64,000 nt of DNA from positions 992,001-1,056,000 of the forward strand of contig NC_011529.1 in the NCBI RefSeq assembly GCF_000018365.1. The letters run 5' to 3'. Under the pieces are notes generated by a model. It did no database searches. It was not told where the DNA came from and saw only the letters and a list, made by a program, of their open reading frames with translations. This DNA is from Thermococcus onnurineus NA1. GTDB taxonomy: Archaea > Methanobacteriota_B > Thermococci > Thermococcales > Thermococcaceae. A program made the translations under genes and the position numbers. Positions 1 to 64,000 of the stretch are shown one piece after another; positions within the stretch are counted from its first letter, which is position 1; every line of letters starts with the position of its first letter.

Positions 1-260
1 TCCTCTATGTTATCAACTCCAAGTGCTATGTGGTGTATGCCTTCACCACGCTTGGCAATGAACTTGGCTATTGGGGAGTCCTCGGCCGTTGGCTCCAGAA
101 GCTCGATTCTGCTCTCGCCGACATGGATTATCGCAGTTCTAACCTTCTGATCCGGCACTTCTTCAATCTCCTCGACCTTGAGGCCGAGACCTTCCCAGAT
201 CTTTATGGCCTCTTCAAGGTTCTTCACTGCAATACCGACGTGGTCAATTTTCTTTATCAT
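1..260 (-). CDS. mce: Methylmalonyl-CoA epimerase (C-terminus cut by window edge)
   Basis: The enzyme interconverts (2R)- and (2S)-methylmalonyl-CoA and so connects propionyl-CoA and succinyl-CoA metabolism. The visible part, about 86 residues, starts [18 protein letters not shown], the usual opening of the vicinal-oxygen-chelate fold of this family; His7 and the later GIHHIALGV segment supply metal ligands in relatives. The rest of the gene lies off the left edge. The ATG overlaps the TGA of the upstream MeaB gene (ATGA), which indicates one transcript and translational coupling. Family assignment is firm; the end is not visible. Confidence 0.93.
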
Positions 261-1225
261 ACCCTCACCCCCAGAGTTTTTTCAAGAACCAAATCCGCGG
301 CAGAGTACGGGTCTATCTCCCGCTTCACAATTCTATCTATCAGGCCCGAAACCTCTTCCTCGTCGAGGCGCTCACTTATCATCTTCGCGATTCTACCGGA
401 GATTATAGTCTTAACCTCTTCTTCTGCACGGAACTTCCTCTTGCGCTCTATTTCGCCACTCCTTTCAAGGAACTCATGGTGATCTTGTATTGCCTTCCAG
501 AGGTCTCTTATGCCTCTCATTGTCGTCGCCACGGTCTCGACTATCGGCGGCCTCCAGCCGCGCTTCTCCCAGCGCTCCTTCTCGAGGTCGAGCATCATAT
601 TAAGTTCGAAGTAAGTGGCATCTGCCCCTTCTTTGTCGGCCTTATTTATGACGAAAATGTCCGCTATCTCCATAAGGCCGGCCTTAATAGCCTGTATGTC
701 GTCGCCCAGTCCTGGAACTGTAACAAGGACGACTGTGTCTGCAGTTTTGACGATGTCAATCTCTATTTGGCCCACACCAACCGTCTCAACGAAAATAACG
801 TCACAACCGTAAGCATCAAGCACCTTTATCGCGTCACTTGTGGCCTTGGCCAGTCCACCAAGGGAGCCGCGTGTGGCCATGCTTCTGATAAAAACGCCGG
901 GATCAGTCGAGTGCCTTTGCATCCTTATCCTGTCGCCGAGCAGAGCGCCGCCGGTGAAAGGCGAGGTCGGATCGATGGCTATGACGCCGACAACTTTGCC
1001 TTCCTCCCTCGCGACCCTGATCAGCTTGTCGAGAAGAGTTGATTTTCCAGCTCCAGGGGGGCCAGTGATACCGACGATATAGGCATTGCCCGTGTGGGGG
1101 TAGATCTTTTTGATTACTTCTCTAGCTTTATCCTCGTCGTTCTCTACTAGGGTTATCAGCCTGGCCGTGGCGCGCTTATCTCCCTGGAGCATGCGTTCGA
1201 TCAGGTCGTCTATCATCGTCATCAC
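257..1225 (-). CDS. meaB: MeaB/ArgK-type GTPase, methylmalonyl-CoA mutase chaperone
   Basis: G3E-family GTPase of 322 residues that in studied relatives protects and reloads the adenosylcobalamin cofactor of methylmalonyl-CoA mutase. A Walker A motif GPPGAGKS is near residue 55, and an NKAD guanine-specificity motif near residue 193. It lies between the cobalamin-binding mutase subunit and the epimerase, as expected for this job. The first codon read is GTG at 1225, with in-frame ATGs at 1222 and 1216; no strong ribosome site precedes them. A TATA-like TTTATAAT at 1249-1256 would place transcription start close to the start codon, so a leaderless transcript is possible. The exact start is uncertain by up to three codons. 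Confidence 0.93.
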
Positions 1226-1227
1226 TC

Positions 1228-1242
1228 GGACAAATTATCCAA
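1228..1242. promoter_or_regulatory. Copy of the mutase-linked motif before meaB
   Basis: The plus strand reads GGACAAATTATCCAA, differing at one or two positions from the cores found upstream of the two methylmalonyl-CoA mutase subunit genes (1762-1776 and 35482-35496 read on the minus strand). It occupies most of the 25-bp gap between the small mutase subunit and meaB, downstream of a TATA-like box at 1249-1256. Relative to the genes it is inverted compared with the other two copies, which matters little for a near-palindrome. A role as binding site is inferred. Confidence 0.5.
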
Positions 1243-1250
1243 GAAAGAAA

Positions 1251-1691
1251 TTATAAAGTTAAGCCTTCCCTAAAGCGCTTGAGGTTCTCTACGGCCCTAT
1301 CAATGAAATCAATAGTCTTCTGAAGCGGCGTCCCCGGTCCAAACACTTCCGCAACACCCATCTTTTTGAGTTCCTCGGCATCGTCGGGCGGGATTATTCC
1401 ACCGGCAAAAACAACGATATCCTCGTTCAGCTTAAGACCCCTTTCCTCAAGGAGCTTGAGGATCTTAGGTATTAGAACCATATGTGCACCTGAGAGAATG
1501 CTTATTCCCAGTACGGCGGCATCTTCCTGTATGACTGTCTCAACTATCTGTTCCGGAGTCTGTCTTATACCCGTGTAAATGACTTCATACCCTGCATCTC
1601 TCAGCGCCCTCGCAACGACCTTGGCGCCTCTATCATGGCCATCAAGACCGGGCTTGGCGATAACGACCCTAACCTTTGAGCGCTCGACCAT
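1251..1691 (-). CDS. Methylmalonyl-CoA mutase, cobalamin-binding subunit
   Basis: Separate B12-binding subunit of 146 residues; in many archaea the mutase is split into a large catalytic chain (here at 33722-35410) and this small chain. The segment GLDGHDRG contains the DxHxxG motif whose His coordinates cobalt from below, and SILSGAH and FAGGIIPPDD are typical of the Rossmann-like B12 domain. A GTG at 1700 is also in frame, but ATG 1691 is preferred because GGTGG precedes it at suitable spacing. A TATA box at 1724-1731 lies about 25 bp before the predicted start site. MeaB follows 25 bp downstream. Confidence 0.94.
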   Translation of the reverse strand: MVERSKVRVVIAKPGLDGHDRGAKVVARALRDAGYEVIYTGIRQTPEQIVETVIQEDAAVLGISILSGAHMVLIPKILKLLEERGLKLNEDIVVFAGGIIPPDDAEELKKMGVAEVFGPGTPLQKTIDFIDRAVENLKRFREGLTL

Positions 1692-1723
1692 TTCAACCAC
1701 CGGAAGGATTTTGTTCCGGATAG

Positions 1724-1778
1724 TATTTAAAGATTGTCAAAACTAAAGGTTGGACTTTACATTGGATATTTTGTCCAG
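1724..1778 (-). promoter_or_regulatory. Promoter of small mutase subunit with upstream element
   Basis: On the minus strand a TATA box TTTAAATA lies at 1731-1724. About 30 bp upstream of it is the near-palindrome that reads TTGGATATTTTGTCCAG on the plus strand (1762-1778), flanked by AACTAAAGGT at 1741-1750. The same arrangement, at the same internal spacing, precedes the large mutase subunit at 35461-35498. Position upstream of the TATA box suits an activator; that is inference. Confidence 0.6.
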
Positions 1779-1806
1779 AAGTCTTTTTAATGCCCAGCGA
1801 GGAATC

Positions 1807-2457
1807 ATGATCATGATAGATCTCCACACCCACACCACATACTCGGACGGAACCGGGAGCGTTCCCGAAAACATAGCCGCAGCTGAACAAAAAGGGCTGA
1901 GACTCCTCGGAATAAGCGATCACATCCATTACCTCACCCCAAAGAGCCTCAACCGATACGTCAGAGAGATACGCCAGTGGAGCGAAAGTGCCGAGCTCGT
2001 CGTTTTAGCCGGAGTGGAGGCCAATATAATGCACGGGGGAGTCGATATAACCACGGACATAGCCAAGAAGCTTGATTACGTGATAGCAAGCGTTCACCTG
2101 TGGGTGGAGACGCCGGAGGAACACGTCGAGCTCGTTAAGCTCGCCCTCCAAGACGAGAACGTTGACATAATCGGCCACTTCGGGGCGAGCTTCCCCTACA
2201 CAGGCTATCCAAGCGAGGAGGGCCTGAGGGAGATACTAGAGCTGGCCGAAGCGAATGGAAAGGCCTTCGAGATAAGCTCACGTTATAAAGTCCCCGAACT
2301 GGACTTCATCAGGGCGTGCATAAAAAGAGGTATAAAGCTCACCTTTGCCAGCGATGCCCACTGGCCGAGAAGCGTTGGAAACGTAAGCTGGAGCGAGAAG
2401 GTCTTCAGGAAGGCTGGGGGGACGAAGGAGGATTTATTTTTTGGAGAGCTTTTGTAA
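1807..2457 (+). CDS. PHP-domain phosphoesterase
   Basis: The sequence begins MIMIDLHTHTTYSDGTGS, the classic first metal-binding motif (HxH) of the polymerase-and-histidinol-phosphatase (PHP) superfamily. Later GHFG and SDAHWP supply further ligands. Length is 216 residues from ATG 1807; ATG 1813 is equally possible, since GCGAGGA at 1796-1802 is four or ten bases away. The substrate cannot be told from sequence; histidinol phosphatase-like or other phosphoesterase activity is possible. The TAA stop abuts the degenerate terminal repeat of the CRISPR array, sharing one base with it. A longer in-frame read from 1750 covers promoter-like DNA and was rejected. Confidence 0.85.
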   Translation: MIMIDLHTHTTYSDGTGSVPENIAAAEQKGLRLLGISDHIHYLTPKSLNRYVREIRQWSESAELVVLAGVEANIMHGGVDITTDIAKKLDYVIASVHLWVETPEEHVELVKLALQDENVDIIGHFGASFPYTGYPSEEGLREILELAEANGKAFEISSRYKVPELDFIRACIKRGIKLTFASDAHWPRSVGNVSWSEKVFRKAGGTKEDLFFGELL

Positions 2458-5400
2458 TTTCGATTCTCTTAGAATCTTATTGCAACTAAGAAATGGGGCA
2501 CTAGCTTCGGCGGTTGGAATTTGGTTTCAATTCTCTTAGAGTCTTATTGCAACCTGTGGGTGGTTCCACCAGAGCTTTGCAACGATTACTTTCAATTCTC
2601 TTAGAGTCTTATTGCAACCCTTGAAATCCCGATAAGCGGGAGCTACGAGTTTCGTTTCAATTCTCTTAGAGTCTTATTGCAACTTCTTGCCACGGTCGCC
2701 TACATCACAAGCTACGATGAGTTTCAATTCTCTTAGAGTCTTATTGCAACGCTCAACATGGACGATGACATCATAGACAGGGTTGCAGGTTTCAATTCTC
2801 TTAGAGTCTTATTGTAGAGTCTTATTGCAACACCGATGTTGTCAGCCTGTCGTTTTCATACACTTATAAAGTTTCAATTCTCTTAGAGTCTTATTGCAAC
2901 TGCACTCCTTTATCGCGGCCCGGAACGTGCGGAGGAGGGTTTCAATTCTCTTAGAGTCTTATTGCAACTCGCTTCGACGGTGGCTTTTGTCTCCGGATTC
3001 ATCATCGTTTCAATTCTCTTATTGAGACGAAGTTGGCAACTCCAACACATGCGCCCGTTTCAATTCTCTTAGAGTCTTATTGCAACCAGATCGCCTGCTG
3101 GGTCTGGCTCATCTGGCCGTGCTCGCTTTCAATTCTCTTAGAGTCTTATTGCAACCCGGCATCAGGGCTGACACCTACTCAACGACCCTCTATGGTTTCA
3201 ATTCTCTTAGAGTCTTATTGCAACAGGAGGAAGATGGCAAGTATCATGTTTATGATAAGAAGTTTCAATTCTCTTAGAGTCTTATTGCAACACGAATCTA
3301 TCAACCGAGTCAATGGCCCGAGTTCTAGTTTCAATTCTCTTAGAGTCTTATTGCAACCCATTGGCCCCTCTTCAAACAACGTCAAGGTAAAATTGTTTCA
3401 ATTCTCTTAGAGTCTTATTGCAACCGGCGAGCTCGACCTCATACGTCACGACCACACCCTGTTTCAATTCTCTTAGAGTCTTATTACAACCTACCTCAAG
3501 CAGTAGGAACGTGTTGTTCCCGTCCGTGTTTCAATTCTCTTAGAGTCTTATTGCAACCTACTGCTATGATAAACTCCACTGCTCTTTTTAGATGGGTTTC
3601 AATTCTCTTAGAGTCTTATTGCAACATAAAGGGCTCGGGGAGGGTATTCTCCGAGACCCTTGTTTCAATTCTCTTAGAGTCTTATTGCAACTCTCCCACT
3701 CAATCTTATCGATTATCCTATCAATGTGTTTCAATTCTCTTAGAGTCTTATTGCAACTTTGGGCGACTCTGTTTGCTTTTGCGTTCTGGTATCTGTTTCA
3801 ATTCTCTTAGAGTCTTATTGCAACATAAAACGGCGGTTTCGATTACTTGTGTCTTGTTCTCTGTTTCAATTCTCTTAGAGTCTTATTGCAACTTCGCGTT
3901 TGCGACCTGTTCAGGGGTGATGTTGCCCGTTTCAATTCTCTTAGAGTCTTATTGCAACTTGCCGTGCCGGTGAGGGCTGCTGATGTTCAATACTAGTTTC
4001 AATTCTCTTAGAGTCTTATTGCAACGGCAGCTGAGACGGGCGAGAGCGTTGTGTTCACTGTGTTTCAATTCTCTTAGAGTCTTATTGCAACAAGCCGAAT
4101 CACTTTTGTATTGAGCCCATATTTTATGAGTTTCAATTCTCTTAGAGTCTTATTGCAACTGGCACCCTGCCAAGACTGCTGCGGCAAAGCTCTGGTTGTT
4201 TCAATTCTCTTAGAGTCTTATTGCAACAAACAGAGCAGAGACTCTAAAGAGATGGGTGGGAATTAGTGTTTCAATTCTCTTAGAGTCTTATTGCAACAAA
4301 GAGATAAAGCGCGTCGTCCGTGACGGTATTGCCAAGTTTCAATTCTCTTAGAGTCTTATTGCAACCTTGACTTCCTTCTCGATCTTGAGGCTGTCCTTCT
4401 GTTTCAATTCTCTTAGAGTCTTATTGCAACCCACGTCGCCCTGGTAGTAAAAATAGACGCTGACGTGTTTCAATTCTCTTAGAGTCTTATTGCAACATGC
4501 AGTAGTGCTTAAACCAGCTCTTGATCTTCTTTGTTTCAATTCTCTTAGAGTCTTATTGCAACGGAGACTATGAAACCCTCGAAGCCGATGTAAACTGTGT
4601 TTCAATTCTCTTAGAGTCTTATTGCAACATGAGCATCAGCCACGGCTCAGTGCCCCTGCTCAGGAAGTTTCAATTCTCTTAGAGTCTTATTGCAACATGA
4701 AGGCTCAGGCCGACGCGATAAGCCCTGAGAACACGTTTCAATTCTCTTAGAGTCTTATTGCAACTTCAGAAACCTTGCAATACTTATGATAGTACTGAAC
4801 CTGTTTCAATTCTCTTAGAGTCTTATTGCAACTCGGAACGGCCTTGCGGTAGATGATGTAACCAACGAGGTTTCAATTCTCTTAGAGTCTTATTGCAACC
4901 TGCATACAACTCGCAAGAGACCTCGTTGAATATGGCGTTTCAATTCTCTTAGAGTCTTATTGCAACCTATGGTCTTGGCCTGGCCGCTGAGCTGAGAGAA
5001 AACGAGTTTCAATTCTCTTAGAGTCTTATTGCAACCTGAGCGTCAGGTTTCCACTCCAGGCCAGCATGATTTGTTTCAATTCTCTTAGAGTCTTATTGCA
5101 ACTCGGCTTCATGAAGTTCTTTTTCGGCAACATCCTTCTGTTTCAATTCTCTTAGAGTCTTATTGCAACCTCACCGTCAGGCGTGACCAAAATGTGGAGC
5201 TCGTTGTTTCAATTCTCTTAGAGTCTTATTGCAACGGTTGCCATCCTGCTGAATATCGCCGGCCTCAATCCTTGTTTCAATTCTCTTAGAGTCTTATTGC
5301 AACATAAGCGTCCTGACGGCCTTATCAATGAAGTTGATGTGGTTTCAATTCTCTTAGAGTCTTATTGCAACGGTGTGGATCATGTGAATCTCGTCCTGGG

Positions 5401-5976
5401 TCAGGACGGGTTTCAATTCTCTTAGAGTCTTATTGCAACAAATCAAAGCTGCCCGTGTGCTGTACTCCGACATACTCGTTTCAATTCTCTTAGAGTCTTA
5501 TTGCAACCAACGCTTGGCATTGCCATAGCTCTTGTACTAGCCATGTTTCAATTCTCTTAGAGTCTTATTGCAACCCCCCTGACAACGAAGAATGAGCCTG
5601 CAATGTTACCAAGTTTCAATTCTCTTAGAGTCTTATTGCAACAGTTATTAGTTTGGCCAAGCGCATCTTCCAAAACTCGTTTCAATTCTCTTAGAGTCTT
5701 ATTGCAACCTCAATCAGAGGCTCTGGCTGAGTTTCCTCAAATTCAGTTTCAATTCTCTTAGAGTCTTATTGCAACGTGAGGATGGCAAAAAGGAAAACCT
5801 CTAAGAAAATCAAGTTTCAATTCTCTTAGAGTCTTATTGCAACTGGCAAAGTGCCGAGGGCTGAACTCCGCGAAGCGACGTTTCAATTCTCTTAGAGTCT
5901 TATTGCAACTCCCGTTCACGAGCTGTTGGCCGGCCTGCGCAATCTGGTTTCAATTCTCTTAGAGTCTTATTGCAAC
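2457..5976 (-). CRISPR. CRISPR array, 53 repeat units, about 52 spacers
   Basis: The 30-bp repeat reads GTTTCAATTCTCTTAG at its left and ends TTATTGCAAC on the plus strand; spacers are mostly 35-40 bp and the mean period is 67 bp. Transcription is inferred to run leftwards: the complement ends in ATTGAAAC, matching the 8-nt 5' handle of Thermococcales crRNAs, the A/T-rich leader lies at the right, and the degenerate terminal unit lies at the left (2457-2486, three mismatches). Irregular units: 2789-2831 carries a 13-bp internal duplication; 3007-3021 is cut to about half a repeat; 2589 and 3126 begin with C instead of G; 3461-3490 has one G-to-A change. No cas genes are in the window, so Cas proteins must act in trans. 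Apparent reading frames across the array are artefacts of the repeat. Confidence 0.98.
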
Positions 5977-6472
5977 AGGGCGGCTTTTACCCCCTTTTGC
6001 CTCAGAAAGAATTAAGAAAGCTGGAAATATTTAAGTCTTTCTGCGGAGGGGAGTTTAAACGACAATGTGCTGTCCGCTTTTTAATGGATATGCAAACTGA
6101 ACACAAGGGACAAGACCCTCTCGACGTTTTTTCCAGAGAACCCATTAACAGCGCTGGAGAGTTCCAAAGCCCGGAGCAGCCTTTTTATCATCTCCAACAG
6201 CAAAAAACAAGTCCAATCCGATAATAGACATATCAGGGCAGGAATCGACAGAATTGAGGGCACCTTACACGTCAATTCCCAGATCTCTAAAATTTTTCGT
6301 TACAATTAACTTGAAATTTTATAACTCAAAGTAACACTATCACAAACTGTTATTAAAGACTTCCAATGGGTCAAACGGAGTTCTTTTTTAAATTCTGAAA
6401 CGATTAACAGAAAATTCAAGAAAAACAGGGATATGAACGAGATGCAATCTAAAAGAAGGCGTTTAGTTGTTT
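5977..6472 (-). promoter_or_regulatory. CRISPR leader region
   Basis: About 500 bp between the first repeat and the maf gene, without a convincing gene, and A/T-rich from about 6280 onward. On the minus strand a TATA-like CTTAAATATTT lies at about 6034-6024, roughly 50 bp before the first repeat, so a pre-crRNA start near 6000 is expected. Leaders of this size are known for Thermococcales arrays. An 84-residue frame at 5970-6224 begins inside the last repeat and has no ribosome site or family features, so it is not called. Confidence 0.7.
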
Positions 6473-7027
6473 CTACATTACCCCGAACCCAAGTTCCCTG
6501 AGTTTCCAGACTATCTCCAGAGGAAAGCCAACGACGTTGTAATAATCGCCGTTAATCCACTCCACGAATAGGCCTCCCTTCCCCTGTATGCCGTAGGCAC
6601 CAGCTTTGTCCATGGGCTCGCCCGTTCTTATGTACGCCCATATCAGCTCGTCGCTCAGCTCCCTAAACTTGACCTCCGTGACGACGGCACCCGAGACCTC
6701 TTCTCCCTCGTGGATTATGCAGTAGCCAGTCGTGACGCGGTGAACCCTGCCGCTGAGGAGCTTCAGCATCCTGTAGGCCTCTTCCTCGCTTCCAGGCTTG
6801 CCGAGGATATGGCCATCAATGGAGACGGCGGTGTCGGCACCGATGACAGTCCCGCCGACGCGGTTGTAAACTTCCCTTGCTTTCCTTCGAGCGAGCTCGA
6901 GGGCGTAAGTTCTCGGTTCGGTCAAGGAGCACTCCTCGCTCACGTTGCTCGGAACTACCTTGAAGTCCTTAATGAACCTGCCAAGTATTTCCCTTCTCCT
7001 TGGACTTGCAGAGGCCAGCACTAACAT
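6473..7027 (-). CDS. maf: Maf-like nucleoside triphosphate pyrophosphatase
   Basis: Maf proteins hydrolyse non-canonical or selected NTPs (for example dTTP, UTP or modified nucleotides) to monophosphates. The 184-residue chain opens with LASASPRRREIL, the signature substrate loop, followed by GADTAVSIDGHILGKP containing the catalytic Asp, and DKAGAYGIQGKGG near residue 145. No ribosome site precedes ATG 7027. A TATA-like stretch on the minus strand at about 7057-7046 places transcription start at or next to the ATG, so the mRNA is probably leaderless. It is a single gene between the CRISPR leader and a small intergenic region with a candidate sRNA. Confidence 0.92.
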   Translation of the reverse strand: MLVLASASPRRREILGRFIKDFKVVPSNVSEECSLTEPRTYALELARRKAREVYNRVGGTVIGADTAVSIDGHILGKPGSEEEAYRMLKLLSGRVHRVTTGYCIIHEGEEVSGAVVTEVKFRELSDELIWAYIRTGEPMDKAGAYGIQGKGGLFVEWINGDYYNVVGFPLEIVWKLRELGFGVM

Positions 7028-7074
7028 GGTTGGGCCTTCGGAAAAGGGTTAAAAAAGCTTCCGAGAACCAAAGC

Positions 7075-7150
7075 TGGCGATGACGACAATTTCGCTAGCT
7101 GAAGTCACGCTCCATGTGGCAGGATGATGAGTACCCTCGCAGCTGAGCCA
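7075..7150 (+). ncRNA. Candidate C/D box sRNA
   Basis: In order: C-like box GCGATGA (7077-7083, one departure from RUGAUGA), guide, D' box CTGA (7099-7102), C' box ATGATGA (7124-7130), 12-nt guide, D box CTGA (7143-7146). TGGC at 7075-7078 can pair with GCCA at 7147-7150. The guide before D' is complementary over ten consecutive bases to UAGCGAAAUU, part of the conserved 23S rRNA stretch GGUAGCGAAAUUCC recalled from general knowledge; the N+5 rule points to the C of UAGC. An A/T stretch at 7049-7056 is about 25 bp upstream but may instead serve maf. The 21-nt gap between D' and C' is longer than usual, which lowers confidence. Confidence 0.5.
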
Positions 7151-7168
7151 TCATGCAGTTTCCTTCCG

Positions 7169-7333
7169 TTATTTCGCCCATTTTTCAATGCTGGAAACCA
7201 AGAGATAAACGAAGGCAAGGATCCACAGGACATGGCCTATTATCATTGCGTCGAAGTCGACGAGCAGTCCGTAGAGATATGCAATCAGTGCCATGCCAGC
7301 CAGACCCCAGAACACCTTGTCTCTCCATACCAT
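7169..7333 (-). CDS. Small two-helix membrane protein
   Basis: A 54-residue protein starting MVWRDKVFWG, with two hydrophobic segments (about residues 7-24 and 30-48) separated by a short acidic loop, and ending SSIEKWAK. GGAGGA lies seven bases before the ATG at 7333 and fixes the start; a longer in-frame extension to 7411 would run into the neighbouring gene and was rejected. The protein is too small for functional assignment. It lies downstream of the PIN-ATPase gene on the same strand, about 60 bp away, with an A/T-rich stretch between them. Confidence 0.7.
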   Translation of the reverse strand: MVWRDKVFWGLAGMALIAYLYGLLVDFDAMIIGHVLWILAFVYLLVSSIEKWAK

Positions 7334-7395
7334 AAAACATTCCTCCGTGGTTAGTACCACTAAAAGAAATAAAAAATCAATCATAAAAAGTTTTT

Positions 7396-9204
7396 TCAGG
7401 CCGAGGCCCATATCGGAATGCCCGCGTCGAGGAGCCTCTTGAGTTCCTTGCCTATCGGCGTGCTCTTGCTTACTTTGACGAGGCCCTTCTTGCTTGGCGT
7501 TGCAGTAAAGACGTACTGCTCGCCTCCGTAGAACTTGAGCGGCCTCTTGGCATAGTCCGGCGAAACACGGAGCACTATCGTTTTCTTTTTCTCCTCGACC
7601 TCGACATGTATCCTCTCCTTCGGCTTTGTCGCTTCCCTCTCGGCGAAGCTCTTGACGTCGATGCTTATTCCTATGCGCTTCTCAAGCTCGGTGATACGCT
7701 TGCCCTTCTTGCCTATGATTGCAGGAATGTCGAACTCGTCGGCATAAATAACCGCCTTGTGCGGGCTGACTATCTCAACCTCAGCGTAAACATCGGGCAG
7801 GAACTTCTTTATCTCCTGCTTGAGCCTCTTCTCTGCAAGTCTCAGCGCCGGTGATTTCTCCTCCTTCTTTACCGGGACAACGCTTATCTCCTCGCCGTAG
7901 GTGTATATCTCGTACTCAAGCTCGCCTGTCTCAAAGTCGCGAACCTCGATGACAGGCCTGGCCAAGTCCTCTTCTTTCATGCCGCTTGGCACCTTAACGA
8001 GGTACTCCAGCGTTAGAACCTTGGCGATCCTTCCTGCCTTGATGAAAATCACAGTATCGACTATCTGGGGTATCATTCCCAGCTCGACCCTTCCGATGAA
8101 CCTCTGGATCGCATCGATGGGCTTGGTAGCATGCACGACACCAACCATTCCGACGCCTGCAAGTCTCAGATCAGCGTATATTTTGAAGTCGCTGGTCTTT
8201 CTCATCTCGTCGAATATTGTGTAATCCGGCCTGACGAGGAGGAGTATGTCCCCCGTCTTTTCCATTCTACCGGCCAGAGCTGTGTACTGGGTTATCTCGT
8301 CGCTCACCTGCAGGTCCCTTGGCTTCTCCATCGTTTTCACTATCTTGCCCATGGAGGCGTACCACTCGGCCAAAGCCTGTGCGAAGGTCGTCTTTCCTTC
8401 TCCAGGTGCACCTGCGATGAGTATTCCCTCCGCCTTATCCACGAGCCTCTCCAGGAGCTTCTCGCTCAGATCGTAGTCTTCTATACTTAGTTTCGTGACT
8501 GGTCTAACGGCAGTTATCTCAATCCTGTCTGCAAAGGGCGGCTTGGCTATGACTATACGGTAGTTCCTGAGCTGGACGACGGTCGCTCCAGGCTCGTCGA
8601 GTTCTATAAAGGATTCTGGGTCACGTCTCGCGCGCTCGACTATGTCATCGGCAATCTCTTCAAGCTCTTCATCGGTCAGAATCTCGTCACGAACGGGAAC
8701 GAGCTTCCACTCTCCCGGTCTTCCCTTCTTTGCCATGGGCCTTAAGCCAGCTTTCAGGTGAACACTCATCGTCGTCTCGTCAAAGAAGTCCTCCAAGCGG
8801 TGCCTGACTTCTTTCTTGGCCGTCAGGTAAATCACGTCTATACCCTTGGCGATGGCTATGTCCCTCTGCACCTGGTCACCAGTTATGAGCGTGGCGCTCA
8901 GCGTCTGGGCAACCTCCCTAACCATGTGGTCTATTTCTCCAGCCTTCGCTCTACTTATCTGCCAGAGCTCGGGCCGCTCGCCGTAGAACTCGAGGAGTAT
9001 CTTCCCCCTGTCGGACATCTCACGGAGCTTTTTGAGCTCCTCAAGTCCCACATGACCGATAGCCTTTCCCTCGTTGGCCTGATGCTCTATCTCAGCAATG
9101 ACTGCCTCAGGGATAACAACCTTAACTTTGTCTTCAAGCGTTGATAGGAACTGCGTAAGGCGGCCATCTACTATAACACTCGTATCAGCAACGAACACTC
9201 TCAT
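7396..9204 (-). CDS. PIN domain - PilT-type ATPase - KH domain protein
   Basis: A 602-residue archaeal protein combining three parts. An N-terminal PIN nuclease-like domain (about 1-150) has acidic residues in VADTSVIVDGRL and TGDQVQRD. A PilT/VirB11-like ATPase follows, with Walker A GAPGEGKTTF near residue 268 and DEMRKTSDF further on. Near residue 500 is a KH-type RNA-binding segment with GKKGKR, then a basic region to residue 602. It may couple ATP use to RNA binding or cleavage; its role is unproven. ATG 9204 is chosen because GAGGTGAG stands just before it; a further 11 in-frame residues to 9237 lack such a site. Confidence 0.88.
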   Translation of the reverse strand: MRVFVADTSVIVDGRLTQFLSTLEDKVKVVIPEAVIAEIEHQANEGKAIGHVGLEELKKLREMSDRGKILLEFYGERPELWQISRAKAGEIDHMVREVAQTLSATLITGDQVQRDIAIAKGIDVIYLTAKKEVRHRLEDFFDETTMSVHLKAGLRPMAKKGRPGEWKLVPVRDEILTDEELEEIADDIVERARRDPESFIELDEPGATVVQLRNYRIVIAKPPFADRIEITAVRPVTKLSIEDYDLSEKLLERLVDKAEGILIAGAPGEGKTTFAQALAEWYASMGKIVKTMEKPRDLQVSDEITQYTALAGRMEKTGDILLLVRPDYTIFDEMRKTSDFKIYADLRLAGVGMVGVVHATKPIDAIQRFIGRVELGMIPQIVDTVIFIKAGRIAKVLTLEYLVKVPSGMKEEDLARPVIEVRDFETGELEYEIYTYGEEISVVPVKKEEKSPALRLAEKRLKQEIKKFLPDVYAEVEIVSPHKAVIYADEFDIPAIIGKKGKRITELEKRIGISIDVKSFAEREATKPKERIHVEVEEKKKTIVLRVSPDYAKRPLKFYGGEQYVFTATPSKKGLVKVSKSTPIGKELKRLLDAGIPIWASA

Positions 9205-9268
9205 TTCTCTCACCTCAGAAGTCCCGGAAACTCTCATCCGTTTATAAGACTTCCCTAACCGATGCTCT

Positions 9269-9294
9269 GACTAAAGGTTCATAAAGGTTTAGTC
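9269..9294 (+). promoter_or_regulatory. Inverted repeat enclosing the minD TATA region
   Basis: Perfect 7-bp arms GACTAAA (9269-9275) and TTTAGTC (9288-9294) enclose 12 bp that include the TATA-like TTCATAAAGG. The minD start codon is 22 bp downstream. A dimeric protein bound here would cover the TATA region, which suggests repression; no regulator is identified. Confidence 0.45.
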
Positions 9295-9315
9295 GAAAAT
9301 AGGATAGGTGGGACG

Positions 9316-10056
9316 ATGGGCAGAATGATATCCATTGCTTCCGGCAAGGGAGGCACGGGAAAGACCACAACAACGGCTAATCTCTCTATAGCCCTCGGAA
9401 AGATGGGCTATCACGTTTGTGCCATCGATGCTGACCTGACAATGGCGAATCTGAGCCTCGTTATGGGAATAGACGACGCGTACACGACTATTCACGACGT
9501 TCTCGCCGGAAAAGCGACTATAAGTGAGGCCATCTACGCAACGGCATACGAAAACGTCCACCTCATTCCCGCGTCGATAGACTGGGAGCACGTCATAAGG
9601 GCCGATCCCAGAAAGCTTCCGGAGACGATAAGGGAGCTGAAGAACAAGTTCGACTACGTCATAATAGACTCTCCTGCTGGACTTCAGATGGACGCGATGA
9701 ACGCCATGTTAAGCGGTGAGGAAGTTCTTCTCGTTACGAACCCAGAGATATCGTGTGTGACCGACACCATGAAGGTAGGGATGGTTCTCAAGAAAGCTGG
9801 CTTGGCAATTCTCGGATTCGTTCTCAACCGCTATGGAAGGAGCGATAACGATATTCCTCCCGACGTTGCAGAGGAAGTTATGGAGATACCTCTCCTGGCT
9901 GTTATTCCGGAGGATCCAGCCGTTAGAGAAGCAACTCTCGAAGGGGTCCCCGTCGTTGAGTATAAGCCCGACTCCAGAGGTGCCAAAGCATACATGAGGC
10001 TCGCAGAAAAGGTGGCAAGGATATCCGGTCTCAAGGCGCAGGTGATGAGGAAGTGA
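9316..10056 (+). CDS. minD: MinD/ParA-family ATPase
   Basis: Deviant Walker A ATPase of 246 residues: ASGKGGTGKTTTTANLS near residue 8 carries the signature Lys of the family, and DYVIIDSPAG is the switch/Walker B region. Such proteins act as membrane- or partner-regulated dimers in positioning or delivery; archaea often have several and the cargo of this one is unknown. The start ATG 9316 follows GGTGGG by four bases; a second in-frame ATG, three codons on, is possible. The last base triplet overlaps the GTG of the GPN GTPase gene (GTGA), so the two are translationally coupled. Confidence 0.88.
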   Translation: MGRMISIASGKGGTGKTTTTANLSIALGKMGYHVCAIDADLTMANLSLVMGIDDAYTTIHDVLAGKATISEAIYATAYENVHLIPASIDWEHVIRADPRKLPETIRELKNKFDYVIIDSPAGLQMDAMNAMLSGEEVLLVTNPEISCVTDTMKVGMVLKKAGLAILGFVLNRYGRSDNDIPPDVAEEVMEIPLLAVIPEDPAVREATLEGVPVVEYKPDSRGAKAYMRLAEKVARISGLKAQVMRK

Positions 10057-10796
10057 TACTGGCCTTCGTGGGCACTGCCGGAAGCGGAAAAACGACCTTA
10101 ACCGGGGAATTTGGGAGGTATCTGAAGGAAAACGGACACAACGTCGCCTACGTGAACCTTGATACTGGAGTTATGCGTCTTCCCTACAAACCTGATTTAG
10201 ACGTTAGGGACGAAGTGACTGCATGGGAGATAATGGAAGAGGGCTACGGGCCCAACGGGGCCATAGTTGAGAGCTACGACAGGCTTCTCCCAAAAGTTGG
10301 GAGCTACATCGATCGGATTATCAGGCTTGATACAGAGAACGACTACGTCCTCCTTGACACTCCTGGCCAGATGGAAACCTTCCTCTTCCACGAATTCGGG
10401 GTCAGGCTTATGGAGAGCCTTCCTGAGCCCCTCACAGTTTACCTCTTCAGCCCAGACATTCTAAGAAAGCCCCACGACTTCTGCTTCGTGAGGTTCTTCG
10501 GTCTCATGATAGATTTGCGCCTCGGCACGACAACGGTTCCAGTTCTCAGCAAAATCGATATCGTCGAGAACATAGATGAGTACAGGAAATACCTCGATGA
10601 CGTTGAGTACCTGAAGGCCAGACTTAAGCTCGACCCGTCGATGCAGGGACTTTTGGCCTACAAGATGTGCTCAACTCTTCCGGAGCTAGCTCCGCCGACG
10701 AGGGTTGTTTACATCTCAGCCAAAACGCGCGAAGGCTTCGATGAGCTTGAAACACTGGCCTACGAGCATTACTGCACCTGCGGAGACCTAACATAG
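10053..10796 (+). CDS. GPN-loop GTPase (XAB1/Npa3 family)
   Basis: A 247-residue GTPase with P-loop GTAGSGKTT at residues 7-15 and the defining Gly-Pro-Asn triplet at 66-68 within GYGPNGA. DTPGQ near residue 109 and SKID near residue 168 are the G3 and G4 motifs. Eukaryotic relatives assemble RNA polymerase II; archaeal ones are homodimers whose role is not settled. It starts with GTG inside the stop codon of minD, giving a two-gene unit. About 120 bp then separate it from the next promoter. Confidence 0.92.
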   Translation: MILAFVGTAGSGKTTLTGEFGRYLKENGHNVAYVNLDTGVMRLPYKPDLDVRDEVTAWEIMEEGYGPNGAIVESYDRLLPKVGSYIDRIIRLDTENDYVLLDTPGQMETFLFHEFGVRLMESLPEPLTVYLFSPDILRKPHDFCFVRFFGLMIDLRLGTTTVPVLSKIDIVENIDEYRKYLDDVEYLKARLKLDPSMQGLLAYKMCSTLPELAPPTRVVYISAKTREGFDELETLAYEHYCTCGDLT

Positions 10797-10917
10797 TTCA
10801 CCGGTCTTTCGATTTTGTGAGCATCCTTTCAGTCAGCAGCTAACATTTTAAAAACTCTTTCAAGGAATAAGAGAGAAGCCTTTTGGCGTTGTATCTTAAA
10901 GTCCGTTGGGTGAGAGC

Positions 10918-12360
10918 ATGTGTCTTGTAGCGGGAGGAATCGGAACCAACCTCAAGGAACACTTTACAATGATGATTCTTGCTGGAAAGCACAGAGGAGA
11001 GGACTCTTTTGGTGTGTGGACTAACGAAGGAGTGCTCAAATCAGAGGACTTTTCGAAGCTTGATGAAATTCCCGACGGAAGAATCGGCCTCCTTCAGTGC
11101 AGGCTGGCCATGACCGGTTCCTTCGGTTACACCCAGCCCTTCTACAACGATCTGGCGCTTGTCCATAACGGTGAGATATACAATCACAACCATATTCGGA
11201 ACTACCTCAAGGACAGGGGGGTCTCCTTCGAGAGCGACGTTGACAGCGAAGTGATCCTAAGGCTTCTCGAATATCTCTTGGAGAAGGGCCTTAATGTTGA
11301 GACAGCTGTTAAAAAGGCCATGAGCATGCTAGAAGGGGACTACGCAGTTGCCTTCAGTGATGGCAGGAGAATATACCTCTTCCGCGACCCCGTTGGTGTG
11401 AGGCCTCTCTACTATTCACCGAACGGCTTCTTCGCCTCGGAGAAAAAGGTGCTCTGGGCGATTGGTGAGCGGGCCATTCCAGTTCAGCCGGGAGAGCTGA
11501 TCCTCCTGTCGCGTGAAGGGGCTCAAAGGAGAAAGCTCTTCAGTATACTTGAACTAAAAAGGATGGTTTTTTCTGAGGAAAGAGCAAAACTCTCTCTAAT
11601 AAGGACGCTCACCCATGCCGTACGGGTTAGAGTCGAAAAGAGGACGGGGGTTCTCTTCTCCGGCGGTCTGGACAGCTCGCTAATAGCTCTGACTGCATCG
11701 AGGTACTCGGATGTCGTCCTCTACACCGCCGGAGCTGAGGGAAGTCAGGATCTCGAATGGGCTAGGAAGGTCAGCGAAGAGCTTGGTCTTCCACTTAGGG
11801 AGTATGTTTTTGATCTGGACGACGTCAAGGAGGCCGTTCCAAAAGTTGCCTTCGCCATAGAGGAATCGAACCCAATGAACCTAGCAATAGGTATTCCTCT
11901 CTACTTCGCTACCAAACTCGCCCGTGAAGATGGCTGCAAGCTTCTTCTGAGCGGTCAGGGAGCCGACGAGCTCTTCGGCGGTTACGCAAAATACCTCGAG
12001 AGGCCAGAACTCATGGAGAGCGATCTGCTTGAAATAGGTGAGAAAAACCTTGTCAGGGACGATAAGATAGCGATGCTGAATTCCGTGGAAGGAAGGGTTC
12101 CCTTCCTTGATCTGGCAGTGATTTCAACAGCCTTCAACACGCCCCCCGAGGCCAAGATAAGGAAGGGCATCAGAAAAGCGATCCTCAGGGAAGTTGCCGT
12201 GGAGCTTGGTCTTCCGAAGTGGATAGCTGAGAGGGACAAAAAGGCCGCTCAGTATGGCAGCGGTGCTCAGAAGCTCCTCAAGAAGCTCGCCAAGAGCGAA
12301 GGAATGACCCTCAGAGAGTACGCCCAAAGAGCCTTTAATGAGGCATTTAAACGCGGATAA
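10918..12360 (+). CDS. Asparagine synthetase-like glutamine amidotransferase
   Basis: Two-domain enzyme of 480 residues. The N-terminal class II glutamine amidotransferase needs Cys as residue 2, and choosing ATG 10918 gives exactly MCLVAGG; GGTGAG stands just before it. HRGEDSFG and HNGEIYNH complete that active site. The C-terminal half is the ATP-pyrophosphatase domain with the PP-loop SGGLDSS near residue 247 and SGQGADELFGGY near residue 345. This fits asparagine synthesis from aspartate and glutamine, although other amidations occur among homologues. It is shorter than bacterial AsnB (about 550). It has its own promoter with a TATA box near 10849. Confidence 0.88.
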   Translation: MCLVAGGIGTNLKEHFTMMILAGKHRGEDSFGVWTNEGVLKSEDFSKLDEIPDGRIGLLQCRLAMTGSFGYTQPFYNDLALVHNGEIYNHNHIRNYLKDRGVSFESDVDSEVILRLLEYLLEKGLNVETAVKKAMSMLEGDYAVAFSDGRRIYLFRDPVGVRPLYYSPNGFFASEKKVLWAIGERAIPVQPGELILLSREGAQRRKLFSILELKRMVFSEERAKLSLIRTLTHAVRVRVEKRTGVLFSGGLDSSLIALTASRYSDVVLYTAGAEGSQDLEWARKVSEELGLPLREYVFDLDDVKEAVPKVAFAIEESNPMNLAIGIPLYFATKLAREDGCKLLLSGQGADELFGGYAKYLERPELMESDLLEIGEKNLVRDDKIAMLNSVEGRVPFLDLAVISTAFNTPPEAKIRKGIRKAILREVAVELGLPKWIAERDKKAAQYGSGAQKLLKKLAKSEGMTLREYAQRAFNEAFKRG

Positions 12361-12503
12361 ACGTTGTTAAACGTCCTTTAATCTTCTAGGACATGGGGGA
12401 GCTTTTTTAACTTTCTCATCCGTCCTCTCACAAACACGGACAAACGGTTTCGTGAAAAACGCTTAAATATGGCTCTTTCGAAACCAAAACCAGGTGAAAA
12501 GCC

Positions 12504-13709
12504 GTGATACTACGAAAAGGCCTCGCATTGCTCATTGGAATCCTATTCATCATAAGCCCCACCATGACGGTACATGTCGCAGGGGCAAATATAAAGCTCG
12601 TAATCCTTGTGAGCGACAACGAGGCTGATAGGGCAATAGCGGAGAATGTGGCAAAAATCCTGGGTGCCCAGGTAGTTGTTAGCCCATGGGGAACCTATGA
12701 CCCGGCTGCGAGTGCAGAGATACTGACGATAAACCCAGACAAGGTAATAATCATCGGCGGATCCGTCGCCGTACCAGAGGAATACACTCAGGACTTCGGG
12801 GAGTTTGGGATACCCTACGAGCGCTGGTACGGAGAGACGAGGTACGAGACAAACCTAGCAGTTATAAAGATGCTCAAGGAGGAGTTTCCTGAGGCGTTTA
12901 GCCAAATAACTTCCGTGGTCATCGTCAACGGGCGCGACGTTCTTGCCATACAGAGCATGAGGGAATCACTCCCAAATGAGTTTGCAGGCATCCCAATTCT
13001 AGTCCTCACAGATGAAGGAAAAATCCAGACCACGCTGAATGTCCTGAACGAGTTCAACAGGATTACAGAGGTCAGATACATGGCCACCTACGCGAATTCG
13101 TTCAGCAGAACCCCCCTTTTTCCTATTAACGAGGAAACAATCGACCTCTGGCTTAAGAAGCGCTTCGGGACAAATTATTTCTCCTCCGAGAGCATGTTAA
13201 TGCCTTTCACTACAAGGACATACCAAGTTCTAGTTGATGTACAGAACAAGACTCATCGCGCCGAGACGCTCTTGGATGGTCTTGAAATCCCAGATGCTAG
13301 GAAAAAGCTCGACGATGCCAAGAAGCTGATGATCCTCGCGTGGGAGGCATACAATGAGGGGGATTACGTCAGGGCCTACGAACTGGCAATTAGGGCCAAC
13401 TTCAACGCAGACTTCGTTATCTCCCGCGCATACAGGGAGATGAACACCATCTATCAGGGCTCTGCCAAGCTTCAGATGGCCAGGGAGCTGTTCCGGCTGC
13501 GGGTAATGGTGGAAGTCCTCAAGAAAAAGGGCTACGACGTTAGCAACCTCGAGGCTTTACTGGTTCAGGCAGGGAAAGCCTTGGATAGAGGGGACTACTC
13601 AGCACTCCTCAATGACCTGATTCCACAGATAAAGAACGGGATAGCCCAGCTGACGGTGAAGAGGCCGATTCCAGGAATACCTGCAGGCCGGGACAGGGGA
13701 AGACCATAA
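12504..13709 (+). CDS. Secreted protein with cell-wall-binding-2-like domain
   Basis: A 401-residue exported protein. Residues 1-29 form a signal peptide (basic start, hydrophobic core, cleavage likely after HVAGA). Residues 30-190 contain a pattern resembling cell wall binding repeat 2: DNEADRAIAENVAKIL, then PDKVIIIGGSVAVPEE and ERWYGETRYETN. The remaining half is helical and charged, ending GRDRGRP. In archaea such domains occur on S-layer-associated surface proteins, so an envelope location is likely; the function is unknown. The start is GTG with AGGTGAA ahead, and a TATA box GCTTAAATA lies near 12460. Confidence 0.75.
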   Translation: MILRKGLALLIGILFIISPTMTVHVAGANIKLVILVSDNEADRAIAENVAKILGAQVVVSPWGTYDPAASAEILTINPDKVIIIGGSVAVPEEYTQDFGEFGIPYERWYGETRYETNLAVIKMLKEEFPEAFSQITSVVIVNGRDVLAIQSMRESLPNEFAGIPILVLTDEGKIQTTLNVLNEFNRITEVRYMATYANSFSRTPLFPINEETIDLWLKKRFGTNYFSSESMLMPFTTRTYQVLVDVQNKTHRAETLLDGLEIPDARKKLDDAKKLMILAWEAYNEGDYVRAYELAIRANFNADFVISRAYREMNTIYQGSAKLQMARELFRLRVMVEVLKKKGYDVSNLEALLVQAGKALDRGDYSALLNDLIPQIKNGIAQLTVKRPIPGIPAGRDRGRP

Positions 13710-13747
13710 GGCTTTTTAACGTCTCTTCTCCATTTTTCCCGGTCAAA

Positions 13748-14785
13748 ATGAGGATTCTAATGGTAGGACACTACCCTCCCCACGGTGGTGGCGTTGCAAA
13801 CCACCTCGATAACCTCGTGAGGGAACTTAGAAAGCGCCACGAGGTGCATGTCCTTACCTACGGCCCAATTAAACCGAGAGATAACGAGAAAGAATTCGTC
13901 CATCAGGTTAAGGTTCCACCGGTCTACGGCATCAGGGGGACGAGCTTTGCCCTTCTTGGGGCAAAGGAGATAGTCCGACTCCATCGCGAGTTCAGTTTTG
14001 ATTTGGTGCACGCTCACTTTGTGGGAACAACGAGCTACGCCGGCGTTCTGGCCAGGGAGAGAATTGATCTGCCTCTTGTTGTTACAGCCCACGGAAGCGA
14101 TTTAGAACACACCGCGAAGCTTACCCTTGGAAGATTTTACGTCAAAAGAACGCTTGCGACGGCAAACGCTATAATAACCGTCAGCCACTGGCTCGCAAAG
14201 AAGGCGATCTCCCTGGGAGCGGGCAAGGTTAAGGTTATCCCCAACGGCGTCAAGTCTCTCTCGGAGAAACAGGGGCAAAGGCGCTACATCACGTTTATTG
14301 GAGCCTTGAGAGATTACAAGAGCCCGGAAACGTTTATCGAGCTAGCCCGGGTTTTTCCTGACAGGGAGTTTCTCGTAGTGGGCGATGGCCCCCTCAGATG
14401 GAAACTCGAGACGGAAGCGCCGGAGAACGTCAGGTTTTTGGGTTACCGCCGCGATGTGGATAGAATTCTCTCAGAAAGCCTCCTTCTTGTACTGCCCTCA
14501 AAGAGGGAAGGCTTCGGCCTTGTAATCCTTGAAGCCAACAGCCTTGGTGTTCCGACTGTTGGGAGAAGGGTAAGCGCTATTCCCGAGCTAATAAGGGAAG
14601 GTAAAAACGGGCTGACGTTCAAAAGCTTCGAGGATCTGGTAAAGGCCGTTGAGTCAATACTCGAACCAAAGGCCAACATAAAGATCGGAAAGACCGGAAG
14701 AAGGATAGCCAGCCTCTACTCCTGGGGGGCCGTGGCAAGGGAGGTTGAAAAGGTTTACCTCGATGTCATTGGGCAACGTTTTTAA
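13748..14785 (+). CDS. GT4-family glycosyltransferase
   Basis: A 345-residue GT-B enzyme: GGGVANHLDNLV near residue 12 is the donor-domain loop, TAHGSDLEH lies mid-chain, and the C-terminal half has SKREGFGLVILEANSLGVPTV, the EX7E-type motif of family GT4. It transfers a sugar from a nucleotide donor to lipid or glycan. Acceptor and sugar cannot be read from the sequence. A TATA-like GCTTTTTAA lies about 30 bp before ATG 13748, so the transcript has a short or no leader. Its neighbours (a surface protein and Sua5) do not point to a glycan cluster. Confidence 0.88.
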   Translation: MRILMVGHYPPHGGGVANHLDNLVRELRKRHEVHVLTYGPIKPRDNEKEFVHQVKVPPVYGIRGTSFALLGAKEIVRLHREFSFDLVHAHFVGTTSYAGVLARERIDLPLVVTAHGSDLEHTAKLTLGRFYVKRTLATANAIITVSHWLAKKAISLGAGKVKVIPNGVKSLSEKQGQRRYITFIGALRDYKSPETFIELARVFPDREFLVVGDGPLRWKLETEAPENVRFLGYRRDVDRILSESLLLVLPSKREGFGLVILEANSLGVPTVGRRVSAIPELIREGKNGLTFKSFEDLVKAVESILEPKANIKIGKTGRRIASLYSWGAVAREVEKVYLDVIGQRF

Positions 14786-14817
14786 CGGCCTTTTCTCGGT
14801 GAACGTTGGGTGAGAAG

Positions 14818-15837
14818 ATGACGGTAGTAATCAATATGCGAGACGGTATGGATGGTAGGAAGATAAAGATTGCCGCGAAGTTCATACTCGAGGGCAAGCT
14901 CGTCGCCTTCCCAACGGAGACTGTTTACGGTCTCGGTGCGGATGCGCTAAACGAGGAAGCCGCAAGGAGAATATTCGAGGCCAAGGGAAGGCCAGCGGAC
15001 AACCCGTTGATAGTCCACATTGCAGACTTCGATGACCTCAAAAAGCTCGCAAGAGAAATACCTGACGAGGCAAGACTCCTGGCCGAAAAGTTCTGGCCAG
15101 GCCCCCTAACAGTGGTTCTCCCCAAAAAGGAGGAGGTACCAACGGTCACTACCGGCGGCCTAGACACCGTGGCGGTTAGAATGCCCGCCCACCCGATAGC
15201 CCTCGCACTCATAAGGGCCAGCACGCCAATAGCGGCCCCATCAGCCAATATAAGCGGAAAGCCAAGTCCAACCCTAGCCGAGCACGTCATAGATGATTTC
15301 TACGGAAAAATCGAGTGCATAATCGACGGAGGCGAGACAAAAATAGGCGTGGAATCCACCGTCGTCGACCTCAGTGGTGAGAAACCAACCCTCCTGAGGC
15401 CCGGTGGTTTGCCGCTCGAGGAGATCGAAAAGGTCATTGGAGAAGTGGAGATACACCCTGCGGTCAGAGGTAAGCTCGTCGATGTTGCCCGCTCTCCGGG
15501 AATGAAGTACAAGCACTACTCGCCGAATGCGCAGGTTATTGTCGTTGAAGGACCCAGAGAGAACGTCAGGAAAAAGATAGAAGAGCTCGTTAAGGAGTAC
15601 CGGAAAAAAGGACTGCGGGTTGGAGTTATGGCCACAGAACAATACGATGCAGATGAGTTCTTCCATCTTGGAACGAGCGAGGAGGAGGTTGCCAGGAATT
15701 TGTTCAAAGCTTTAAGGGAGCTCGACAAGAGGAGAGTTGACATCATAATTGCCGAAGGAATCGAAGAGAGAGGTTTGGGCTTTGCTGTGATGAACAGACT
15801 GAGAAAGGCAGCAGGGTACAGAATAGTATGGGCATAG
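14818..15837 (+). CDS. sua5: L-threonylcarbamoyladenylate synthase (Sua5/YrdC type)
   Basis: Makes threonylcarbamoyl-AMP from threonine, bicarbonate and ATP, the first step of the universal t6A37 modification of tRNAs that read ANN codons. The YrdC domain (about 1-210) shows FPTETVYGLGADA, the KGRPADNPL segment and APSANISGKPSPT. The following Sua5 domain, from about residue 215 on, includes SPGMKYKHYSP, typical of the long archaeal and eukaryotic form. Length is 339 residues. ATG 14818 is chosen since GGTGAG precedes it; an earlier TTG is in frame. Confidence 0.94.
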   Translation: MTVVINMRDGMDGRKIKIAAKFILEGKLVAFPTETVYGLGADALNEEAARRIFEAKGRPADNPLIVHIADFDDLKKLAREIPDEARLLAEKFWPGPLTVVLPKKEEVPTVTTGGLDTVAVRMPAHPIALALIRASTPIAAPSANISGKPSPTLAEHVIDDFYGKIECIIDGGETKIGVESTVVDLSGEKPTLLRPGGLPLEEIEKVIGEVEIHPAVRGKLVDVARSPGMKYKHYSPNAQVIVVEGPRENVRKKIEELVKEYRKKGLRVGVMATEQYDADEFFHLGTSEEEVARNLFKALRELDKRRVDIIIAEGIEERGLGFAVMNRLRKAAGYRIVWA

Positions 15838-15909
15838 ACAACGCTTAAATATTGAGACTCTTAAATTTAGCCAATGGGACCCTGACTTGAATCATGTGGG
15901 GTGAGAAAT

Positions 15910-17091
15910 TTGGCAGCCAACATGGGACTAGAAGGGCCAGAAGAACTGGAACAGCTAGCTTTCAAGAGAATCAACGAGGGAAAGATTAAAGAGGGACTTA
16001 AATTTGTTCTTCGTGCTGCAAAGGGCTACGAAGAGGAGGGGAAAAAGGGGGACGCCGCGAGACTTTACAAATACCTGGGATATATTCTGCTTGAGAGAAC
16101 TAAATTGATTGAGAAGTCTCGCCCATTCCTTTTGAAGAGCGCCTATCTCTACATTGACCTTATCGAAAAGGAGATAACCCGACCAGGAGTTAATCTAGAC
16201 ACCCTCGATGATTACTGCTCCAATGTTCTCGAGGTCTTTCTGACGCTAAACGATGAAAGAAACCTGATGAAATACGCCGAAGAGTTCGCAGCGATATATG
16301 AGGATCTCGGCAACTCGTACCGGGACAATGACGATATCACCATGGCTATCCGAGCCTACGAATCCGCCTACAGGTACTACAAGATAATCGACAGCATTGA
16401 GTCCTACAAGAGGATCGCGGAGATACTGATAACCCTCTATGGGCAGGTAGCAGAGGAGAAGCTTGAAAAAGGAGACTTAAAGGGTGCTGCAGAGGCTTTC
16501 TACCGCCTCGCCAGCTTCATCAGGTCGATATTTGGCTACGATATACACTTCATTGAGATGATGGACACAGCAGCCAAGAACTTTGAGAAAGCCAGCAAGC
16601 TGGCCTATTCCAACGGTGACCTTGATAGAACCACTAGCTGTCTCGTCAAGGCACAGTACGCATATTTGCTGGCTAGGAACTTCAACAGGGCCAAGCTGAT
16701 AGGAATAAACACCGTCAGGATGCTCTATCAGATAGTAAGCTCTCATCGCGCCAACGGCAACGATGACATGGCTGCCGAAAAGCTTGTGGAGATGGCTGAA
16801 GCTCTGATAGGAATTGGCAAAATCAAGGAGGCCATGGAAACATACAAGAGCGCCCTTGAAACCAGAAGTGATATGAAGTTCAGGGCTAATGTCCGCTTGG
16901 CTATCCTCAAACAGTTCGCAGCGTCAAAGGGAGATGAAGATCTCCTGGAGGACATCGATACCATCGAGTACTACACCAATAAGAAGAACTATCCGAAAGC
17001 CCTCGAGCTGGCCGAAAAAGTACTCCTTAGAAAGGATGAGCTCAAAGAGGTCGCAAACATGCTCTACGAGGCAGAAGGAATATATCATTAA
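15910..17091 (+). CDS. Helical-repeat (TPR-like) protein of unknown role
   Basis: About 393 residues, almost wholly alpha-helical, with repeated helix pairs of TPR/SNAP type such as AARLYKYLGYILLERTKL, AIRAYESAYRYYKIID and AMETYKSALETR. No enzymatic motif is visible, so it probably serves as a scaffold for protein contacts. The start is not certain: TTG 15910 follows GGTGAG with good spacing, GTG 15901 and ATG 15925 are also in frame. A TATA box GCTTAAATA lies near 15844. The gene is next to sua5 on the same strand but has its own promoter. Confidence 0.7.
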   Translation: MAANMGLEGPEELEQLAFKRINEGKIKEGLKFVLRAAKGYEEEGKKGDAARLYKYLGYILLERTKLIEKSRPFLLKSAYLYIDLIEKEITRPGVNLDTLDDYCSNVLEVFLTLNDERNLMKYAEEFAAIYEDLGNSYRDNDDITMAIRAYESAYRYYKIIDSIESYKRIAEILITLYGQVAEEKLEKGDLKGAAEAFYRLASFIRSIFGYDIHFIEMMDTAAKNFEKASKLAYSNGDLDRTTSCLVKAQYAYLLARNFNRAKLIGINTVRMLYQIVSSHRANGNDDMAAEKLVEMAEALIGIGKIKEAMETYKSALETRSDMKFRANVRLAILKQFAASKGDEDLLEDIDTIEYYTNKKNYPKALELAEKVLLRKDELKEVANMLYEAEGIYH

Positions 17092-17102
17092 GAAAAGAAA
17101 GG

Positions 17103-17522
17103 TCAGGACTTGACCTCTACCCTTGGAAGCGGTATGTGGTAGGGCAGGCGCATTTCCTTCGCGAGGAGCATTATCATAGGGGAGACTTCCTTGGTTATGA
17201 AGTTCACAATCTCGGCAAAGGTTACTGGATCCATCTTCTTTTCATCTTCCCACAGGTTGAGTATCTCGTCCATCTTGTCCTTCTGAGGCGGAACGTACAG
17301 AATAATTCCCTCGATTACACCCTGAGCGACCTTGGGGTTGTAGTCAATCTCATACCTGAAGAGAACCTCAATACCGTTCATCTTTCCGGTCGGAGTGCGT
17401 ATCTCACCGAGGCGCATTTCCTTAATCTTCGGCGAGAGCCTGACCTCAATCTGGCCACCGGGAACGCCAATGGCCTTCTTCTCCATCTCGACCTTGGTTA
17501 TGTTGAATCCAAGCACTGGCAT
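17103..17522 (-). CDS. Conserved-looking protein of unknown function
   Basis: A 139-residue soluble protein starting MPVLGFNITKVEMEKKA. It alternates predicted beta strands (IEVRLSP, IEVLFRYEIDY, GIILYVP) and ends in helices with the sequence ITKEVSPMIMLLAKEM. I do not recognise the family. GGGGTGG precedes ATG 17522, and four further in-frame codons upstream look like leader. The promoter (TATATAAA near 17550, minus strand) is divergent to that of the nucleotidyltransferase gene at 17604. Absence of membrane segments suggests a cytosolic place. Confidence 0.7.
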   Translation of the reverse strand: MPVLGFNITKVEMEKKAIGVPGGQIEVRLSPKIKEMRLGEIRTPTGKMNGIEVLFRYEIDYNPKVAQGVIEGIILYVPPQKDKMDEILNLWEDEKKMDPVTFAEIVNFITKEVSPMIMLLAKEMRLPYHIPLPRVEVKS

Positions 17523-17603
17523 TTTTTTCACCACCCCAAAGTGGTTTCGACTATATAAAACGCTATCGGTAGGCCTTTAAACGTTCCGGTCGAGCCTAGT
17601 TCG

Positions 17604-18308
17604 ATGCCGAGGGAAAAAGTAGTTAAGATTTGGGACGAAAGGGAAGTGGTTTATCCACCAAAGCGCTGGCGCTACCTTTGGGAGAAGCGGGAGAAAGCTC
17701 TGAAAATAATGGAACGTCTGGAGCAGTTCGACCCGCAGCTCTACGGTAGCGTGGCTAGGGGGGATGTTAGACGAGACAGCGACATTGACATCTTCATTCC
17801 CTACAAGGTGCCGAGCTATTTAATAGAGCTCGCCCTTGAGGGCATAGTAAGCAGGAGAAAGATCGTTATGGCAACGCCGTGGCATCTCATTAAGGGCGTC
17901 ATCGAGATAGATGAAGAAACTACGGTAACATTCCCCCTCATAGAACCGACAGAGAGGGAGCTGGAGTTCTATAAGTGGGGTGGCGCGATAGACCTCTGGG
18001 ATGTGAAGACCAAGCAGAGGGTTCCTGGAGTAAACAAGAAGCTCATTCTTATAGTCCCAACCGAGAGAGGTCACATCGAGCGCGAGGTCGTCGGAAGGGA
18101 GAGCGAAGTAGCAAAAATCCTCGGAGTTAGCATCGACATCGTAACCGAGCGCATTCACGTTCTGACGAGAAGGGACGCGATAGGAAGGACAGGCACTTAC
18201 CTCAACGAAGAGGTGCCCGATTGGATGACCTTCGAGGAAGCGCTGAAGCTCATAGCGGACCGCGACCCGAACGTCAGGAGAAAGGTAAGGGAGGCCGGGG
18301 GAATTTAA
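17604..18308 (+). CDS. Nucleotidyltransferase-fold protein
   Basis: A 234-residue protein with the pol-beta-type signature GSVARGDVRRDSDIDIF near residue 48, which supplies the two catalytic Asp residues and the Gly-Ser nucleotide loop. The remainder (FPLIEPTERELEFYKWGG and TGTYLNEEVPDW) is specific to an archaeal family whose substrate is not known; nucleotide transfer to protein, RNA or small molecule is possible. A TATA box CCTTTAAA near 17575 places transcription start at the ATG, suggesting a leaderless mRNA. It ends six bases from the convergent serS. Confidence 0.8.
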   Translation: MPREKVVKIWDEREVVYPPKRWRYLWEKREKALKIMERLEQFDPQLYGSVARGDVRRDSDIDIFIPYKVPSYLIELALEGIVSRRKIVMATPWHLIKGVIEIDEETTVTFPLIEPTERELEFYKWGGAIDLWDVKTKQRVPGVNKKLILIVPTERGHIEREVVGRESEVAKILGVSIDIVTERIHVLTRRDAIGRTGTYLNEEVPDWMTFEEALKLIADRDPNVRRKVREAGGI

Positions 18309-18314
18309 AAGAAA

Positions 18315-19688
18315 TCACTCAAGCCCCTGGCAGCACTTCTCCTTCATATGCGCCGGGAGAATCTCCTTGAATCCGGTGTACTTCCAGAGGACCTTTGGAA
18401 GCTTGACGACGCCCTCCTCAGTCTGGTGGTTTTCGAGGATAGCAACGATAGCCCTCGAGGTTGCTATCGCCGTCGAGTTGAGCGTGTGGACGAACTTGGG
18501 CTTCTCGTGAGTCTTGTCGCGGTAGCGGATGTTGAGCCTTCTCGCCTGCCACTCCGTACAGTTGCTCGCCGAAACGACCTCCCTGAACTTGCCCTGTCCA
18601 GCCATCCATGCCTCTATGTCGTACTTTTTGGCCGCAACGTAGCCGAGGTCTCCGGTACAGATGTTGACGACGCGGTAGGGGATTTCAAGCTCCTGGAAGA
18701 TCTCCTCGGCGTTCTGTATTAATTTTTCGTGCCACTCCCAGCTCTCCTCTGGTCTCGAATAGACGAACTGCTCGACCTTGTGGAACTGGTGGACTCTAAA
18801 GATACCCTTGGTGTCCTTTCCAGCGGTTCCAGCTTCCTTCCTGAAACAGGGGCTAATACCAACGTAGAGGAGCGGGAGGTCCTTTCCTTCAAGTATCTCG
18901 TTGGCGTGCATCCCAGCGAGCGGGTGCTCGGCCGTTGGAATAAGGTAGAGATCCTCCCCCTCGACCTTGTAGATAACGTCTTCAAAGTCACCGAAGCTGG
19001 TGACACCCTCTTCAACGTAGCGGCGCACCATGTAGGGCGGTATGACGGGAATAAAACCCTTCTCGATGAGTTTATCCAGGGCAAACCTTATGAGGGCGAG
19101 ATCGAGGATGACCAGTTCGTTGAGGAGGTAGTAAAACCTTGAACCGCTAACCTTTGCGGCCCTCTCGATGTCAGCTCCGCGAAGAATCTCGAGCATGTCG
19201 ACGTGGAGCCTTGGCCTCCAGTCAATAACCTCATAGTCCATCTTCCCAAGGCTCTGCTCCTTAAACGTCTCAAGGAACCCCTCCCAGACCTTCGCTTTGC
19301 CCCAGAACCTTATCGGCACATTCTCGCTGTCATCTTTGCCGATCGGAACGCTCTCGTGGGTGATGTTCGGCAGGCGCCAGAGATAGTAGTCGATCTTTGC
19401 CCTCAGCTCCTCAACTTCCTTCTCAAGGGTCTCAATCTGCTTCACAATCTCGTTGCTCTTTGCAAGGAGATCGTCTATCGGCTCACCAGCCTTCTTGCGC
19501 TTTCCTATCTGCACAGCGAGCTGGTTGCGCTCCTTCCTGAGCTGGTTGATCTTCCGTAGGTTCTCGCGCCACTTTTTGTCGAGTTCGAGGATTTCGTCGA
19601 TCCATTTTATCTTCTCAATTTCCCCGCGCTTTATGAGATCGCCCTTAACTAGATCAGGGTTTTCACGGATGAGCTTTATGTCCAGCAT
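18315..19688 (-). CDS. serS: Seryl-tRNA synthetase
   Basis: Class II synthetase of 457 residues that charges tRNASer. An N-terminal antiparallel coiled-coil (about 25-100, LDKKWRENLRKINQLRKERN onward) grips the long variable arm of the tRNA. Motif 2 appears as SPCFRKEAGTAGKDTKGIFR and motif 3 as LNSTAIATSRAIVAILEN near the end, with TAEHPLAG between. It is the ordinary, not the methanogen, type. AGGTGAAATGCT precedes ATG 19688. It forms its own unit. Confidence 0.97.
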   Translation of the reverse strand: MLDIKLIRENPDLVKGDLIKRGEIEKIKWIDEILELDKKWRENLRKINQLRKERNQLAVQIGKRKKAGEPIDDLLAKSNEIVKQIETLEKEVEELRAKIDYYLWRLPNITHESVPIGKDDSENVPIRFWGKAKVWEGFLETFKEQSLGKMDYEVIDWRPRLHVDMLEILRGADIERAAKVSGSRFYYLLNELVILDLALIRFALDKLIEKGFIPVIPPYMVRRYVEEGVTSFGDFEDVIYKVEGEDLYLIPTAEHPLAGMHANEILEGKDLPLLYVGISPCFRKEAGTAGKDTKGIFRVHQFHKVEQFVYSRPEESWEWHEKLIQNAEEIFQELEIPYRVVNICTGDLGYVAAKKYDIEAWMAGQGKFREVVSASNCTEWQARRLNIRYRDKTHEKPKFVHTLNSTAIATSRAIVAILENHQTEEGVVKLPKVLWKYTGFKEILPAHMKEKCCQGLE

Positions 19689-19766
19689 AGCATTTCACCT
19701 GGGAGATGAACGGTGCTGGAGTTTAAAAATAATTTGATAATCGCCTTGACATTTCGGCAAAAAGAG

Positions 19767-20969
19767 TCAACCGAAGAAGGTTACTTCAACCTCCTCTCCC
19801 GCCTCGAGTATCTCCACGTTCTCCGACACCTCTATGAAGCCATCAGCATCGATGAAGCTCGTAACAGCTCCGCTGCCCTTGAGTATTGGAACCGCTTTTT
19901 CGCCCTCGATTCTGACGGGAAGGAACTGCCTCCTGCCCTTGACCGAAAAGACCTTGTGGGCAAGCCTCTTCTTGACCTTCCTGACCTCATTCTCCCTGCC
20001 AAGGAGCTTCCTGAGGAGCGGGGCGACGAGAAGGGTGAAGTTCGTTAAACAGCTCGTGGGATAGCCAGGAAGGCCAAAGATGGGCTTTCCGTTAATGAGG
20101 CCTATTATTGTCGGTTTGCCGGGCTGTATGGCTATGCCGTGGATTTTCACCTCGCCGAGCTCCTCGATTATCGAGCTGGTGAGATCCCTTATTCCCCCGC
20201 TCGCACCACCGCTCAGGAGAACAATATCACAGCACTCGACACCCCTTAGTATCAGTTCCCTCAGGCTTTCACGGTCATCCCTTGCTATTCCCAGGAAGAT
20301 GGCCTCGCCGCCAAGCTCCCTTACAGCGTCAGCGATGGCCCTTCCGTTGATGTCGTATATCTGACCGTATTTAAGCTCCGTTCCTGGAAGAATGACCTCG
20401 TTGCCGGTGCTTATCACAGCAACCTTTGGCTTTCTGAAGACTCTGACCTTCGAGAAGCCGACCGCCGAAAGTAGTGCCGTCTCCTTGAAGCCTAGCCTCG
20501 TACCTTTCTCAAGGAGAGACCTACCCTTCGGAATGTCCGCTCCACGCTTCATGACACCCAAGCTTGGATAGGCCGGCTTGTAGATAACAACCTCATCGCC
20601 TTCCCTGTCCACATCCTCGAACTGTATCACTGCATCTGCGCCCTTCGGCAACGGTGCGCCTGTGGATATGTAGACGCTCTCACCAGGCTTGAGTTCTATC
20701 GTTGGCGTGTCACCAGCGTTTATCTCGCCAATAACCTTCAGCCTCACCGGTTCGCTCTCGCTCGCCATGAACGTGTCCTCAGCCCTAACGGCGTAGCCAT
20801 CGACGGTTGCCCTGTCAAATGGTGGGACATCTATTGGAGAGACTACGTCCTCAGCGAGAACCCTGCCGAGAGCTTTTTCAAGGGAAACTTCCTCGATCTC
20901 CGGCTTCAGCGGAAATGAGTCTATAACCTTGAGAGCTTCTTCGAGCGGAACCACCTTCAGGAACGCCAT
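19767..20969 (-). CDS. moeA: Molybdopterin molybdenumtransferase MoeA
   Basis: MoeA inserts molybdenum (or tungsten in these organisms) into adenylylated molybdopterin. The 400-residue chain has the four-domain MoeA layout: VPPFDRATVDGYAVRAED near residue 50, STGAPLPKGADAVIQFED near 107, VISTGNEV, LSGGASGG and FGLPGYPTS in the catalytic domain, and a beta C-terminal domain from about 330. Thermococcales depend on tungstopterin enzymes such as aldehyde ferredoxin oxidoreductases, which fits; see also the MobB-like gene at 41871. GGTGATAGA precedes ATG 20969. Confidence 0.95.
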   Translation of the reverse strand: MAFLKVVPLEEALKVIDSFPLKPEIEEVSLEKALGRVLAEDVVSPIDVPPFDRATVDGYAVRAEDTFMASESEPVRLKVIGEINAGDTPTIELKPGESVYISTGAPLPKGADAVIQFEDVDREGDEVVIYKPAYPSLGVMKRGADIPKGRSLLEKGTRLGFKETALLSAVGFSKVRVFRKPKVAVISTGNEVILPGTELKYGQIYDINGRAIADAVRELGGEAIFLGIARDDRESLRELILRGVECCDIVLLSGGASGGIRDLTSSIIEELGEVKIHGIAIQPGKPTIIGLINGKPIFGLPGYPTSCLTNFTLLVAPLLRKLLGRENEVRKVKKRLAHKVFSVKGRRQFLPVRIEGEKAVPILKGSGAVTSFIDADGFIEVSENVEILEAGEEVEVTFFG

Positions 20970-21032
20970 TCTATCACCGAGAAAAGATAAGATCAGGCGT
21001 ATAAATGAGTTGCGTAAAAGGAAACGTTTAAC

Positions 21033-21197
21033 TCACCATTCATCTTCCTCGTCCCACTCTTCATCTCCCCATTCTTCCCAGTCCTCTTCCTCCCACTCGT
21101 CCTCCTCGAGCTCCCACTCCTCTTCCTCGAGGAACTCCTCTTCCTCAAACTCCTCGACCTTCTTCTTTTTCTTTGGAGGCTGCATCCCAATCCCCAT
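21033..21197 (-). CDS. Small acidic protein, Glu/Asp/Trp-rich tail
   Basis: A 54-residue protein: MGIGMQPPKKKKKV, then about 40 residues that are nearly all Glu, Asp and Trp, with no basic residue. Five Lys in a row at the start against a strongly negative tail suggests contacts with basic proteins or nucleic acid-binding partners; this is inference. A TATA box TTTATAAG on the minus strand near 21222 lies about 25 bp before the ATG, supporting a real, possibly leaderless gene. Low-complexity coding remains possible, so confidence is moderate. Confidence 0.65.
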   Translation of the reverse strand: MGIGMQPPKKKKKVEEFEEEEFLEEEEWELEEDEWEEEDWEEWGDEEWDEEDEW

Positions 21198-21315
21198 CCC
21201 TACTTGCCGATAATGGCTTATAAACTTTTTTCTGCGGATTTGGAGCCTTTCGTGGCCAAAATTGTGGATTGGAACGGTTAGAAAGGTTTTTAATTGGGAA
21301 GATTTACTAATAACT

Positions 21316-22077
21316 ATGAGGGTAGCCATCGTAACGAGCGATGCCCGTGTTTACTATCTGGCAACAAAGGTGCTGAAGGAATACAGGATAGCCTTCCACA
21401 GCATCCGCGTGGGGGATAAGATCCCGTTCGATGTGGAGGTTGTCCTGACGAGTGAGAGGGATTATGGTAAAATAGACTTTCCTGTCAAGATAATTGTGAG
21501 GAACGAAAGCTTCATAGACGAGCTCCTCGCGAAGCTTGAGGGAAGGGAGAGGTTTAAGAGAGTTTACATTGCCATAGACCCGGGCGAGAGACCCGGCCTG
21601 AGCGTCATTGCCGACAACCGCGTGATAGAGGTTCACCACCTCAAGAACCCGCGCGACGTGGAGATAATCCTTGAACTGCTTGAGAAATACCCGTCCGCTA
21701 AAATCAAAATTGGACACGGGGCGAAGCGGCAGAGGATACTCATGCTCAAAGCTCTCGCTGACTTGCTCGGCTACGATTATCCCGTCATCGTCGTGAACGA
21801 GTCGCGGACTACTCCAAAGGTTGGGGGCATAGACGTCTCGCAGGTGCAGGACATAGTCGCTGCCATAAACATCGGCCTGCGCGAGGGCAGGGAAGTGCCG
21901 ATAGGAGAACTCATTGAAGTAAGGGAGCCAACCAAGAGGGAGATAGAAGACATAAAGAGGAGGAGCCGTGAGCTGAGCGGGAACATCACGATCTCCTCGA
22001 AGCTCGCCCGCGAGGTCGCCATTGGTAATCTGACATTGGAAGAGGCTATAGAAAAACAGAGGAGGAGGTCAAGATGA
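21316..22077 (+). CDS. Predicted RNase H-like fold protein
   Basis: A 253-residue archaeal protein starting [20 protein letters not shown]. Its centre, [21 protein letters not shown], looks like the first strands of an RNase H/resolvase-like fold, with Asp in the usual position, and [15 protein letters not shown] near residue 190 could provide a late acidic residue. This is a motif-level guess and nuclease activity is not shown. The ATG was chosen at 21316, as the upstream extension is promoter-like. Its end overlaps the ATG of the CDC48 gene (ATGA), so the two are coupled. Confidence 0.65.
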
Positions 22078-24590
22078 TTTTCGGTAAGGATGAGGAGAGG
22101 TATGAAAAGATAAAGCTTCGCGTTGCCGAGGCGCTCAAGAGGGACGTGGGGAGGGGGATAGTGAGGTTCGACAGAAAGTACCAGCGCCAGCTTGGGGTTG
22201 AGCCAGGCGACATAGTTGAGCTGATAGGAGAGCGCTCGACTGCTGCAATAGTGGCGAATCCCCACCCGGACGACAGGAACCTCGACATCATAAGGATGGA
22301 TGGCTACATAAGGAGAAACGCAGGGGTTAGCATAGGTGACTACGTCACGGTCGCAAGGGCGGAGGTAAAGGAGGCAAAAAAGGTCGTCCTCGCACCAGCG
22401 CAGAAAGGTGTGTTCATCCAGATACCTGGAGACATGGTCAAGCAGAACCTCCTCGGAAGGCCCGTCGTTAAGGGAGACCTTATAGTTGCAAGCGGTAGGA
22501 GTGAGGCCAGCTACTATGGCGGCTCGCCTTTCGACGAGCTCCTAAGGGGCCTTTTCGAGGCCATGCCCCTCGGCTTCGGTGAGCTCAAGTTCGTTGTTGT
22601 CAGCACGAATCCGAAGGGCATAGTCCAGATAACCTACAACACCGAGGTCGAGGTTCTCCCGCAGGCGGTCGAAGTGCGCGAGGAGACGATTCCAGAGGTC
22701 ACATACGAGGACATCGGCGGTCTGAGCGACGCGATTCAGAAGATACGTGAGATGGTGGAGCTTCCGCTCAAGCATCCCGAACTCTTCGAGCGCCTTGGAA
22801 TTGAGCCGCCAAAGGGTGTTCTACTCTACGGTCCGCCGGGTACTGGAAAAACGCTCCTTGCTAAGGCCGTCGCCAATGAGGCAAACGCCCATTTCATAGC
22901 TATCAACGGGCCGGAGATAATGAGTAAGTTCTACGGTGAGAGTGAAGAGCGCTTGAGGGAGATATTCAAGGATGCCGAGGAAAACGCGCCATCAATCATA
23001 TTCATAGACGAGATAGATGCAATAGCCCCCAAGCGTGAAGAAGTCGTCGGGGAGGTTGAGAAGCGTGTCGTCAGCCAGCTGCTGACTTTGATGGACGGCC
23101 TCAAGAGCAGGGGCAAGGTCATAGTTATAGCGGCCACCAACAGGCCTGATGCTCTCGACCCCGCCCTCAGAAGACCGGGACGCTTTGACAGGGAGATAGA
23201 GGTCGGTGTGCCCGACAAGAAGGGCAGGAAAGAAATACTCCAGATACACACCAGAGGAATGCCCCTCGAGCCGGACTACGACAAAGTTACTGTCCTCAAG
23301 GTTCTAAGGGAGCTCCTGAGGAAGGAGACCTTCGACGAGGAGCGGCTAAAGAGACTCATCGAGAGGGTTGAGGAGGCAAAGAGCGAGGAAGAAATCAAGA
23401 AGGTGCTGAAGAGCGAGAGCGAAATCTATCCAGAGGTCAGGACGAGGCTCATAGACAGAATGCTTGAGGAAATAGCCGAGAAGACGCACGGCTTCGTCGG
23501 TGCCGACTTAGCTGCCCTCGCAAGGGAAGCCGCGATGGTCGTCCTCAGGAGGCTCATCAACGAGGGCAAGATAAGCCCTGAGCAGGAGAGGATCCCTCCT
23601 GAAGTTCTCCAGGAGCTCCGCGTTAAGAAGGCGGACTTCTACGAGGCTCTGAAGATGGTCGATCCCTCGGCACTGAGGGAAGTCCTCATCGAGATGCCAA
23701 ACGTCCACTGGGAGGACATTGGAGGTCTTGATGAGGTCAAGCAGGAGCTCAGGGAGGCTGTCGAGTGGCCGCTTAAGTACCCAAAGGCCTTCCAGAGACT
23801 TGGTATAGACCCGCCGAGGGGAGTTCTTCTCTACGGTCCGCCGGGAACCGGTAAGACGCTATTAGCCAAGGCAGTGGCCACGGAGAGCGAAGCCAACTTC
23901 ATAGGCATACGCGGGCCAGAGGTTCTCTCCAAGTGGGTTGGCGAGAGCGAGAAGCGCATAAGGGAGATATTCCGCAAGGCCAGGCAGGCTGCCCCGACGG
24001 TGATATTCATCGACGAGATAGACGCCATAGCACCGGCAAGGGGCAGTGACATGAACCGCGTCACTGACAGGCTCATCAACCAGCTCCTGACTGAGATGGA
24101 CGGAATAGAAAAGAACAGCGGTGTGGTTGTCATTGCTGCGACCAACAGGCCAGACATCATAGATCCAGCCCTGCTTAGGCCAGGAAGGTTCGACAGGCTG
24201 ATACTCGTACCAGCGCCAGACGAAAAGGCCAGACTGGAAATACTCAAAGTGCACACGAGACGCGTTCCACTTGCTAAGGATGTCAACCTCCGGGAACTCG
24301 CGAAGAAGACGGAAGGCTACAGCGGTGCCGACCTGGAGGCCCTCGTGAGGGAAGCGGCACTGATAGCGATGCGCAGGGCTATATCAAAGCTCCCGACGGA
24401 GCTCATCGAGGAAGAGAGTGAGGAGTTCCTCGAGCAGCTGAGAGTTTCAAAGAAGGACTTTGAGGAGGCCCTCAAGAAGGTCAGGCCGAGCATAACGCCA
24501 TACATGATAGAGTACTACAAGAACTTCGAAGAGAACAGAAAGTCCAAAGCCGAGAAGACTAGCAGGGGGCCGGACTACTACACCTTCTAA
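22074..24590 (+). CDS. CDC48/VCP-type AAA ATPase, first copy
   Basis: An 838-residue unfoldase with an N-terminal substrate domain (1-190) and two AAA modules. D1 has Walker A GPPGTGKT near residue 252 and [16 protein letters not shown]2 has a second GPPGTGKT near residue 590, [15 protein letters not shown] and the second-region-of-homology [20 protein letters not shown] charged helical insertion lies between them (about 410-480). Hexamers thread proteins and feed the archaeal proteasome. D2 shares near-identical DNA tracts with the second copy at 37624. It is coupled to the upstream gene by an ATGA overlap and has no heat-shock operator in view. Confidence 0.95.
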
Positions 24591-24667
24591 TTTTCTTTAC
24601 CATTTTGGAAAAAGTTTTATACGTTGGTGCCCAAGATCTTACACGATTAAACCGAGAGGTGGCGAAA

Positions 24668-24985
24668 ATGGTCAAGATAATGGCTTCCAAGCTTAGGGAT
24701 GTCGAGCTGATAACCGACACCGGAATAAGGCTCGGCTGGGTTTACGACCTCAGCTTCGATGAGGAAACCGGCGATATTCTCGTTATCGTAGCCGAGCCCG
24801 ATGAGGATCTCGACACGAGCGAATTCGTTACCGATCACGAGGGTCTTCTGCTTATCCCGATAAGCGCCGTTAAGAGCATTGGAGAGGTTATCATTATAGA
24901 CTCGGGCAAGCTCGCCGTCAAGTCCAAGCTCAGGAGGATAGGTCCCACAAAGAAGACCGAGCCCCAGGAAGAACCCGGGGAGTGA
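24668..24985 (+). CDS. PRC-barrel domain protein
   Basis: A 105-residue protein starting MVKIMASKLRDVELITDTG. The stretch RLGWVYDLSFDEETGDILVIVAEP followed by LLLIPISAVKSIGEVIIID matches the PRC barrel, a small beta fold found in ribosome maturation and photosynthetic proteins, probably a protein-interaction module. Start 24668 follows GAGGTGGCGAA; an upstream TTG-type extension covers the TATA box TTTTATAC near 24615. Archaeal single-domain versions have no established function. Its tail is charged and ends EEPGE. Confidence 0.8.
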   Translation: MVKIMASKLRDVELITDTGIRLGWVYDLSFDEETGDILVIVAEPDEDLDTSEFVTDHEGLLLIPISAVKSIGEVIIIDSGKLAVKSKLRRIGPTKKTEPQEEPGE

Positions 24986-24997
24986 CTCCTCTTCCTT

Positions 24998-25705
24998 TTA
25001 ATATCCATCGTAGAGCCTTTCCGCCAGAAACCTAGGAAGGCCGGCCTTCAGTATCTTTCTCGCCGCTTCCTGGACGTCGTATTCAACGCGGTGGAATTCA
25101 ACGTTTTCTGGAGGCTCTTTTTCTGTGTCTATTAGCGCGTAGCTTGCCCGCCAGTCACCGTCGCGCGGCTGCCCAACACCACCAGGGTTTATTACTCTCC
25201 GCCCTTCGATGACCTTCAGCATCGGCACGTGGGTGTGGCCGACGAGCAGGTCATCTTGCTTAACGTAGTTCAGAACGGCCCTAAACTCGCTATCGGGGAG
25301 CCAAGGGGATAGGTACTCATCCAGCGGTGCCCTCGGCGAGCCGTGAATTAGGAGGTAGCTTCTACCGACCTCGTCGGTGAAAATCTGCCTTACAGGCAAT
25401 TTTCTTAGAAACTCAAGGTTCTCAACGGTCATAACGTGCTGGTGCCACCTGACGGCTTGTCTCGCGTAGGGGTTGAAGCCCCACTCGGCGCCGAAAGCGA
25501 TAGCATTATCATGGTTTCCACGGACGCAGAGGAGCTTCCTCTTTTCCATCTCCCGCCTGATGAAGTCAACAACCTCGTTGGGGGAAGCGCCATAACCGAC
25601 AAGATCTCCCATGCAGAGGATTACGTCGGCGTCTTTGATGTAATCCCACACAGCCTGAAGGGCCTCCCAGTTGGAGTGGATGTCTGAGATTAGGGCGATG
25701 AGCAT
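24998..25705 (-). CDS. Calcineurin-like phosphoesterase
   Basis: A 235-residue metallophosphoesterase: DIHSN near residue 8, GDLVGYG, GNHDNAI, VGHTHVP and the last-motif INPGGVGQPR provide the two-metal site in the canonical order. Close relatives are cyclic-nucleotide or other phosphodiesterases; the substrate is unknown. ATG 25705 is preferred to ATG 25711 because GAGGGATG is then at proper distance. It faces the PRC-barrel gene tail to tail. Confidence 0.88.
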   Translation of the reverse strand: MLIALISDIHSNWEALQAVWDYIKDADVILCMGDLVGYGASPNEVVDFIRREMEKRKLLCVRGNHDNAIAFGAEWGFNPYARQAVRWHQHVMTVENLEFLRKLPVRQIFTDEVGRSYLLIHGSPRAPLDEYLSPWLPDSEFRAVLNYVKQDDLLVGHTHVPMLKVIEGRRVINPGGVGQPRDGDWRASYALIDTEKEPPENVEFHRVEYDVQEAARKILKAGLPRFLAERLYDGY

Positions 25706-25808
25706 GGACATCCCTCAAGAAAGTTGGGCGTGGAGGTATTAAAGCATGTCTCAAAACAGGAGCGCAATTGCAGCGAGGGAAGAATTAAGAAAAGGATGCT
25801 GAAGGAGT

Positions 25809-27194
25809 TCACTCTCCTTGCCTCTTCTTCCAGCGGCTCCAGCGGTAGAGGGCAGCAAGAGCCTTTATCGCCCTCTCCGGCTCCGGATAGGCTGGAATGC
25901 CCTCCTCGTTGAGCATGTCGATGGCTTCCTTGGCCTCTATGCCGCCGACGATGGCAACGACGAGTGGCTTCTTCCTGCCGCTCTCGTTGTACTCGCGGAT
26001 GACTATCTTGGCGAGATCCCTCGGGTCAAGCACGGCCGTCTGGCAGTAGAGCACAGCGATGCTGTGCATGTTCGGGTTCGCCAGGGCGTCCCTTATGGCA
26101 CCCTCGTAGGCCTCCGCGCCGGCCATACCTGTGAGGTCAACCGGGTTCTTGTAGCTTCCGAAGGGCGGCATGTGGTTGGCGAAGACTTTCAGGTCTTCCA
26201 GGTTATCGTAGAGGTGCAGACCCTCTTCCTCAGCGGCGTCGGTGGCCATAACTCCAATTCCACCGCCGTTGGTGAGTATGACGAGGTTCTCGCCCTCTGG
26301 CTCTGGCAGGTTGCTCAGCGTTCTCGCCCAGTCAAAGGCCTCGCCGATGGTTAAGGCCCTCAGAACGCCGCTCTGCTTGAAGGCGGCCTCGTATATCTTG
26401 TCAGCACCGGCGAGCGAACCAGTGTGGGAAGCTGCGGCCTTGGCTCCACGCTCACTCCTTCCGGCCTTGATAATGATAATCGGCTTCTCCATGCTGACTT
26501 CCTTGGCAACCTCCATAAAGCGCCTTCCGTCCTTGACACCCTCCATGTAGATAAGGATGGCCTTGGTGTTGTCGTCGGTCTTGAAGAATTCAAGCAGGTC
26601 GGCGTCGTCGATGTCGCTCTTGTTTCCAACACTGACGACGGCTGAAAGGCCGACCTTCTCGAGGATGGTCCAGCCCATGAGGGCAATTCCAAGGGCACCG
26701 CTCTGGCTGATGAGGGCAAGGTTACCCGGCATGACATCGGTTGGGCCGAAAGTGGCGTTCATCTTGGCTGGAGTGTAGACAACGCCGAAGATGTTCGGGC
26801 CAAGGATTCTCATGCCGTACTTGTTGGCGGTCTCCACGAGCTGTCTCTCAATCTTCTTGCCCTCCTCGCCAAGCTCACCGAAGCCAGAGCTTATGATGGG
26901 GAGAACTTTAACGCCCTTCTTGCCACACTCCTCGACGACCTGCGGGACGAACCTGGCCGGGACAACTACAACAGCCATATCGACGTCATCGGGAACATCA
27001 AGGATGCTCTTGTATGACTTGAACTTCCTGCCGTTGATCTCAATCTCGACACCCTTGACATTAACAGGGTAGATCTTGCCCTCATAGCCGTATTCGACGA
27101 GGTTTTTCATAACTGCGTAGCCTATCTTACCTGGCTTCTCTGAAGCTCCGATGACGGCGATGCTTTTTGGCCTAAAAAGTGCCTCTAAACTCAT
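25809..27194 (-). CDS. ADP-forming acyl-CoA synthetase, alpha subunit
   Basis: NDP-forming acetyl/acyl-CoA synthetases convert acyl-CoA, ADP and phosphate to acid, CoA and ATP, the main substrate-level phosphorylation of sugar and peptide fermentation in Thermococcales. The 461-residue chain has the CoA-binding Rossmann start FRPKSIAVIGASEKPGKIGY and the phospho-His segment AASHTGSLAG. Alpha subunits of this size pair with a separate ATP-grasp beta subunit, which is not in the window. ATG 27194 follows AGGGGTGATGAAG. Which acyl-CoA isozyme it is cannot be told. The promoter carries an inverted repeat at 27215-27236. Confidence 0.93.
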   Translation of the reverse strand: MSLEALFRPKSIAVIGASEKPGKIGYAVMKNLVEYGYEGKIYPVNVKGVEIEINGRKFKSYKSILDVPDDVDMAVVVVPARFVPQVVEECGKKGVKVLPIISSGFGELGEEGKKIERQLVETANKYGMRILGPNIFGVVYTPAKMNATFGPTDVMPGNLALISQSGALGIALMGWTILEKVGLSAVVSVGNKSDIDDADLLEFFKTDDNTKAILIYMEGVKDGRRFMEVAKEVSMEKPIIIIKAGRSERGAKAAASHTGSLAGADKIYEAAFKQSGVLRALTIGEAFDWARTLSNLPEPEGENLVILTNGGGIGVMATDAAEEEGLHLYDNLEDLKVFANHMPPFGSYKNPVDLTGMAGAEAYEGAIRDALANPNMHSIAVLYCQTAVLDPRDLAKIVIREYNESGRKKPLVVAIVGGIEAKEAIDMLNEEGIPAYPEPERAIKALAALYRWSRWKKRQGE

Positions 27195-27214
27195 CTTCAT
27201 CACCCCTGATGATA

Positions 27215-27236
27215 TTTACAATTTCACGTCTGTAAA
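27215..27236 (-). promoter_or_regulatory. Inverted repeat in acyl-CoA synthetase promoter
   Basis: TTTACA (27215-27220) and TGTAAA (27231-27236) are perfect 6-bp arms with a 10-bp gap. They lie just downstream of a minus-strand TATA box GTTATAAC (27248-27241) and cover the expected transcription start. This is where an archaeal repressor would block polymerase; the protein is unknown. Confidence 0.4.
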
Positions 27237-27356
27237 ATGGGTTATAACTTTTCTCTTCTCGTTTTGACGATAACTGAATCGTCATCCGTCAAAGAAACCC
27301 TAGGTTTCCAACCTTTTTAGAATAAAGCATTTAAAATCTGCCACATAGACTTCTGA

Positions 27357-27409
27357 GTGATGATGATCCTTCCCCTCACCTGAACGGTGATGAGCCTACG
27401 GTAGGCTGA
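27357..27409 (+). ncRNA. C/D box sRNA candidate in the psiE-fen leader
   Basis: All four boxes match consensus with archaeal spacing: C box GTGATGA (27357-27363) or ATGATGA (27360-27366), a 13-nt guide, D' CTGA (27380-27383), three bases, C' GTGATGA (27387-27393), a 12-nt guide, D CTGA (27406-27409). A TATA box ATTTAAAA at about 27329-27336 predicts a transcript start at the C box itself. The D box shares its last base with the first ATG of the psiE gene. Box order, perfect boxes and promoter position argue for a genuine 2'-O-methylation guide RNA; I could not match either guide to rRNA or tRNA from memory. Confidence 0.68.
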
Positions 27410-27834
27410 TGAAGATGACGAAGATTGAGAACGAAAAAACAGCCCAATATACACAGGTACACAGGCTGTTTAGGAAAACCCTTGAGATAAGCTTTGACTT
27501 TGTGGTAATGGCATTTCTGTTTTTCATACTATATCTTACAGTGTACTCCATCTACCTGAACTTCAAGCTAACATACGGTGTAACTGAACCAAAGCTCCTT
27601 ATAGCCAATGTCCTCGTTACAATCATCCTGATAGAAACGTACCGCATACTCATAATATATTTAAGGCAACACCGTGTGAGCCTGACCCACATCCTCGAAG
27701 TTGGCATAGTGGCGCTCATCCAGAAGCTCATAGTGGCTTCAGATTTTGAAAACATGGACGCGTTTAAATTGCTGTCAATAGCGATTCTGCTTTTTGTGTT
27801 AGGATACCTCTACCTCAAGGTGGGTGAGGACTGA
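27409..27834 (+). CDS. PsiE-family four-helix membrane protein
   Basis: A 141-residue protein with four hydrophobic segments (about 30-52, 60-80, 85-105 and 120-136) and a charged N-terminus, resembling the phosphate-starvation-inducible PsiE family. Family function is unknown. The start is ATG 27409 or ATG 27415; no good ribosome site is present, and the bases before it belong to a C/D box sRNA, so translation may depend on processing or be weak. The TGA overlaps the ATG of the FEN1 gene (TGATG), which makes the two coupled. Confidence 0.75.
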
Positions 27835-28859
27835 TGGGGGTACAGATTGGAGAGCTCATCCCGAGGAAGGAAATTGAACTGGAGAACCTTTACGGGAGGA
27901 GGGTTGCAATAGATGCCTTCAACGCCATCTACCAGTTCCTCTCTACTATCCGCCAGAGGGACGGAACCCCTCTGATGGATTCCCAGGGGAGGATAACCTC
28001 CCATCTAAGCGGACTCTTCTACCGCACAATAAACCTCATGGAAGCAGGCATAAAGCCAGCCTATATCTTCGACGGCAAACCGCCGGACTTCAAGAAGAGA
28101 GAGCTCGAAAAGAGGCGCGAGGCGAGGGAGGAAGCTGAGGAAAAGTGGTACGAGGCCCTGGAGAGAGGCGACCTTGAGGAGGCCAAGAAGTACGCGATGC
28201 GCGCAACCCGCGTCAACGAGGGGCTCATAAACGACGCCAAAACGCTCCTCGAGCTGATGGGCATCCCCGTTATTCAGGCTCCAAGCGAGGGCGAGGCTCA
28301 AGCTGCATACATGGCTGCGAAGAAGAAGGTCTACGCCTCCGCGAGCCAGGACTACGATTCCCTGCTCTTCGGCGCGCCCAAGCTCGTGAGGAACCTCACG
28401 ATAACGGGAAGGAGAAAGCTCCCGGGGAAGAACGTTTACGTCGAAGTCAAGCCCGAGCTGATAGTTCTGGAGGAGGTTCTCAAAGAGCTCAGCATCGATA
28501 GGGAGAAGCTCATTGAGATGGCGATTTTGGTCGGTACAGACTACAACCCAGGCGGAATTAAGGGAATCGGCCCGAAGAAGGCTCTAACGATAGTCAAGCG
28601 CACCAAAGACCCGCTCAAAAAGTATCAGAAGGAGAGTGAGGTTGACCTCTACGCGATAAAGGAGTTCTTCCTCAACCCGCCGGTCACAGATGACTACGAA
28701 CTCAAATGGCGTGAGCCCGATGAAGAGGGCATTATAAAGTTCCTCTGTGATGAGCACGACTTCAGCGAGGAGAGAGTGAAGAATGGCCTTGAAAGGCTGA
28801 AGAAAGCCGTAAAGGCAGGAAAGCAGTCGACGCTCGAGAGCTGGTTTGGGCGGAGGTAG
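27834..28859 (+). CDS. fen: Flap endonuclease 1
   Basis: FEN1 removes 5' flaps during Okazaki fragment maturation and base excision repair. The 341-residue chain has the N domain ([24 protein letters not shown]) and I domain ([40 protein letters not shown]), with the catalytic acidic residues in place. A helix-hairpin-helix follows, and the C-terminal PCNA-binding box QSTLESWF is at about residues 331-338. Length is normal for archaea. It follows psiE by a TGATG overlap. Confidence 0.97.
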
Positions 28860-28871
28860 TCTCTCTTTCCT

Positions 28872-29771
28872 TCAAACCGGAATCTTGAGGTTCAGCTTCT
28901 CCACCAGCTCTTTGTATCTGTTCCTTACCGTTACCTCTGTGACGCGCGCAACCTCTGCAACCTCACGCTGCGTCCTCTTCTCGTCCTCAAGCAGGCCCGC
29001 TATATACAGGGCCGCCGCAACAAGGCCGGCCGGGCTCTTTCCGCTCGTGAGGCCTTTCTCGTAGGCCTCCTCGAGAATCGCAATGGCCCTTCTCCGGACC
29101 TTCTCGCTCAGGCCGAGCTCATCGGCAAACTTGTTGACGTAGTCCGTTGGCTTTACGAAGAGCTTCTTTGGCGTAAGGTTGAGGTTCCTCGCGATGAAGC
29201 GGAAGCTCCTGCCTATCTCCTTCTTGTCGACGCGCGATATGTCCGCTATCTCGTCGAGCGTCCTCGGAACTTTGAGGAGCCTGCACGCAGCGTAAACACA
29301 TGCCGCTATGACGCTCTCAATGGAGCGGCCCCTTATGAGACCCTTCCTGACGGCCTCACGGTAGAGACGAGCAGCCTCTTCTTCAACGTGTCTCGGAAGC
29401 TTGAGCTGGCTCGCTATCCTGTCAAGCTCGCTCAGGGCGAATGCCAAGTTACGCTCGGCGGCATCGCTAACCCTCAGACGGGATTGCCACTTCCTCAGAC
29501 GGTACATCTTCTCGCGCATCAATCCAGAAAGGTTCCTGTCGATGCCTATATCAGTTGAGAGACCCTTATCGTGAAGGAGAATGCTCTCGGGGGCACCAAC
29601 GCGGGCCCTCTTCTCTCTTTGAGAAGCGTCAAAAGCGCGCCATTCCGGACCCATATCTATGACGTTCTCCTCTATAACATAACCGCAAACCTTACAGACT
29701 ACCTCTCCCCTACCCGGGTCGTAGATGAACTCCGTTGAGCCACATACCGGGCAGACCCTACGCTTGCTCAC
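28872..29771 (-). CDS. tfb: Transcription initiation factor B (TFB)
   Basis: The archaeal TFIIB homologue that recruits RNA polymerase to TBP-bound promoters and reads the BRE. The 299-residue protein has a zinc ribbon (CPVC at 7-10, CKVC at 26-29), a B-reader/linker with PEWRAFD, and two cyclin folds (about 105-200 and 205-295) ending in a recognition helix, EVTVRNRYKELVEKL. Thermococcales usually carry two TFB genes; I cannot tell which this is. It starts with GTG, after GGGGGTGTT; two TATA-like stretches (near 29805 and 29815) lie upstream. Confidence 0.97.
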   Translation of the reverse strand: MSKRRVCPVCGSTEFIYDPGRGEVVCKVCGYVIEENVIDMGPEWRAFDASQREKRARVGAPESILLHDKGLSTDIGIDRNLSGLMREKMYRLRKWQSRLRVSDAAERNLAFALSELDRIASQLKLPRHVEEEAARLYREAVRKGLIRGRSIESVIAACVYAACRLLKVPRTLDEIADISRVDKKEIGRSFRFIARNLNLTPKKLFVKPTDYVNKFADELGLSEKVRRRAIAILEEAYEKGLTSGKSPAGLVAAALYIAGLLEDEKRTQREVAEVARVTEVTVRNRYKELVEKLNLKIPV

Positions 29772-29809
29772 TCCAACACCCCCAACCGGCCGGCTATTTT
29801 ATAAAGCCC

Positions 29810-30091
29810 TTATAAACCTTCGCCCTTTTTCTTCGCCACATACCTAAGAATCCAGGCGAGGTCTTCACGTTTAAATGTGATCCTCTCAAGAACCCTAACT
29901 TCCCAGTCCTCCTCAACTATGTTGGCGTAAATCCAGAGGAAGACGGGATCATCGTCGGTTCCGACGTGAAGGTTCTTGTACAGAATATCGACCGTTCCAT
30001 CTTTGTTCTTCTTAACGGAGACAGCCTTCCAGGTCTCGAGACTAACCTCTCCCTTTTCGTCGAGTATTTTAACTATCTCCTTGGCGTCCAT
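29810..30091 (-). CDS. Small conserved-looking protein, operon with PDCD5
   Basis: A 93-residue acidic protein, MDAKEIVKILDEKGEVSLE onward, with beta strands (VDILYKNLHVGT, EEDWEVRVLERITF) and a C-terminal basic tail AKKKGEGL. I do not recognise the family. ATG 30091 is supported by GGAAGGTGA directly before it; the longer frame to 30115 would overlap the PDCD5 stop. It is the last gene of a translation-linked operon (YhbY-like, S19e, PDCD5), so an RNA or ribosome-linked role is possible but not shown. Confidence 0.68.
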   Translation of the reverse strand: MDAKEIVKILDEKGEVSLETWKAVSVKKNKDGTVDILYKNLHVGTDDDPVFLWIYANIVEEDWEVRVLERITFKREDLAWILRYVAKKKGEGL

Positions 30092-30108
30092 GGAGTCACC
30101 TTCCGGAC

Positions 30109-30447
30109 TCACCACTTAATCCTGAAGTCCCGTCTAGTCCTCGCGTCGATTTGGGCAAGAATCTTCTTCAGCTTAGCATCGTCTATCGGCTCGCGTATCT
30201 GTCCAGCCTGATACAGCTGAACGAGGACGAGCTCCACTTGGCGGGCCAGCTCGGGCCTGACAAGCTTAACGCGCCCGAGTCTCTCCCTCGCCTCAGGGGT
30301 AAGTATGTGCCTCATTATGGCATTGAGCTGGGCCTCAAGCTCCATCTCCTGCCTTATGGCTTCTTCCTGGGCCTTCTGCTGCTCGAGGTATCTCTTCTGC
30401 AGCTCGAGGAGCTTCTTCTTTCTGATCTCCTCTATGTCCTCGGCCAT
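30109..30447 (-). CDS. PDCD5-family DNA-binding protein
   Basis: A 112-residue homologue of human PDCD5/TFAR19: MAEDIEEIRKKKLLELQKRY begins the long N-terminal helix, followed by the three-helix core with LTPEARERLGRVKLVRPELA and the conserved end RRDFRIKW. Archaeal members bind DNA and nucleic acids in vitro and almost always accompany rps19e, as here. A TATA-free gap of 77 bp separates it from rps19e; a GAGGTGAG-type site precedes the ATG. Confidence 0.93.
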   Translation of the reverse strand: MAEDIEEIRKKKLLELQKRYLEQQKAQEEAIRQEMELEAQLNAIMRHILTPEARERLGRVKLVRPELARQVELVLVQLYQAGQIREPIDDAKLKKILAQIDARTRRDFRIKW

Positions 30448-30524
30448 TTTTCCTCACCTCCAGTTCAAACTGTACAGCAAGGTTAAAAAGGTTCTCGATT
30501 GGAAGGAAAGTAGAAGAGGCGAGC

Positions 30525-30977
30525 TCAGTACTTCTTGAGCTCCGGAATCTGCTCCTCAAGCTCCTTCTTGAGCTCGGTGGCAATCTTGTCGAGGAAGCTC
30601 TGCCCCTGTGGGGTGACGATTCTTCCTTCGCCGGGAACCTTCTGGACAAAGCCGGCAGCCTCAAGCTGCTGGAGGGCCTTCCTGATAATGCTTCCACCGG
30701 CCTTGTAGAAGTGCTCCGGGGCGTGGCCGCGGTTCTTCCTTCCACCGTACCAGGTCCTGAGCCTCTCAATTCCGACCGGCCCGTCAATGTAGATCTTCCT
30801 GAAGATGCTGGCAACCCTGTAGTACCACCAGTCCTCCTGCTCCGGAAGGCGCTCCTTGTGCCTGCCGGTCTTGACGAACGGGGCCCACTCGGGCGGCTTT
30901 ATGGCCTCTATCTCCTTGAGCTTCTGGGCAACCCTCTCGACGAGCAAATCACCGGGAACGTCATAAACCGTAGCCAT
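30525..30977 (-). CDS. rps19e: 30S ribosomal protein S19e
   Basis: A 150-residue protein found in archaeal and eukaryotic small subunits, needed for head assembly. Diagnostic segments are [37 protein letters not shown] and [15 protein letters not shown]. Length matches the family. It lies three bases after the YhbY-like gene and upstream of PDCD5, the standard archaeal order. Confidence 0.97.
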
Positions 30978-30980
30978 CCT

Positions 30981-31397
30981 TCAATCCCTCCCCTTCTTGA
31001 ATTTCCTCCTGAATTGAGCGATGTCGAGCTTGACTTTCTTAACGGGCTTCTCTTCCCGCCTTTCCTTCGAAAGCTCCTTTCTCTGGAGCTTCCTTAAATA
31101 CTTTTCCCACCCCTCTCTCGGCTTGAACAATATAAACCTTTTGCCCCTGACTTCGATGAGTTCGCTGTCGGTGAGCTCGGCCACCTTCTCTGCCAGCTCC
31201 CTTCTTTCCATGCCCGTGCTGATGAGAGCACCCTTCCTGATCTCGACCTTGAGTATGCCGTCCTTCTCGAGCTGGGTGTTAATCTCACTTATAACGCTCT
31301 CATCGAGCCCTCTCTTGCCTATCCAGGCTCTTGGCTCGATGTCGTAATATTTAGCACGAATGGCTCGCCTCACTTTTCCGGGTAAGCGTTTCTCCAT
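30981..31397 (-). CDS. YhbY/CRM-domain RNA-binding protein
   Basis: A 138-residue protein with an N-terminal CRM (YhbY) domain (about 1-90): IGKRGLDESVISEINTQL contains the GxxG-type RNA-binding loop, and RGKRFILFKPREGWEK closes it; the tail is very basic. YhbY-type proteins associate with pre-ribosomal particles, which fits its place as first gene of an S19e operon. ATG 31397 follows GAGGTGAGAG; a short in-frame extension lacks such a site. The promoter TATA TTTTATAAA lies near 31444. Confidence 0.85.
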   Translation of the reverse strand: MEKRLPGKVRRAIRAKYYDIEPRAWIGKRGLDESVISEINTQLEKDGILKVEIRKGALISTGMERRELAEKVAELTDSELIEVRGKRFILFKPREGWEKYLRKLQRKELSKERREEKPVKKVKLDIAQFRRKFKKGRD

Positions 31398-31583
31398 CTC
31401 TCTCACCTCTAAGGCCTCTCGCCGTAGGCTGAAGGCTTTATAAAAGTTTGGCTTTTAAAGGTTGCCTAGCAAACTTCGCCTTCGCAAAGTTGCTCGGTAG
31501 AGATTCATCAAAGTTTGTACGTCCCTAATTAAACCCCAAGACCTTTAAATCTCCCCTCATAGTGGGAAGCATGAGGTGAAACA

Positions 31584-32183
31584 ATGAAAGTCTACCACCT
31601 CTACTCCGGCGGGAAGGATTCTAGCTTAGCTGCATGGATTCTAACGAGACTCGGCTACGAGGTGAGACTTGTAACGGTGAGTTTCGGCCTGCTCGACAAC
31701 TGGAGATACGCAAGGGAAGCCGCCCAAACCCTCGGCTTCGAGCATGAGGTTCTTTATCTGCCGAGGGGAGTGCTTGAGAAAGCGGCGGAGATGGCAATTA
31801 AGGATGGTCATCCCAACAATGCCATCCAATTCATCCACGAAAAAGCTCTGGAAGCTATAGCCTCCATGCCTGAAGTCGAGAGAGTGAGCGACGGTACAAG
31901 GAGAGACGATAGAGTTCCGTTCCTCGACCTCCCAAAGGCCCGCTCGCTGGAGGACAGGTTTGGCGTCGCATACATAAGACCGCTCCTCGGTCTCGGCTAC
32001 AAGACGATAAGAGAGCTTACGGAGGGGCTGTTTGTCGTTGAAATCAGGGAGAGCGAAGAACTTCAGAAGGCGGACTACGAGGTGGAGCTGAGACATATGC
32101 TCCGCGAGAAGGGGATCGACCCCCTGGAGATATTTCCAAAAAGGCACTACCAGTCAAGGGTTCTCGGCTGGAGGGAGAAGTAG
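31584..32183 (+). CDS. PP-loop ATP pyrophosphatase family protein
   Basis: A 199-residue enzyme with the N-type PP-loop YSGGKDSSLAAW at residue 7, typical of enzymes that adenylate a carbonyl or tRNA base and release pyrophosphate. The rest (SDGTRRDDRVPFLDLP and YIRPLLGLGYKTI) suggests an archaeal group once annotated as a tRNA-thiolation-like subunit; the true reaction is unknown. AGGTGAAAC precedes the ATG and a TATA box CCTTTAAAT lies near 31540. It is convergent with the rpl39e operon. Confidence 0.8.
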   Translation: MKVYHLYSGGKDSSLAAWILTRLGYEVRLVTVSFGLLDNWRYAREAAQTLGFEHEVLYLPRGVLEKAAEMAIKDGHPNNAIQFIHEKALEAIASMPEVERVSDGTRRDDRVPFLDLPKARSLEDRFGVAYIRPLLGLGYKTIRELTEGLFVVEIRESEELQKADYEVELRHMLREKGIDPLEIFPKRHYQSRVLGWREK

Positions 32184-32191
32184 AAAAGAAA

Positions 32192-32425
32192 TCAGAGCTC
32201 GAGGCTGAGCTTCCTGACGATGGGGTCTTCAGCCTCTTCCGGCTTTATCTCTTCGATGCTCTCGATCCATATCTTGGTTCTCGGAACCCTGTGCTTGCTA
32301 CCTATCTCAGAGTAAACGAGCTCCTTGACGTGCTCCTGCTTGAGAGCCCTGTATTCCTTGGTGAACGGCTGCTTCTTTCCGAGCCTCTCAAAGACGCCCT
32401 TAACGCGGAAGACCTTAACCTCCAT
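32192..32425 (-). CDS. rplX: 50S ribosomal protein LX (L18a/L20a)
   Basis: A 77-residue large-subunit protein: [20 protein letters not shown], the [16 protein letters not shown] helix and the strand [16 protein letters not shown] are diagnostic of archaeal LX. It is the last gene of the L39e-L31e-aIF6-LX operon, 13 bp after aIF6, and a GAGGTG site precedes it. Length is normal. Confidence 0.95.
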
Positions 32426-32438
32426 TCCTCACACCTCC

Positions 32439-33125
32439 TCAGTCAAGGAATCCTAACGCCTCTTCAATCTTCACAATCTCGGGTCCAGTGGTGAGGTGTC
32501 CGACAACGACACCGTGAGAGTTCGCCAGCATGCACGAGCCGACGAAGGGAACGCCCATATTGGCGGTTCCGACGTATATATCAACCTTGAAAAGGTCGCG
32601 GAGCCACTCAAGCTCCTCATCGGTGGCCTCTGGGTGAACGAGGCCGCCCCTGTTGGTGACAACACCCACACTGCCAACCGCGTGATAGTCGCCTATCATT
32701 CCCCTCTCGACCTCAACGCCGAGTATGTCCTCGAGCTTCTTTGCTTCCTCGCGGGTGAACTTGACGCTTATGAGTGCTGCTTTATCGTTGGCAAGGATCA
32801 GGTTGCCGAAGGCTGTAAGCGTGCTCTGGAAAGGCTCTATCCTCATATCGATGTCGAGTTCATTGAGTTCGTTCTGGATGTGCTCGAGCTCGGCGTCCCA
32901 GATGTACCAGGGTACGACTATCGCGTTGGAATTGCCGGCGGCGAATACGCCAACTATCCTGGATTTCATTATGCTCGTCTCGATGAGCGGAACCTTGAGA
33001 ACCTCGCGGAGAACCTCGAGCTTCTTCTCTCCGAGGCCCTCTCTGATAAGGGCTACCCTATCCGTAGCGGTACCGTAAACACCGAGGTACGGCGAATTCT
33101 CAAAATCGAGCTTTTCGATGTGCAT
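32439..33125 (-). CDS. eif6: Translation initiation factor aIF6
   Basis: aIF6 binds the 50S subunit and prevents early joining with 30S. The 228-residue chain shows the five-fold alpha/beta star repeat, with the family marks NSNAIVVPW, ILANDKAALIS, VVTNRGGLVHPEATDEE and GSCMLANSHGVVVGHLTTG. It lies between rpl31e and rplX in the usual archaeal order. An AGGTGA-type ribosome site precedes ATG 33125. Confidence 0.97.
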   Translation of the reverse strand: MHIEKLDFENSPYLGVYGTATDRVALIREGLGEKKLEVLREVLKVPLIETSIMKSRIVGVFAAGNSNAIVVPWYIWDAELEHIQNELNELDIDMRIEPFQSTLTAFGNLILANDKAALISVKFTREEAKKLEDILGVEVERGMIGDYHAVGSVGVVTNRGGLVHPEATDEELEWLRDLFKVDIYVGTANMGVPFVGSCMLANSHGVVVGHLTTGPEIVKIEEALGFLD

Positions 33126-33159
33126 CTCGTCACCTCGTGGGAATTAAAAGGAAAGGAAT

Positions 33160-33435
33160 TCAGTCGGCAAGGTTGACGTAAGCAACCCTCTTGCCGTCCT
33201 GCTCCTCGACCTTGACCTTAACGCGGAGCTTGTTGGGCGGCTTCTCAGTTCCCCTCTCCCAGAGCTTCTCGTTGACGGCCGGGTCGATGATGACCTCCTC
33301 GGCCTTGGCGTGCCTCGCTATCCACTCGCGGACGAAGCGAGCCGCTCTAGGGGCTCTCTTCCAGCGTGGAACCCTCTTCTTAACCTTCCTAATCGGAACG
33401 GTGAATATAACCTCGTCTCCCGGCTTAATCGGCAT
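33160..33435 (-). CDS. rpl31e: 50S ribosomal protein L31e
   Basis: A 91-residue protein starting [20 protein letters not shown], with [25 protein letters not shown] and a beta end that reads [16 protein letters not shown]. It sits near the peptide exit tunnel. Ten bases separate it from rpl39e, so they are cotranscribed. Length is normal. Confidence 0.96.
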
Positions 33436-33445
33436 CTATATCACC

Positions 33446-33601
33446 TCACTCCTTAAGCTTGGTCCTTCTCCACATCCTTCTCTTCGGGTGTGTCATGACC
33501 TTCCTGTTGGTCTTAACGATGACCCAGACCGGAACACGCCTGTTCTGCTTCGCAGCCTTGGCAAGTCTGAGCTTCTTTGCAAGCGGCTTGTTTCTCGCCA
33601 T
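33446..33601 (-). CDS. rpl39e: 50S ribosomal protein L39e
   Basis: A 51-residue very basic protein, [18 protein letters not shown] to [12 protein letters not shown], lying in the exit tunnel wall in archaeal and eukaryotic ribosomes. It is easily missed because of its size. GGGAGGGATTGTGA precedes ATG 33601. It is the first gene of the operon; a minus-strand TATA-like GCTTAAAAAAG lies near 33656. Confidence 0.96.
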
Positions 33602-33721
33602 TCACAATCCCTCCCGAGGTTATCGTGATGTCTAACGTTGCTTGACCTATCCTTTTTTAAGCTTTTTCGTGGGGTTTTAAGGTTTTCTAAAGGGAAGGAT
33701 GAGAAAAAGGAAAGACGAAAA

Positions 33722-35410
<1,689 letters not shown>

Positions 35411-35442
35411 GCCTATCACCTGCCCATATTTGGGCGAGCGAC

Positions 35443-35498
35443 TATAAAAAGCTTTTACATAACGAAAGGTCAAACTTGATGTTGGATATATTGTCCAG
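35443..35498 (-). promoter_or_regulatory. Promoter of large mutase subunit with shared element
   Basis: Minus-strand TATA box TTTTTATAG at about 35451-35443, with the near-palindrome TTGGATATATTGTCCAG (plus strand, 35482-35498) about 33 bp upstream. The preceding AACGAAAGGT (35461-35470) matches the flank of the site at 1741, at the same distance from the palindrome. See the corresponding entry at 1724-1778. Confidence 0.6.
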
Positions 35499-35555
35499 CC
35501 ATGCGCTGAGAATGCACCGTAAAAGATTTCTGAACCGTCACCGCAGTTCAGTATA

Positions 35556-36413
35556 ATGCTGATACACAACCTCGGTCTTGACAGCTCCGCCAAGATAGCA
35601 TTCCAGAGCCACGCCCATGCCGACCATTTTGTTAGCGGCGAGGTTATCTTCGCCACCAAAGCGACAAAGTTCCTCAGCCACCTCAGGAAGGGCGGCTTCT
35701 ACCGCGAGGTCGAGTTTGGAGAGACCTTCTACCTCGGCGAGTACAAAGCCAGGCTCTATCCAGCGGGCCATATGCTCGGCTCCGCCGGGATAAAGCTCTG
35801 GCTGGACACGGGAACGGTTTTCTATACCGGCGACACCAAGTGGTTCAAGCTGAGAACTGCCGAAAAGAGCCACTTTCCGAGAGCCGATGTTCTCATAATC
35901 GAAGCTACCTTCGGGATCCCCTCGTTCACGTTCCCATCCCCGCGAGAGGCCGAGAAAAAGCTGGTGGCCTTCGTGGAGGAGGCCTTAGACAGGGGAAAGA
36001 GGCCGACCCTCTACGTCAACCAGATGGGGAAAGCCCAGGAAGTCATGAAGATACTCGACGTTCATGGCTATACTGTGAAAGTCTCTAGGGAGATGCTGAA
36101 GGTTGCTCGGATTTACGCGAAGTTCGGGATCGAGTTTCGCAACATCGAAAGAGATGGCGATATTGTGCTTCGCTCCTATCGCTCGCCAAGGGTTGAGAAC
36201 TCTCTTTCACCGTGGGAGCTTACTGTTTCGGGCTTTGGGAGGCTGAAGCTGAGCAATCATGCGGATTTCTGGGAGCTGATGAAAATAGTAGAGAGAGTAA
36301 AGCCCGAGAGAATTTTCACAGTTTATGGTTTCGCCGGAGAGTTCGCCCGTATACTGAGGGGTCTGGGTTACGAGGCGGAGGCCCTCGAGCCTAACTCTGT
36401 TCTGGAGCTCTAA
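35556..36413 (+). CDS. Metallo-beta-lactamase-fold hydrolase, CPSF-like
   Basis: A 285-residue protein with the zinc motif QSHAHADH (HxHxDH) near residue 17, AGHMLGSAG and TGDTKWF as the next ligands, and SNHADFWEL late. The order resembles RNA-processing exonucleases of the mRNA 3'-end processing type, but it is short (about 285 against 420 residues), so the beta-CASP cap is probably reduced. Nucleic acid is the likely substrate; this is inference. No strong ribosome site is seen before ATG 35556. Confidence 0.78.
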
Positions 36414-36453
36414 CCTTAAAAGGCGCAGGGACAACCTAAAGTAGGGAAATCCC

Positions 36454-36939
36454 ATGGAACTCGAAAAGCTGATTTATGCAATCCTCATAATCGTGGTTGG
36501 CTCTCTAATCTCAAAGATCATAGGAATTAGCATAAGGAAATCCACGAACAGGTTTAATATCCACGGCCTCATCCTCGACTTCCTTGAGGACTTTGTCGTC
36601 GTTGTAGGAGTCATGTTCTCGATCTTCACAGCTTTGAGTTACTTGGGCTACCAGATAGAGGGCCTGACGATAAGCGTGACGGCCTTCATCGGCATCCTCA
36701 TGGGCTTTGGGTTGCATGACATGCTGAACAACATAGCCGCAGGTGCTTGGATATCGGCAGTGAGGCCCTTCGAGATAGGTGACTATGTGAACCTAAAGGG
36801 CTACAAGGGTGTCGTTAAGGAGATAAACGCCACGAACATTGTTCTAATCGGGGACGACGGAGAGACCGTCACCATCCCCACTAAACTCGTCTGGAACGCG
36901 CCCATTGTGAGGTTCAAGGAAAAGAAAACCAAAGAGTGA
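36454..36939 (+). CDS. Small MscS-like mechanosensitive channel
   Basis: A 161-residue membrane protein with three hydrophobic helices (about 5-24, 42-66 and 70-98). The last contains GFGLHDMLNNIAAGAWI, the pore helix pattern of MscS, followed by a beta domain with PFEIGDYVNLKGYKGVVKEI and VTIPTKLVWN. The usual C-terminal alpha/beta vestibule is missing, making this a minimal form. It probably opens under membrane tension during osmotic downshock. It is a single gene. Confidence 0.88.
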   Translation: MELEKLIYAILIIVVGSLISKIIGISIRKSTNRFNIHGLILDFLEDFVVVVGVMFSIFTALSYLGYQIEGLTISVTAFIGILMGFGLHDMLNNIAAGAWISAVRPFEIGDYVNLKGYKGVVKEINATNIVLIGDDGETVTIPTKLVWNAPIVRFKEKKTKE

Positions 36940-36980
36940 AGCAGGTTTTAGTCACCGATGCACACTAAAAGACACAAAAC

Positions 36981-37021
36981 TTTATAAACTCCTCTTTTTT
37001 AGTTACTACTGGTAACCAAAA
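36981..37021 (+). promoter_or_regulatory. hsp20 promoter with Phr heat-shock operator
   Basis: TATA box TTTATAAA (36981-36988), then at 36998-37021 a site that begins TTTAGTTAC, has GGTAACCAAAA at its end, and overlaps the predicted transcription start. It fits the recalled Phr consensus TTTAnnTTACn5GTnAnnAAAA of Pyrococcus, where this repressor blocks hsp20, aaa+ and its own gene at normal temperature. The match is read by eye. Confidence 0.8.
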
Positions 37022-37038
37022 GATGGGGGGTGGTGCCG

Positions 37039-37530
37039 GTGGTCTGGAGGAGGGACCGCCCTTACTGGGACCCATTCGACATAATGAGAGAGATCCAGGA
37101 GGAGATTGACGCAATATTCAGGGACTTCATGCGCGGGCCAAGGCTCTGGGGCCACCGCGAGGGGCCAGCGTACGAAGAGTTTACCAGCGAGGTCTGGAGG
37201 GAGCCCTTCGTTGATATCTTCGACAGGGGTGACGAGTTCGTCATCACCGCTGAGCTTCCAGGAGTCAGAAAGGAGGACATCAAGGTCAGGGTCACCGAAG
37301 ATGCGGTTTACATCGAGGCCCAGGTCAGGCGCGAGAAGGAGCTTGAGCGCGAGGGAGCCATAAAGATCGAGCGCTACTACAGCGGCTACAGGAGAATCAT
37401 CAGGCTCCCAGAGGAAGTCATCCCAGAGAAGACCAAGGCCAAGTACAACAACGGCGTCCTTGAAATCAGGATTCCGAAGAAGCACCCGACCAAGAAGGAA
37501 GGAGATGGCTTCGAGGTTAAGATTGAGTGA
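37039..37530 (+). CDS. hsp20: Small heat-shock protein Hsp20
   Basis: An alpha-crystallin-type ATP-independent chaperone of 163 residues. The N-terminal region is rich in aromatic and charged residues (MVWRRDRPYWDPFDIMREI). The alpha-crystallin domain (about 58-145) includes FVITAELPGVRKEDIKV and ends with the conserved NNGVLEIRIPK. The start codon is GTG at 37039, preceded by GGGGGGTGG; GTG 37030 is also in frame. A Phr-type operator overlaps the transcription start. It is followed by a T-rich stretch (37535-37549) and the second CDC48 gene on the same strand. Confidence 0.95.
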   Translation: MVWRRDRPYWDPFDIMREIQEEIDAIFRDFMRGPRLWGHREGPAYEEFTSEVWREPFVDIFDRGDEFVITAELPGVRKEDIKVRVTEDAVYIEAQVRREKELEREGAIKIERYYSGYRRIIRLPEEVIPEKTKAKYNNGVLEIRIPKKHPTKKEGDGFEVKIE

Positions 37531-37623
37531 CGCTTTCGTTTTTTTGTTAATCTTTGGCCAGAATTTGGCTAAAATCAGTCTAATCAAGATCATCGGTCAT
37601 GAAAAGTTTGGAGGTGGTAAATA

Positions 37624-40017
37624 ATGACCGAAAAGAGGGAAGTTAAGCTGAAGGTCGCGTCTGCATACCAGCGCGACGTTGGAAGAGGGATAGTTAGGAT
37701 AGACAGGAAAGCCATGCGCGAGATTGGCGTCCAGCCGGGTGATATCATCGAGATCATCGGAACCAAGAACACCGCCGCGGTCGTTTGGCCAGCTTACCCA
37801 GAGGACGAGGGACTTTCCATCATCAGAATGGATGGAACCATCAGGAAGAACGCTGGAGTTGGACTTGGCGACGAGGTTACGGTCAGAAAGGCAGAGGTCA
37901 AGGAAGCCAAGAAGGCCATAGTTGCCCCGACCGAGCCGATACGCTTTGGACACGACTTCGTTGAGTGGCTCCACAGCAGGCTTGTCGGCAGGCCAGTCGT
38001 TAGGGGAGACTACATCAAGGTAGGTATACTCGGTCAGGAGCTCACCTTCGTCGTCACCGCGACTACTCCAGCCGGTATAGTCCAGATAACCGAGTTCACC
38101 GACTTCACCGTCAGCGAGAAGCCCGTCAAGGAGGTCAGCAAGACGGCAGCACTCGGCGTCACCTACGAGGACATAGGCGGCCTCAAGGACGTCATCCAGA
38201 AGGTCAGGGAGATGATAGAGCTCCCGCTCAAGCACCCAGAGATATTCGAGAAGCTCGGCATCGAGCCGCCGAAGGGTGTGCTCCTTTACGGTCCGCCTGG
38301 AACTGGAAAGACGCTCCTCGCTAAGGCCGTCGCCAACGAGGCCAACGCCCACTTCATAGCCATCAACGGACCGGAGATAATGAGCAAGTACTACGGCGAG
38401 AGCGAAGAGAGGCTCAGAGAGGTATTCAAGGAGGCAGAGGAGAACGCTCCAGCAATAATCTTCATAGACGAGATTGACGCAATTGCTCCCAAGAGGGAAG
38501 AGACCCACGGCGAAGTCGAGAAGAGAGTCGTCAGCCAGCTCCTGACCCTGATGGATGGCCTCAAGAGCCGCGGAAAGGTCATAGTCATTGCCGCCACCAA
38601 CAGGCCCGATGCGATAGATCCGGCCCTCAGAAGGCCAGGAAGGTTCGACCGTGAGCTTGAGGTCGGAGTCCCCGACAAGCAGGGCAGGAAAGAGATACTC
38701 CAGATACACACCAGAGGGATGCCAATCGAGCCAGAGTTCAGGGTCAGCAAGGTCAAGAAGATACTCGAAAACCTTCGTGGCGACGAGCGCTTCAGGGATG
38801 TCATCGACAGGGCCATCGAGAAGGTGGAAAGGGCCAAGACCGAGGAGGAAGTCAAGGAGATACTCAGGGAGCTCGATGAGAGGCTCTACGATGAGGTCAA
38901 GGTCAAGCTCATCGACGACCTGCTGGAGGAGCTGGCCGAGAAGACCCACGGCTTCGTTGGAGCTGATCTGGCAGCGCTGGCAAGAGAGGCAGCGATGGCC
39001 GCTCTGAGGAGGCTCATCAAGGAGGGCAAGATAGACTTCGAGGCTGAGCACATACCGAAGGAGGTCTTGGAGGAGCTCAAGGTCACCAAGAGGGACTTCT
39101 ACGAGGCCCTCAAGATGGTCGAGCCGTCAGCGCTCAGGGAGGTGCTCCTCGAAGTCCCGAACGTCCGCTGGGACGACATCGGTGGCCTTGAAGATGTTAA
39201 GCAGGAACTCAAAGAGGCTGTCGAGTGGCCGCTCAAGTACCCGGAGGCCTTCCTCGGACTGGGCATAACCCCACCGAAGGGAATACTCCTCTACGGTCCG
39301 CCGGGAACCGGTAAGACGCTATTAGCCAAGGCAGTGGCCACGGAGAGCGAAGCCAACTTCATCGCCATCAGAGGTCCAGAGGTGCTCAGCAAGTGGGTCG
39401 GTGAAAGTGAGAAGAACATCCGCGAGATATTCCGCAAGGCCAGGCAGGCTGCCCCGACGGTGATATTCATCGACGAGATAGACGCAATAGCCCCACGCCG
39501 CGGCACTGACGTGAACAGGGTCACCGACAGGCTCATCAATCAGCTGCTCACCGAGATGGACGGCATAGCCGAGAACAGCGGTGTGGTTGTCATTGCTGCA
39601 ACCAACAGGCCAGACATCATAGATCCAGCCCTGCTTAGGCCAGGAAGGTTCGACAGGCTGATACTCGTACCAGCGCCAGACGAGAAGGCCAGACTGGAGA
39701 TATTCAAGGTGCACACCAGGAACGTACCGCTCGCAGAGGACATCAGCCTCGAAGAGCTCGCCAGGAGAACGGAGGGTTACACCGGAGCTGACATAGCGGC
39801 AGTGGTCAGGGAGGCTGCCATGCTCGCCATGAGGAAGGCCCTCCAGGAGGGAGTCATCAAGCCTGGAATGAAGGCCGACGAGATAAAGCAGAAGGTCAAG
39901 GTTACAATGGCCGACTTCGAGGAGGCACTGGAGAAGATAGGCCCGAGCGTGAGCAAGGAGACCATGGAGTACTACAAGAAAATCCAGGAGCAGTTCAAGC
40001 GCTCACGCGGTGCGTGA
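37624..40017 (+). CDS. CDC48/VCP-type AAA ATPase, second copy (heat-shock linked)
   Basis: A 797-residue unfoldase with the same plan as the first copy: N domain (1-180), D1 with GPPGTGKT near residue 222 and [16 protein letters not shown]2 with GPPGTGKT near residue 560 and [15 protein letters not shown]. The charged helix insertion after D1 is shorter than in the first copy. It follows hsp20 by 93 bp, matching the hsp20-AAA arrangement under Phr in Pyrococcus, so a heat-stress unfolding role is likely. GGAGGTGG precedes ATG 37624. Three D2 tracts are almost identical in DNA to the first copy. Confidence 0.95.
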
Positions 40018-40021
40018 GCCA

Positions 40022-40060
40022 GTGAACAATAGTTCACACGGGGCAAGGGGCCGATGCCCC
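40022..40060 (+). terminator. Tandem inverted repeats after the second CDC48
   Basis: GTGAAC/GTTCAC (40022-40037, 4-bp gap), then GGGGC/GCCCC (40040-40060), begin four bases after the stop. They are followed by T-rich CCTTTTAACCTTTTG at about 40070-40084. Archaeal termination mainly needs T-tracts, so the hairpins may instead stabilise the mRNA end. Confidence 0.4.
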
Positions 40061-40107
40061 AGCCTCTAACCTTTTAACCTTTTGAAACCATCTTTTCTGG
40101 GGATGCT

Positions 40108-40611
40108 ATGAAAGTAGTAAGGAAGCTCCAGGGAGCCTATGGGCTAACTCTGATTCTTATGATGTACCTCTACCCCCTCACTATAGTGGGCCTGCTCCTT
40201 CTTAGGGGAGCGCTCGACAAGCTCGGCAGAAAAGAGCTAGGCCGCGCAGTTAGGCTTTCGGTAGTCGCCTTCCTACTCTCGGTGCCGCTCTACGTGGCAA
40301 AGATATTCCTCGGCATATCTGGCTGGGCGAAAGTGCTTGGGATAACCCCGATTGAAACGAGCCCGCTCGTTTACAACGGCGTTCACGTGGTCTTCCTGTT
40401 CCTGCAGGCGCTCTCGCTCTATTACCTCCACAAGACCCTCGACGTGCTTGCAGAGATGACCGAACAGACGATACTGAGAACCGCTGGACTGATTTTGATA
40501 CTCGCAATCCCGATGCACTTCGTCAGCATCAAAGTCTACTTTGCCGCGACGCTAACTGGACTGGTGCTCATTCTGTTCGGGTTAGAAAATTCTAAGGAAG
40601 TAGTTGCATGA
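40108..40611 (+). CDS. Four-helix membrane protein, unknown function
   Basis: A 167-residue integral membrane protein with four hydrophobic segments (about 12-33, 45-68, 88-110 and 125-158), short loops, and a positively charged start MKVVRKLQGAYG. No known family is recognised. It lies downstream of the second CDC48 but beyond a likely terminator. Nearby at 40612 begins a decayed nucleotidyltransferase-like remnant. Confidence 0.7.
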   Translation: MKVVRKLQGAYGLTLILMMYLYPLTIVGLLLLRGALDKLGRKELGRAVRLSVVAFLLSVPLYVAKIFLGISGWAKVLGITPIETSPLVYNGVHVVFLFLQALSLYYLHKTLDVLAEMTEQTILRTAGLILILAIPMHFVSIKVYFAATLTGLVLILFGLENSKEVVA

Positions 40612-40765
40612 TATACCGCGTGCTGTTGAGCATACCCAAAAGTTGGTCTCCAAATACGGGAATGAGGTGAGGAGGACCATAGGTTACGGCATAGCGAGGG
40701 GCGAGCATTACGAAGGCGACGTCGCCCTTATAGCGCGCCCGCCCGAAGGGACGGCCAAAAGGTAG
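40612..40765 (+). pseudogene. Nucleotidyltransferase-like remnant
   Basis: An open frame without a start codon reads IPRAVEHTQKLVSKYGN and then IGYGIARGEHYEGDVALIAR, resembling the GSxARGExxxxSDxDL signature of minimal nucleotidyltransferases, but with Ser and the first Asp of the motif altered. It ends at TAG 40763-40765 after only about 50 residues. It looks like the N-terminal fragment of a lost gene. A chance frame cannot be excluded. Confidence 0.35.
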
Positions 40766-40824
40766 CTAACAAGCCTAAAGAGCTGCCAATCAACGTTAAT
40801 GTGATAGAAATCGGAGGGGAGAGA

Positions 40825-40974
40825 CTAAGCTATCATCTCGACTTCGAAGTCTACGGCCTTAAACTCTCCCATCTTCTCCCTTGCAATCTTCTCGGCCTTT
40901 TCGATGCTGTTAACTGCAACGACGAGCTCCTCTGGAAGAGTGTTTTCGCGATAGTAGACTATTCTTGCCAGCAT
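40825..40974 (-). CDS. 49-residue microprotein behind a TGM operator
   Basis: MLARIVYYRENTLPEELV opens a beta-alpha-beta-like protein of 49 residues ending KAVDFEVEMIA. GGGGGTGACTTC lies directly before ATG 40974, a strong ribosome site. A TATA-like TTTTTAAAAAGG (minus strand, about 41034-41023) precedes it, and the glycolytic TGM site 40991-41007 overlaps the expected transcription start. By the known rule for the regulator Tgr/TrmBL1, a TGM after the TATA box means repression without sugar and expression on maltodextrins. Its partner and activity are unknown. A similar 49-residue protein is encoded at 41168-41317. Confidence 0.7.
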   Translation of the reverse strand: MLARIVYYRENTLPEELVVAVNSIEKAEKIAREKMGEFKAVDFEVEMIA

Positions 40975-40990
40975 GAAGTCACCCCCAATA

Positions 40991-41036
40991 TATCACCGTG
41001 AGTGATAGAAAATTTCGACCTTTTTAAAAACATTAC
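40991..41036 (-). promoter_or_regulatory. Promoter with TGM (Tgr/TrmBL1) operator
   Basis: TATCACCGTGAGTGATA at 40991-41007 is an exact TATCAC-N5-GTGATA, the Thermococcales glycolytic motif bound by Tgr (TrmBL1). It lies 16-30 bp downstream of a minus-strand TATA-like box at about 41034-41023, the position associated with sugar-relieved repression. Confidence 0.8.
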
Positions 41037-41080
41037 TGCACAATTGAGTACGTCAATGAATGGAAAACCACAGCCGAAAG

Positions 41081-41125
41081 TGGGCATTGATGCCCATTAC
41101 TTACAAGAGACCCAAATGTGGGCAT
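41081..41125. repeat. TGGGCAT palindrome plus third half-site
   Basis: TGGGCATTGATGCCCA (41081-41096) has perfect 7-bp arms, and a further TGGGCAT is at 41119-41125. The cluster lies between the two microprotein genes, about 45 bp upstream of the TATA box of the left one. It could be an upstream regulatory element or the 3' end structure of the right one. Confidence 0.35.
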
Positions 41126-41167
41126 CATCGTGGAGGAAGAGTAAGAGGAAAGAAAACCACGCAGAAT

Positions 41168-41317
41168 TCACTCAAGCTTCTCGAGCTCGAAAACCCTCGC
41201 GTCCTTTCGCTTCAGTTCCCTGACCGCGACCATTCTGGCCTCGTCAGCTGTTTCGGCGTGGAAGATTATAGTTTCACCATGGTTTTCCCCGCCGTGCAGA
41301 GTGAGGGCCCATTTCAT
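41168..41317 (-). CDS. 49-residue microprotein, relative of the one at 40825
   Basis: MKWALTLHGGENHGETII continues to HAETADEARMVAVRELKR and ends RVFELEKLE. Like its neighbour it has two short strands, a helix with an AxxxAxxE pattern, and a last strand with FE, and the same length of 49 residues, so a common origin is likely though similarity is weak. GCGGTGGTAAA precedes ATG 41317. The promoter is shared back to back with the JAMM protease gene at 41382. No function is known. Confidence 0.65.
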   Translation of the reverse strand: MKWALTLHGGENHGETIIFHAETADEARMVAVRELKRKDARVFELEKLE

Positions 41318-41381
41318 TTTACCACCGCAAAATCCTGTCATTCGTCCAAAATTTATAAGCTTAACGGGCATATTCTCGAAC

Positions 41382-41828
41382 ATGAAGTTGACGATTCGAC
41401 AAGAGGATTTAAACCGGATTATCAAGGCGGCGAAGAAATCAGGGATCGAGATATGTGGTTTCCTTTTTGGCAGAAAAAACTGTGAAAGCGCTATCGTCAA
41501 GGATATTCGCTTCATAACTAACCGCATCGGCTCCCCAACGGCGTTTGAGATGGAACCCCTTGAGATGGTGCAAGCTATAGATGAGGCAGAAAAAAGGGGA
41601 CTTGAAGTCGTTGGCATCTTCCACTCCCACTTGAAGTGCCCACCGAGGCCGAGTGGGCATGATCTGCCGGGTATGAGGCTCTGGCCAGTGGTGTGGCTGA
41701 TAGTTGATGATAATGGAAACTACAGAGCTTTTGTGCTTGAAGGAGAGAAAGTTCGGGAAGTTCCTGTTGAAATCGTGAGTAGCATTACGGACCAATGGCA
41801 AAGAGGGCCAAAAAAGGGAGAATGTTGA
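41382..41828 (+). CDS. JAMM/MPN+ metalloprotease
   Basis: A 148-residue protein with an intact JAMM zinc site: Glu in GIEICGFLFG near residue 24, and HSHLKCPPRPSGHD (HxH-x7-S-x2-D) near residue 82. Archaeal JAMM enzymes remove ubiquitin-like SAMP proteins from their targets, and relatives occur in sulfur transfer; deconjugation is the likely role here. ATG 41382 is about 25 bp after a TATA box TTTATAAGC, so the mRNA is nearly leaderless. The longer frame from 41301 runs through the divergent gene and promoter. Confidence 0.88.
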   Translation: MKLTIRQEDLNRIIKAAKKSGIEICGFLFGRKNCESAIVKDIRFITNRIGSPTAFEMEPLEMVQAIDEAEKRGLEVVGIFHSHLKCPPRPSGHDLPGMRLWPVVWLIVDDNGNYRAFVLEGEKVREVPVEIVSSITDQWQRGPKKGEC

Positions 41829-41870
41829 GGGAAAAGGTTGAAAGTGTTGGATTTAGGGACTTCGAAAGAC

Positions 41871-42605
41871 TCAATCATCCCTTATGATTATTTCTATCTT
41901 CCTCCCACCCCTGTAACCCTTCATTGCCGAGAGCATGCCCTTAATCGTCTTCTCGACGAGCTCCTGTACCCAGTCCTTCATCGGAAGAACCTGGCCGTCT
42001 ATCTTAACAGTGACCTTTGGCTTTGAGCTGAGAACCACACAGTCATTGAGCGTTTTCTCGCCTTTGACAATCATCTTCGCCATCTCAGCGCACTTGAAGC
42101 CACACATGTGACAGTCTATGTTGGGCAGCATGAAGGCGCGCTTTTCCACGAGGTCGGCGAGCCTCTCGGGCTCGGTGAGGGCGTTTATAACCGGCAATCC
42201 CTCAACCTCGTCAATCCCACTTTCGGCTATGATCCCACTCACCGCTATCGCTAGACCGTTGTTGAGCTCGAGGACGTCCTTGGAGTCTCTCGCGCAGATG
42301 ACCCTGGGCAAGTGTTGCACCGATTTAAAGCCCTCCAGCAGAAGAAAATCGGCGTTGACCATCGAAAAGAGGGCATTTATGTCCTTGGCCCTGAAGAGGA
42401 GCGCATCAGTGTCGTGGGCCTTCACGATGACAGCGTCGGCAATCTTTGAGAAGCGCCAAGTGTCGCTGTTCTCTCTGTCGAAGTCTGCATGCATGCTCTT
42501 GGCTATCGCAACTCTGTAACCGCGCTCTTTCAGAACCCTCGCGACTGCTTCAAGGGTCGCCGTTTTCCCGCTCTTTTTATAGCCAACGAATGCTACGGCC
42601 TTCAT
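41871..42605 (-). CDS. mobB: MobB-like GTPase with C-terminal Cys-rich domain
   Basis: A 244-residue protein. The N-terminal half (1-150) is MobB-like: P-loop GYKKSGKTATLEA at residue 8 and the HADFDRENSDTWRFSKIAD segment, matching the GTP-binding partner in molybdopterin guanine dinucleotide synthesis. The C-terminal part has CHMCGFKCAEMA near residue 178 followed by strands and a basic tail; three Cys suggest a metal or iron-sulfur site. This fusion fits tungsto/molybdopterin maturation with MoeA at 19767. The start ATG 42605 follows TGAGGTGAT. Confidence 0.85.
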   Translation of the reverse strand: MKAVAFVGYKKSGKTATLEAVARVLKERGYRVAIAKSMHADFDRENSDTWRFSKIADAVIVKAHDTDALLFRAKDINALFSMVNADFLLLEGFKSVQHLPRVICARDSKDVLELNNGLAIAVSGIIAESGIDEVEGLPVINALTEPERLADLVEKRAFMLPNIDCHMCGFKCAEMAKMIVKGEKTLNDCVVLSSKPKVTVKIDGQVLPMKDWVQELVEKTIKGMLSAMKGYRGGRKIEIIIRDD

Positions 42606-42614
42606 ATCATCACC

Positions 42615-42830
42615 TCACAGGAGCATTATCCAGTTAAGGTCATCGATTTTAACTATCAGAGCCTTGGCCTTGTTTCCAGCTATGTCCACAACGTCCCTCA
42701 GGAGGATAACCTCCTCGTCAAAGTCTTCGATTATTCCTGTGAAGGAGTGCTCGCTGCTTACGGCTAAGGCCACTCTTTTGCCCTTCCACGTTTCAAGAGT
42801 CTTGTCGAGGAGATACTGCTTCTCGCTCAT
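42615..42830 (-). CDS. LSm (Sm-like) domain protein
   Basis: A 71-residue Sm-fold protein: Sm1-like GKRVALAVSSEHSFTGIIEDFDEEVILLRDV and Sm2-like KAKALIVKIDDLNWIMLL. The usual Sm2 IRG motif is replaced, so RNA binding may differ from canonical archaeal SmAP. TGGAGGTGAGGAT precedes ATG 42830. It lies nine bases before the MobB-like gene and is probably cotranscribed with it. Confidence 0.78.
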   Translation of the reverse strand: MSEKQYLLDKTLETWKGKRVALAVSSEHSFTGIIEDFDEEVILLRDVVDIAGNKAKALIVKIDDLNWIMLL

Positions 42831-42892
42831 ATCCTCACCTCCAGAAACCAAAAACCTATAAGGCTTTTAATCGTTTCCCGTTCGGTGATAGA

Positions 42893-43720
42893 ATGAGATT
42901 CGTCACGAAGAACGAAGCAGTCAAAAGATCGCTACTTGAAGACCTCAAGAGAGAAGGTATCAAGTTTGAACTTCATGAGAGGCTGAGCTACGAGAGCTTC
43001 GTGGGTTATCTTCTCGAGGGGACACTTGAAGAGATAGGTGCTCAGATAGACGTCATGGAAGGAGCCGACAAGGAGGCGCTCAAAGAGGGTTTTCTGTCAT
43101 TCAAGGAGAGTCTGAACCACATCTTGGAGCACATAAAGGTTGGCGAAAAATTCGAGACGCTCATCCAGGAGGGTCCGTGGGTCGTTGAAATCCTCGACCA
43201 GCTCACAAGAAACGAGGCGATAGAGTACAGCGATGGGATAATAAAGCTCAAAGAGGGCGTTGATATCACAAAGCTCAGGTTTGAGTTTAAGTTCCCCTTC
43301 AACCTCGTTCACAACCCGGAGAGCACCGAAAAAATCGCCAAGCAGTTCGCCTTCACTGATCTAACCATGGAGTACGAGTTCGAGATCCTCGAGCTCGACA
43401 TACGCAAGATAAACACCCTTGGAAAGCTCGCCGCCAGGTACTTCCCCGAGGACTACCTCCTAAAGGTCTACTTCGGGCTCATCGGCAGGGCTATCCTCGC
43501 AGGGGAAATCCTCAAGACCCTCGGAAACGAGAAGGTTCCCGAGGAGGATCTGGTGAAGGGTTTCGTGAGGGTTTCACCAATGGCTATACCCACTGAGAAG
43601 GGAACCCTCGTGATAAACTATTCGCCGAAGGCTCTGGAAGAAATCCTTCGCCTTCTGAAGAAGCTCGGTTACCTGGAGATAAAGGCAGGAAAAGTGAAGA
43701 AGCTGAGGGATCTCGTTTGA
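42893..43720 (+). CDS. Protein of unknown function, 275 residues
   Basis: A soluble alpha/beta protein beginning MRFVTKNEAVKRSLLEDLKR, with long helices (EALKEGFLSFKESLNHILEH), a middle beta part (LRFEFKFPFNLVH), and a C-terminal helix pair ending GYLEIKAGKVKKLRDLV that resembles a winged-helix end. I recognise no family or catalytic motif. A TATA box CCTATAAGG near 42856 stands about 30 bp before the ATG. It reads like a coding gene with good archaeal codon use. Confidence 0.7.
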   Translation: MRFVTKNEAVKRSLLEDLKREGIKFELHERLSYESFVGYLLEGTLEEIGAQIDVMEGADKEALKEGFLSFKESLNHILEHIKVGEKFETLIQEGPWVVEILDQLTRNEAIEYSDGIIKLKEGVDITKLRFEFKFPFNLVHNPESTEKIAKQFAFTDLTMEYEFEILELDIRKINTLGKLAARYFPEDYLLKVYFGLIGRAILAGEILKTLGNEKVPEEDLVKGFVRVSPMAIPTEKGTLVINYSPKALEEILRLLKKLGYLEIKAGKVKKLRDLV

Positions 43721-43738
43721 GTCCCTCCTTTTTTAACA

Positions 43739-44074
43739 TTAGGATTTTTCGAGTTTTGAATGGGTGGACGGTTCTGAGGGGAGCAGTATAAGGCCCACAA
43801 GCATTAGGATACCACTTACCGTACTGAAGAAGAGGAGCGAGAGCACCATTGGTATAATGAGCTTGTTTTTAGCCTCTTTGTATTCCCCTATATCAACGAG
43901 CTCCACAACCTCATTGGAGCGCTTATAGATCCACCATGCGAGTATGAACGCCGGAATTGCAAGGATTATGCCAATGATGGTTATCAGAAGCACTAATCCC
44001 CCGAGAACTCCCGCTATAAGCGAGATTATTCCCCCAATCTTTATGAGCAGTTTGGCCGTTTCAATGTCCGCCAT
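43739..44074 (-). CDS. Three-helix membrane protein, unknown
   Basis: A 111-residue protein with hydrophobic stretches at about 12-30, 27-48 and 75-98, and a soluble hairpin KRSNEVVELVDIGEYKEAKNK between them. It resembles small archaeal DUF4870- or interferon-induced transmembrane-like proteins only loosely. Function is unknown. An ATAGGTGGTTCT site precedes ATG 44074. It is convergent with the gene at 42893. Confidence 0.65.
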   Translation of the reverse strand: MADIETAKLLIKIGGIISLIAGVLGGLVLLITIIGIILAIPAFILAWWIYKRSNEVVELVDIGEYKEAKNKLIIPMVLSLLFFSTVSGILMLVGLILLPSEPSTHSKLEKS

Positions 44075-44115
44075 AGAACCACCTATGTTAGTAGTGGCAA
44101 AGCAATATAAAAAAG

Positions 44116-44832
44116 TTATCCTCCCTCACCTGAGACAGGGAATTGGATAATCTTCGCTTTTCCATTTTTCGCCAACCAGTCCAGAAGCTCCTTCGCAAAG
44201 GCGAACTTCTTTCGCTTGCTCTCCCACATCGGCGAGTGCTCCTTCAGACCCGGTTTGCTCCATCTGCCGACCGTTTCACCGAAATCAAAGCCAACCAGGA
44301 CTACTTCCTCGGCCCCCAGTGCCTCAGCCAGAAAAGCCGCCCTGTCGCCGTCGGTGAAGCCGCCGAAGTTGTAGACGATGTCCAAGGGTTCGGTCTGGCA
44401 CGTTCCGAGGATTCGCTCGAAAATGGGTACGTAAATGCCCATCTTCTCGATGTTGTCTCCGTGGGCGTGGATTACCATAAATGCCCCCCTATCGTTGGCT
44501 ATTTTCAAGTCAGGAATCCTTCCATCGAGGTCAGTAACAACAATGTCTGGAACCAAGCCGAACTCAAGCAGTGCGGAAGTGGCACCGTCGGCGGCTATGA
44601 GCGTTCCATCGGAGAAGTCGAACTTATTTAAGACCTCCTCGAGGCTCGGACCGGCGCCGAAGATATAGACTCTTCTGCCGACGACCGCCTTAAGTTCCTC
44701 CCTCAGGATGTAGTCATCTCCCTCCAACAGAAGCGCTCTCAGTATTTGGGCGGCTTCGCGGTCTTTCTCAATGGAATAACCCATCTCACGGACTATGCGT
44801 AGGTAGAAAGGCTCCCACTCTTCCCACTCCAT
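44116..44832 (-). CDS. mptE: MptE-like 6-hydroxymethylpterin diphosphokinase
   Basis: A 238-residue protein of the DUF115 family. In methanogens MptE attaches diphosphate to 6-hydroxymethyl-7,8-dihydropterin for methanopterin-type cofactors. Key segments are VYIFGAGPSLEEVL near residue 61, ADGATSALLEFGLVPDIVVTDLDG and VIHAHGDN, then NFGGFTDGDRAAFLA and VGFDFGE. Thermococcales make modified pterins, which fits. ATG 44832 follows GGTGAGCCA; a 72-residue extension runs through the neighbouring gene and was rejected. Confidence 0.85.
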   Translation of the reverse strand: MEWEEWEPFYLRIVREMGYSIEKDREAAQILRALLLEGDDYILREELKAVVGRRVYIFGAGPSLEEVLNKFDFSDGTLIAADGATSALLEFGLVPDIVVTDLDGRIPDLKIANDRGAFMVIHAHGDNIEKMGIYVPIFERILGTCQTEPLDIVYNFGGFTDGDRAAFLAEALGAEEVVLVGFDFGETVGRWSKPGLKEHSPMWESKRKKFAFAKELLDWLAKNGKAKIIQFPVSGEGG

Positions 44833-44864
44833 TGGCTCACCAAACCGAGTTGGGGCAGAAGTTT

Positions 44865-45326
44865 TTAAATCCTCCTCAGCCTTTCGTCGATTTTTAGCAT
44901 CTCCCTCCACTGCCTCCCCGGCCAGTATATCTGACCACAGCTCTCGCAGATATAGAACTCGTCGTAATTTGCGTAAACGCTCGATGGAACTTTGTCTCTG
45001 ATTTCCCCCTTTCGAATCGGCCTTATCAGCCCGTTGCACTTCGGACATCTCGCGTTGGTGGGGAAGAGATCTTTGAACTCCAGTCCATGCTCCTTGAGTT
45101 CCTTAACCTGCTCCTCAAGTGAGTTTGAGTGGATAAGAATCACTTCTGCACCGAGCCTTTTCGCCACTCTGGCCAAACCGGAATCTCTTGTGAGTATTAT
45201 TCGCCCTTCCTCTAGGGCAATCCTGAGTATCTCATTGTCATCCTCGATTCCATAGAGTGTATCGTAGCCGTAGAGCCTCAACCAGCGGGCCAAACGACCA
45301 AGCATCATGTCGGCGATGAACTTCAT
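44865..45326 (-). CDS. Mut7-C RNase-fold protein with zinc ribbon
   Basis: A 153-residue protein with a PIN-like Mut7-C domain: MKFIADMMLGRLARWLRLYG, GRIILTRDSGLARVAKR and VILIHSNSLEEQVKEL provide acidic residues as in PIN nucleases. A zinc ribbon follows (CPKC near residue 94 and CESC near 129). It probably cleaves or binds RNA, unproven. Its end is 32 bp from the MptE-like start, on the same strand, so they may be cotranscribed. Confidence 0.85.
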   Translation of the reverse strand: MKFIADMMLGRLARWLRLYGYDTLYGIEDDNEILRIALEEGRIILTRDSGLARVAKRLGAEVILIHSNSLEEQVKELKEHGLEFKDLFPTNARCPKCNGLIRPIRKGEIRDKVPSSVYANYDEFYICESCGQIYWPGRQWREMLKIDERLRRI

Positions 45327-45360
45327 GGATTAGAGTTGGTGGCAATCCTTATAAGGGGAC

Positions 45361-45380
45361 TATTTTACGACCGTAAAATA
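45361..45380 (+). promoter_or_regulatory. Palindromic operator at start of a decayed gene
   Basis: TATTTTACGACCGTAAAATA is a palindrome with nine perfect pairs and only the central pair unmatched. It starts about ten bases after the TATA box CTTATAAGG (about 45348-45356) and covers the expected transcription start, an ideal place for a repressor. The regulated gene at 45390 is frameshifted. Confidence 0.6.
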
Positions 45381-45389
45381 GGTGGCAGG

Positions 45390-45967
45390 ATGATAGTTTA
45401 CTTTATCGGCACCGGCGGGAGCGAGGGAATTCCGGCTCACCTTTGCACCTGTTCCTCATGCAACGAGGCGAGGAACTTTGGCTTCGCCCAGAGGAAGCCC
45501 TCTACAGTGGCAAACACGCGGATGCGCTGATACTCAACGACCCCAAAAACCTGCAGCCGAACTTCATAAAAGCCCGGCGATACTCTGAAAATCGACACGC
45601 TCAAGATCACTGCCCTAAAGCTCAATCACCAGGTTGAAACTCTCGGTTATTTAATCGAGGAGGACGGAAAGAGTGTTGCAATACTCTACGACACAAAGGG
45701 ACTTCCAGAGGAGACGCGGAAGGTTCTGGAGAAAAAGGCCCCACTGAGGCTGGCCATCGTTGACGCCACTTATCCCCGGATTTCGATGATCCCTATCACA
45801 ACAACGTTGATGAGGGCGCTGAAATTGGGCTTGAGCTTACCGAGAGAACCGTTCTCAGCCACATATCTCACAAAAACCTGCCCTTCCTCGAACTCACGGA
45901 GTACGTCCGCAAAAGATGGGGCAACAAAGTTCTGGTCGCGTATGATGGAATGGTTTTCTACGTCTGA
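45390..45967 (+). pseudogene. Metallo-beta-lactamase-fold hydrolase, frameshifted
   Basis: Translating in successive frames gives one broken protein. The first piece MIVYFIGTGGSEGIPAHLC ends at TGA 45528-45530. Further pieces are LNDPKNLQPNFIKARR, LGYLIEEDGKSVAILYDTKG with LAIVDATY, and, after another shift near 45790, YHNNVDEGAEIGLELTER through VLSHISHKNLPF. The start looks like PhnP-type MBL hydrolases (phosphoribosyl cyclic phosphate or similar). The HxHxDH zinc motif that should follow the first piece is missing, so the loss includes a deletion and at least two frameshifts. Its promoter and operator remain intact. Confidence 0.75.
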
Positions 45968-46012
45968 GGCCAAGGTTTTTATCTCTGTTCTCCTAACCCC
46001 TACGGTGGTGGC

Positions 46013-46576
46013 ATGAGGGTTTTTGAGCTCGCAAAGCGGAGAAAGACTGTGAGGCAGTTCCTACCGGATAAACCGTCACTTGATGCAATCATGAAAGCCC
46101 TCGAGGCTGCAAAGGAAGCTCCATCCGGAATGAACGCCCAACCATGGCGCTTTGTTGTAATAGACGATGAGTGGCTGAAAGGGAAGATACGGGAGCTCTG
46201 CGAGGAAGAAGAGAAGAAGTTCTACTCAAAGACAAAGGGCGACCTGATGGCCTGGCTGAACGCCAAGGGATTCAGGCCAGAGAAGCCCTTCCTGAGCGAA
46301 GCCCCTTACCTGATCCTTGTCTTCGGCAACACAAAGGCCCCCTACTGGCTCCAATCAACGTGGATAGCGGTCGGATATCTTCTTTTAGCACTTGAAGAGC
46401 TGGGCCTCGGGACGGTAACCTACACACCGCCCAACCCGAAGCCTGTCGAGGAGCTTTTGAACGCCCCCAGAGACTACAAGCTTCAGGTCATCCTGCCCGT
46501 TGGATATCCGGCAGACCCGAAGCCGAAGTACGAGAGGAAAAAGCTTGAAGAGGTTGTGAGCTTCAACGGATTTTAG
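46013..46576 (+). CDS. Nitroreductase-family FMN oxidoreductase
   Basis: A 187-residue flavoenzyme: KRRKTVRQFLPDKP with the FMN-binding Arg residues, EAPSGMNAQPWRFVVI near residue 35, and LALEELGLGTVTYTPPNP and LPVGYPADPKPK in the second half. The family reduces nitro compounds, quinones or flavins; archaeal substrates are unknown. GGTGGTGGC precedes ATG 46013. It overlaps the end of the decayed proC by four bases and lies 45 bp after another dead gene. Confidence 0.88.
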   Translation: MRVFELAKRRKTVRQFLPDKPSLDAIMKALEAAKEAPSGMNAQPWRFVVIDDEWLKGKIRELCEEEEKKFYSKTKGDLMAWLNAKGFRPEKPFLSEAPYLILVFGNTKAPYWLQSTWIAVGYLLLALEELGLGTVTYTPPNPKPVEELLNAPRDYKLQVILPVGYPADPKPKYERKKLEEVVSFNGF

Positions 46577-47350
46577 GCCTTTTCGAGAGTATCCTCGACT
46601 TTCTGGTCGCCGCGTCTATGGCCTTCACCACCGCCATCCTCACCCTTCTTCCTCGAGCTCAAAGACGCCGTCTATCGTAGTCCCAGCGGGGTTATCATCC
46701 CCTCCCTTCACCTCGGCCGGATGTCTGTCCGTCTCCATGAGGAGCTTCGTCGTCTCGAGGAGGGTCTGGAGGACGGCGAGCCAGGCAATTTCCCTCGGCA
46801 GACCAACCCTTAAGCGGCCGTAGACCATCGCCTCAAGGAACACCGTCACGTAGGCCTGTCCGAAACCATCGAGTCCCATTATGGCGTCCATGTGCTCCTC
46901 CCCAACCTTTATGCACTCTCCAAAGGCAGGAAATAGGTTCTCAACGGTTTTCAGGTCGTCACCCTTTAGGTCGATGGCGTATGCCGTAAAAGACTCCTTG
47001 ACGAGAACGGCTATGTTGGGCATCGCCCTGACCACCTTAGCCTTCGGAACTTTTCTCTCTATGTATTCGAGCCCTATGCCAGCGGCCAGCAATATCAGCA
47101 GCTTTCCGTCGAGCTTTTCCCCATCTCGTCCAGCACTGCCCAACTTTGTTCGGCTTGACCGCGAGAAAACAACATCGGCCCATTCCGCCGCCTTCACGTT
47201 GTTCCGCGTGAGCTTTACGCCATGCCCCCCAAGCCATTTGATCTTCTCAACGTTTCTCCGGGTGCGATAACCTCATGGCCGGCCTCGCTCAGGGCTTTGG
47301 CAACTGCACTTCCAGCGGTTCCAGCGCCGATAACGGCAACCTCATTCCAT
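46573..47350 (-). pseudogene. proC: Pyrroline-5-carboxylate reductase, frameshifted (proC remnant)
   Basis: Pieces from different frames line up with ProC. Near 47340 NEVAVIGAGTAGSAVAKAL is a Rossmann start. Next come NVKAAEWADVVF and, after a shift, LDGKLLILLAAGIGLEYIE, KAKVVRAMPNIAVLV and IMGLDGFGQAYVTVFLEAMV, and the end, MAVVKAIDAATRKSRILEK, in another frame. The initiation codon is out of phase as well. At least four frame breaks are seen, so no proline synthesis can come from this copy. A 185-residue frame (46640-47197) survives in the middle but lacks the NAD(P) fold. Confidence 0.82.
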
Positions 47351-47500
47351 CACTGGCGGAAGTCCGTTCCTGTTCAGATAACGTTTTTGGGCAGTTGGGA
47401 GTCACGGTGACAAGATGTTCCCGTATATGGGGGACTACTGACGGAAATGGATGGTCGGAGTTTATCCAGTTGGTACAATAGCCAGCCCTTCCTGTCCAAG

Positions 47501-47525
47501 GGTTTAAATAGGGGCAACGTTCCCC
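47501..47525 (+). promoter_or_regulatory. Promoter of the aromatic amino acid operon
   Basis: TATA box GGTTTAAATA (47501-47510) is followed at once by GGGGCAACGTTCCCC (47511-47525), an imperfect palindrome around AACGTT between TATA and expected start near 47530. A perfect GTCACGGTGAC palindrome lies further upstream at 47401-47411. Either could be the operator of the winged-helix gene that follows. Confidence 0.5.
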
Positions 47526-47575
47526 ATAATCCCGGTGGTCGTCATGGCAGAACCGAAGGTGATGCCCCGCCAATA

Positions 47576-47869
47576 TTGGTAACCCCCTTCGGGGGTGAGG
47601 TGATTAGGAAACTTGTTCTCAGGGCACTGAACGAGAACCAGCGGCTGATCCTAAGGAGCGTTAACGGAAGACACCGATCCCTCAACGCCCTCCTTGAGGA
47701 GCTCAGCAGGAAGGAGAAGAAGCCGATATCAACCCTCAAACTGAACGCCAAGATACTAAAGGATCTCGGCCTCATAGACTACGGAACCAGGGACGACCCC
47801 AAACCGGTCCGCCTTACTGAGCACGGGTTCTTTGTTCTTAATCTTCTGGAGGTTGATGAAAATGAGTGA
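47576..47869 (+). CDS. Winged-helix regulator heading the aro operon
   Basis: About 97 residues: VIRKLVLRALNENQRLILR, then a helix-turn-helix region with SLNALLEELSR and PISTLKLNAKILKDLGLI, a wing (DYGTRDDPKPVRLTEHG) and a short tail. As I recall, in T. kodakarensis a protein at the same place (TK0271, Tar) activates aromatic amino acid genes, so this is probably its orthologue. The start is unclear: TTG 47576 is in frame after GGTGATG, GTG 47606 gives a shorter protein, and the best-placed ATG (47544, after GGTGGTCGTC) is in another frame and stops after 12 codons. An N-terminal frameshift is possible. It overlaps the next gene by eight bases. Confidence 0.75.
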   Translation: MVTPFGGEVIRKLVLRALNENQRLILRSVNGRHRSLNALLEELSRKEKKPISTLKLNAKILKDLGLIDYGTRDDPKPVRLTEHGFFVLNLLEVDENE

Positions 47870-48512
47870 AGCAGTTTTCAGGCTCCGCAACATGCTCGAG
47901 AGGGTCAACAACTTCCACCTAAGCTCCTCCGAGACCTGTCTGGATATACTATCGGCAGTACTCGAAAGGAAGGGCGAGGAAGACGTGGTGATACTCAGCA
48001 AGGGTCACTCCGCACCCGCTTTCTACGTAACCCTCCACGAGATGGGCTTCATAACATGGGAAGAGCTACTGACCTTCGCCGACATAGACGGCCTGCCGAG
48101 CCACGTTGCGAGGGGGTTGCCCTTCATTGAGGTCTCCAGCGGCTCCCTCGGGCAGGGTCTGTCGGTGGCAAACGGCATAGCACTGGCCAAGAGGGCGGAC
48201 GGAAAGGGTGAAAAGGTTTACGTCATCCTTGGCGACGGCGAGCTCGACGAGGGTCAGGTGTGGGAAGCCGCCATGACCGCTTCCCACTACGGCCTCGACA
48301 ACGTGATAGCGATCGTTGACAGGAACTACTTCCAGCTCACCGGCGGAACCGAGGAGACGCTGAGGAAGGAACCCCTGGCAGACAAGTGGCGCGCCTTCGG
48401 CTGGACGGTCATAGAAGTTCCTAACGAGAGGAGCGCGATAGAGACGGCTCTGGACTACGCCGAGAGAATCAAGGGCAGGCCCAAGGTCATAATAGCGAGG
48501 TGGGAGAAGTGA
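47862..48512 (+). CDS. Transketolase, N-terminal subunit
   Basis: Split archaeal transketolase: this 216-residue chain binds thiamine diphosphate. It shows SKGHSAPAFYVTL, SSGSLGQGLSVANGIALA and GDGELDEGQVWEAAM followed by DRNYFQLTG, the TPP motif GDG-x(n)-N. Together with the next gene it can make erythrose 4-phosphate from fructose 6-phosphate and glyceraldehyde 3-phosphate, the precursor for DAHP synthase. GGAGGTTGATGAAA precedes ATG 47862. It overlaps both neighbours. Confidence 0.93.
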   Translation: MSEAVFRLRNMLERVNNFHLSSSETCLDILSAVLERKGEEDVVILSKGHSAPAFYVTLHEMGFITWEELLTFADIDGLPSHVARGLPFIEVSSGSLGQGLSVANGIALAKRADGKGEKVYVILGDGELDEGQVWEAAMTASHYGLDNVIAIVDRNYFQLTGGTEETLRKEPLADKWRAFGWTVIEVPNERSAIETALDYAERIKGRPKVIIARWEK

Positions 48513-49429
48513 TAGAGAGCTTCCGCGAAGCCTTTGGACGGACCCTCGTGGAGATTGGAAGGGAAGAACTGAAGCTGGTAGTCCTCGATGCCGACGTGAA
48601 GAGCTCAACGAGGACGTCATACTTTGAGAAGGCCTTCCCAAACAGGTTCTTTCAGGTGGGGATAAGCGAGCAGGACATGGTGTCGACGGCGGCTGGCTTT
48701 GCAATAGCCGGGAAGATACCCGTGGCCTCGGCCTTCGCCTCGTTCCTCATGAGGGCGTGGGAGCAGATAAGGAATACCGTCGCGAGGGACAACCTGAACG
48801 TCAAGCTCGTCTCGACCCACTCGGGCTTCTCTGACTACCTCGACGGCTCCTCCCACCAGTGTCTGGAGGACGTCGCCCTCATGAGAGTGCTCCCCAACAT
48901 GAGAGTTATCGTACCCGCGGACGCACCCTCTGTTGAGGTTCTCCTCAGGGAGGCCGTGAAGCTTGAGGGGCCTGTTTACATGCGCCTCGGCCGGGACTAC
49001 GCCCCAAGGGTGTACGAAAGGCCTAAGCTAAAAATCGGGAAGGCCAGTATCCTCAGAAAGGGAAACGACGTCCTTCTGATAGCCAACGGCGTCATGGTCT
49101 CGGTGGCGTTGAAGGTCGCGGATACCCTCGAGGATAAGGGCATGAGAGCGGCAGTTGCCGACTTCCACACGGTCAAGCCTCTCGACGAGGAAACTCTCCT
49201 GAGGATGGCCTCTCCGGTTGACGTTGTTGTCACCCTTGAGGAGCACAGCATCTACGGGGGTCTTGGAGGCGCCGTGGCGGAGGTGCTCTCCGAGAGGATG
49301 CCGAGGCGGGTGATAAGAATAGGAACGACGCAGTTCGGCCGTTCAAGCAGGGACTACCTTTCGCTCCTCGACAGGTACGGTCTGACTGCCGAGAAAGTTG
49401 TCAGAAGGCTTGAGGAGGTGGTGGCTTGA
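48509..49429 (+). CDS. Transketolase, C-terminal subunit
   Basis: A 306-residue pyrimidine-binding and C-terminal chain: LVVLDADVKSSTRTSYFEKAFPNRFFQVGISEQDMVSTAAG is reproduced here only in part, with QVGISEQDM the catalytic Glu region, then PVYMRLGRDYAPRVYE and VVTLEEHSIYGGLGGAVAE. GTG 48509 sits in the stop codon of the previous gene after GAGGTGGGAGAA; GTG 48500 is an alternative. It works as a heteromer with the preceding chain. Confidence 0.92.
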   Translation: MIESFREAFGRTLVEIGREELKLVVLDADVKSSTRTSYFEKAFPNRFFQVGISEQDMVSTAAGFAIAGKIPVASAFASFLMRAWEQIRNTVARDNLNVKLVSTHSGFSDYLDGSSHQCLEDVALMRVLPNMRVIVPADAPSVEVLLREAVKLEGPVYMRLGRDYAPRVYERPKLKIGKASILRKGNDVLLIANGVMVSVALKVADTLEDKGMRAAVADFHTVKPLDEETLLRMASPVDVVVTLEEHSIYGGLGGAVAEVLSERMPRRVIRIGTTQFGRSSRDYLSLLDRYGLTAEKVVRRLEEVVA

Positions 49430-50226
49430 GCCCTGAATTCAAGTTCTCAAAGGAGTACAAATCAAGGACTGTAATCAAAGTAGGTGATGTTAGAATAGGA
49501 GATGGGTTCACTATCATAGCCGGTCCCTGTGCCGTGGAAAGCGAAGAGCAGATAACAAAGGTCGCGGAGTTCCTGGCCGAGGTAGGGGTCAAGGTGATCC
49601 GCGGCGGCGCCTTCAAGCCGAGGACAAGCCCCTATTCTTTCCAGGGATACGGTGAGAGGGCCCTTAAATGGCTGAGAAAAGCTGCCGATGAGTACGGCCT
49701 TGTAACTGTTACCGAGGTCATGGACACCTCGCAGGTTGAGCTCGTGGCGAAATACTCGGATATCGTCCAGATTGGTGCCAGGAACGCCCAGAACTTCGAG
49801 CTCCTGAAGGCCGTTGGAAAAATAGACAACCCCGTGCTCCTCAAGAGGGGGATGGGTAACACGGTTCAGGAGCTTCTCCACTCCGCGGAGTACATAATGA
49901 GCGGCGGAAACGAGAACGTCATCCTGTGCGAGAGGGGCATAAGAACCTTTGAAACTGCCACGCGCTTCACGCTCGACATCTCGGTCGTTCCGGTCATCAA
50001 GGAACTCTCCCACCTTCCCGCGATAGTCGATCCCTCCCATCCGGCCGGAAGGAGGAGCCTTGTCATCCCGCTCGCCAAGGCAGCCTACGCCGTCGGCGCC
50101 GACGGCATAATGGTGGAGGTTCACCCCGAGCCGGAGAAGGCCCTCTCGGATTCTGCCCAACAACTCGACTTCGAGGGCTTCAGAAAACTTCTGGAGGAGC
50201 TGGAGGGGCTGGGATGGAGGGACTGA
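49426..50226 (+). CDS. aroF: 3-deoxy-7-phosphoheptulonate (DAHP) synthase
   Basis: First enzyme of the shikimate route, joining phosphoenolpyruvate and erythrose 4-phosphate. The 266-residue chain is the short type I-beta form (KDO8P-synthase-like), without a regulatory ferredoxin-like or chorismate mutase domain. It shows [42 protein letters not shown] and [14 protein letters not shown]. It starts with TTG in the stop codon of the transketolase gene (TTGA). No fused regulatory domain suggests little feedback control. Confidence 0.95.
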
Positions 50227-51191
50227 TATTCGGCTCCCTCGAGGAGCTCCCTTCAGTAGTCGAGAAGCTCAGACCCCACAGGGTGGTCATACTGACCAAC
50301 ACGACCCTTGAACGGCTGTGGCTAGGTAAAGTGATGGAGCTCGTTGGCGGGGAGGCAATAGTTATCCCCGATGGAGAGGAGCACAAGAGGCTTGAGACGG
50401 CGGTTAACGTCTGGAACATGTTGGTGGACATGGGCTTTACGAGGAGATCCCTGCTGGTAGGCCTTGGCGGGGGCGTTGTGACGGATCTGGCCGGCTTCAT
50501 CGCCTCCACATACATGAGGGGCACTATGCTCGGCCTCGTGCCGACGACCCTCCTCGCACAGGTGGACGCGGCGATCGGGGGAAAAACCGGAGTAAACTTC
50601 CGCGGAAAAAACATGATAGGAACGTTCTACCTCCCGGACTTCGTGCTGATTGCCCACGAAACCCTCTCGACACTCCCTGGGGAGGAGGTCCTCAACGGCC
50701 TCGGGGAGGTTGCCAAGTACGCCGTGCTCAAGGGAAAAATATACGGCATGGTGAGGAAGTTCCCCGGGATGACCCCCGAGCTCGTGAGGGAGTGCGCCCT
50801 CTTCAAGGCCAAGGTCGTTGAGGAGGACTTCATGGAGGCAGGGAAGAGAAGGATACTGAACCTCGGCCACACCACTGCCCACGCCATCGAGAAGCTCTCT
50901 GACTACAGAATAAAGCACGGTCTGGCCGTGGCTATGGGCCTCATGGTCGCGGCGAAGGTTGGGGAGCACCTCTACGGCTTCGACGCGGGCAAAGTGGAGG
51001 AGCTCTTGAATGCCTTCGGCCTCCCCACGAGACACCCCTTCGAGGCGGGGGAGATAGTGAGGGAAATGAGGCTCGACAAGAAGGCGTGGCGCGGAAGGCT
51101 TGTCTTCGTAGTCCCGGAGGACATAGGAAAGGTTCACGTTGAGGAGGTCGGAGAGGAGGTCGTTAAGAGAGCACTGGAGGAGACAGCATGA
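50214..51191 (+). CDS. aroB: 3-dehydroquinate synthase
   Basis: Converts DAHP to 3-dehydroquinate with NAD and zinc. The 325-residue protein has IPDGEEHKRLETAV, LVGLGGGVVTDLAGFIAS, VPTTLLAQVDAAIGGKTGVN and the zinc-ligand helix LNLGHTTAHAIE. It is the standard type, not the methanogen alternative. Its ATG lies inside the aroF end, an overlap of 13 bp. Confidence 0.96.
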   Translation: MEGLIFGSLEELPSVVEKLRPHRVVILTNTTLERLWLGKVMELVGGEAIVIPDGEEHKRLETAVNVWNMLVDMGFTRRSLLVGLGGGVVTDLAGFIASTYMRGTMLGLVPTTLLAQVDAAIGGKTGVNFRGKNMIGTFYLPDFVLIAHETLSTLPGEEVLNGLGEVAKYAVLKGKIYGMVRKFPGMTPELVRECALFKAKVVEEDFMEAGKRRILNLGHTTAHAIEKLSDYRIKHGLAVAMGLMVAAKVGEHLYGFDAGKVEELLNAFGLPTRHPFEAGEIVREMRLDKKAWRGRLVFVVPEDIGKVHVEEVGEEVVKRALEETA

Positions 51192-51835
51192 TAGTGGGTG
51201 TAGTATTGGCAAAAAACGCCCAGAAGGCCGTTGAAAAGATAAAATCCGGAGAGGCCGATTTGTACGAGGTCAGGCTGGACCACTTCTCCTCATTTGACGG
51301 CCTTGAGGAGCTCGAACCCTTTGCCCCCAACCTGATATTCACGTTCAGAAGTTATGAAGAGGGCGGCAGGAGGGAAGCAAGCGATGAGGAGAGGCTCAGG
51401 GTGTACAAGAGAGTGCTGGAGCTCTACCCCGCGTATGTTGACGTGGGGCTGAACTCGGGCATAGCCGAAAGAGTCGTGAAAGAGGCCAGGGAGAAGAGGG
51501 TGGGTGTTGTCCTGTCGTACCACAACTTCGAGGAAACGCCGGACTTCTGGGAGCTTTTGGGGGTGGTAAAGGCCATGGAAGCCCTCGAACCCGACGTTAT
51601 GAAGATCGTGACGATGGCCAGATCCCTTGGGGACAACCTCCGGATTGCGAGGCTCTACGAGGGCAGGGAGAACGTGGTCGCCTTCTGCATGGGTTCTTTG
51701 GGAAGGCTTTCAAGGCTCATAAGCGCGCTCCTGGCTCCCTTTACCTACGCGTCCCTCGATGAGGAGGCCGCCCCGGGCCAGCTCACCGTCGAGGAACTGA
51801 GGAGAGCCATTGAGGTGGTCGGGGATGGACGCTGA
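51188..51835 (+). CDS. aroD: 3-dehydroquinate dehydratase, type I
   Basis: A 215-residue class I enzyme that forms 3-dehydroshikimate by a Schiff base. DLYEVRLDHF near residue 27, VVLSYHNFEETP with the catalytic His, and DVMKIVTMARSLGDN with the Schiff-base Lys are present. AFCMGSLGRLSRL near residue 160 and PGQLTVEEL near the end complete the family. It starts ATGA over the aroB stop. Confidence 0.95.
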   Translation: MIVGVVLAKNAQKAVEKIKSGEADLYEVRLDHFSSFDGLEELEPFAPNLIFTFRSYEEGGRREASDEERLRVYKRVLELYPAYVDVGLNSGIAERVVKEAREKRVGVVLSYHNFEETPDFWELLGVVKAMEALEPDVMKIVTMARSLGDNLRIARLYEGRENVVAFCMGSLGRLSRLISALLAPFTYASLDEEAAPGQLTVEELRRAIEVVGDGR

Positions 51836-52652
51836 AACGGTACTCTACGGGCTCATAGGGCGGCCGGTGAGTCACTCCCTCAGCCCTGCGATGCACAACG
51901 CGCTCTTCCGGCTCTACGGAATGAACGCGGTGTACCTTGCCTTTGAAGTCAGTGACCTAGAAGGCGCCATAAAGGGGATCAGAGCTTTGGGGATCCGCGG
52001 CCTCAACGTGACGATGCCCCACAAGGAGACCGTTGTCGGGCACCTCGACGGCCTCTCGAGCGAGGCTGAAGCCCTTAACAGCGTTAACACGGTCGTCAAC
52101 AGGGGAGGAGAACTCATAGGACACAACACCGACGGAGTTGGGGCCCGGAAAGCCCTTGAGAGGTTCACGAAGCTAAAGGGGAGGAGGGTTCTAATCATAG
52201 GGGCTGGCGGTGCGGGGAAGGCAATAGCCCACGAGCTCTCAAAGGTTGCAAGCGTGGTCGTCCTCAACAGAACCCCTGAGAGGGCAAAAACCCTCGAGCG
52301 CTTCGGAATCGAGGTCGGAAGGCTGGAGAGGTCGAGGCTTGAAGCTGAGATCAGAAATGCCGACGTCCTGATAAACGCCACGCCCGTGGGTATGAACGAG
52401 GAGAGGAGCATTGTCCCTCCGGAGCTTCTCCCAGAGGGAGCGGTCGTCATGGATGCTGTTTATACCCCACCTAAGACGCTCCTCCTCAGGGAGGCCGAGG
52501 CGAGGGGATGCCTTACGGTAGATGGCCTCTGGATGCTCGTCTATCAGGGGGCTGAAAGCTTCCGCCTCTGGACGGGAGTAAGTCCCGACGTTGATTTCAT
52601 GAGGAGGGTTGCGCTTGAAGGGCTCAGCAAGCGCGGCTGTTACGGTGGTTAA
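51825..52652 (+). CDS. aroE: Shikimate dehydrogenase
   Basis: NADPH-dependent reduction of dehydroshikimate. The 275-residue chain has [20 protein letters not shown], the substrate loop [24 protein letters not shown] and the Rossmann motif [14 protein letters not shown], then NRTPERA and [15 protein letters not shown] 51825 overlaps the aroD end by 11 bp and follows a GGTGGTCGGG site; five further in-frame codons upstream are unlikely. Confidence 0.95.
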
Positions 52653-53427
52653 CGCCTTCGCAACCGGAAAGGGGGTGGCGATCGGGATTGATATGTGGAC
52701 AAGTGCGAGGGTTAAGGTAACCTCAGGGGGGATAGAGGGGAAAATACTAGTGAGGGGAAAGGAGGTTAAGGACTACAGGCTCGTCCGGGCGGTGGTAGGC
52801 CTCCTCAGGGAACTCACAGGCGGGGACTTCGGGATCAGGTTTGAGATAACCTCTGAAATACCAGTGGGAAAGGGCCTGAAAAGTAGCTCCGCCGCGGCCA
52901 ACGCCCTCACGGAGGCACTCGTCAAGGCACTGAAGCTCGACCTTGAGCCCTTACAGGTCGTCAGGCTTGGTGTGGAGGCCGCGAAGCGGGCCGGCGTTAC
53001 GCTCACGGGGGCCTTCGACGACGCCTGTGCCTCCTACTTCGGCGGCCTTTGCATAACGGACAACACGAAAAACGAGCTACTCGGGAGGAGGGAAGTGGAA
53101 GGTGAAACCGTTGTGCTCATGCCCGGGGAGAGCCTTATGACGGAGAGCCTGAGGGGGCTAGACTTTTCCGTGCTGAGGCCGTACGTTGAGGAAGCATTCA
53201 GGCTTGCGCTGGCCGGGGAGTGGAGGAAGGCGGCGGTGATAAACGGGCTGATATACGGGACGTTCCTCGGCCACGATACGAAGCCCTTCAGAGTGGCCAT
53301 GAGTATGGGCGCCGTTCCAGGCCTCAGTGGGAAGGGACCAGCGGTCTTCGCCATTACCGACGAGCCCGAGAGGCTGGCTGAGGCTTGGGAGCCCTTTGGG
53401 GAGGTTGAAATAAGAAAGCTAAGGTGA
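52615..53427 (+). CDS. aroK: Shikimate kinase, archaeal GHMP type
   Basis: Archaeal shikimate kinase belongs to the GHMP kinase superfamily, unrelated to bacterial AroK. The 270-residue protein shows [20 protein letters not shown]-like motif 2 (read here as [16 protein letters not shown]), [11 protein letters not shown], and [12 protein letters not shown] near the end. The start is probably TTG 52615 after GAGGAGG at 52599-52605; TTG 52609 is an alternative. It overlaps aroE by 38 bp or more. Confidence 0.92.
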
Positions 53428-53433
53428 TCTGGA

Positions 53434-54642
53434 GTGGGAGTGATAATAAGGCCAGTTGGTGAAGTGACCGGCGAGGTGGAGGCACCGCCCTCGAAGAGCT
53501 ACACCCACAGGGCGTACTTCCTAGCCCTCCTCGCCGAGGGGAGGAGTAAGGTTAAGAGACCCCTGGTTTCCGACGACACACTCGCCACTCTGAACGCCAT
53601 CAGGGCATTCGGGGCATCCGTCGAGGGTGAGAGCATCATCCCCCCAGAGTGGCCGAAGGGGGCATTCATAGATGCCCACGAGTCCGGAACTACGGCCAGG
53701 ATAGCCTTGGCCGTGGCCTCCATAGGGGGAGGAGAGAGCACCGTTAACGGCGGTAGGAGGCTTAGGGAGAGGCCGTTTGGGGAGCTAGTAAGGGCCCTTC
53801 GAAAGGCGGGAGCGGAGATTGAGGGCGAAAGGCTTCCTCTTAGGGTAATTGGGAGGAACTTAAGGAGGAGAGATGTTGAGGTTGATGCATCAACCTCCTC
53901 CCAGTTCGCCACGGCGCTTCTGATAATCGGAGCCAAGGTCGGGATGGAGGTGCTGATTAAAAGATCCGTTTCAAGGCCTTACATAGAGGTCACGGCGAGA
54001 ACTCTGAAGGCTTTTGGAGCTGACTTCAGGCGTGAAGGCTTTGACTTCTACATCGAGCCCGGAATAACGGGGACTTCCTTCACGGTTCCGGGCGATTATT
54101 CATCGGCATCCTTCTTCTTAGCTGCAGGGGCCCTCTACGGGAGGGTGAAGATTCGGAACTTAGATCCGAAAGACGTTCAGGCGGACAGGGCCATAATAGA
54201 CGCCCTAAGGGAGTTCGGGGCCGAGGTGAGGGTTGGGAGGAACTACGTGGAGGCTGAGAAGGGAGAGCTTAGAGGGGTGGAGATGGACTGCTCGGACTTC
54301 CCCGACCTCTTTCCGGTGCTGGCCGTTGTTGCTTCCTACGCCGAGGGAAGGAGCGTCCTGAGGGCGAGGCAGCTCAGGTTCAAGGAGAGCGACAGGGTAA
54401 GGGCGATGGCCGTCAACCTCTCAAGGATGGGGATACGGGTGAGGGAGCTTCCGGACGGGCTGGAGATAGAGGGGGGGAGGCCTAAGGGAGGGCAGTTTGA
54501 GACCTTCAACGACCACAGGATAGCCATGGCCATGGTCGTGGCGGCGCTGGGGGCGAGGGGAGAAAGCGTTATCCCTGAAACGGGGAGCGTTTCCAAATCC
54601 TACCCCGGCTTCTTTAACGACCTTAGGAGGCTGGTGGGATGA
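53434..54642 (+). CDS. aroA: 5-enolpyruvylshikimate-3-phosphate synthase
   Basis: A 402-residue EPSP synthase with two repeated-fold domains: APPSKSYTHRAYFLALLAEG near residue 18, ESGTTARIALAVASIGGG, DASTSSQFATALLI, KESDRVRAMAVNLSRMG and NDHRIAMAMVVAALG. It starts with GTG 53434 (or GTG 53440) after TCTGGA and ends overlapping the aroC start. Ordinary length and motifs. Confidence 0.95.
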   Translation: MGVIIRPVGEVTGEVEAPPSKSYTHRAYFLALLAEGRSKVKRPLVSDDTLATLNAIRAFGASVEGESIIPPEWPKGAFIDAHESGTTARIALAVASIGGGESTVNGGRRLRERPFGELVRALRKAGAEIEGERLPLRVIGRNLRRRDVEVDASTSSQFATALLIIGAKVGMEVLIKRSVSRPYIEVTARTLKAFGADFRREGFDFYIEPGITGTSFTVPGDYSSASFFLAAGALYGRVKIRNLDPKDVQADRAIIDALREFGAEVRVGRNYVEAEKGELRGVEMDCSDFPDLFPVLAVVASYAEGRSVLRARQLRFKESDRVRAMAVNLSRMGIRVRELPDGLEIEGGRPKGGQFETFNDHRIAMAMVVAALGARGESVIPETGSVSKSYPGFFNDLRRLVG

Positions 54643-55709
54643 GGTTGCTCAACTACAACCTCTTCGGTGAGAGCCATGGGAAAGCCATTGGGGTTGTCAT
54701 CAGGGGAGTGCCCCCCGGGATCGAGGTTCGGGAAGGGGAGCTCACGGCAGAGCTCGAAAGGAGGAAGGGGATAAGGAGGTTCGCAACGAAGAGGAAGGAG
54801 GAGGACAGACCCGTTATACTCTCGGGAGTCTTCAGGGGACACACCACGGGGACGCCAATAGCCGTCGTCGTGGAGAACCGGGACGTTGAGTCATCCTACT
54901 ACGAGGAGATAAAGGACACTCCAAGACCGGGACACGGGGACTATCCGGCCAGAATAAAATACTTCGGCTACAACGACTACAGGGGGGGAGGGCACCTGTC
55001 GGGCAGGCTCACGGTCGGGATCGTGGTGGCTGGATACTTCGCCAAAAAGATACTGGAGAGGTTTGGGATCGAGGTCAGGGCTTACATAAAGAGGATAGGT
55101 CCCGTTGAGGCTAGGGAGTTGAGCGTCGAGGAGGTGTTCTCATCGGAGAACCCGTACTGCCCCGACGAAGAGGCCTTCGGGGAGATGCGAGAGGTTATGG
55201 AAGACGCTAGGAAGAGCGGGGACAGCGTTGGAGGGATCGTGGAAGCTGTGGCAAGGAACGTTCCCGCAGGGTTGGGCGGTCCATATGAAGAGGACATTGA
55301 AGCAGATCTGGCCTCGGCTTTCTTCAGGATACCTGCGGTCAAGGGGGTGGAGTTCGGTTTGGGCTTCAGGTTTGGGGAGCTCAGGGGAAGTGAAGCCAAC
55401 GACCCCTTCATCATAAGGAACGGTAAGGTCGTTACTGAGACGAACAACCACGGGGGCTTTCTCGGTGGAATGACGACGGGCATGCCAATAGTGGCCAGGG
55501 TTGTCATAAAGCCCACCCCGTCGATATACCTTCCCCAGAGAACGGTGAACATTGGGGAGATGAGAGAGGAGTGGATAAGGCTAAGAGGACGCTTTGATTC
55601 GTGTATCGTCCCCAAGGCCCTTCCCGTCGTTGAGGGGGCGATGGCCATAGTCTTGGCGGATCATCTGCTCAGGAGAATGGCCTGGGTGGGGTTTGAAAAT
55701 GCAAGATAG
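54639..55709 (+). CDS. aroC: Chorismate synthase
   Basis: Forms chorismate from EPSP with reduced FMN. The 356-residue chain has FGESHGKAIGVVIRGVPPG, RPGHGDYPARIKYFGYNDYRGGGHLSGR, DAEADLASAF-like DIEADLASAFFR, NNHGGFLGGMTTG and a C-terminal DHLLR. The ATG overlaps the aroA stop (ATGA). No reductase domain is present, so reduced flavin must be provided separately. Confidence 0.96.
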   Translation: MRLLNYNLFGESHGKAIGVVIRGVPPGIEVREGELTAELERRKGIRRFATKRKEEDRPVILSGVFRGHTTGTPIAVVVENRDVESSYYEEIKDTPRPGHGDYPARIKYFGYNDYRGGGHLSGRLTVGIVVAGYFAKKILERFGIEVRAYIKRIGPVEARELSVEEVFSSENPYCPDEEAFGEMREVMEDARKSGDSVGGIVEAVARNVPAGLGGPYEEDIEADLASAFFRIPAVKGVEFGLGFRFGELRGSEANDPFIIRNGKVVTETNNHGGFLGGMTTGMPIVARVVIKPTPSIYLPQRTVNIGEMREEWIRLRGRFDSCIVPKALPVVEGAMAIVLADHLLRRMAWVGFENAR

Positions 55710-55941
55710 GGTTCTTAAAATAAAGGAGCTCAGAGGCGAGATCGACAGGATAGATGAGGAGATAATCAAACTGCTCGAGAAGAGGCTCGAAGTTGCTAGG
55801 GAGATAGGGACGCTAAAGGCCGCGGCGGGCCTGCCCATTATAGACAATGAGCGGGAGAGGGAGGTTTTAGAAAGGGCCAAAAAGTTCAGGAGAATTTTTG
55901 AAGCAATAATAGCGGTGAGCAGGGATGTTCAACATCTATGA
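55699..55941 (+). CDS. Chorismate mutase, AroQ type
   Basis: An 80-residue monofunctional mutase, MQDRVLKIKELRGEIDRID then EEIIKLLEKRLEVAREIG and GLPIIDNEREREVLERAKK: the three-helix AroQ fold with Arg, Lys and Glu of the active site. It forms prephenate from chorismate. ATG 55699 follows GGTGGGGTTTGAAA; a TTG two codons upstream is possible. It overlaps aroC by 11 bp and the aminotransferase by 17 bp. Confidence 0.93.
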   Translation: MQDRVLKIKELRGEIDRIDEEIIKLLEKRLEVAREIGTLKAAAGLPIIDNEREREVLERAKKFRRIFEAIIAVSRDVQHL

Positions 55942-57019
55942 GTTCTTCAACAGGATAAACGAACTCGACCCTAAAATAAGGCTAGACGCCGGCCAACCAG
56001 ACATCCCTGTTGATGGAGAGATAATAGCTGAAACTGTGAGAGCGCTTCGAGCCGGAGAGACCGGTTACACCTCAACGGCCGGGATAGGAGAGCTCAGGGA
56101 GGCCATAGCGAACCTCGAGGGGGTTTCTCCGGAGGAGGTCATGGTGGGTCCGGGTGCGAAGATATTCATCTCAGCAGTGGTAGCGAGGGCGAGGAGGATC
56201 GCAGTCGTTTCCCCTCACTGGAACGCTTACACGCTCATAGCCAATGAGTTCAAAAAGGATGTCGAGGTGATAAAGACCAGGCTTGAGGACGGATGGCTCC
56301 CCCAGGTTGAAGAGATAAACGCCGACCTGCTCATACTGAACTATCCGAACAACCCGACGGGGAGGGTTCCCTCTAGAGAAGAGCTTAAAGGAATTCTTGA
56401 AGCTGCTGAGGAAAGGGGCATCAAGGTTCTTTCGGATGAAGTCTACGCTGAGTTGAGCTTCAAGGAGCACACCCCAGTTAGGGAGCTCTACGAGAACACC
56501 ATAACTGTGAAGGGCTTCTCAAAGCTCTATTCCATGACGGGCTTCCGCCTCGGCTACGCCATAGCCCAACGGGAGGACGCCAAGAAGTTGAGAGAGTTCA
56601 TCGAGGTGACCGCCACTTGCGTGCCTCCCTTTGTCCAGAGGGCTGGGATAAAGGCCCTCGAGCTCAGGGACAGGATCAAGAAGAGGGTTAGGAACGAGTA
56701 CAGGATGAGAGTGAAAAGGGCGGTCAGGATACTCAATGGTCTGGAGTTTTATCCCCCAGAAGGGGCTTTTTACGTCTTCCTGCGCGTCCCAGGGGACGGT
56801 CTCTCCTTTGCGGAGCGGCTTCTTAACCGGGGAGTAGCTGTCTTTCCGGGAGTTGCTTTTGGCGACTATAGGAACTTCATAAGGATATCCCTTACTTGGA
56901 AAGGGTTTGAAGAGGGACTCAAGATAATAAGGGAGGAGGTAGAATGCGCATCGGAATCGTCGGCTACGGGAAGATGGGAAGGCTCTTCAGGGAGTGCCTC
57001 AGCGGGGAGCACGAGGTGA
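55925..57019 (+). CDS. Class I aminotransferase, aromatic pathway
   Basis: A PLP-dependent aminotransferase: DAGQPDIPVDGEI, LNYPNNPTGRVPS near residue 140, SDEVYAELSF, then KGFSKLYSMTGFRLGYA with the PLP Lys. It lies between chorismate mutase and prephenate dehydrogenase, so it probably transaminates arylpyruvates or prephenate. The last 25 residues (CASESSATGRWEGSSGSAS...) read into tyrA out of phase for 76 bp and look non-native: the usual stop seems to have been lost just before the tyrA ATG. Start ATG 55925 follows GCGGTGAGCAGGG. Confidence 0.92.
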   Translation: MFNIYEFFNRINELDPKIRLDAGQPDIPVDGEIIAETVRALRAGETGYTSTAGIGELREAIANLEGVSPEEVMVGPGAKIFISAVVARARRIAVVSPHWNAYTLIANEFKKDVEVIKTRLEDGWLPQVEEINADLLILNYPNNPTGRVPSREELKGILEAAEERGIKVLSDEVYAELSFKEHTPVRELYENTITVKGFSKLYSMTGFRLGYAIAQREDAKKLREFIEVTATCVPPFVQRAGIKALELRDRIKKRVRNEYRMRVKRAVRILNGLEFYPPEGAFYVFLRVPGDGLSFAERLLNRGVAVFPGVAFGDYRNFIRISLTWKGFEEGLKIIREEVECASESSATGRWEGSSGSASAGSTR

Positions 57020-57714
57020 GGGTGTACTCGCAGCACGAGAGAATGGACTTCAGCTCGCTGAGGGAGCTTTACTCGTGGGCAGAAATTATAGTTCTAGCCT
57101 CATCCCTCTCCATACTTCCACACCAGCTCAAGGAGCTCTCTACACTTTCAAAGGAACTCGGAGGGACAAAGGTAATCTTCGACATAGCGACGTTCAAAGC
57201 AGACATTGTTGGCCTTTACAGGCACTTTCCGAGGGAGGTTAAGGTCGCCAGTGTCCACCCAATGTTTGGGCCTGGGACGGCTTCCCTACGAGGCAGAAGG
57301 TTCATAGTGGTTCCAGTCCCGGGGAGGGAGGAGGATTCTAAGGTCGTTGGGGAGTTAATAAAATCCCTTGGCGGAAAAGTGGAGTTCCTTGAGGCCAGAA
57401 CCCACGACAGGATCATGGGCTTCGTCATAGGCGTTCCCTACTTTCTGGGACTCTCCTATCTGGCGCTCTCAATAGAGAGAGGGCTGGGAAGGTTTGGGGG
57501 CACTTCCCACGCTTTCTTAGAGACCTACGGGAAAGCCGTTCTCAACGACTCGCCGGACTTCGTCGAGGAGGTTCTTAAACGCTCAAGGGGGGAGATAGAG
57601 GAGTTCCTGCAGTTTCTACGAGAAGGGAAGCCGAACCCGAGCAAGCTTAGAAAGAGGCTTAGTGAGGAGGAGATAAAGAAAGCCTACGAAAGGTTCTACA
57701 GGGCTTTAGAGTGA
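56944..57714 (+). CDS. tyrA: Prephenate dehydrogenase
   Basis: Oxidative decarboxylation of prephenate to 4-hydroxyphenylpyruvate. The 256-residue protein opens MRIGIVGYGKMGRLF, an NAD(P)-binding fold, and has VASVHPMFGPGTASLRGRR near residue 98 with the conserved His, then VEFLEARTHDRIMGFVIGVPYF. It is the last clear gene of the operon; no prephenate dehydratase for phenylalanine is in view. GGGAGGAGGTAGA precedes ATG 56944. Confidence 0.93.
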   Translation: MRIGIVGYGKMGRLFRECLSGEHEVRVYSQHERMDFSSLRELYSWAEIIVLASSLSILPHQLKELSTLSKELGGTKVIFDIATFKADIVGLYRHFPREVKVASVHPMFGPGTASLRGRRFIVVPVPGREEDSKVVGELIKSLGGKVEFLEARTHDRIMGFVIGVPYFLGLSYLALSIERGLGRFGGTSHAFLETYGKAVLNDSPDFVEEVLKRSRGEIEEFLQFLREGKPNPSKLRKRLSEEEIKKAYERFYRALE

Positions 57715-57941
57715 TAAAATACTCCTTACCGCCTCGTTGACGTCAGTCACGTCCCTGCCGACCATCAAGAAGTCGAAATTGCCGTATTCCCTCCAGTAGT
57801 TCTCCACCAAGAGCTCGTCGTTGTGGGTGTCGCCGATGTAAATGCCACATTCCCCTAATGAGCTCCCAGAGGGCGCGGAGGTCGGGCTTCACGTAGAGCT
57901 CCCTTGTCACGGCGTTCTTGAAGCGATAGCTACAAATTTCA
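57706..57941 (-). pseudogene. HAD-family hydrolase remnant
   Basis: The minus strand reads YRFKNAVTRELYVKPDLRA and LWELI, then after a one-base shift YIGDTHNDELLVENYWREYG and FLMVGRDVTDVNEAVRSIL to TAA at 57706. GDTHND is HAD motif IV. The N-terminal half with the nucleophile Asp is absent, so this is a decayed C-terminal fragment. It overlaps the last bases of tyrA tail to tail. Confidence 0.6.
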
Positions 57942-57953
57942 CAATAAAAACCG

Positions 57954-58397
57954 TCATTTTTTCAAAAATTTTTCCAGCATCTTTAAAACGTTCAGCTGGT
58001 CGGGTGTCTCAACGGCGCTTGGTTTAAGTGAGCGCACCCTTGAAAGGGCTTCACGAAGGGATAGGCCTTGAGAGTACATCAGCCACGCAACTGCCACCGT
58101 CCCGCTTCTGCCGGAGCCACCCATACAATGGATAAGAACGTGCTTGCCTTCCGCAGTGTTTTCCTCAATCCGGCGGAGGATTTCAAAGAGCTGTTCGATG
58201 CTCGGCGCCATGAAGTCAGGAATCGGGCTGTGAAGAACCTCAACTCCGCGCTTTTTCCATTCCTCCAGCGAATAGGGGAGCTCAAACTCTTCGACGAGGA
58301 CCACGATGGCATCAAATTTCTTCGCTACCTCGTCCAGCTCTCTTTCCGTTGGCATCCTTGAGAAGGCAACTCTGCCGGACGCGAACCTTGGATTCAT
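57954..58397 (-). CDS. Dual-specificity-type protein phosphatase
   Basis: A 147-residue Cys-based phosphatase: HCMGGSGRSGTVAVAWLMY near residue 90 is the HCx5R signature, with Asp in IPDFMAPS as likely general acid. Archaeal homologues dephosphorylate Tyr and Ser/Thr residues. The C-terminus ends KMLEKFLKK. A GGGGTATC-type site precedes ATG 58397. It is divergent from the DUF2202 gene. Confidence 0.9.
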   Translation of the reverse strand: MNPRFASGRVAFSRMPTERELDEVAKKFDAIVVLVEEFELPYSLEEWKKRGVEVLHSPIPDFMAPSIEQLFEILRRIEENTAEGKHVLIHCMGGSGRSGTVAVAWLMYSQGLSLREALSRVRSLKPSAVETPDQLNVLKMLEKFLKK

Positions 58398-58479
58398 GAT
58401 ACCCCAAGAGCAACTCGCAAGATGTGAGATAAATCTTTCGGAGCAGAGTTTTATTTTACATCTGTGAGAGAACCAAAAC

Positions 58480-58504
58480 GTATTTATGAACCATAGATAA
58501 ATAC
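58480..58504 (+). promoter_or_regulatory. Palindrome over promoter of first DUF2202 gene
   Basis: GTATTTAT (58480-58487) and ATAAATAC (58497-58504) are perfect 8-bp arms with a 9-bp gap. The left arm is the TATA box and the right arm lies near the expected start, so a bound dimer would hide the promoter. Confidence 0.5.
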
Positions 58505-58547
58505 CATTTTGGATTCCGGGCAGACAGCCCTTTGATGAGGTGGTAGT

Positions 58548-59285
58548 ATGAAAAAAGTCTACGCATTTTTCCTGATTGGAGCAATGTTCCTGAGTGCTCT
58601 CGCGGCCGGATGCATAAGTAACACGGAGCCTTCTACAACACCCGTTGAAACATCAACGCTCACCAACACTGTTCCACTCGTCACAGACTCGAATGGAAAC
58701 GTCAATATGCAGGATCTTCAGTCGTACATAGATTCCCTTCCCTCCGAACCTCTAACCGATGCGGAGAAAGAGGGGCTGCTCTTCATGGTCGAAGAGGAAA
58801 AGCTGGCCCATGACGTTTACACCAAACTGTATGAGAAGTGGGGACTCCAGATATTCAGCAATATCGCCAGGAGCGAGACAACCCACGTCGAGTCTGTAAG
58901 GATGCTTCTTAAGAAGTACAATCTCACCGACCCGACCGCCAATGCCGGCATAGGAGAGTTCCAGAATCCCGAGCTTCAGGCACTCTACGACCAGCTTATC
59001 GAGATGGGCATGAAGAGCGAAATCGATGCCCTTAAGGTCGGCGCTCTCGTAGAGGAGACCGACATAAGGGATCTTCAAGAGAGAATCGCAATGACAAACA
59101 AGATAGACATCATAACCGTCTACGAGAACCTCATGATGGGGTCAAGGAATCACCTCAGGGCCTTCGTGAGCCAGCTGAAGAACAGAGGCATCACATACGA
59201 GCCCCAGATTCTCAGCAAAGACGAGTACGAACAAATAATCAACAGCCCGATGGAGATGGGCGGGGGAATGGGCGGTAGGCCCTGA
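58548..59285 (+). CDS. DUF2202 ferritin-like lipoprotein, copy 1
   Basis: A 245-residue exported lipoprotein: basic start, hydrophobic core and lipobox LAAGC place Cys22 as lipid-anchored residue, then a Ser/Thr-rich linker to about 55. The DUF2202 four-helix domain follows, with EEEKLAHDVYTKLYEKWG, FSNIARSETTHVESV and LMMGSRNHLRAF, whose Glu and His residues suggest a ferritin-like metal site. Function is unknown; metal or oxidant handling at the cell surface is a guess. GATGAGGTGGTAGT precedes the ATG. A paralogue is at 60670. Confidence 0.88.
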   Translation: MKKVYAFFLIGAMFLSALAAGCISNTEPSTTPVETSTLTNTVPLVTDSNGNVNMQDLQSYIDSLPSEPLTDAEKEGLLFMVEEEKLAHDVYTKLYEKWGLQIFSNIARSETTHVESVRMLLKKYNLTDPTANAGIGEFQNPELQALYDQLIEMGMKSEIDALKVGALVEETDIRDLQERIAMTNKIDIITVYENLMMGSRNHLRAFVSQLKNRGITYEPQILSKDEYEQIINSPMEMGGGMGGRP

Positions 59286-59297
59286 ACGCCCTGTCCT

Positions 59298-59857
59298 TTA
59301 CTTCTCCTTTCCTCCATTTTCATCGTAAACCAGCAACTCACTTCCGGGAACTGAGGCGGTAAGCTTCCCGTCCCGCTCAAAAACCCACGCACCACCCGGG
59401 GAGAAGCTGTTCACGATGAAGGTTTTAATACCAAGGAGCCTGACCCTCCGGGACATGGCCTCAACGGCGACTTTGCCGGACTCCGTTTGAGCTGTTTTGA
59501 CGGTGTTGCCCGTGCAGAACTTCATCGGCTCCTGGAACTTGCGGTGTTTGAGGAGAACCCTCCCATCGCGGCCAATTAGCAGGGCAGAGTTGTAGACGCA
59601 GCTCTTGTAAGGCCCAAGGAGGCCAAAGATAACGTAGACGGAGTTTTCCTTTGCAAGCCTTCTAACCCTGAATACTATATCGTCGTAAAGTCCCGCCCCG
59701 CTGAAATCCCACTCCTCAAAGCCGGTCAGGCAGTACTCTGGAAAGACTATGAAGTCGTCCCGTGCTTCATCGCCTCATCAAAGCGCCGTTGAAACTCCTT
59801 CCAGTTGGCCTCAAAGTCTCCGATCTTCACGCGCATTGGGACTAAAGCGACTCTCAT
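59298..59857 (-). pseudogene. Nitrilase-superfamily amidohydrolase, frameshifted
   Basis: From ATG 59857 the sequence MRVALVPMRVKIGDFEANW runs on to FDEAMKHGTTS and a stop. One frame over, DDFIVFPEYCLTGFEEWDF, VYVIFGLLGPYKSCVYNS and LLKHRKFQEPMKFCTGN continue the nitrilase fold, with the Glu and Lys of the catalytic triad. The stretch with the nucleophilic Cys is missing before GIKTFIVNSFSP, so there is a frameshift and an internal deletion. The start overlaps the end of the DUF422 gene (ATGA), showing they once formed an operon. Confidence 0.75.
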
Positions 59858-60552
59858 TCTCCCAGCCTCTTGAGGCTAAGTGGAATTACCAGAACAAGGG
59901 AAATTAGGAACGCCACCATCGTCGGCACCTTAACACTCTCCGGAGCATAGACTGCAAAAGTCAGCATCTCCAGCAGATAGATGGGTGGCCCAAACTTCCT
60001 GAGGCTGTGGCATATGGAAGCATCCGAAAATCTCTCATAGAGATAGAATATCACCAGGGACACTATGAACCAGCCGGCGTAGTTTGTCCAGGGAATCCCA
60101 AACCAGTTTATTGTTGTTGAGGTTTTCCAGACCCACCCACTCCATGAGGTCATGATGGGGTCTATCGAGAGGTCAAGGACAACCATCAGGAGCGAAGCGA
60201 AGAGAAGCCTGTGGTACTTCCTCGCGAACAGAAAGCTGGCCGTGAGGTATGAGATGGCTCCAAAGATTGCCCACGCAAGAGGCACAAAGACCGCTATCTC
60301 CAGAATCTGGGGCTGAAGGTTGACGTACTCGTAACAGCTAAAAGGCAGGCACATGCGCGTGCCTACGAATTCCGCCAGAAAACCCACGAGCATCGCCCAT
60401 CCCAGCAGCGCGGGCAGGCTCTTCCACTCTCTTCTGGAGAGCAGAGCAAAGGCGAGAAAGTACAGGAGTATATAAACCGGCGACTTCTTGAGTATGTTGG
60501 CTCCGATGATGAGGAGCATTGCAGCTTTCAAACGGTTGTTGCTGTTGTCCAT
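59854..60552 (-). CDS. CruF-like (DUF422) membrane protein
   Basis: A 232-residue protein with about seven hydrophobic helices and the DUF422 marks EFVGTRMCLPFSCYEY, LDLSIDPIMTSWSGWVW and WFGIPWTNYAGWF. In haloarchaea this family hydrates a C50 carotenoid precursor. Thermococcales are not known for carotenoids, so an isoprenoid lipid or other polyprenyl substrate is more plausible here; that is inference. No good ribosome site is seen at ATG 60552. Confidence 0.82.
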   Translation of the reverse strand: MDNSNNRLKAAMLLIIGANILKKSPVYILLYFLAFALLSRREWKSLPALLGWAMLVGFLAEFVGTRMCLPFSCYEYVNLQPQILEIAVFVPLAWAIFGAISYLTASFLFARKYHRLLFASLLMVVLDLSIDPIMTSWSGWVWKTSTTINWFGIPWTNYAGWFIVSLVIFYLYERFSDASICHSLRKFGPPIYLLEMLTFAVYAPESVKVPTMVAFLISLVLVIPLSLKRLGE

Positions 60553-60610
60553 GTAGGGATTTCTTCACAGAAGGATATAAACCTGTTGCCCAGTTCTGTG
60601 AGCCGAAAGG

Positions 60611-60653
60611 CTTATAAAGTTCCATAGCATATGTAATATTAGAATTACATATG
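60611..60653 (+). promoter_or_regulatory. Promoter and 26-bp palindrome of second DUF2202 gene
   Basis: TATA box CTTATAAAG at 60611-60619. CATATGTAAT (60628-60637) and ATTACATATG (60644-60653) are perfect 10-bp arms with a 6-bp gap, centred on the expected transcription start near 60640. The site is a strong candidate repressor operator; the sequence differs from the palindrome of copy 1. Confidence 0.65.
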
Positions 60654-60669
60654 GGAAAAGGTGATGAAA

Positions 60670-61440
60670 ATGTTGGGAAAGAAAGCATTTGGGCTCCTCC
60701 TCATGGGGGTCTTGCTACTTGGAGTTTTCAGTGCAGGATGTATAACCACTGACACCGCGACGACCACCACTACTGAAACCGTTAGCTCAGCCGCAACGCA
60801 GACGTATGGCTCAGAGGCGGCCCCGCGCGGACCGCCCAGCAATGTGACAGCTGGCAGCTTTGTTGACATGGCATACAATGTGGATTACATCTATTCACTT
60901 CCAACAGAGGAGTTGACTCTGGATGAAATACAGGCTATCCTCTACATGCGGGAGGAGGAGAAGCTTGCGCGTGACGTTTACCTCACGCTCTATGACAAGT
61001 GGGGCATACCAATATTCAACAACATAGCCCGGAGCGAGCAGATGCACATGGACATGGTGCTGGCTCTCATAGAAAAGTACAACCTCACCGACCCCGCTGA
61101 GGGCAAGGACATTGGGGAGTTCACAAACCCTGAAATTCAGGCCCTCTACGACCAGCTGATTGAACAGGGGCTCCAAAGCGAGGAGGCCGCCCTCAAGGTC
61201 GGCGCACTCATAGAAGAAGTCGACATCAAGGATCTCCAGGAGTGGCTGGCCAAGACCGACAACGAAGACATCAAGTACGTCTTCGAGAACCTCATGATGG
61301 GTTCGAGAAACCACCTCAGGGCCTTTACCAACGTGCTTTCAAGGCAGTACGGGATAACCTATGAACCGCAGATATTACCACAGGACGAGTACGAGGCCGT
61401 AGTGAGCTCCCCGATGGAGACGGGAATGTCAAGTGGCTGA
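60670..61440 (+). CDS. DUF2202 ferritin-like lipoprotein, copy 2
   Basis: Paralogue of the protein at 58548, 256 residues from ATG 60670. Signal peptide with lipobox VFSAGC, a Thr-rich linker (TDTATTTTTETVSSAA), then the DUF2202 domain: REEEKLARDVYLTLYDKWG, FNNIARSEQMHMDMV, and LMMGSRNHLRAFTNVL. The helices keep the same Glu and His positions as copy 1. GGTGATGAAA precedes the ATG; two codons upstream are alternative starts. The palindrome over its transcription start suggests tight control. Confidence 0.88.
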   Translation: MLGKKAFGLLLMGVLLLGVFSAGCITTDTATTTTTETVSSAATQTYGSEAAPRGPPSNVTAGSFVDMAYNVDYIYSLPTEELTLDEIQAILYMREEEKLARDVYLTLYDKWGIPIFNNIARSEQMHMDMVLALIEKYNLTDPAEGKDIGEFTNPEIQALYDQLIEQGLQSEEAALKVGALIEEVDIKDLQEWLAKTDNEDIKYVFENLMMGSRNHLRAFTNVLSRQYGITYEPQILPQDEYEAVVSSPMETGMSSG

Positions 61441-61633
61441 AGATTTCTTTCTTTCCTCTCCTTACTTAGCCAGAGGGGTAACGCCCCGGAGCAGTCCTAA
61501 CGGGCAGAAGTAAATATTTAAAACTCTTTTGCGTTGTAGGTTTGGTGGGCGGGATATCCCAGAACTTGGGTTACACGGACGCATTACTCTATAAAAAACA
61601 TGAGATGAGTACGATATTGAGAGGGATGAAGTC

Positions 61634-62575
61634 ATGAGAACCCACTCCTTTGGCATCGAAACCGTCCCGGTGGCGATCGCCGAAGACCTCGCTATAGGGA
61701 GCGTCCATGACGGAAAGAACTACAAAATAATGCTGGCAAAGCTCTGCGATGATGAAATAACGGCAGTGAAATTCCTCTCAGGCAAGAACGACTGGGAAGG
61801 GCACTGCGTAGCAAAGCTCAACGATGGCTACCTCATTGGAGGGGCGGTTGAAGGAATCGCAACTCCTGAGGGCGGCAGGAACTGGAAAGCATACCTCGCA
61901 AAGATTAATGAAGACCTCGAAGTTCTCTGGGAGTGGAAGTACCGCATCCTTGGAAACGAGTGCGTTTATTCAATCCTCTTCCTCTCGGACGGCTTTCTGC
62001 TCGGCGGTGAAGTTTCAGACGAGAATGGGCGGGGCTTATTCCTGATGAAGGTTGATAGAGAAGGGAATCCTATCTGGACGAGGACGCTCGGCCCGTGGAA
62101 AAACGCTGTGTTCGGCGGTTTCCTCGGGAGAAAAGACAGCCTTACCCTTATCGGGAGCGTAAATGAAGAGGGATGGAGGGTTACGGCATTTGACTTTAAC
62201 GGCAAGGGCGACCTAACCGGCAAAAGAGAGCTCACAGAGGGAATCGCCCTCAGCATGACAGAGCTGGACGGCAGAACTCTAATTGCTGGCTACAATGGCA
62301 AGGACTTCTGGATCGCTTTGGTTGGAGAGGGAATCTCGTGGGAGATAACGCTTGGAGAGGGCACTGCAACCGCTATCCTGCAGGAAGAGGACGGCATCCT
62401 CGTCGAAGGAGAGCTTGGGGGAAAGGCCACCGTTTTGAAGCTCGACTTTGATGGAAAGCCCCTCTGGAAGAAAGAGCTCTGGGAAAACGGCTGGGTCGAG
62501 GTTTTGGGCGAGGGCGTTACACTTGGGGTCAAGGAGGAAGAAGGAAAGACGGTGATGGTTGTTGAAACGATTTAG
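61634..62575 (+). CDS. Beta-propeller-like protein, unknown role
   Basis: A 313-residue protein made of repeated four-strand units, each with a pattern such as LNDGYLIGGAVEG, LSDGFLLGGEVSD, KDSLTLIGSVNEEG and LDGRTLIAGYNG, often followed by Trp and charged strands. This suggests a six- or seven-bladed propeller of the kind seen in archaeal hypothetical proteins. No signal peptide is visible. GAGAGGGATGAAGTC precedes the ATG. Function unknown. Confidence 0.72.
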   Translation: MRTHSFGIETVPVAIAEDLAIGSVHDGKNYKIMLAKLCDDEITAVKFLSGKNDWEGHCVAKLNDGYLIGGAVEGIATPEGGRNWKAYLAKINEDLEVLWEWKYRILGNECVYSILFLSDGFLLGGEVSDENGRGLFLMKVDREGNPIWTRTLGPWKNAVFGGFLGRKDSLTLIGSVNEEGWRVTAFDFNGKGDLTGKRELTEGIALSMTELDGRTLIAGYNGKDFWIALVGEGISWEITLGEGTATAILQEEDGILVEGELGGKATVLKLDFDGKPLWKKELWENGWVEVLGEGVTLGVKEEEGKTVMVVETI

Positions 62576-62590
62576 GGGAATTGATTCAGC

Positions 62591-62778
62591 ATGAGGCCCG
62601 TAATCCTCAAGGGCGAGAAGATTTCGCTCGCAGTACTCCTCCGTGAGGATCTGAAGAAAAGCTGGGAGTGGTTCAACGACAGGAGCACTGTTAAGTACCT
62701 CTTCAACTCCGCCTGCACGCCGGAGCGACGGGCGATACATTGACGAGCTGATCTACGAGAGATTCCGGGAGGAGTCGC
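62591..62778 (+). pseudogene. GNAT acetyltransferase remnant
   Basis: MRPVILKGEKISLAVLLRED then WEWFNDRSTVKYLFNS is the N-terminus of a RimJ/RimL-type GNAT acetyltransferase. It stops at TGA 62741 after 50 residues. In another frame RYIDELIYERFREESRDKE continues the family pattern but runs straight into the next gene at 62779. The acetyl-CoA-binding half is missing, so this is a truncated, frameshifted fragment. Confidence 0.62.
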
Positions 62779-63924
62779 GTGATAAGGAAATTAAGCCTTA
62801 AGCTAACCCTCGACTTCGATGCTGGGACCCTCTATGCGGAGGTTAACGAGAACCTGGGAATAGAAGCCGGGACACTCCTTCTCAACAGGGGGCTGAAGGT
62901 GGAAAAAGCTCCGGTCAAGTTCTCCCAGGAAATTAAGGGGTTCAAAGGCATTGAAGCCTTCAGGGCCAACGTCGTGAGGCTGGATAGGCCTGTCGAGAAT
63001 ATTAAGCTTTCCTATTCGGGCAAACTTGGAAGCTATAAAGATGTGCTCCCCTATCTAAAGGACTCCATAAGCCAGGACTACACACTGCTGAGGACGGATT
63101 CTCTCTTCTACCCGATTCCGGCTGAGCCAAGCTTTGAAAGCCTCGTTAAATCCGTTGTGAGTTCTGAGTTTGACGCGGAGATAACTATTGAGGGCGTCCC
63201 GAACGACCTAACGGTTGCCTTCGGCGGGGAAATTCACGGAGAGAGGCTCAGGATTGAAGGAACCAACAGGCTTGACATAGCGGTAGCTCCCTTTGAGGTC
63301 ATCGAGGAAGAGCCCTTCAGGCTCTTTGTCCTCAGCGGGGAGGGCGTTGAAAGAACCGTTGGACTCCTCAGGGGAGCTTACGACTTCTATTCCTCGCTCC
63401 TCGGGCGGAGGGGGTTCACGTACACCGTCATCGAGACGCCCGAGAACTACGGTGGGCAAGCTGGCAAAGGCTACATGCTCGTCTCAGGAAGCTCTTTGCG
63501 GGCGGAGGTTCCTGCCAACATCTACCACGAGCTGGCCCACCTCTGGAACCCGAGAGCAACTCAGGAGGCCCATCTAAGCAGGTTCTTCGACGAGGCCTTT
63601 GCGAACTACCTGACGGCCCTCGCGATTAGGGAAATTCACGGGGAAGACGCCTTCAGGCGCTTCATGGAGAACCTGCGGAGGAATTACGAGGCCATAGTTA
63701 GGAAGTTCCCCGAGGCGGAAAGGCTTAAGCCTTCGGAGTGGGGGAGGCTCGACCTTTGGGAGCTTCCCTACACGAAAGGAGCTTTGATTCTCCACGAACT
63801 CCACAGGAAGGCCGGCAATTTCTTCTATGAAATCCTGAAGAGGCTCGTTAGAGAGGAACGCGTTGACTTCGAGGTGTTTCGGGAGATTGTGAAGGAAACC
63901 ACCGGGCTTGAGCTAGATATTTAG
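62779..63924 (+). CDS. Gluzincin-type metallopeptidase
   Basis: A 381-residue protein with the zinc motif YHELAHLWNPR (HExxH) near residue 250 and FDEAFANYL 20 residues on, whose Glu is the third ligand; this is the M1/M61 arrangement. The first 190 residues are beta-rich as in the N-domain of these aminopeptidases. No signal peptide is seen. The start is GTG 62779 after GGGAGGAGTC. Peptide substrate unknown. Confidence 0.82.
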   Translation: MIRKLSLKLTLDFDAGTLYAEVNENLGIEAGTLLLNRGLKVEKAPVKFSQEIKGFKGIEAFRANVVRLDRPVENIKLSYSGKLGSYKDVLPYLKDSISQDYTLLRTDSLFYPIPAEPSFESLVKSVVSSEFDAEITIEGVPNDLTVAFGGEIHGERLRIEGTNRLDIAVAPFEVIEEEPFRLFVLSGEGVERTVGLLRGAYDFYSSLLGRRGFTYTVIETPENYGGQAGKGYMLVSGSSLRAEVPANIYHELAHLWNPRATQEAHLSRFFDEAFANYLTALAIREIHGEDAFRRFMENLRRNYEAIVRKFPEAERLKPSEWGRLDLWELPYTKGALILHELHRKAGNFFYEILKRLVREERVDFEVFREIVKETTGLELDI

Positions 63925-64000
63925 GTTAGCGCCGTAGGAACAACTTGCGGAGGAAAAGTATTTATGATCCAAAATCCAAAAATATCCGGGGTTCCCATGA
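63925..64000 (+). promoter_or_regulatory. Likely promoter of a gene beyond the right edge
   Basis: A TATA-like GTATTTATG at about 63958-63966 is about 35 bp before an ATG at 63997. GGGG at 63987-63990 might be a ribosome site. The gene itself lies outside the window. Confidence 0.4.

Follow-up and report, generated by a model that had tools for sequence, protein, structure and literature searches.

A palindromic operator predicted to mark a cobalamin regulon in Thermococcaceae, with a composite form at the mutase genes

We find that the element shared by the two methylmalonyl-CoA mutase (MCM) genes of the window (the whole 64-kb stretch of DNA analysed here) is built on a 15-bp palindrome, TGGAYAWWWTRTCCA, which recurs throughout the Thermococcaceae. 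We predict, with a probability of roughly 70%, that this palindrome serves as operator for a cobalamin-responsive regulon in the family, in which a single factor both activates and represses depending on where its site lies. Judged by gene content, the palindrome appears to mark a cobalamin regulon that is wider than the mutase pathway, and the strongest pointer to B12 as the signal is an isozyme pair: the B12-dependent ribonucleotide reductase NrdJ and the B12-independent NrdD both carry sites, which argues for B12, rather than propionate or amino acids, as what is sensed.

The original prediction had reported a 38-bp element upstream of both mutase genes, and its estimate of the identity, its TATA spacings and its assignment of the two minus-strand genes to the mutase subunits all hold (Table 1). 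Positions 1741-1778 and 35461-35498 agree at exactly 30 of 38 positions, and the runner-up 38-mer for the former segment, over the whole window and both strands, agrees at 22/38. Each copy has the palindrome as its core, within the 17-mers TTGGATATTTTGTCCAG (1762-1778) and TTGGATATATTGTCCAG (35482-35498). Three matches to the pattern TTGGATAWWTTGTCCAG were detected in the window at up to three mismatches, against 0.30 expected; a position matrix of the regulon sites likewise matched three times, at 24.8, 23.9 and 22.4 bits, with the next match at 9.1 bits. The third matrix match, absent from the original prediction, lies before meaB, where it is kept in 7/7 genomes examined, and the operator before the MCM small subunit is kept in all 6 genera.

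Table 1. Predicted operators, promoter elements and genes in the window.
Feature	Position	Strand	Remarks
Predicted B12-regulon operator, 15-bp palindrome	1763-1777	-	31 bp upstream of MCM small TATA box
Second box CCTTTAGTTTTGACAA of MCM composite	1734-1749	-	13 nt downstream of operator, transcribed strand
TATA box TTTAAATA, MCM small promoter	1724-1731	-	
MCM small (B12-binding) subunit	1251-1700	-	PF02310, 2.2e-27
Third predicted B12-regulon operator	1227-1241	-	8 bp downstream of MeaB TATA box, directly 5' of meaB start
TATA box TTTATAAT, internal meaB promoter	1250-1257	-	
MeaB, mutase-associated GTPase	257-1222	-	PF03308, 3.1e-99
Methylmalonyl-CoA epimerase-like gene, glyoxalase fold	1-260	-	Glyoxalase_4, 4.7e-19
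Predicted B12-regulon operator	35483-35497	-	32 bp upstream of MCM large TATA box
Second box CCTTTCGTTATGTAAA of MCM composite	35454-35469	-	
TATA box TTTTTATA, MCM large promoter	35443-35450	-	
MCM large (catalytic) subunit	33722-35410	-	PF01642, 5.6e-243

The open reading frame of the small subunit starts with a GTG at 1700, an ATG at 1691 being the likelier start, and the epimerase-like gene follows meaB on the same strand and extends past the window edge. On its other side, the MCM small operator adjoins a TATA-like stretch of a divergent PHP-domain gene (1779-1808; start about 1807), whose promoter it may also affect. A long CRISPR array with RF01319 repeats (2524-5976, minus strand) lies just past this PHP-domain gene, beside the mutase operon.

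Searching 94 Thermococcaceae genomes for the palindrome at up to one mismatch, we detected 917 sites, compared with 73 for the reversed pattern; the palindrome was present in 94/94 genomes, and in each of them the sites outnumbered the reversed control. At up to three mismatches, the genome that contains the window (1.85 Mb, one contig) has 18 matches, of which the good ones precede, by Pfam and NCBIfam annotation, the genes for MCM small, MCM large, MeaB, NrdD, BtuF (two sites) and BtuC. Also among the good matches are those before NrdJ and before a CitMHS transporter gene, behind which lies a succinyl-CoA ligase-like alpha subunit. By the regulon-site matrix, MmdA lacks a site in this genome. 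The target list recurs in loci from ten genomes of six genera, with the additional targets CobT, CbiB, CbiP, CobA (one genome) and MmdA (three genomes of genus g1), such that the palindrome is common to B12 uptake and salvage genes. Succinyl-CoA ligase sites occur in some genomes and are absent from some of genus g4. The regulon was assembled from searches and from stretches that were read, and some chance matches are left among the sites, with some single-mismatch matches sitting within unrelated genes. In other families of the same class, the genes at or around the inspected matches had no evident B12 function, and no regulon was seen.

The original prediction had named random placement of the motif, or its absence before mutase genes in related species, as grounds for discarding it; placement proved non-random, and relatives carry the motif before their mutase genes. 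This conservation in six genera strongly supports a regulator common to the two mutase genes, but the element is not specific to the mutase or to amino-acid degradation. A mutase-specific regulon does not fit, as the palindrome also precedes genes that take up B12 or salvage corrinoids and those of the two ribonucleotide reductases.

In the window genome, sites also occur close to two paired lipoprotein genes (L006) and close to glutamine synthetase (L007). Its BtuF (L124:6316-8199) is 627 aa long with two Peripla_BP_2 stretches, and the BtuF-like proteins of genera g2 and g4 are about 330-340 aa. Immediately behind nrdD and a putative activase, L125:9940-18001 encodes a Peripla_BP_2 protein, an ABC transporter and a CobN-type chelatase of 1252 aa, which may provide another connection to corrinoids or metals. 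In genome G042, a site lies between the CbiB region and a divergent gene for a small cysteine-rich protein (L118:1473-1793).

The core matrix is nearly invariant at G2, G3 and A4 and at the mirrored positions, and its centre is exclusively A/T. Its symmetry is partly by construction, since each site entered the count in both orientations, but a near-perfect palindrome is also seen within single sites, as binding by a dimer would lead one to expect. A protein dimer would presumably bind the palindrome, and the factor is most likely a dimeric winged-helix protein.

The sites fall into two geometry classes, lying either about 31 bp upstream of the TATA box or just downstream of it, with TATA boxes called by a simple consensus score that was wrong by eye at two loci (L066 and L082), where another 8-mer was chosen. 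The upstream class comprises MCM small (31-32 bp before TATA in 7/8), most MCM large promoters (about 31-34 bp) and MmdA (31-32 bp in 3/3). In genus g3 the spacing, read by eye, is 20-21 bp in both MCM genes, shorter by about one helical turn. In the downstream class, sites lie 2-22 bp past TATA at MeaB, BtuF, BtuC and most NrdD and CobT promoters. BtuF promoters have two sites, one on either side of TATA; CbiP, despite being a salvage gene, has its site upstream of TATA; succinyl-CoA ligase promoters, also of the upstream class, have the site 6-11 bp before TATA in 3/4, with varying spacing; and the sites of NrdJ lie far from its start codon, at about 170 bp. In the transcription start site map of T. 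kodakarensis, TATA lies about 23 bp before the start (PMC4247193), so that sites of the downstream class reach into the start region or border on it.

These positions suggest how a single factor might act with opposite signs. When (adenosyl)cobalamin is sufficient, the factor would bind the palindrome. Bound just downstream of TATA, it would block transcription start, shutting off, when B12 is plentiful, uptake (BtuF, BtuC), salvage (CobT, CbiB), NrdD and the internal meaB promoter. From a position about 31 bp upstream of the TATA box, the factor would activate the users of B12 and their pathway, namely MCM small, MCM large, MmdA where the site is present and probably NrdJ. The CbiP, NrdJ and succinyl-CoA ligase sites fit this model less well. 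Both cobalamin as the signal and the signs of control are read here from which genes carry sites and from where the sites lie; a distance of 31-32 bp upstream of TATA fits the original suggestion of an activator. The full picture, of one factor that senses cobalamin unlike known B12-binding regulators, activates or represses by its position relative to TATA, swaps NrdJ and NrdD and is tied to the mutase through a composite element, is a tentative proposal that we judge less likely than not.

The 38-bp unit consists of two parts, the palindrome common to many genes and a second box, containing CCTTT, that occurs at the two mutase genes only. Operator and CCTTT box at fixed spacing matched 66 times in 51 genomes, compared with 2 control matches, and 30/30 inspected composite loci lay upstream of MCM small or large; together with the finding that the exact box occurs in the window genome only at the two MCM promoters, this indicates that the 38-bp element is a mutase-specific composite on a general operator. 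One could suppose that two factors are at work, one binding the palindrome wherever it occurs and another, specific to the mutase genes, binding the CCTTT box, as the confinement of the exact box to the MCM promoters would suggest; the box is kept at fixed spacing in 5/6 genera, and MmdA has the 31-bp spacing without it. However, the box lies directly against the BRE/TATA region and may be an extension of the promoter, and in genus g3 it is absent by eye at both MCM genes, where the spacing is also shortened, which implies that the box is not essential. We consider a second factor unlikely.

As to the identity of the factor on the palindrome, a weak candidate is a PH1932-type ArsR-like protein (G000:1526964-1527536; structures in PDB 1ULY and 2CWE), which would sense cobalamin without a known B12 domain, a refinement of the single-factor cobalamin regulon rather than an exclusive alternative to it. 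This protein occurs in 74/74 near-complete genomes, where its identity is 78-100%, its relatives outside the family reaching no more than 35-41%, and the palindrome lies about 115-150 bp upstream of its gene in 10/10 genus g1 loci and in genome G089. Yet the gene has no nearby site in examples from genera g2, g4 and g6, and in several cases it stays beside succinyl-CoA ligase, such that the adjacent site may reflect that neighbour. We therefore regard this assignment as improbable. The PH1932-type gene, that of a protein of 101 aa and that of another ArsR-type factor form a cluster (L128:5074-6705), which is kept beside succinyl-CoA ligase alpha in several genera.

Other candidates were rejected. 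A FilR1-type factor lies 4 kb from BtuF, and in G089 a relative is preceded by a site at 129 bp, the sole such case. For a CarH-like factor, we checked both PF02310 proteins of the window genome, MCM small and a radical-SAM protein, and neither has a DNA-binding domain by Pfam. Riboswitch control was set aside, as the Rfam cobalamin covariance models gave no match in the window or in six regulon loci of genome G000.

The sign of control also bears on a purely repressive scheme, in which every target, including those with upstream sites, is repressed under one common condition. At most target promoters the site does lie past TATA, where archaeal repressors classically bind. But the upstream sites stop about 31 bp short of TATA, which is too distant for a direct block of TATA/BRE, their spacing is constant across genes and genera, and repression of both NrdD and NrdJ would leave the cell with no ribonucleotide reductase of these two classes, making this scheme quite improbable. 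Least probable of all is a local regulator of the methylmalonyl-CoA/propionyl-CoA pathway that senses a CoA ester or amino-acid supply, since the palindrome precedes uptake, salvage and ribonucleotide reductase genes unrelated to propionyl-CoA and MmdA of the window genome lacks a site, even though the strongest composite is restricted to the MCM genes and both MmdA and succinyl-CoA ligase have sites in some genomes.

If the single-factor cobalamin regulon is correct, an archaeal vitamin regulon would gain a sharp operator and targets across B12 uptake, salvage, use and replacement, and the sign of control could be predicted from a positional code. Identifying the factor would reveal cobalamin sensing that involves neither a riboswitch nor a recognised B12-binding regulator.

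Several known systems invite comparison. In bacteria, the cobalamin riboswitch (B12 element) governs uptake and synthesis as well as isozymes that do without B12, ribonucleotide reductase among them; it differs in being an RNA device, and neither the window nor the regulon loci gave a match to it here. CarH and other B12-domain transcription factors are protein regulators that read adenosylcobalamin, and differ in that this genome encodes no protein joining PF02310 to a DNA-binding domain by Pfam. In some archaea, a CBL-box, put forward by Rodionov et al. in 2003 in J Biol Chem, is reportedly the signal for a hypothetical B12 regulator. SurR recognises a GTTnnnAAC-type site and senses redox/sulfur. 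A reference title in PMC10746257 presents SurR of Pyrococcus furiosus as an activator and repressor, providing a Thermococcales example of dual control. Closest to the present system, and as cited in PMC10746257, RegPrecise lists a predicted P. furiosus cobalamin regulon, 'CblrR', which is alike in organism family, in its cobalamin genes and in that its regulator is not known. The original prediction knew of no described motif of this form in Thermococcales, but in view of that entry one probably exists; the palindrome is probably the same operator as that of this already predicted cobalamin regulon (CBL-box/CblrR), and the idea of a cobalamin regulon is itself not new. The mutase composite and the positional code, on the other hand, are probably new.
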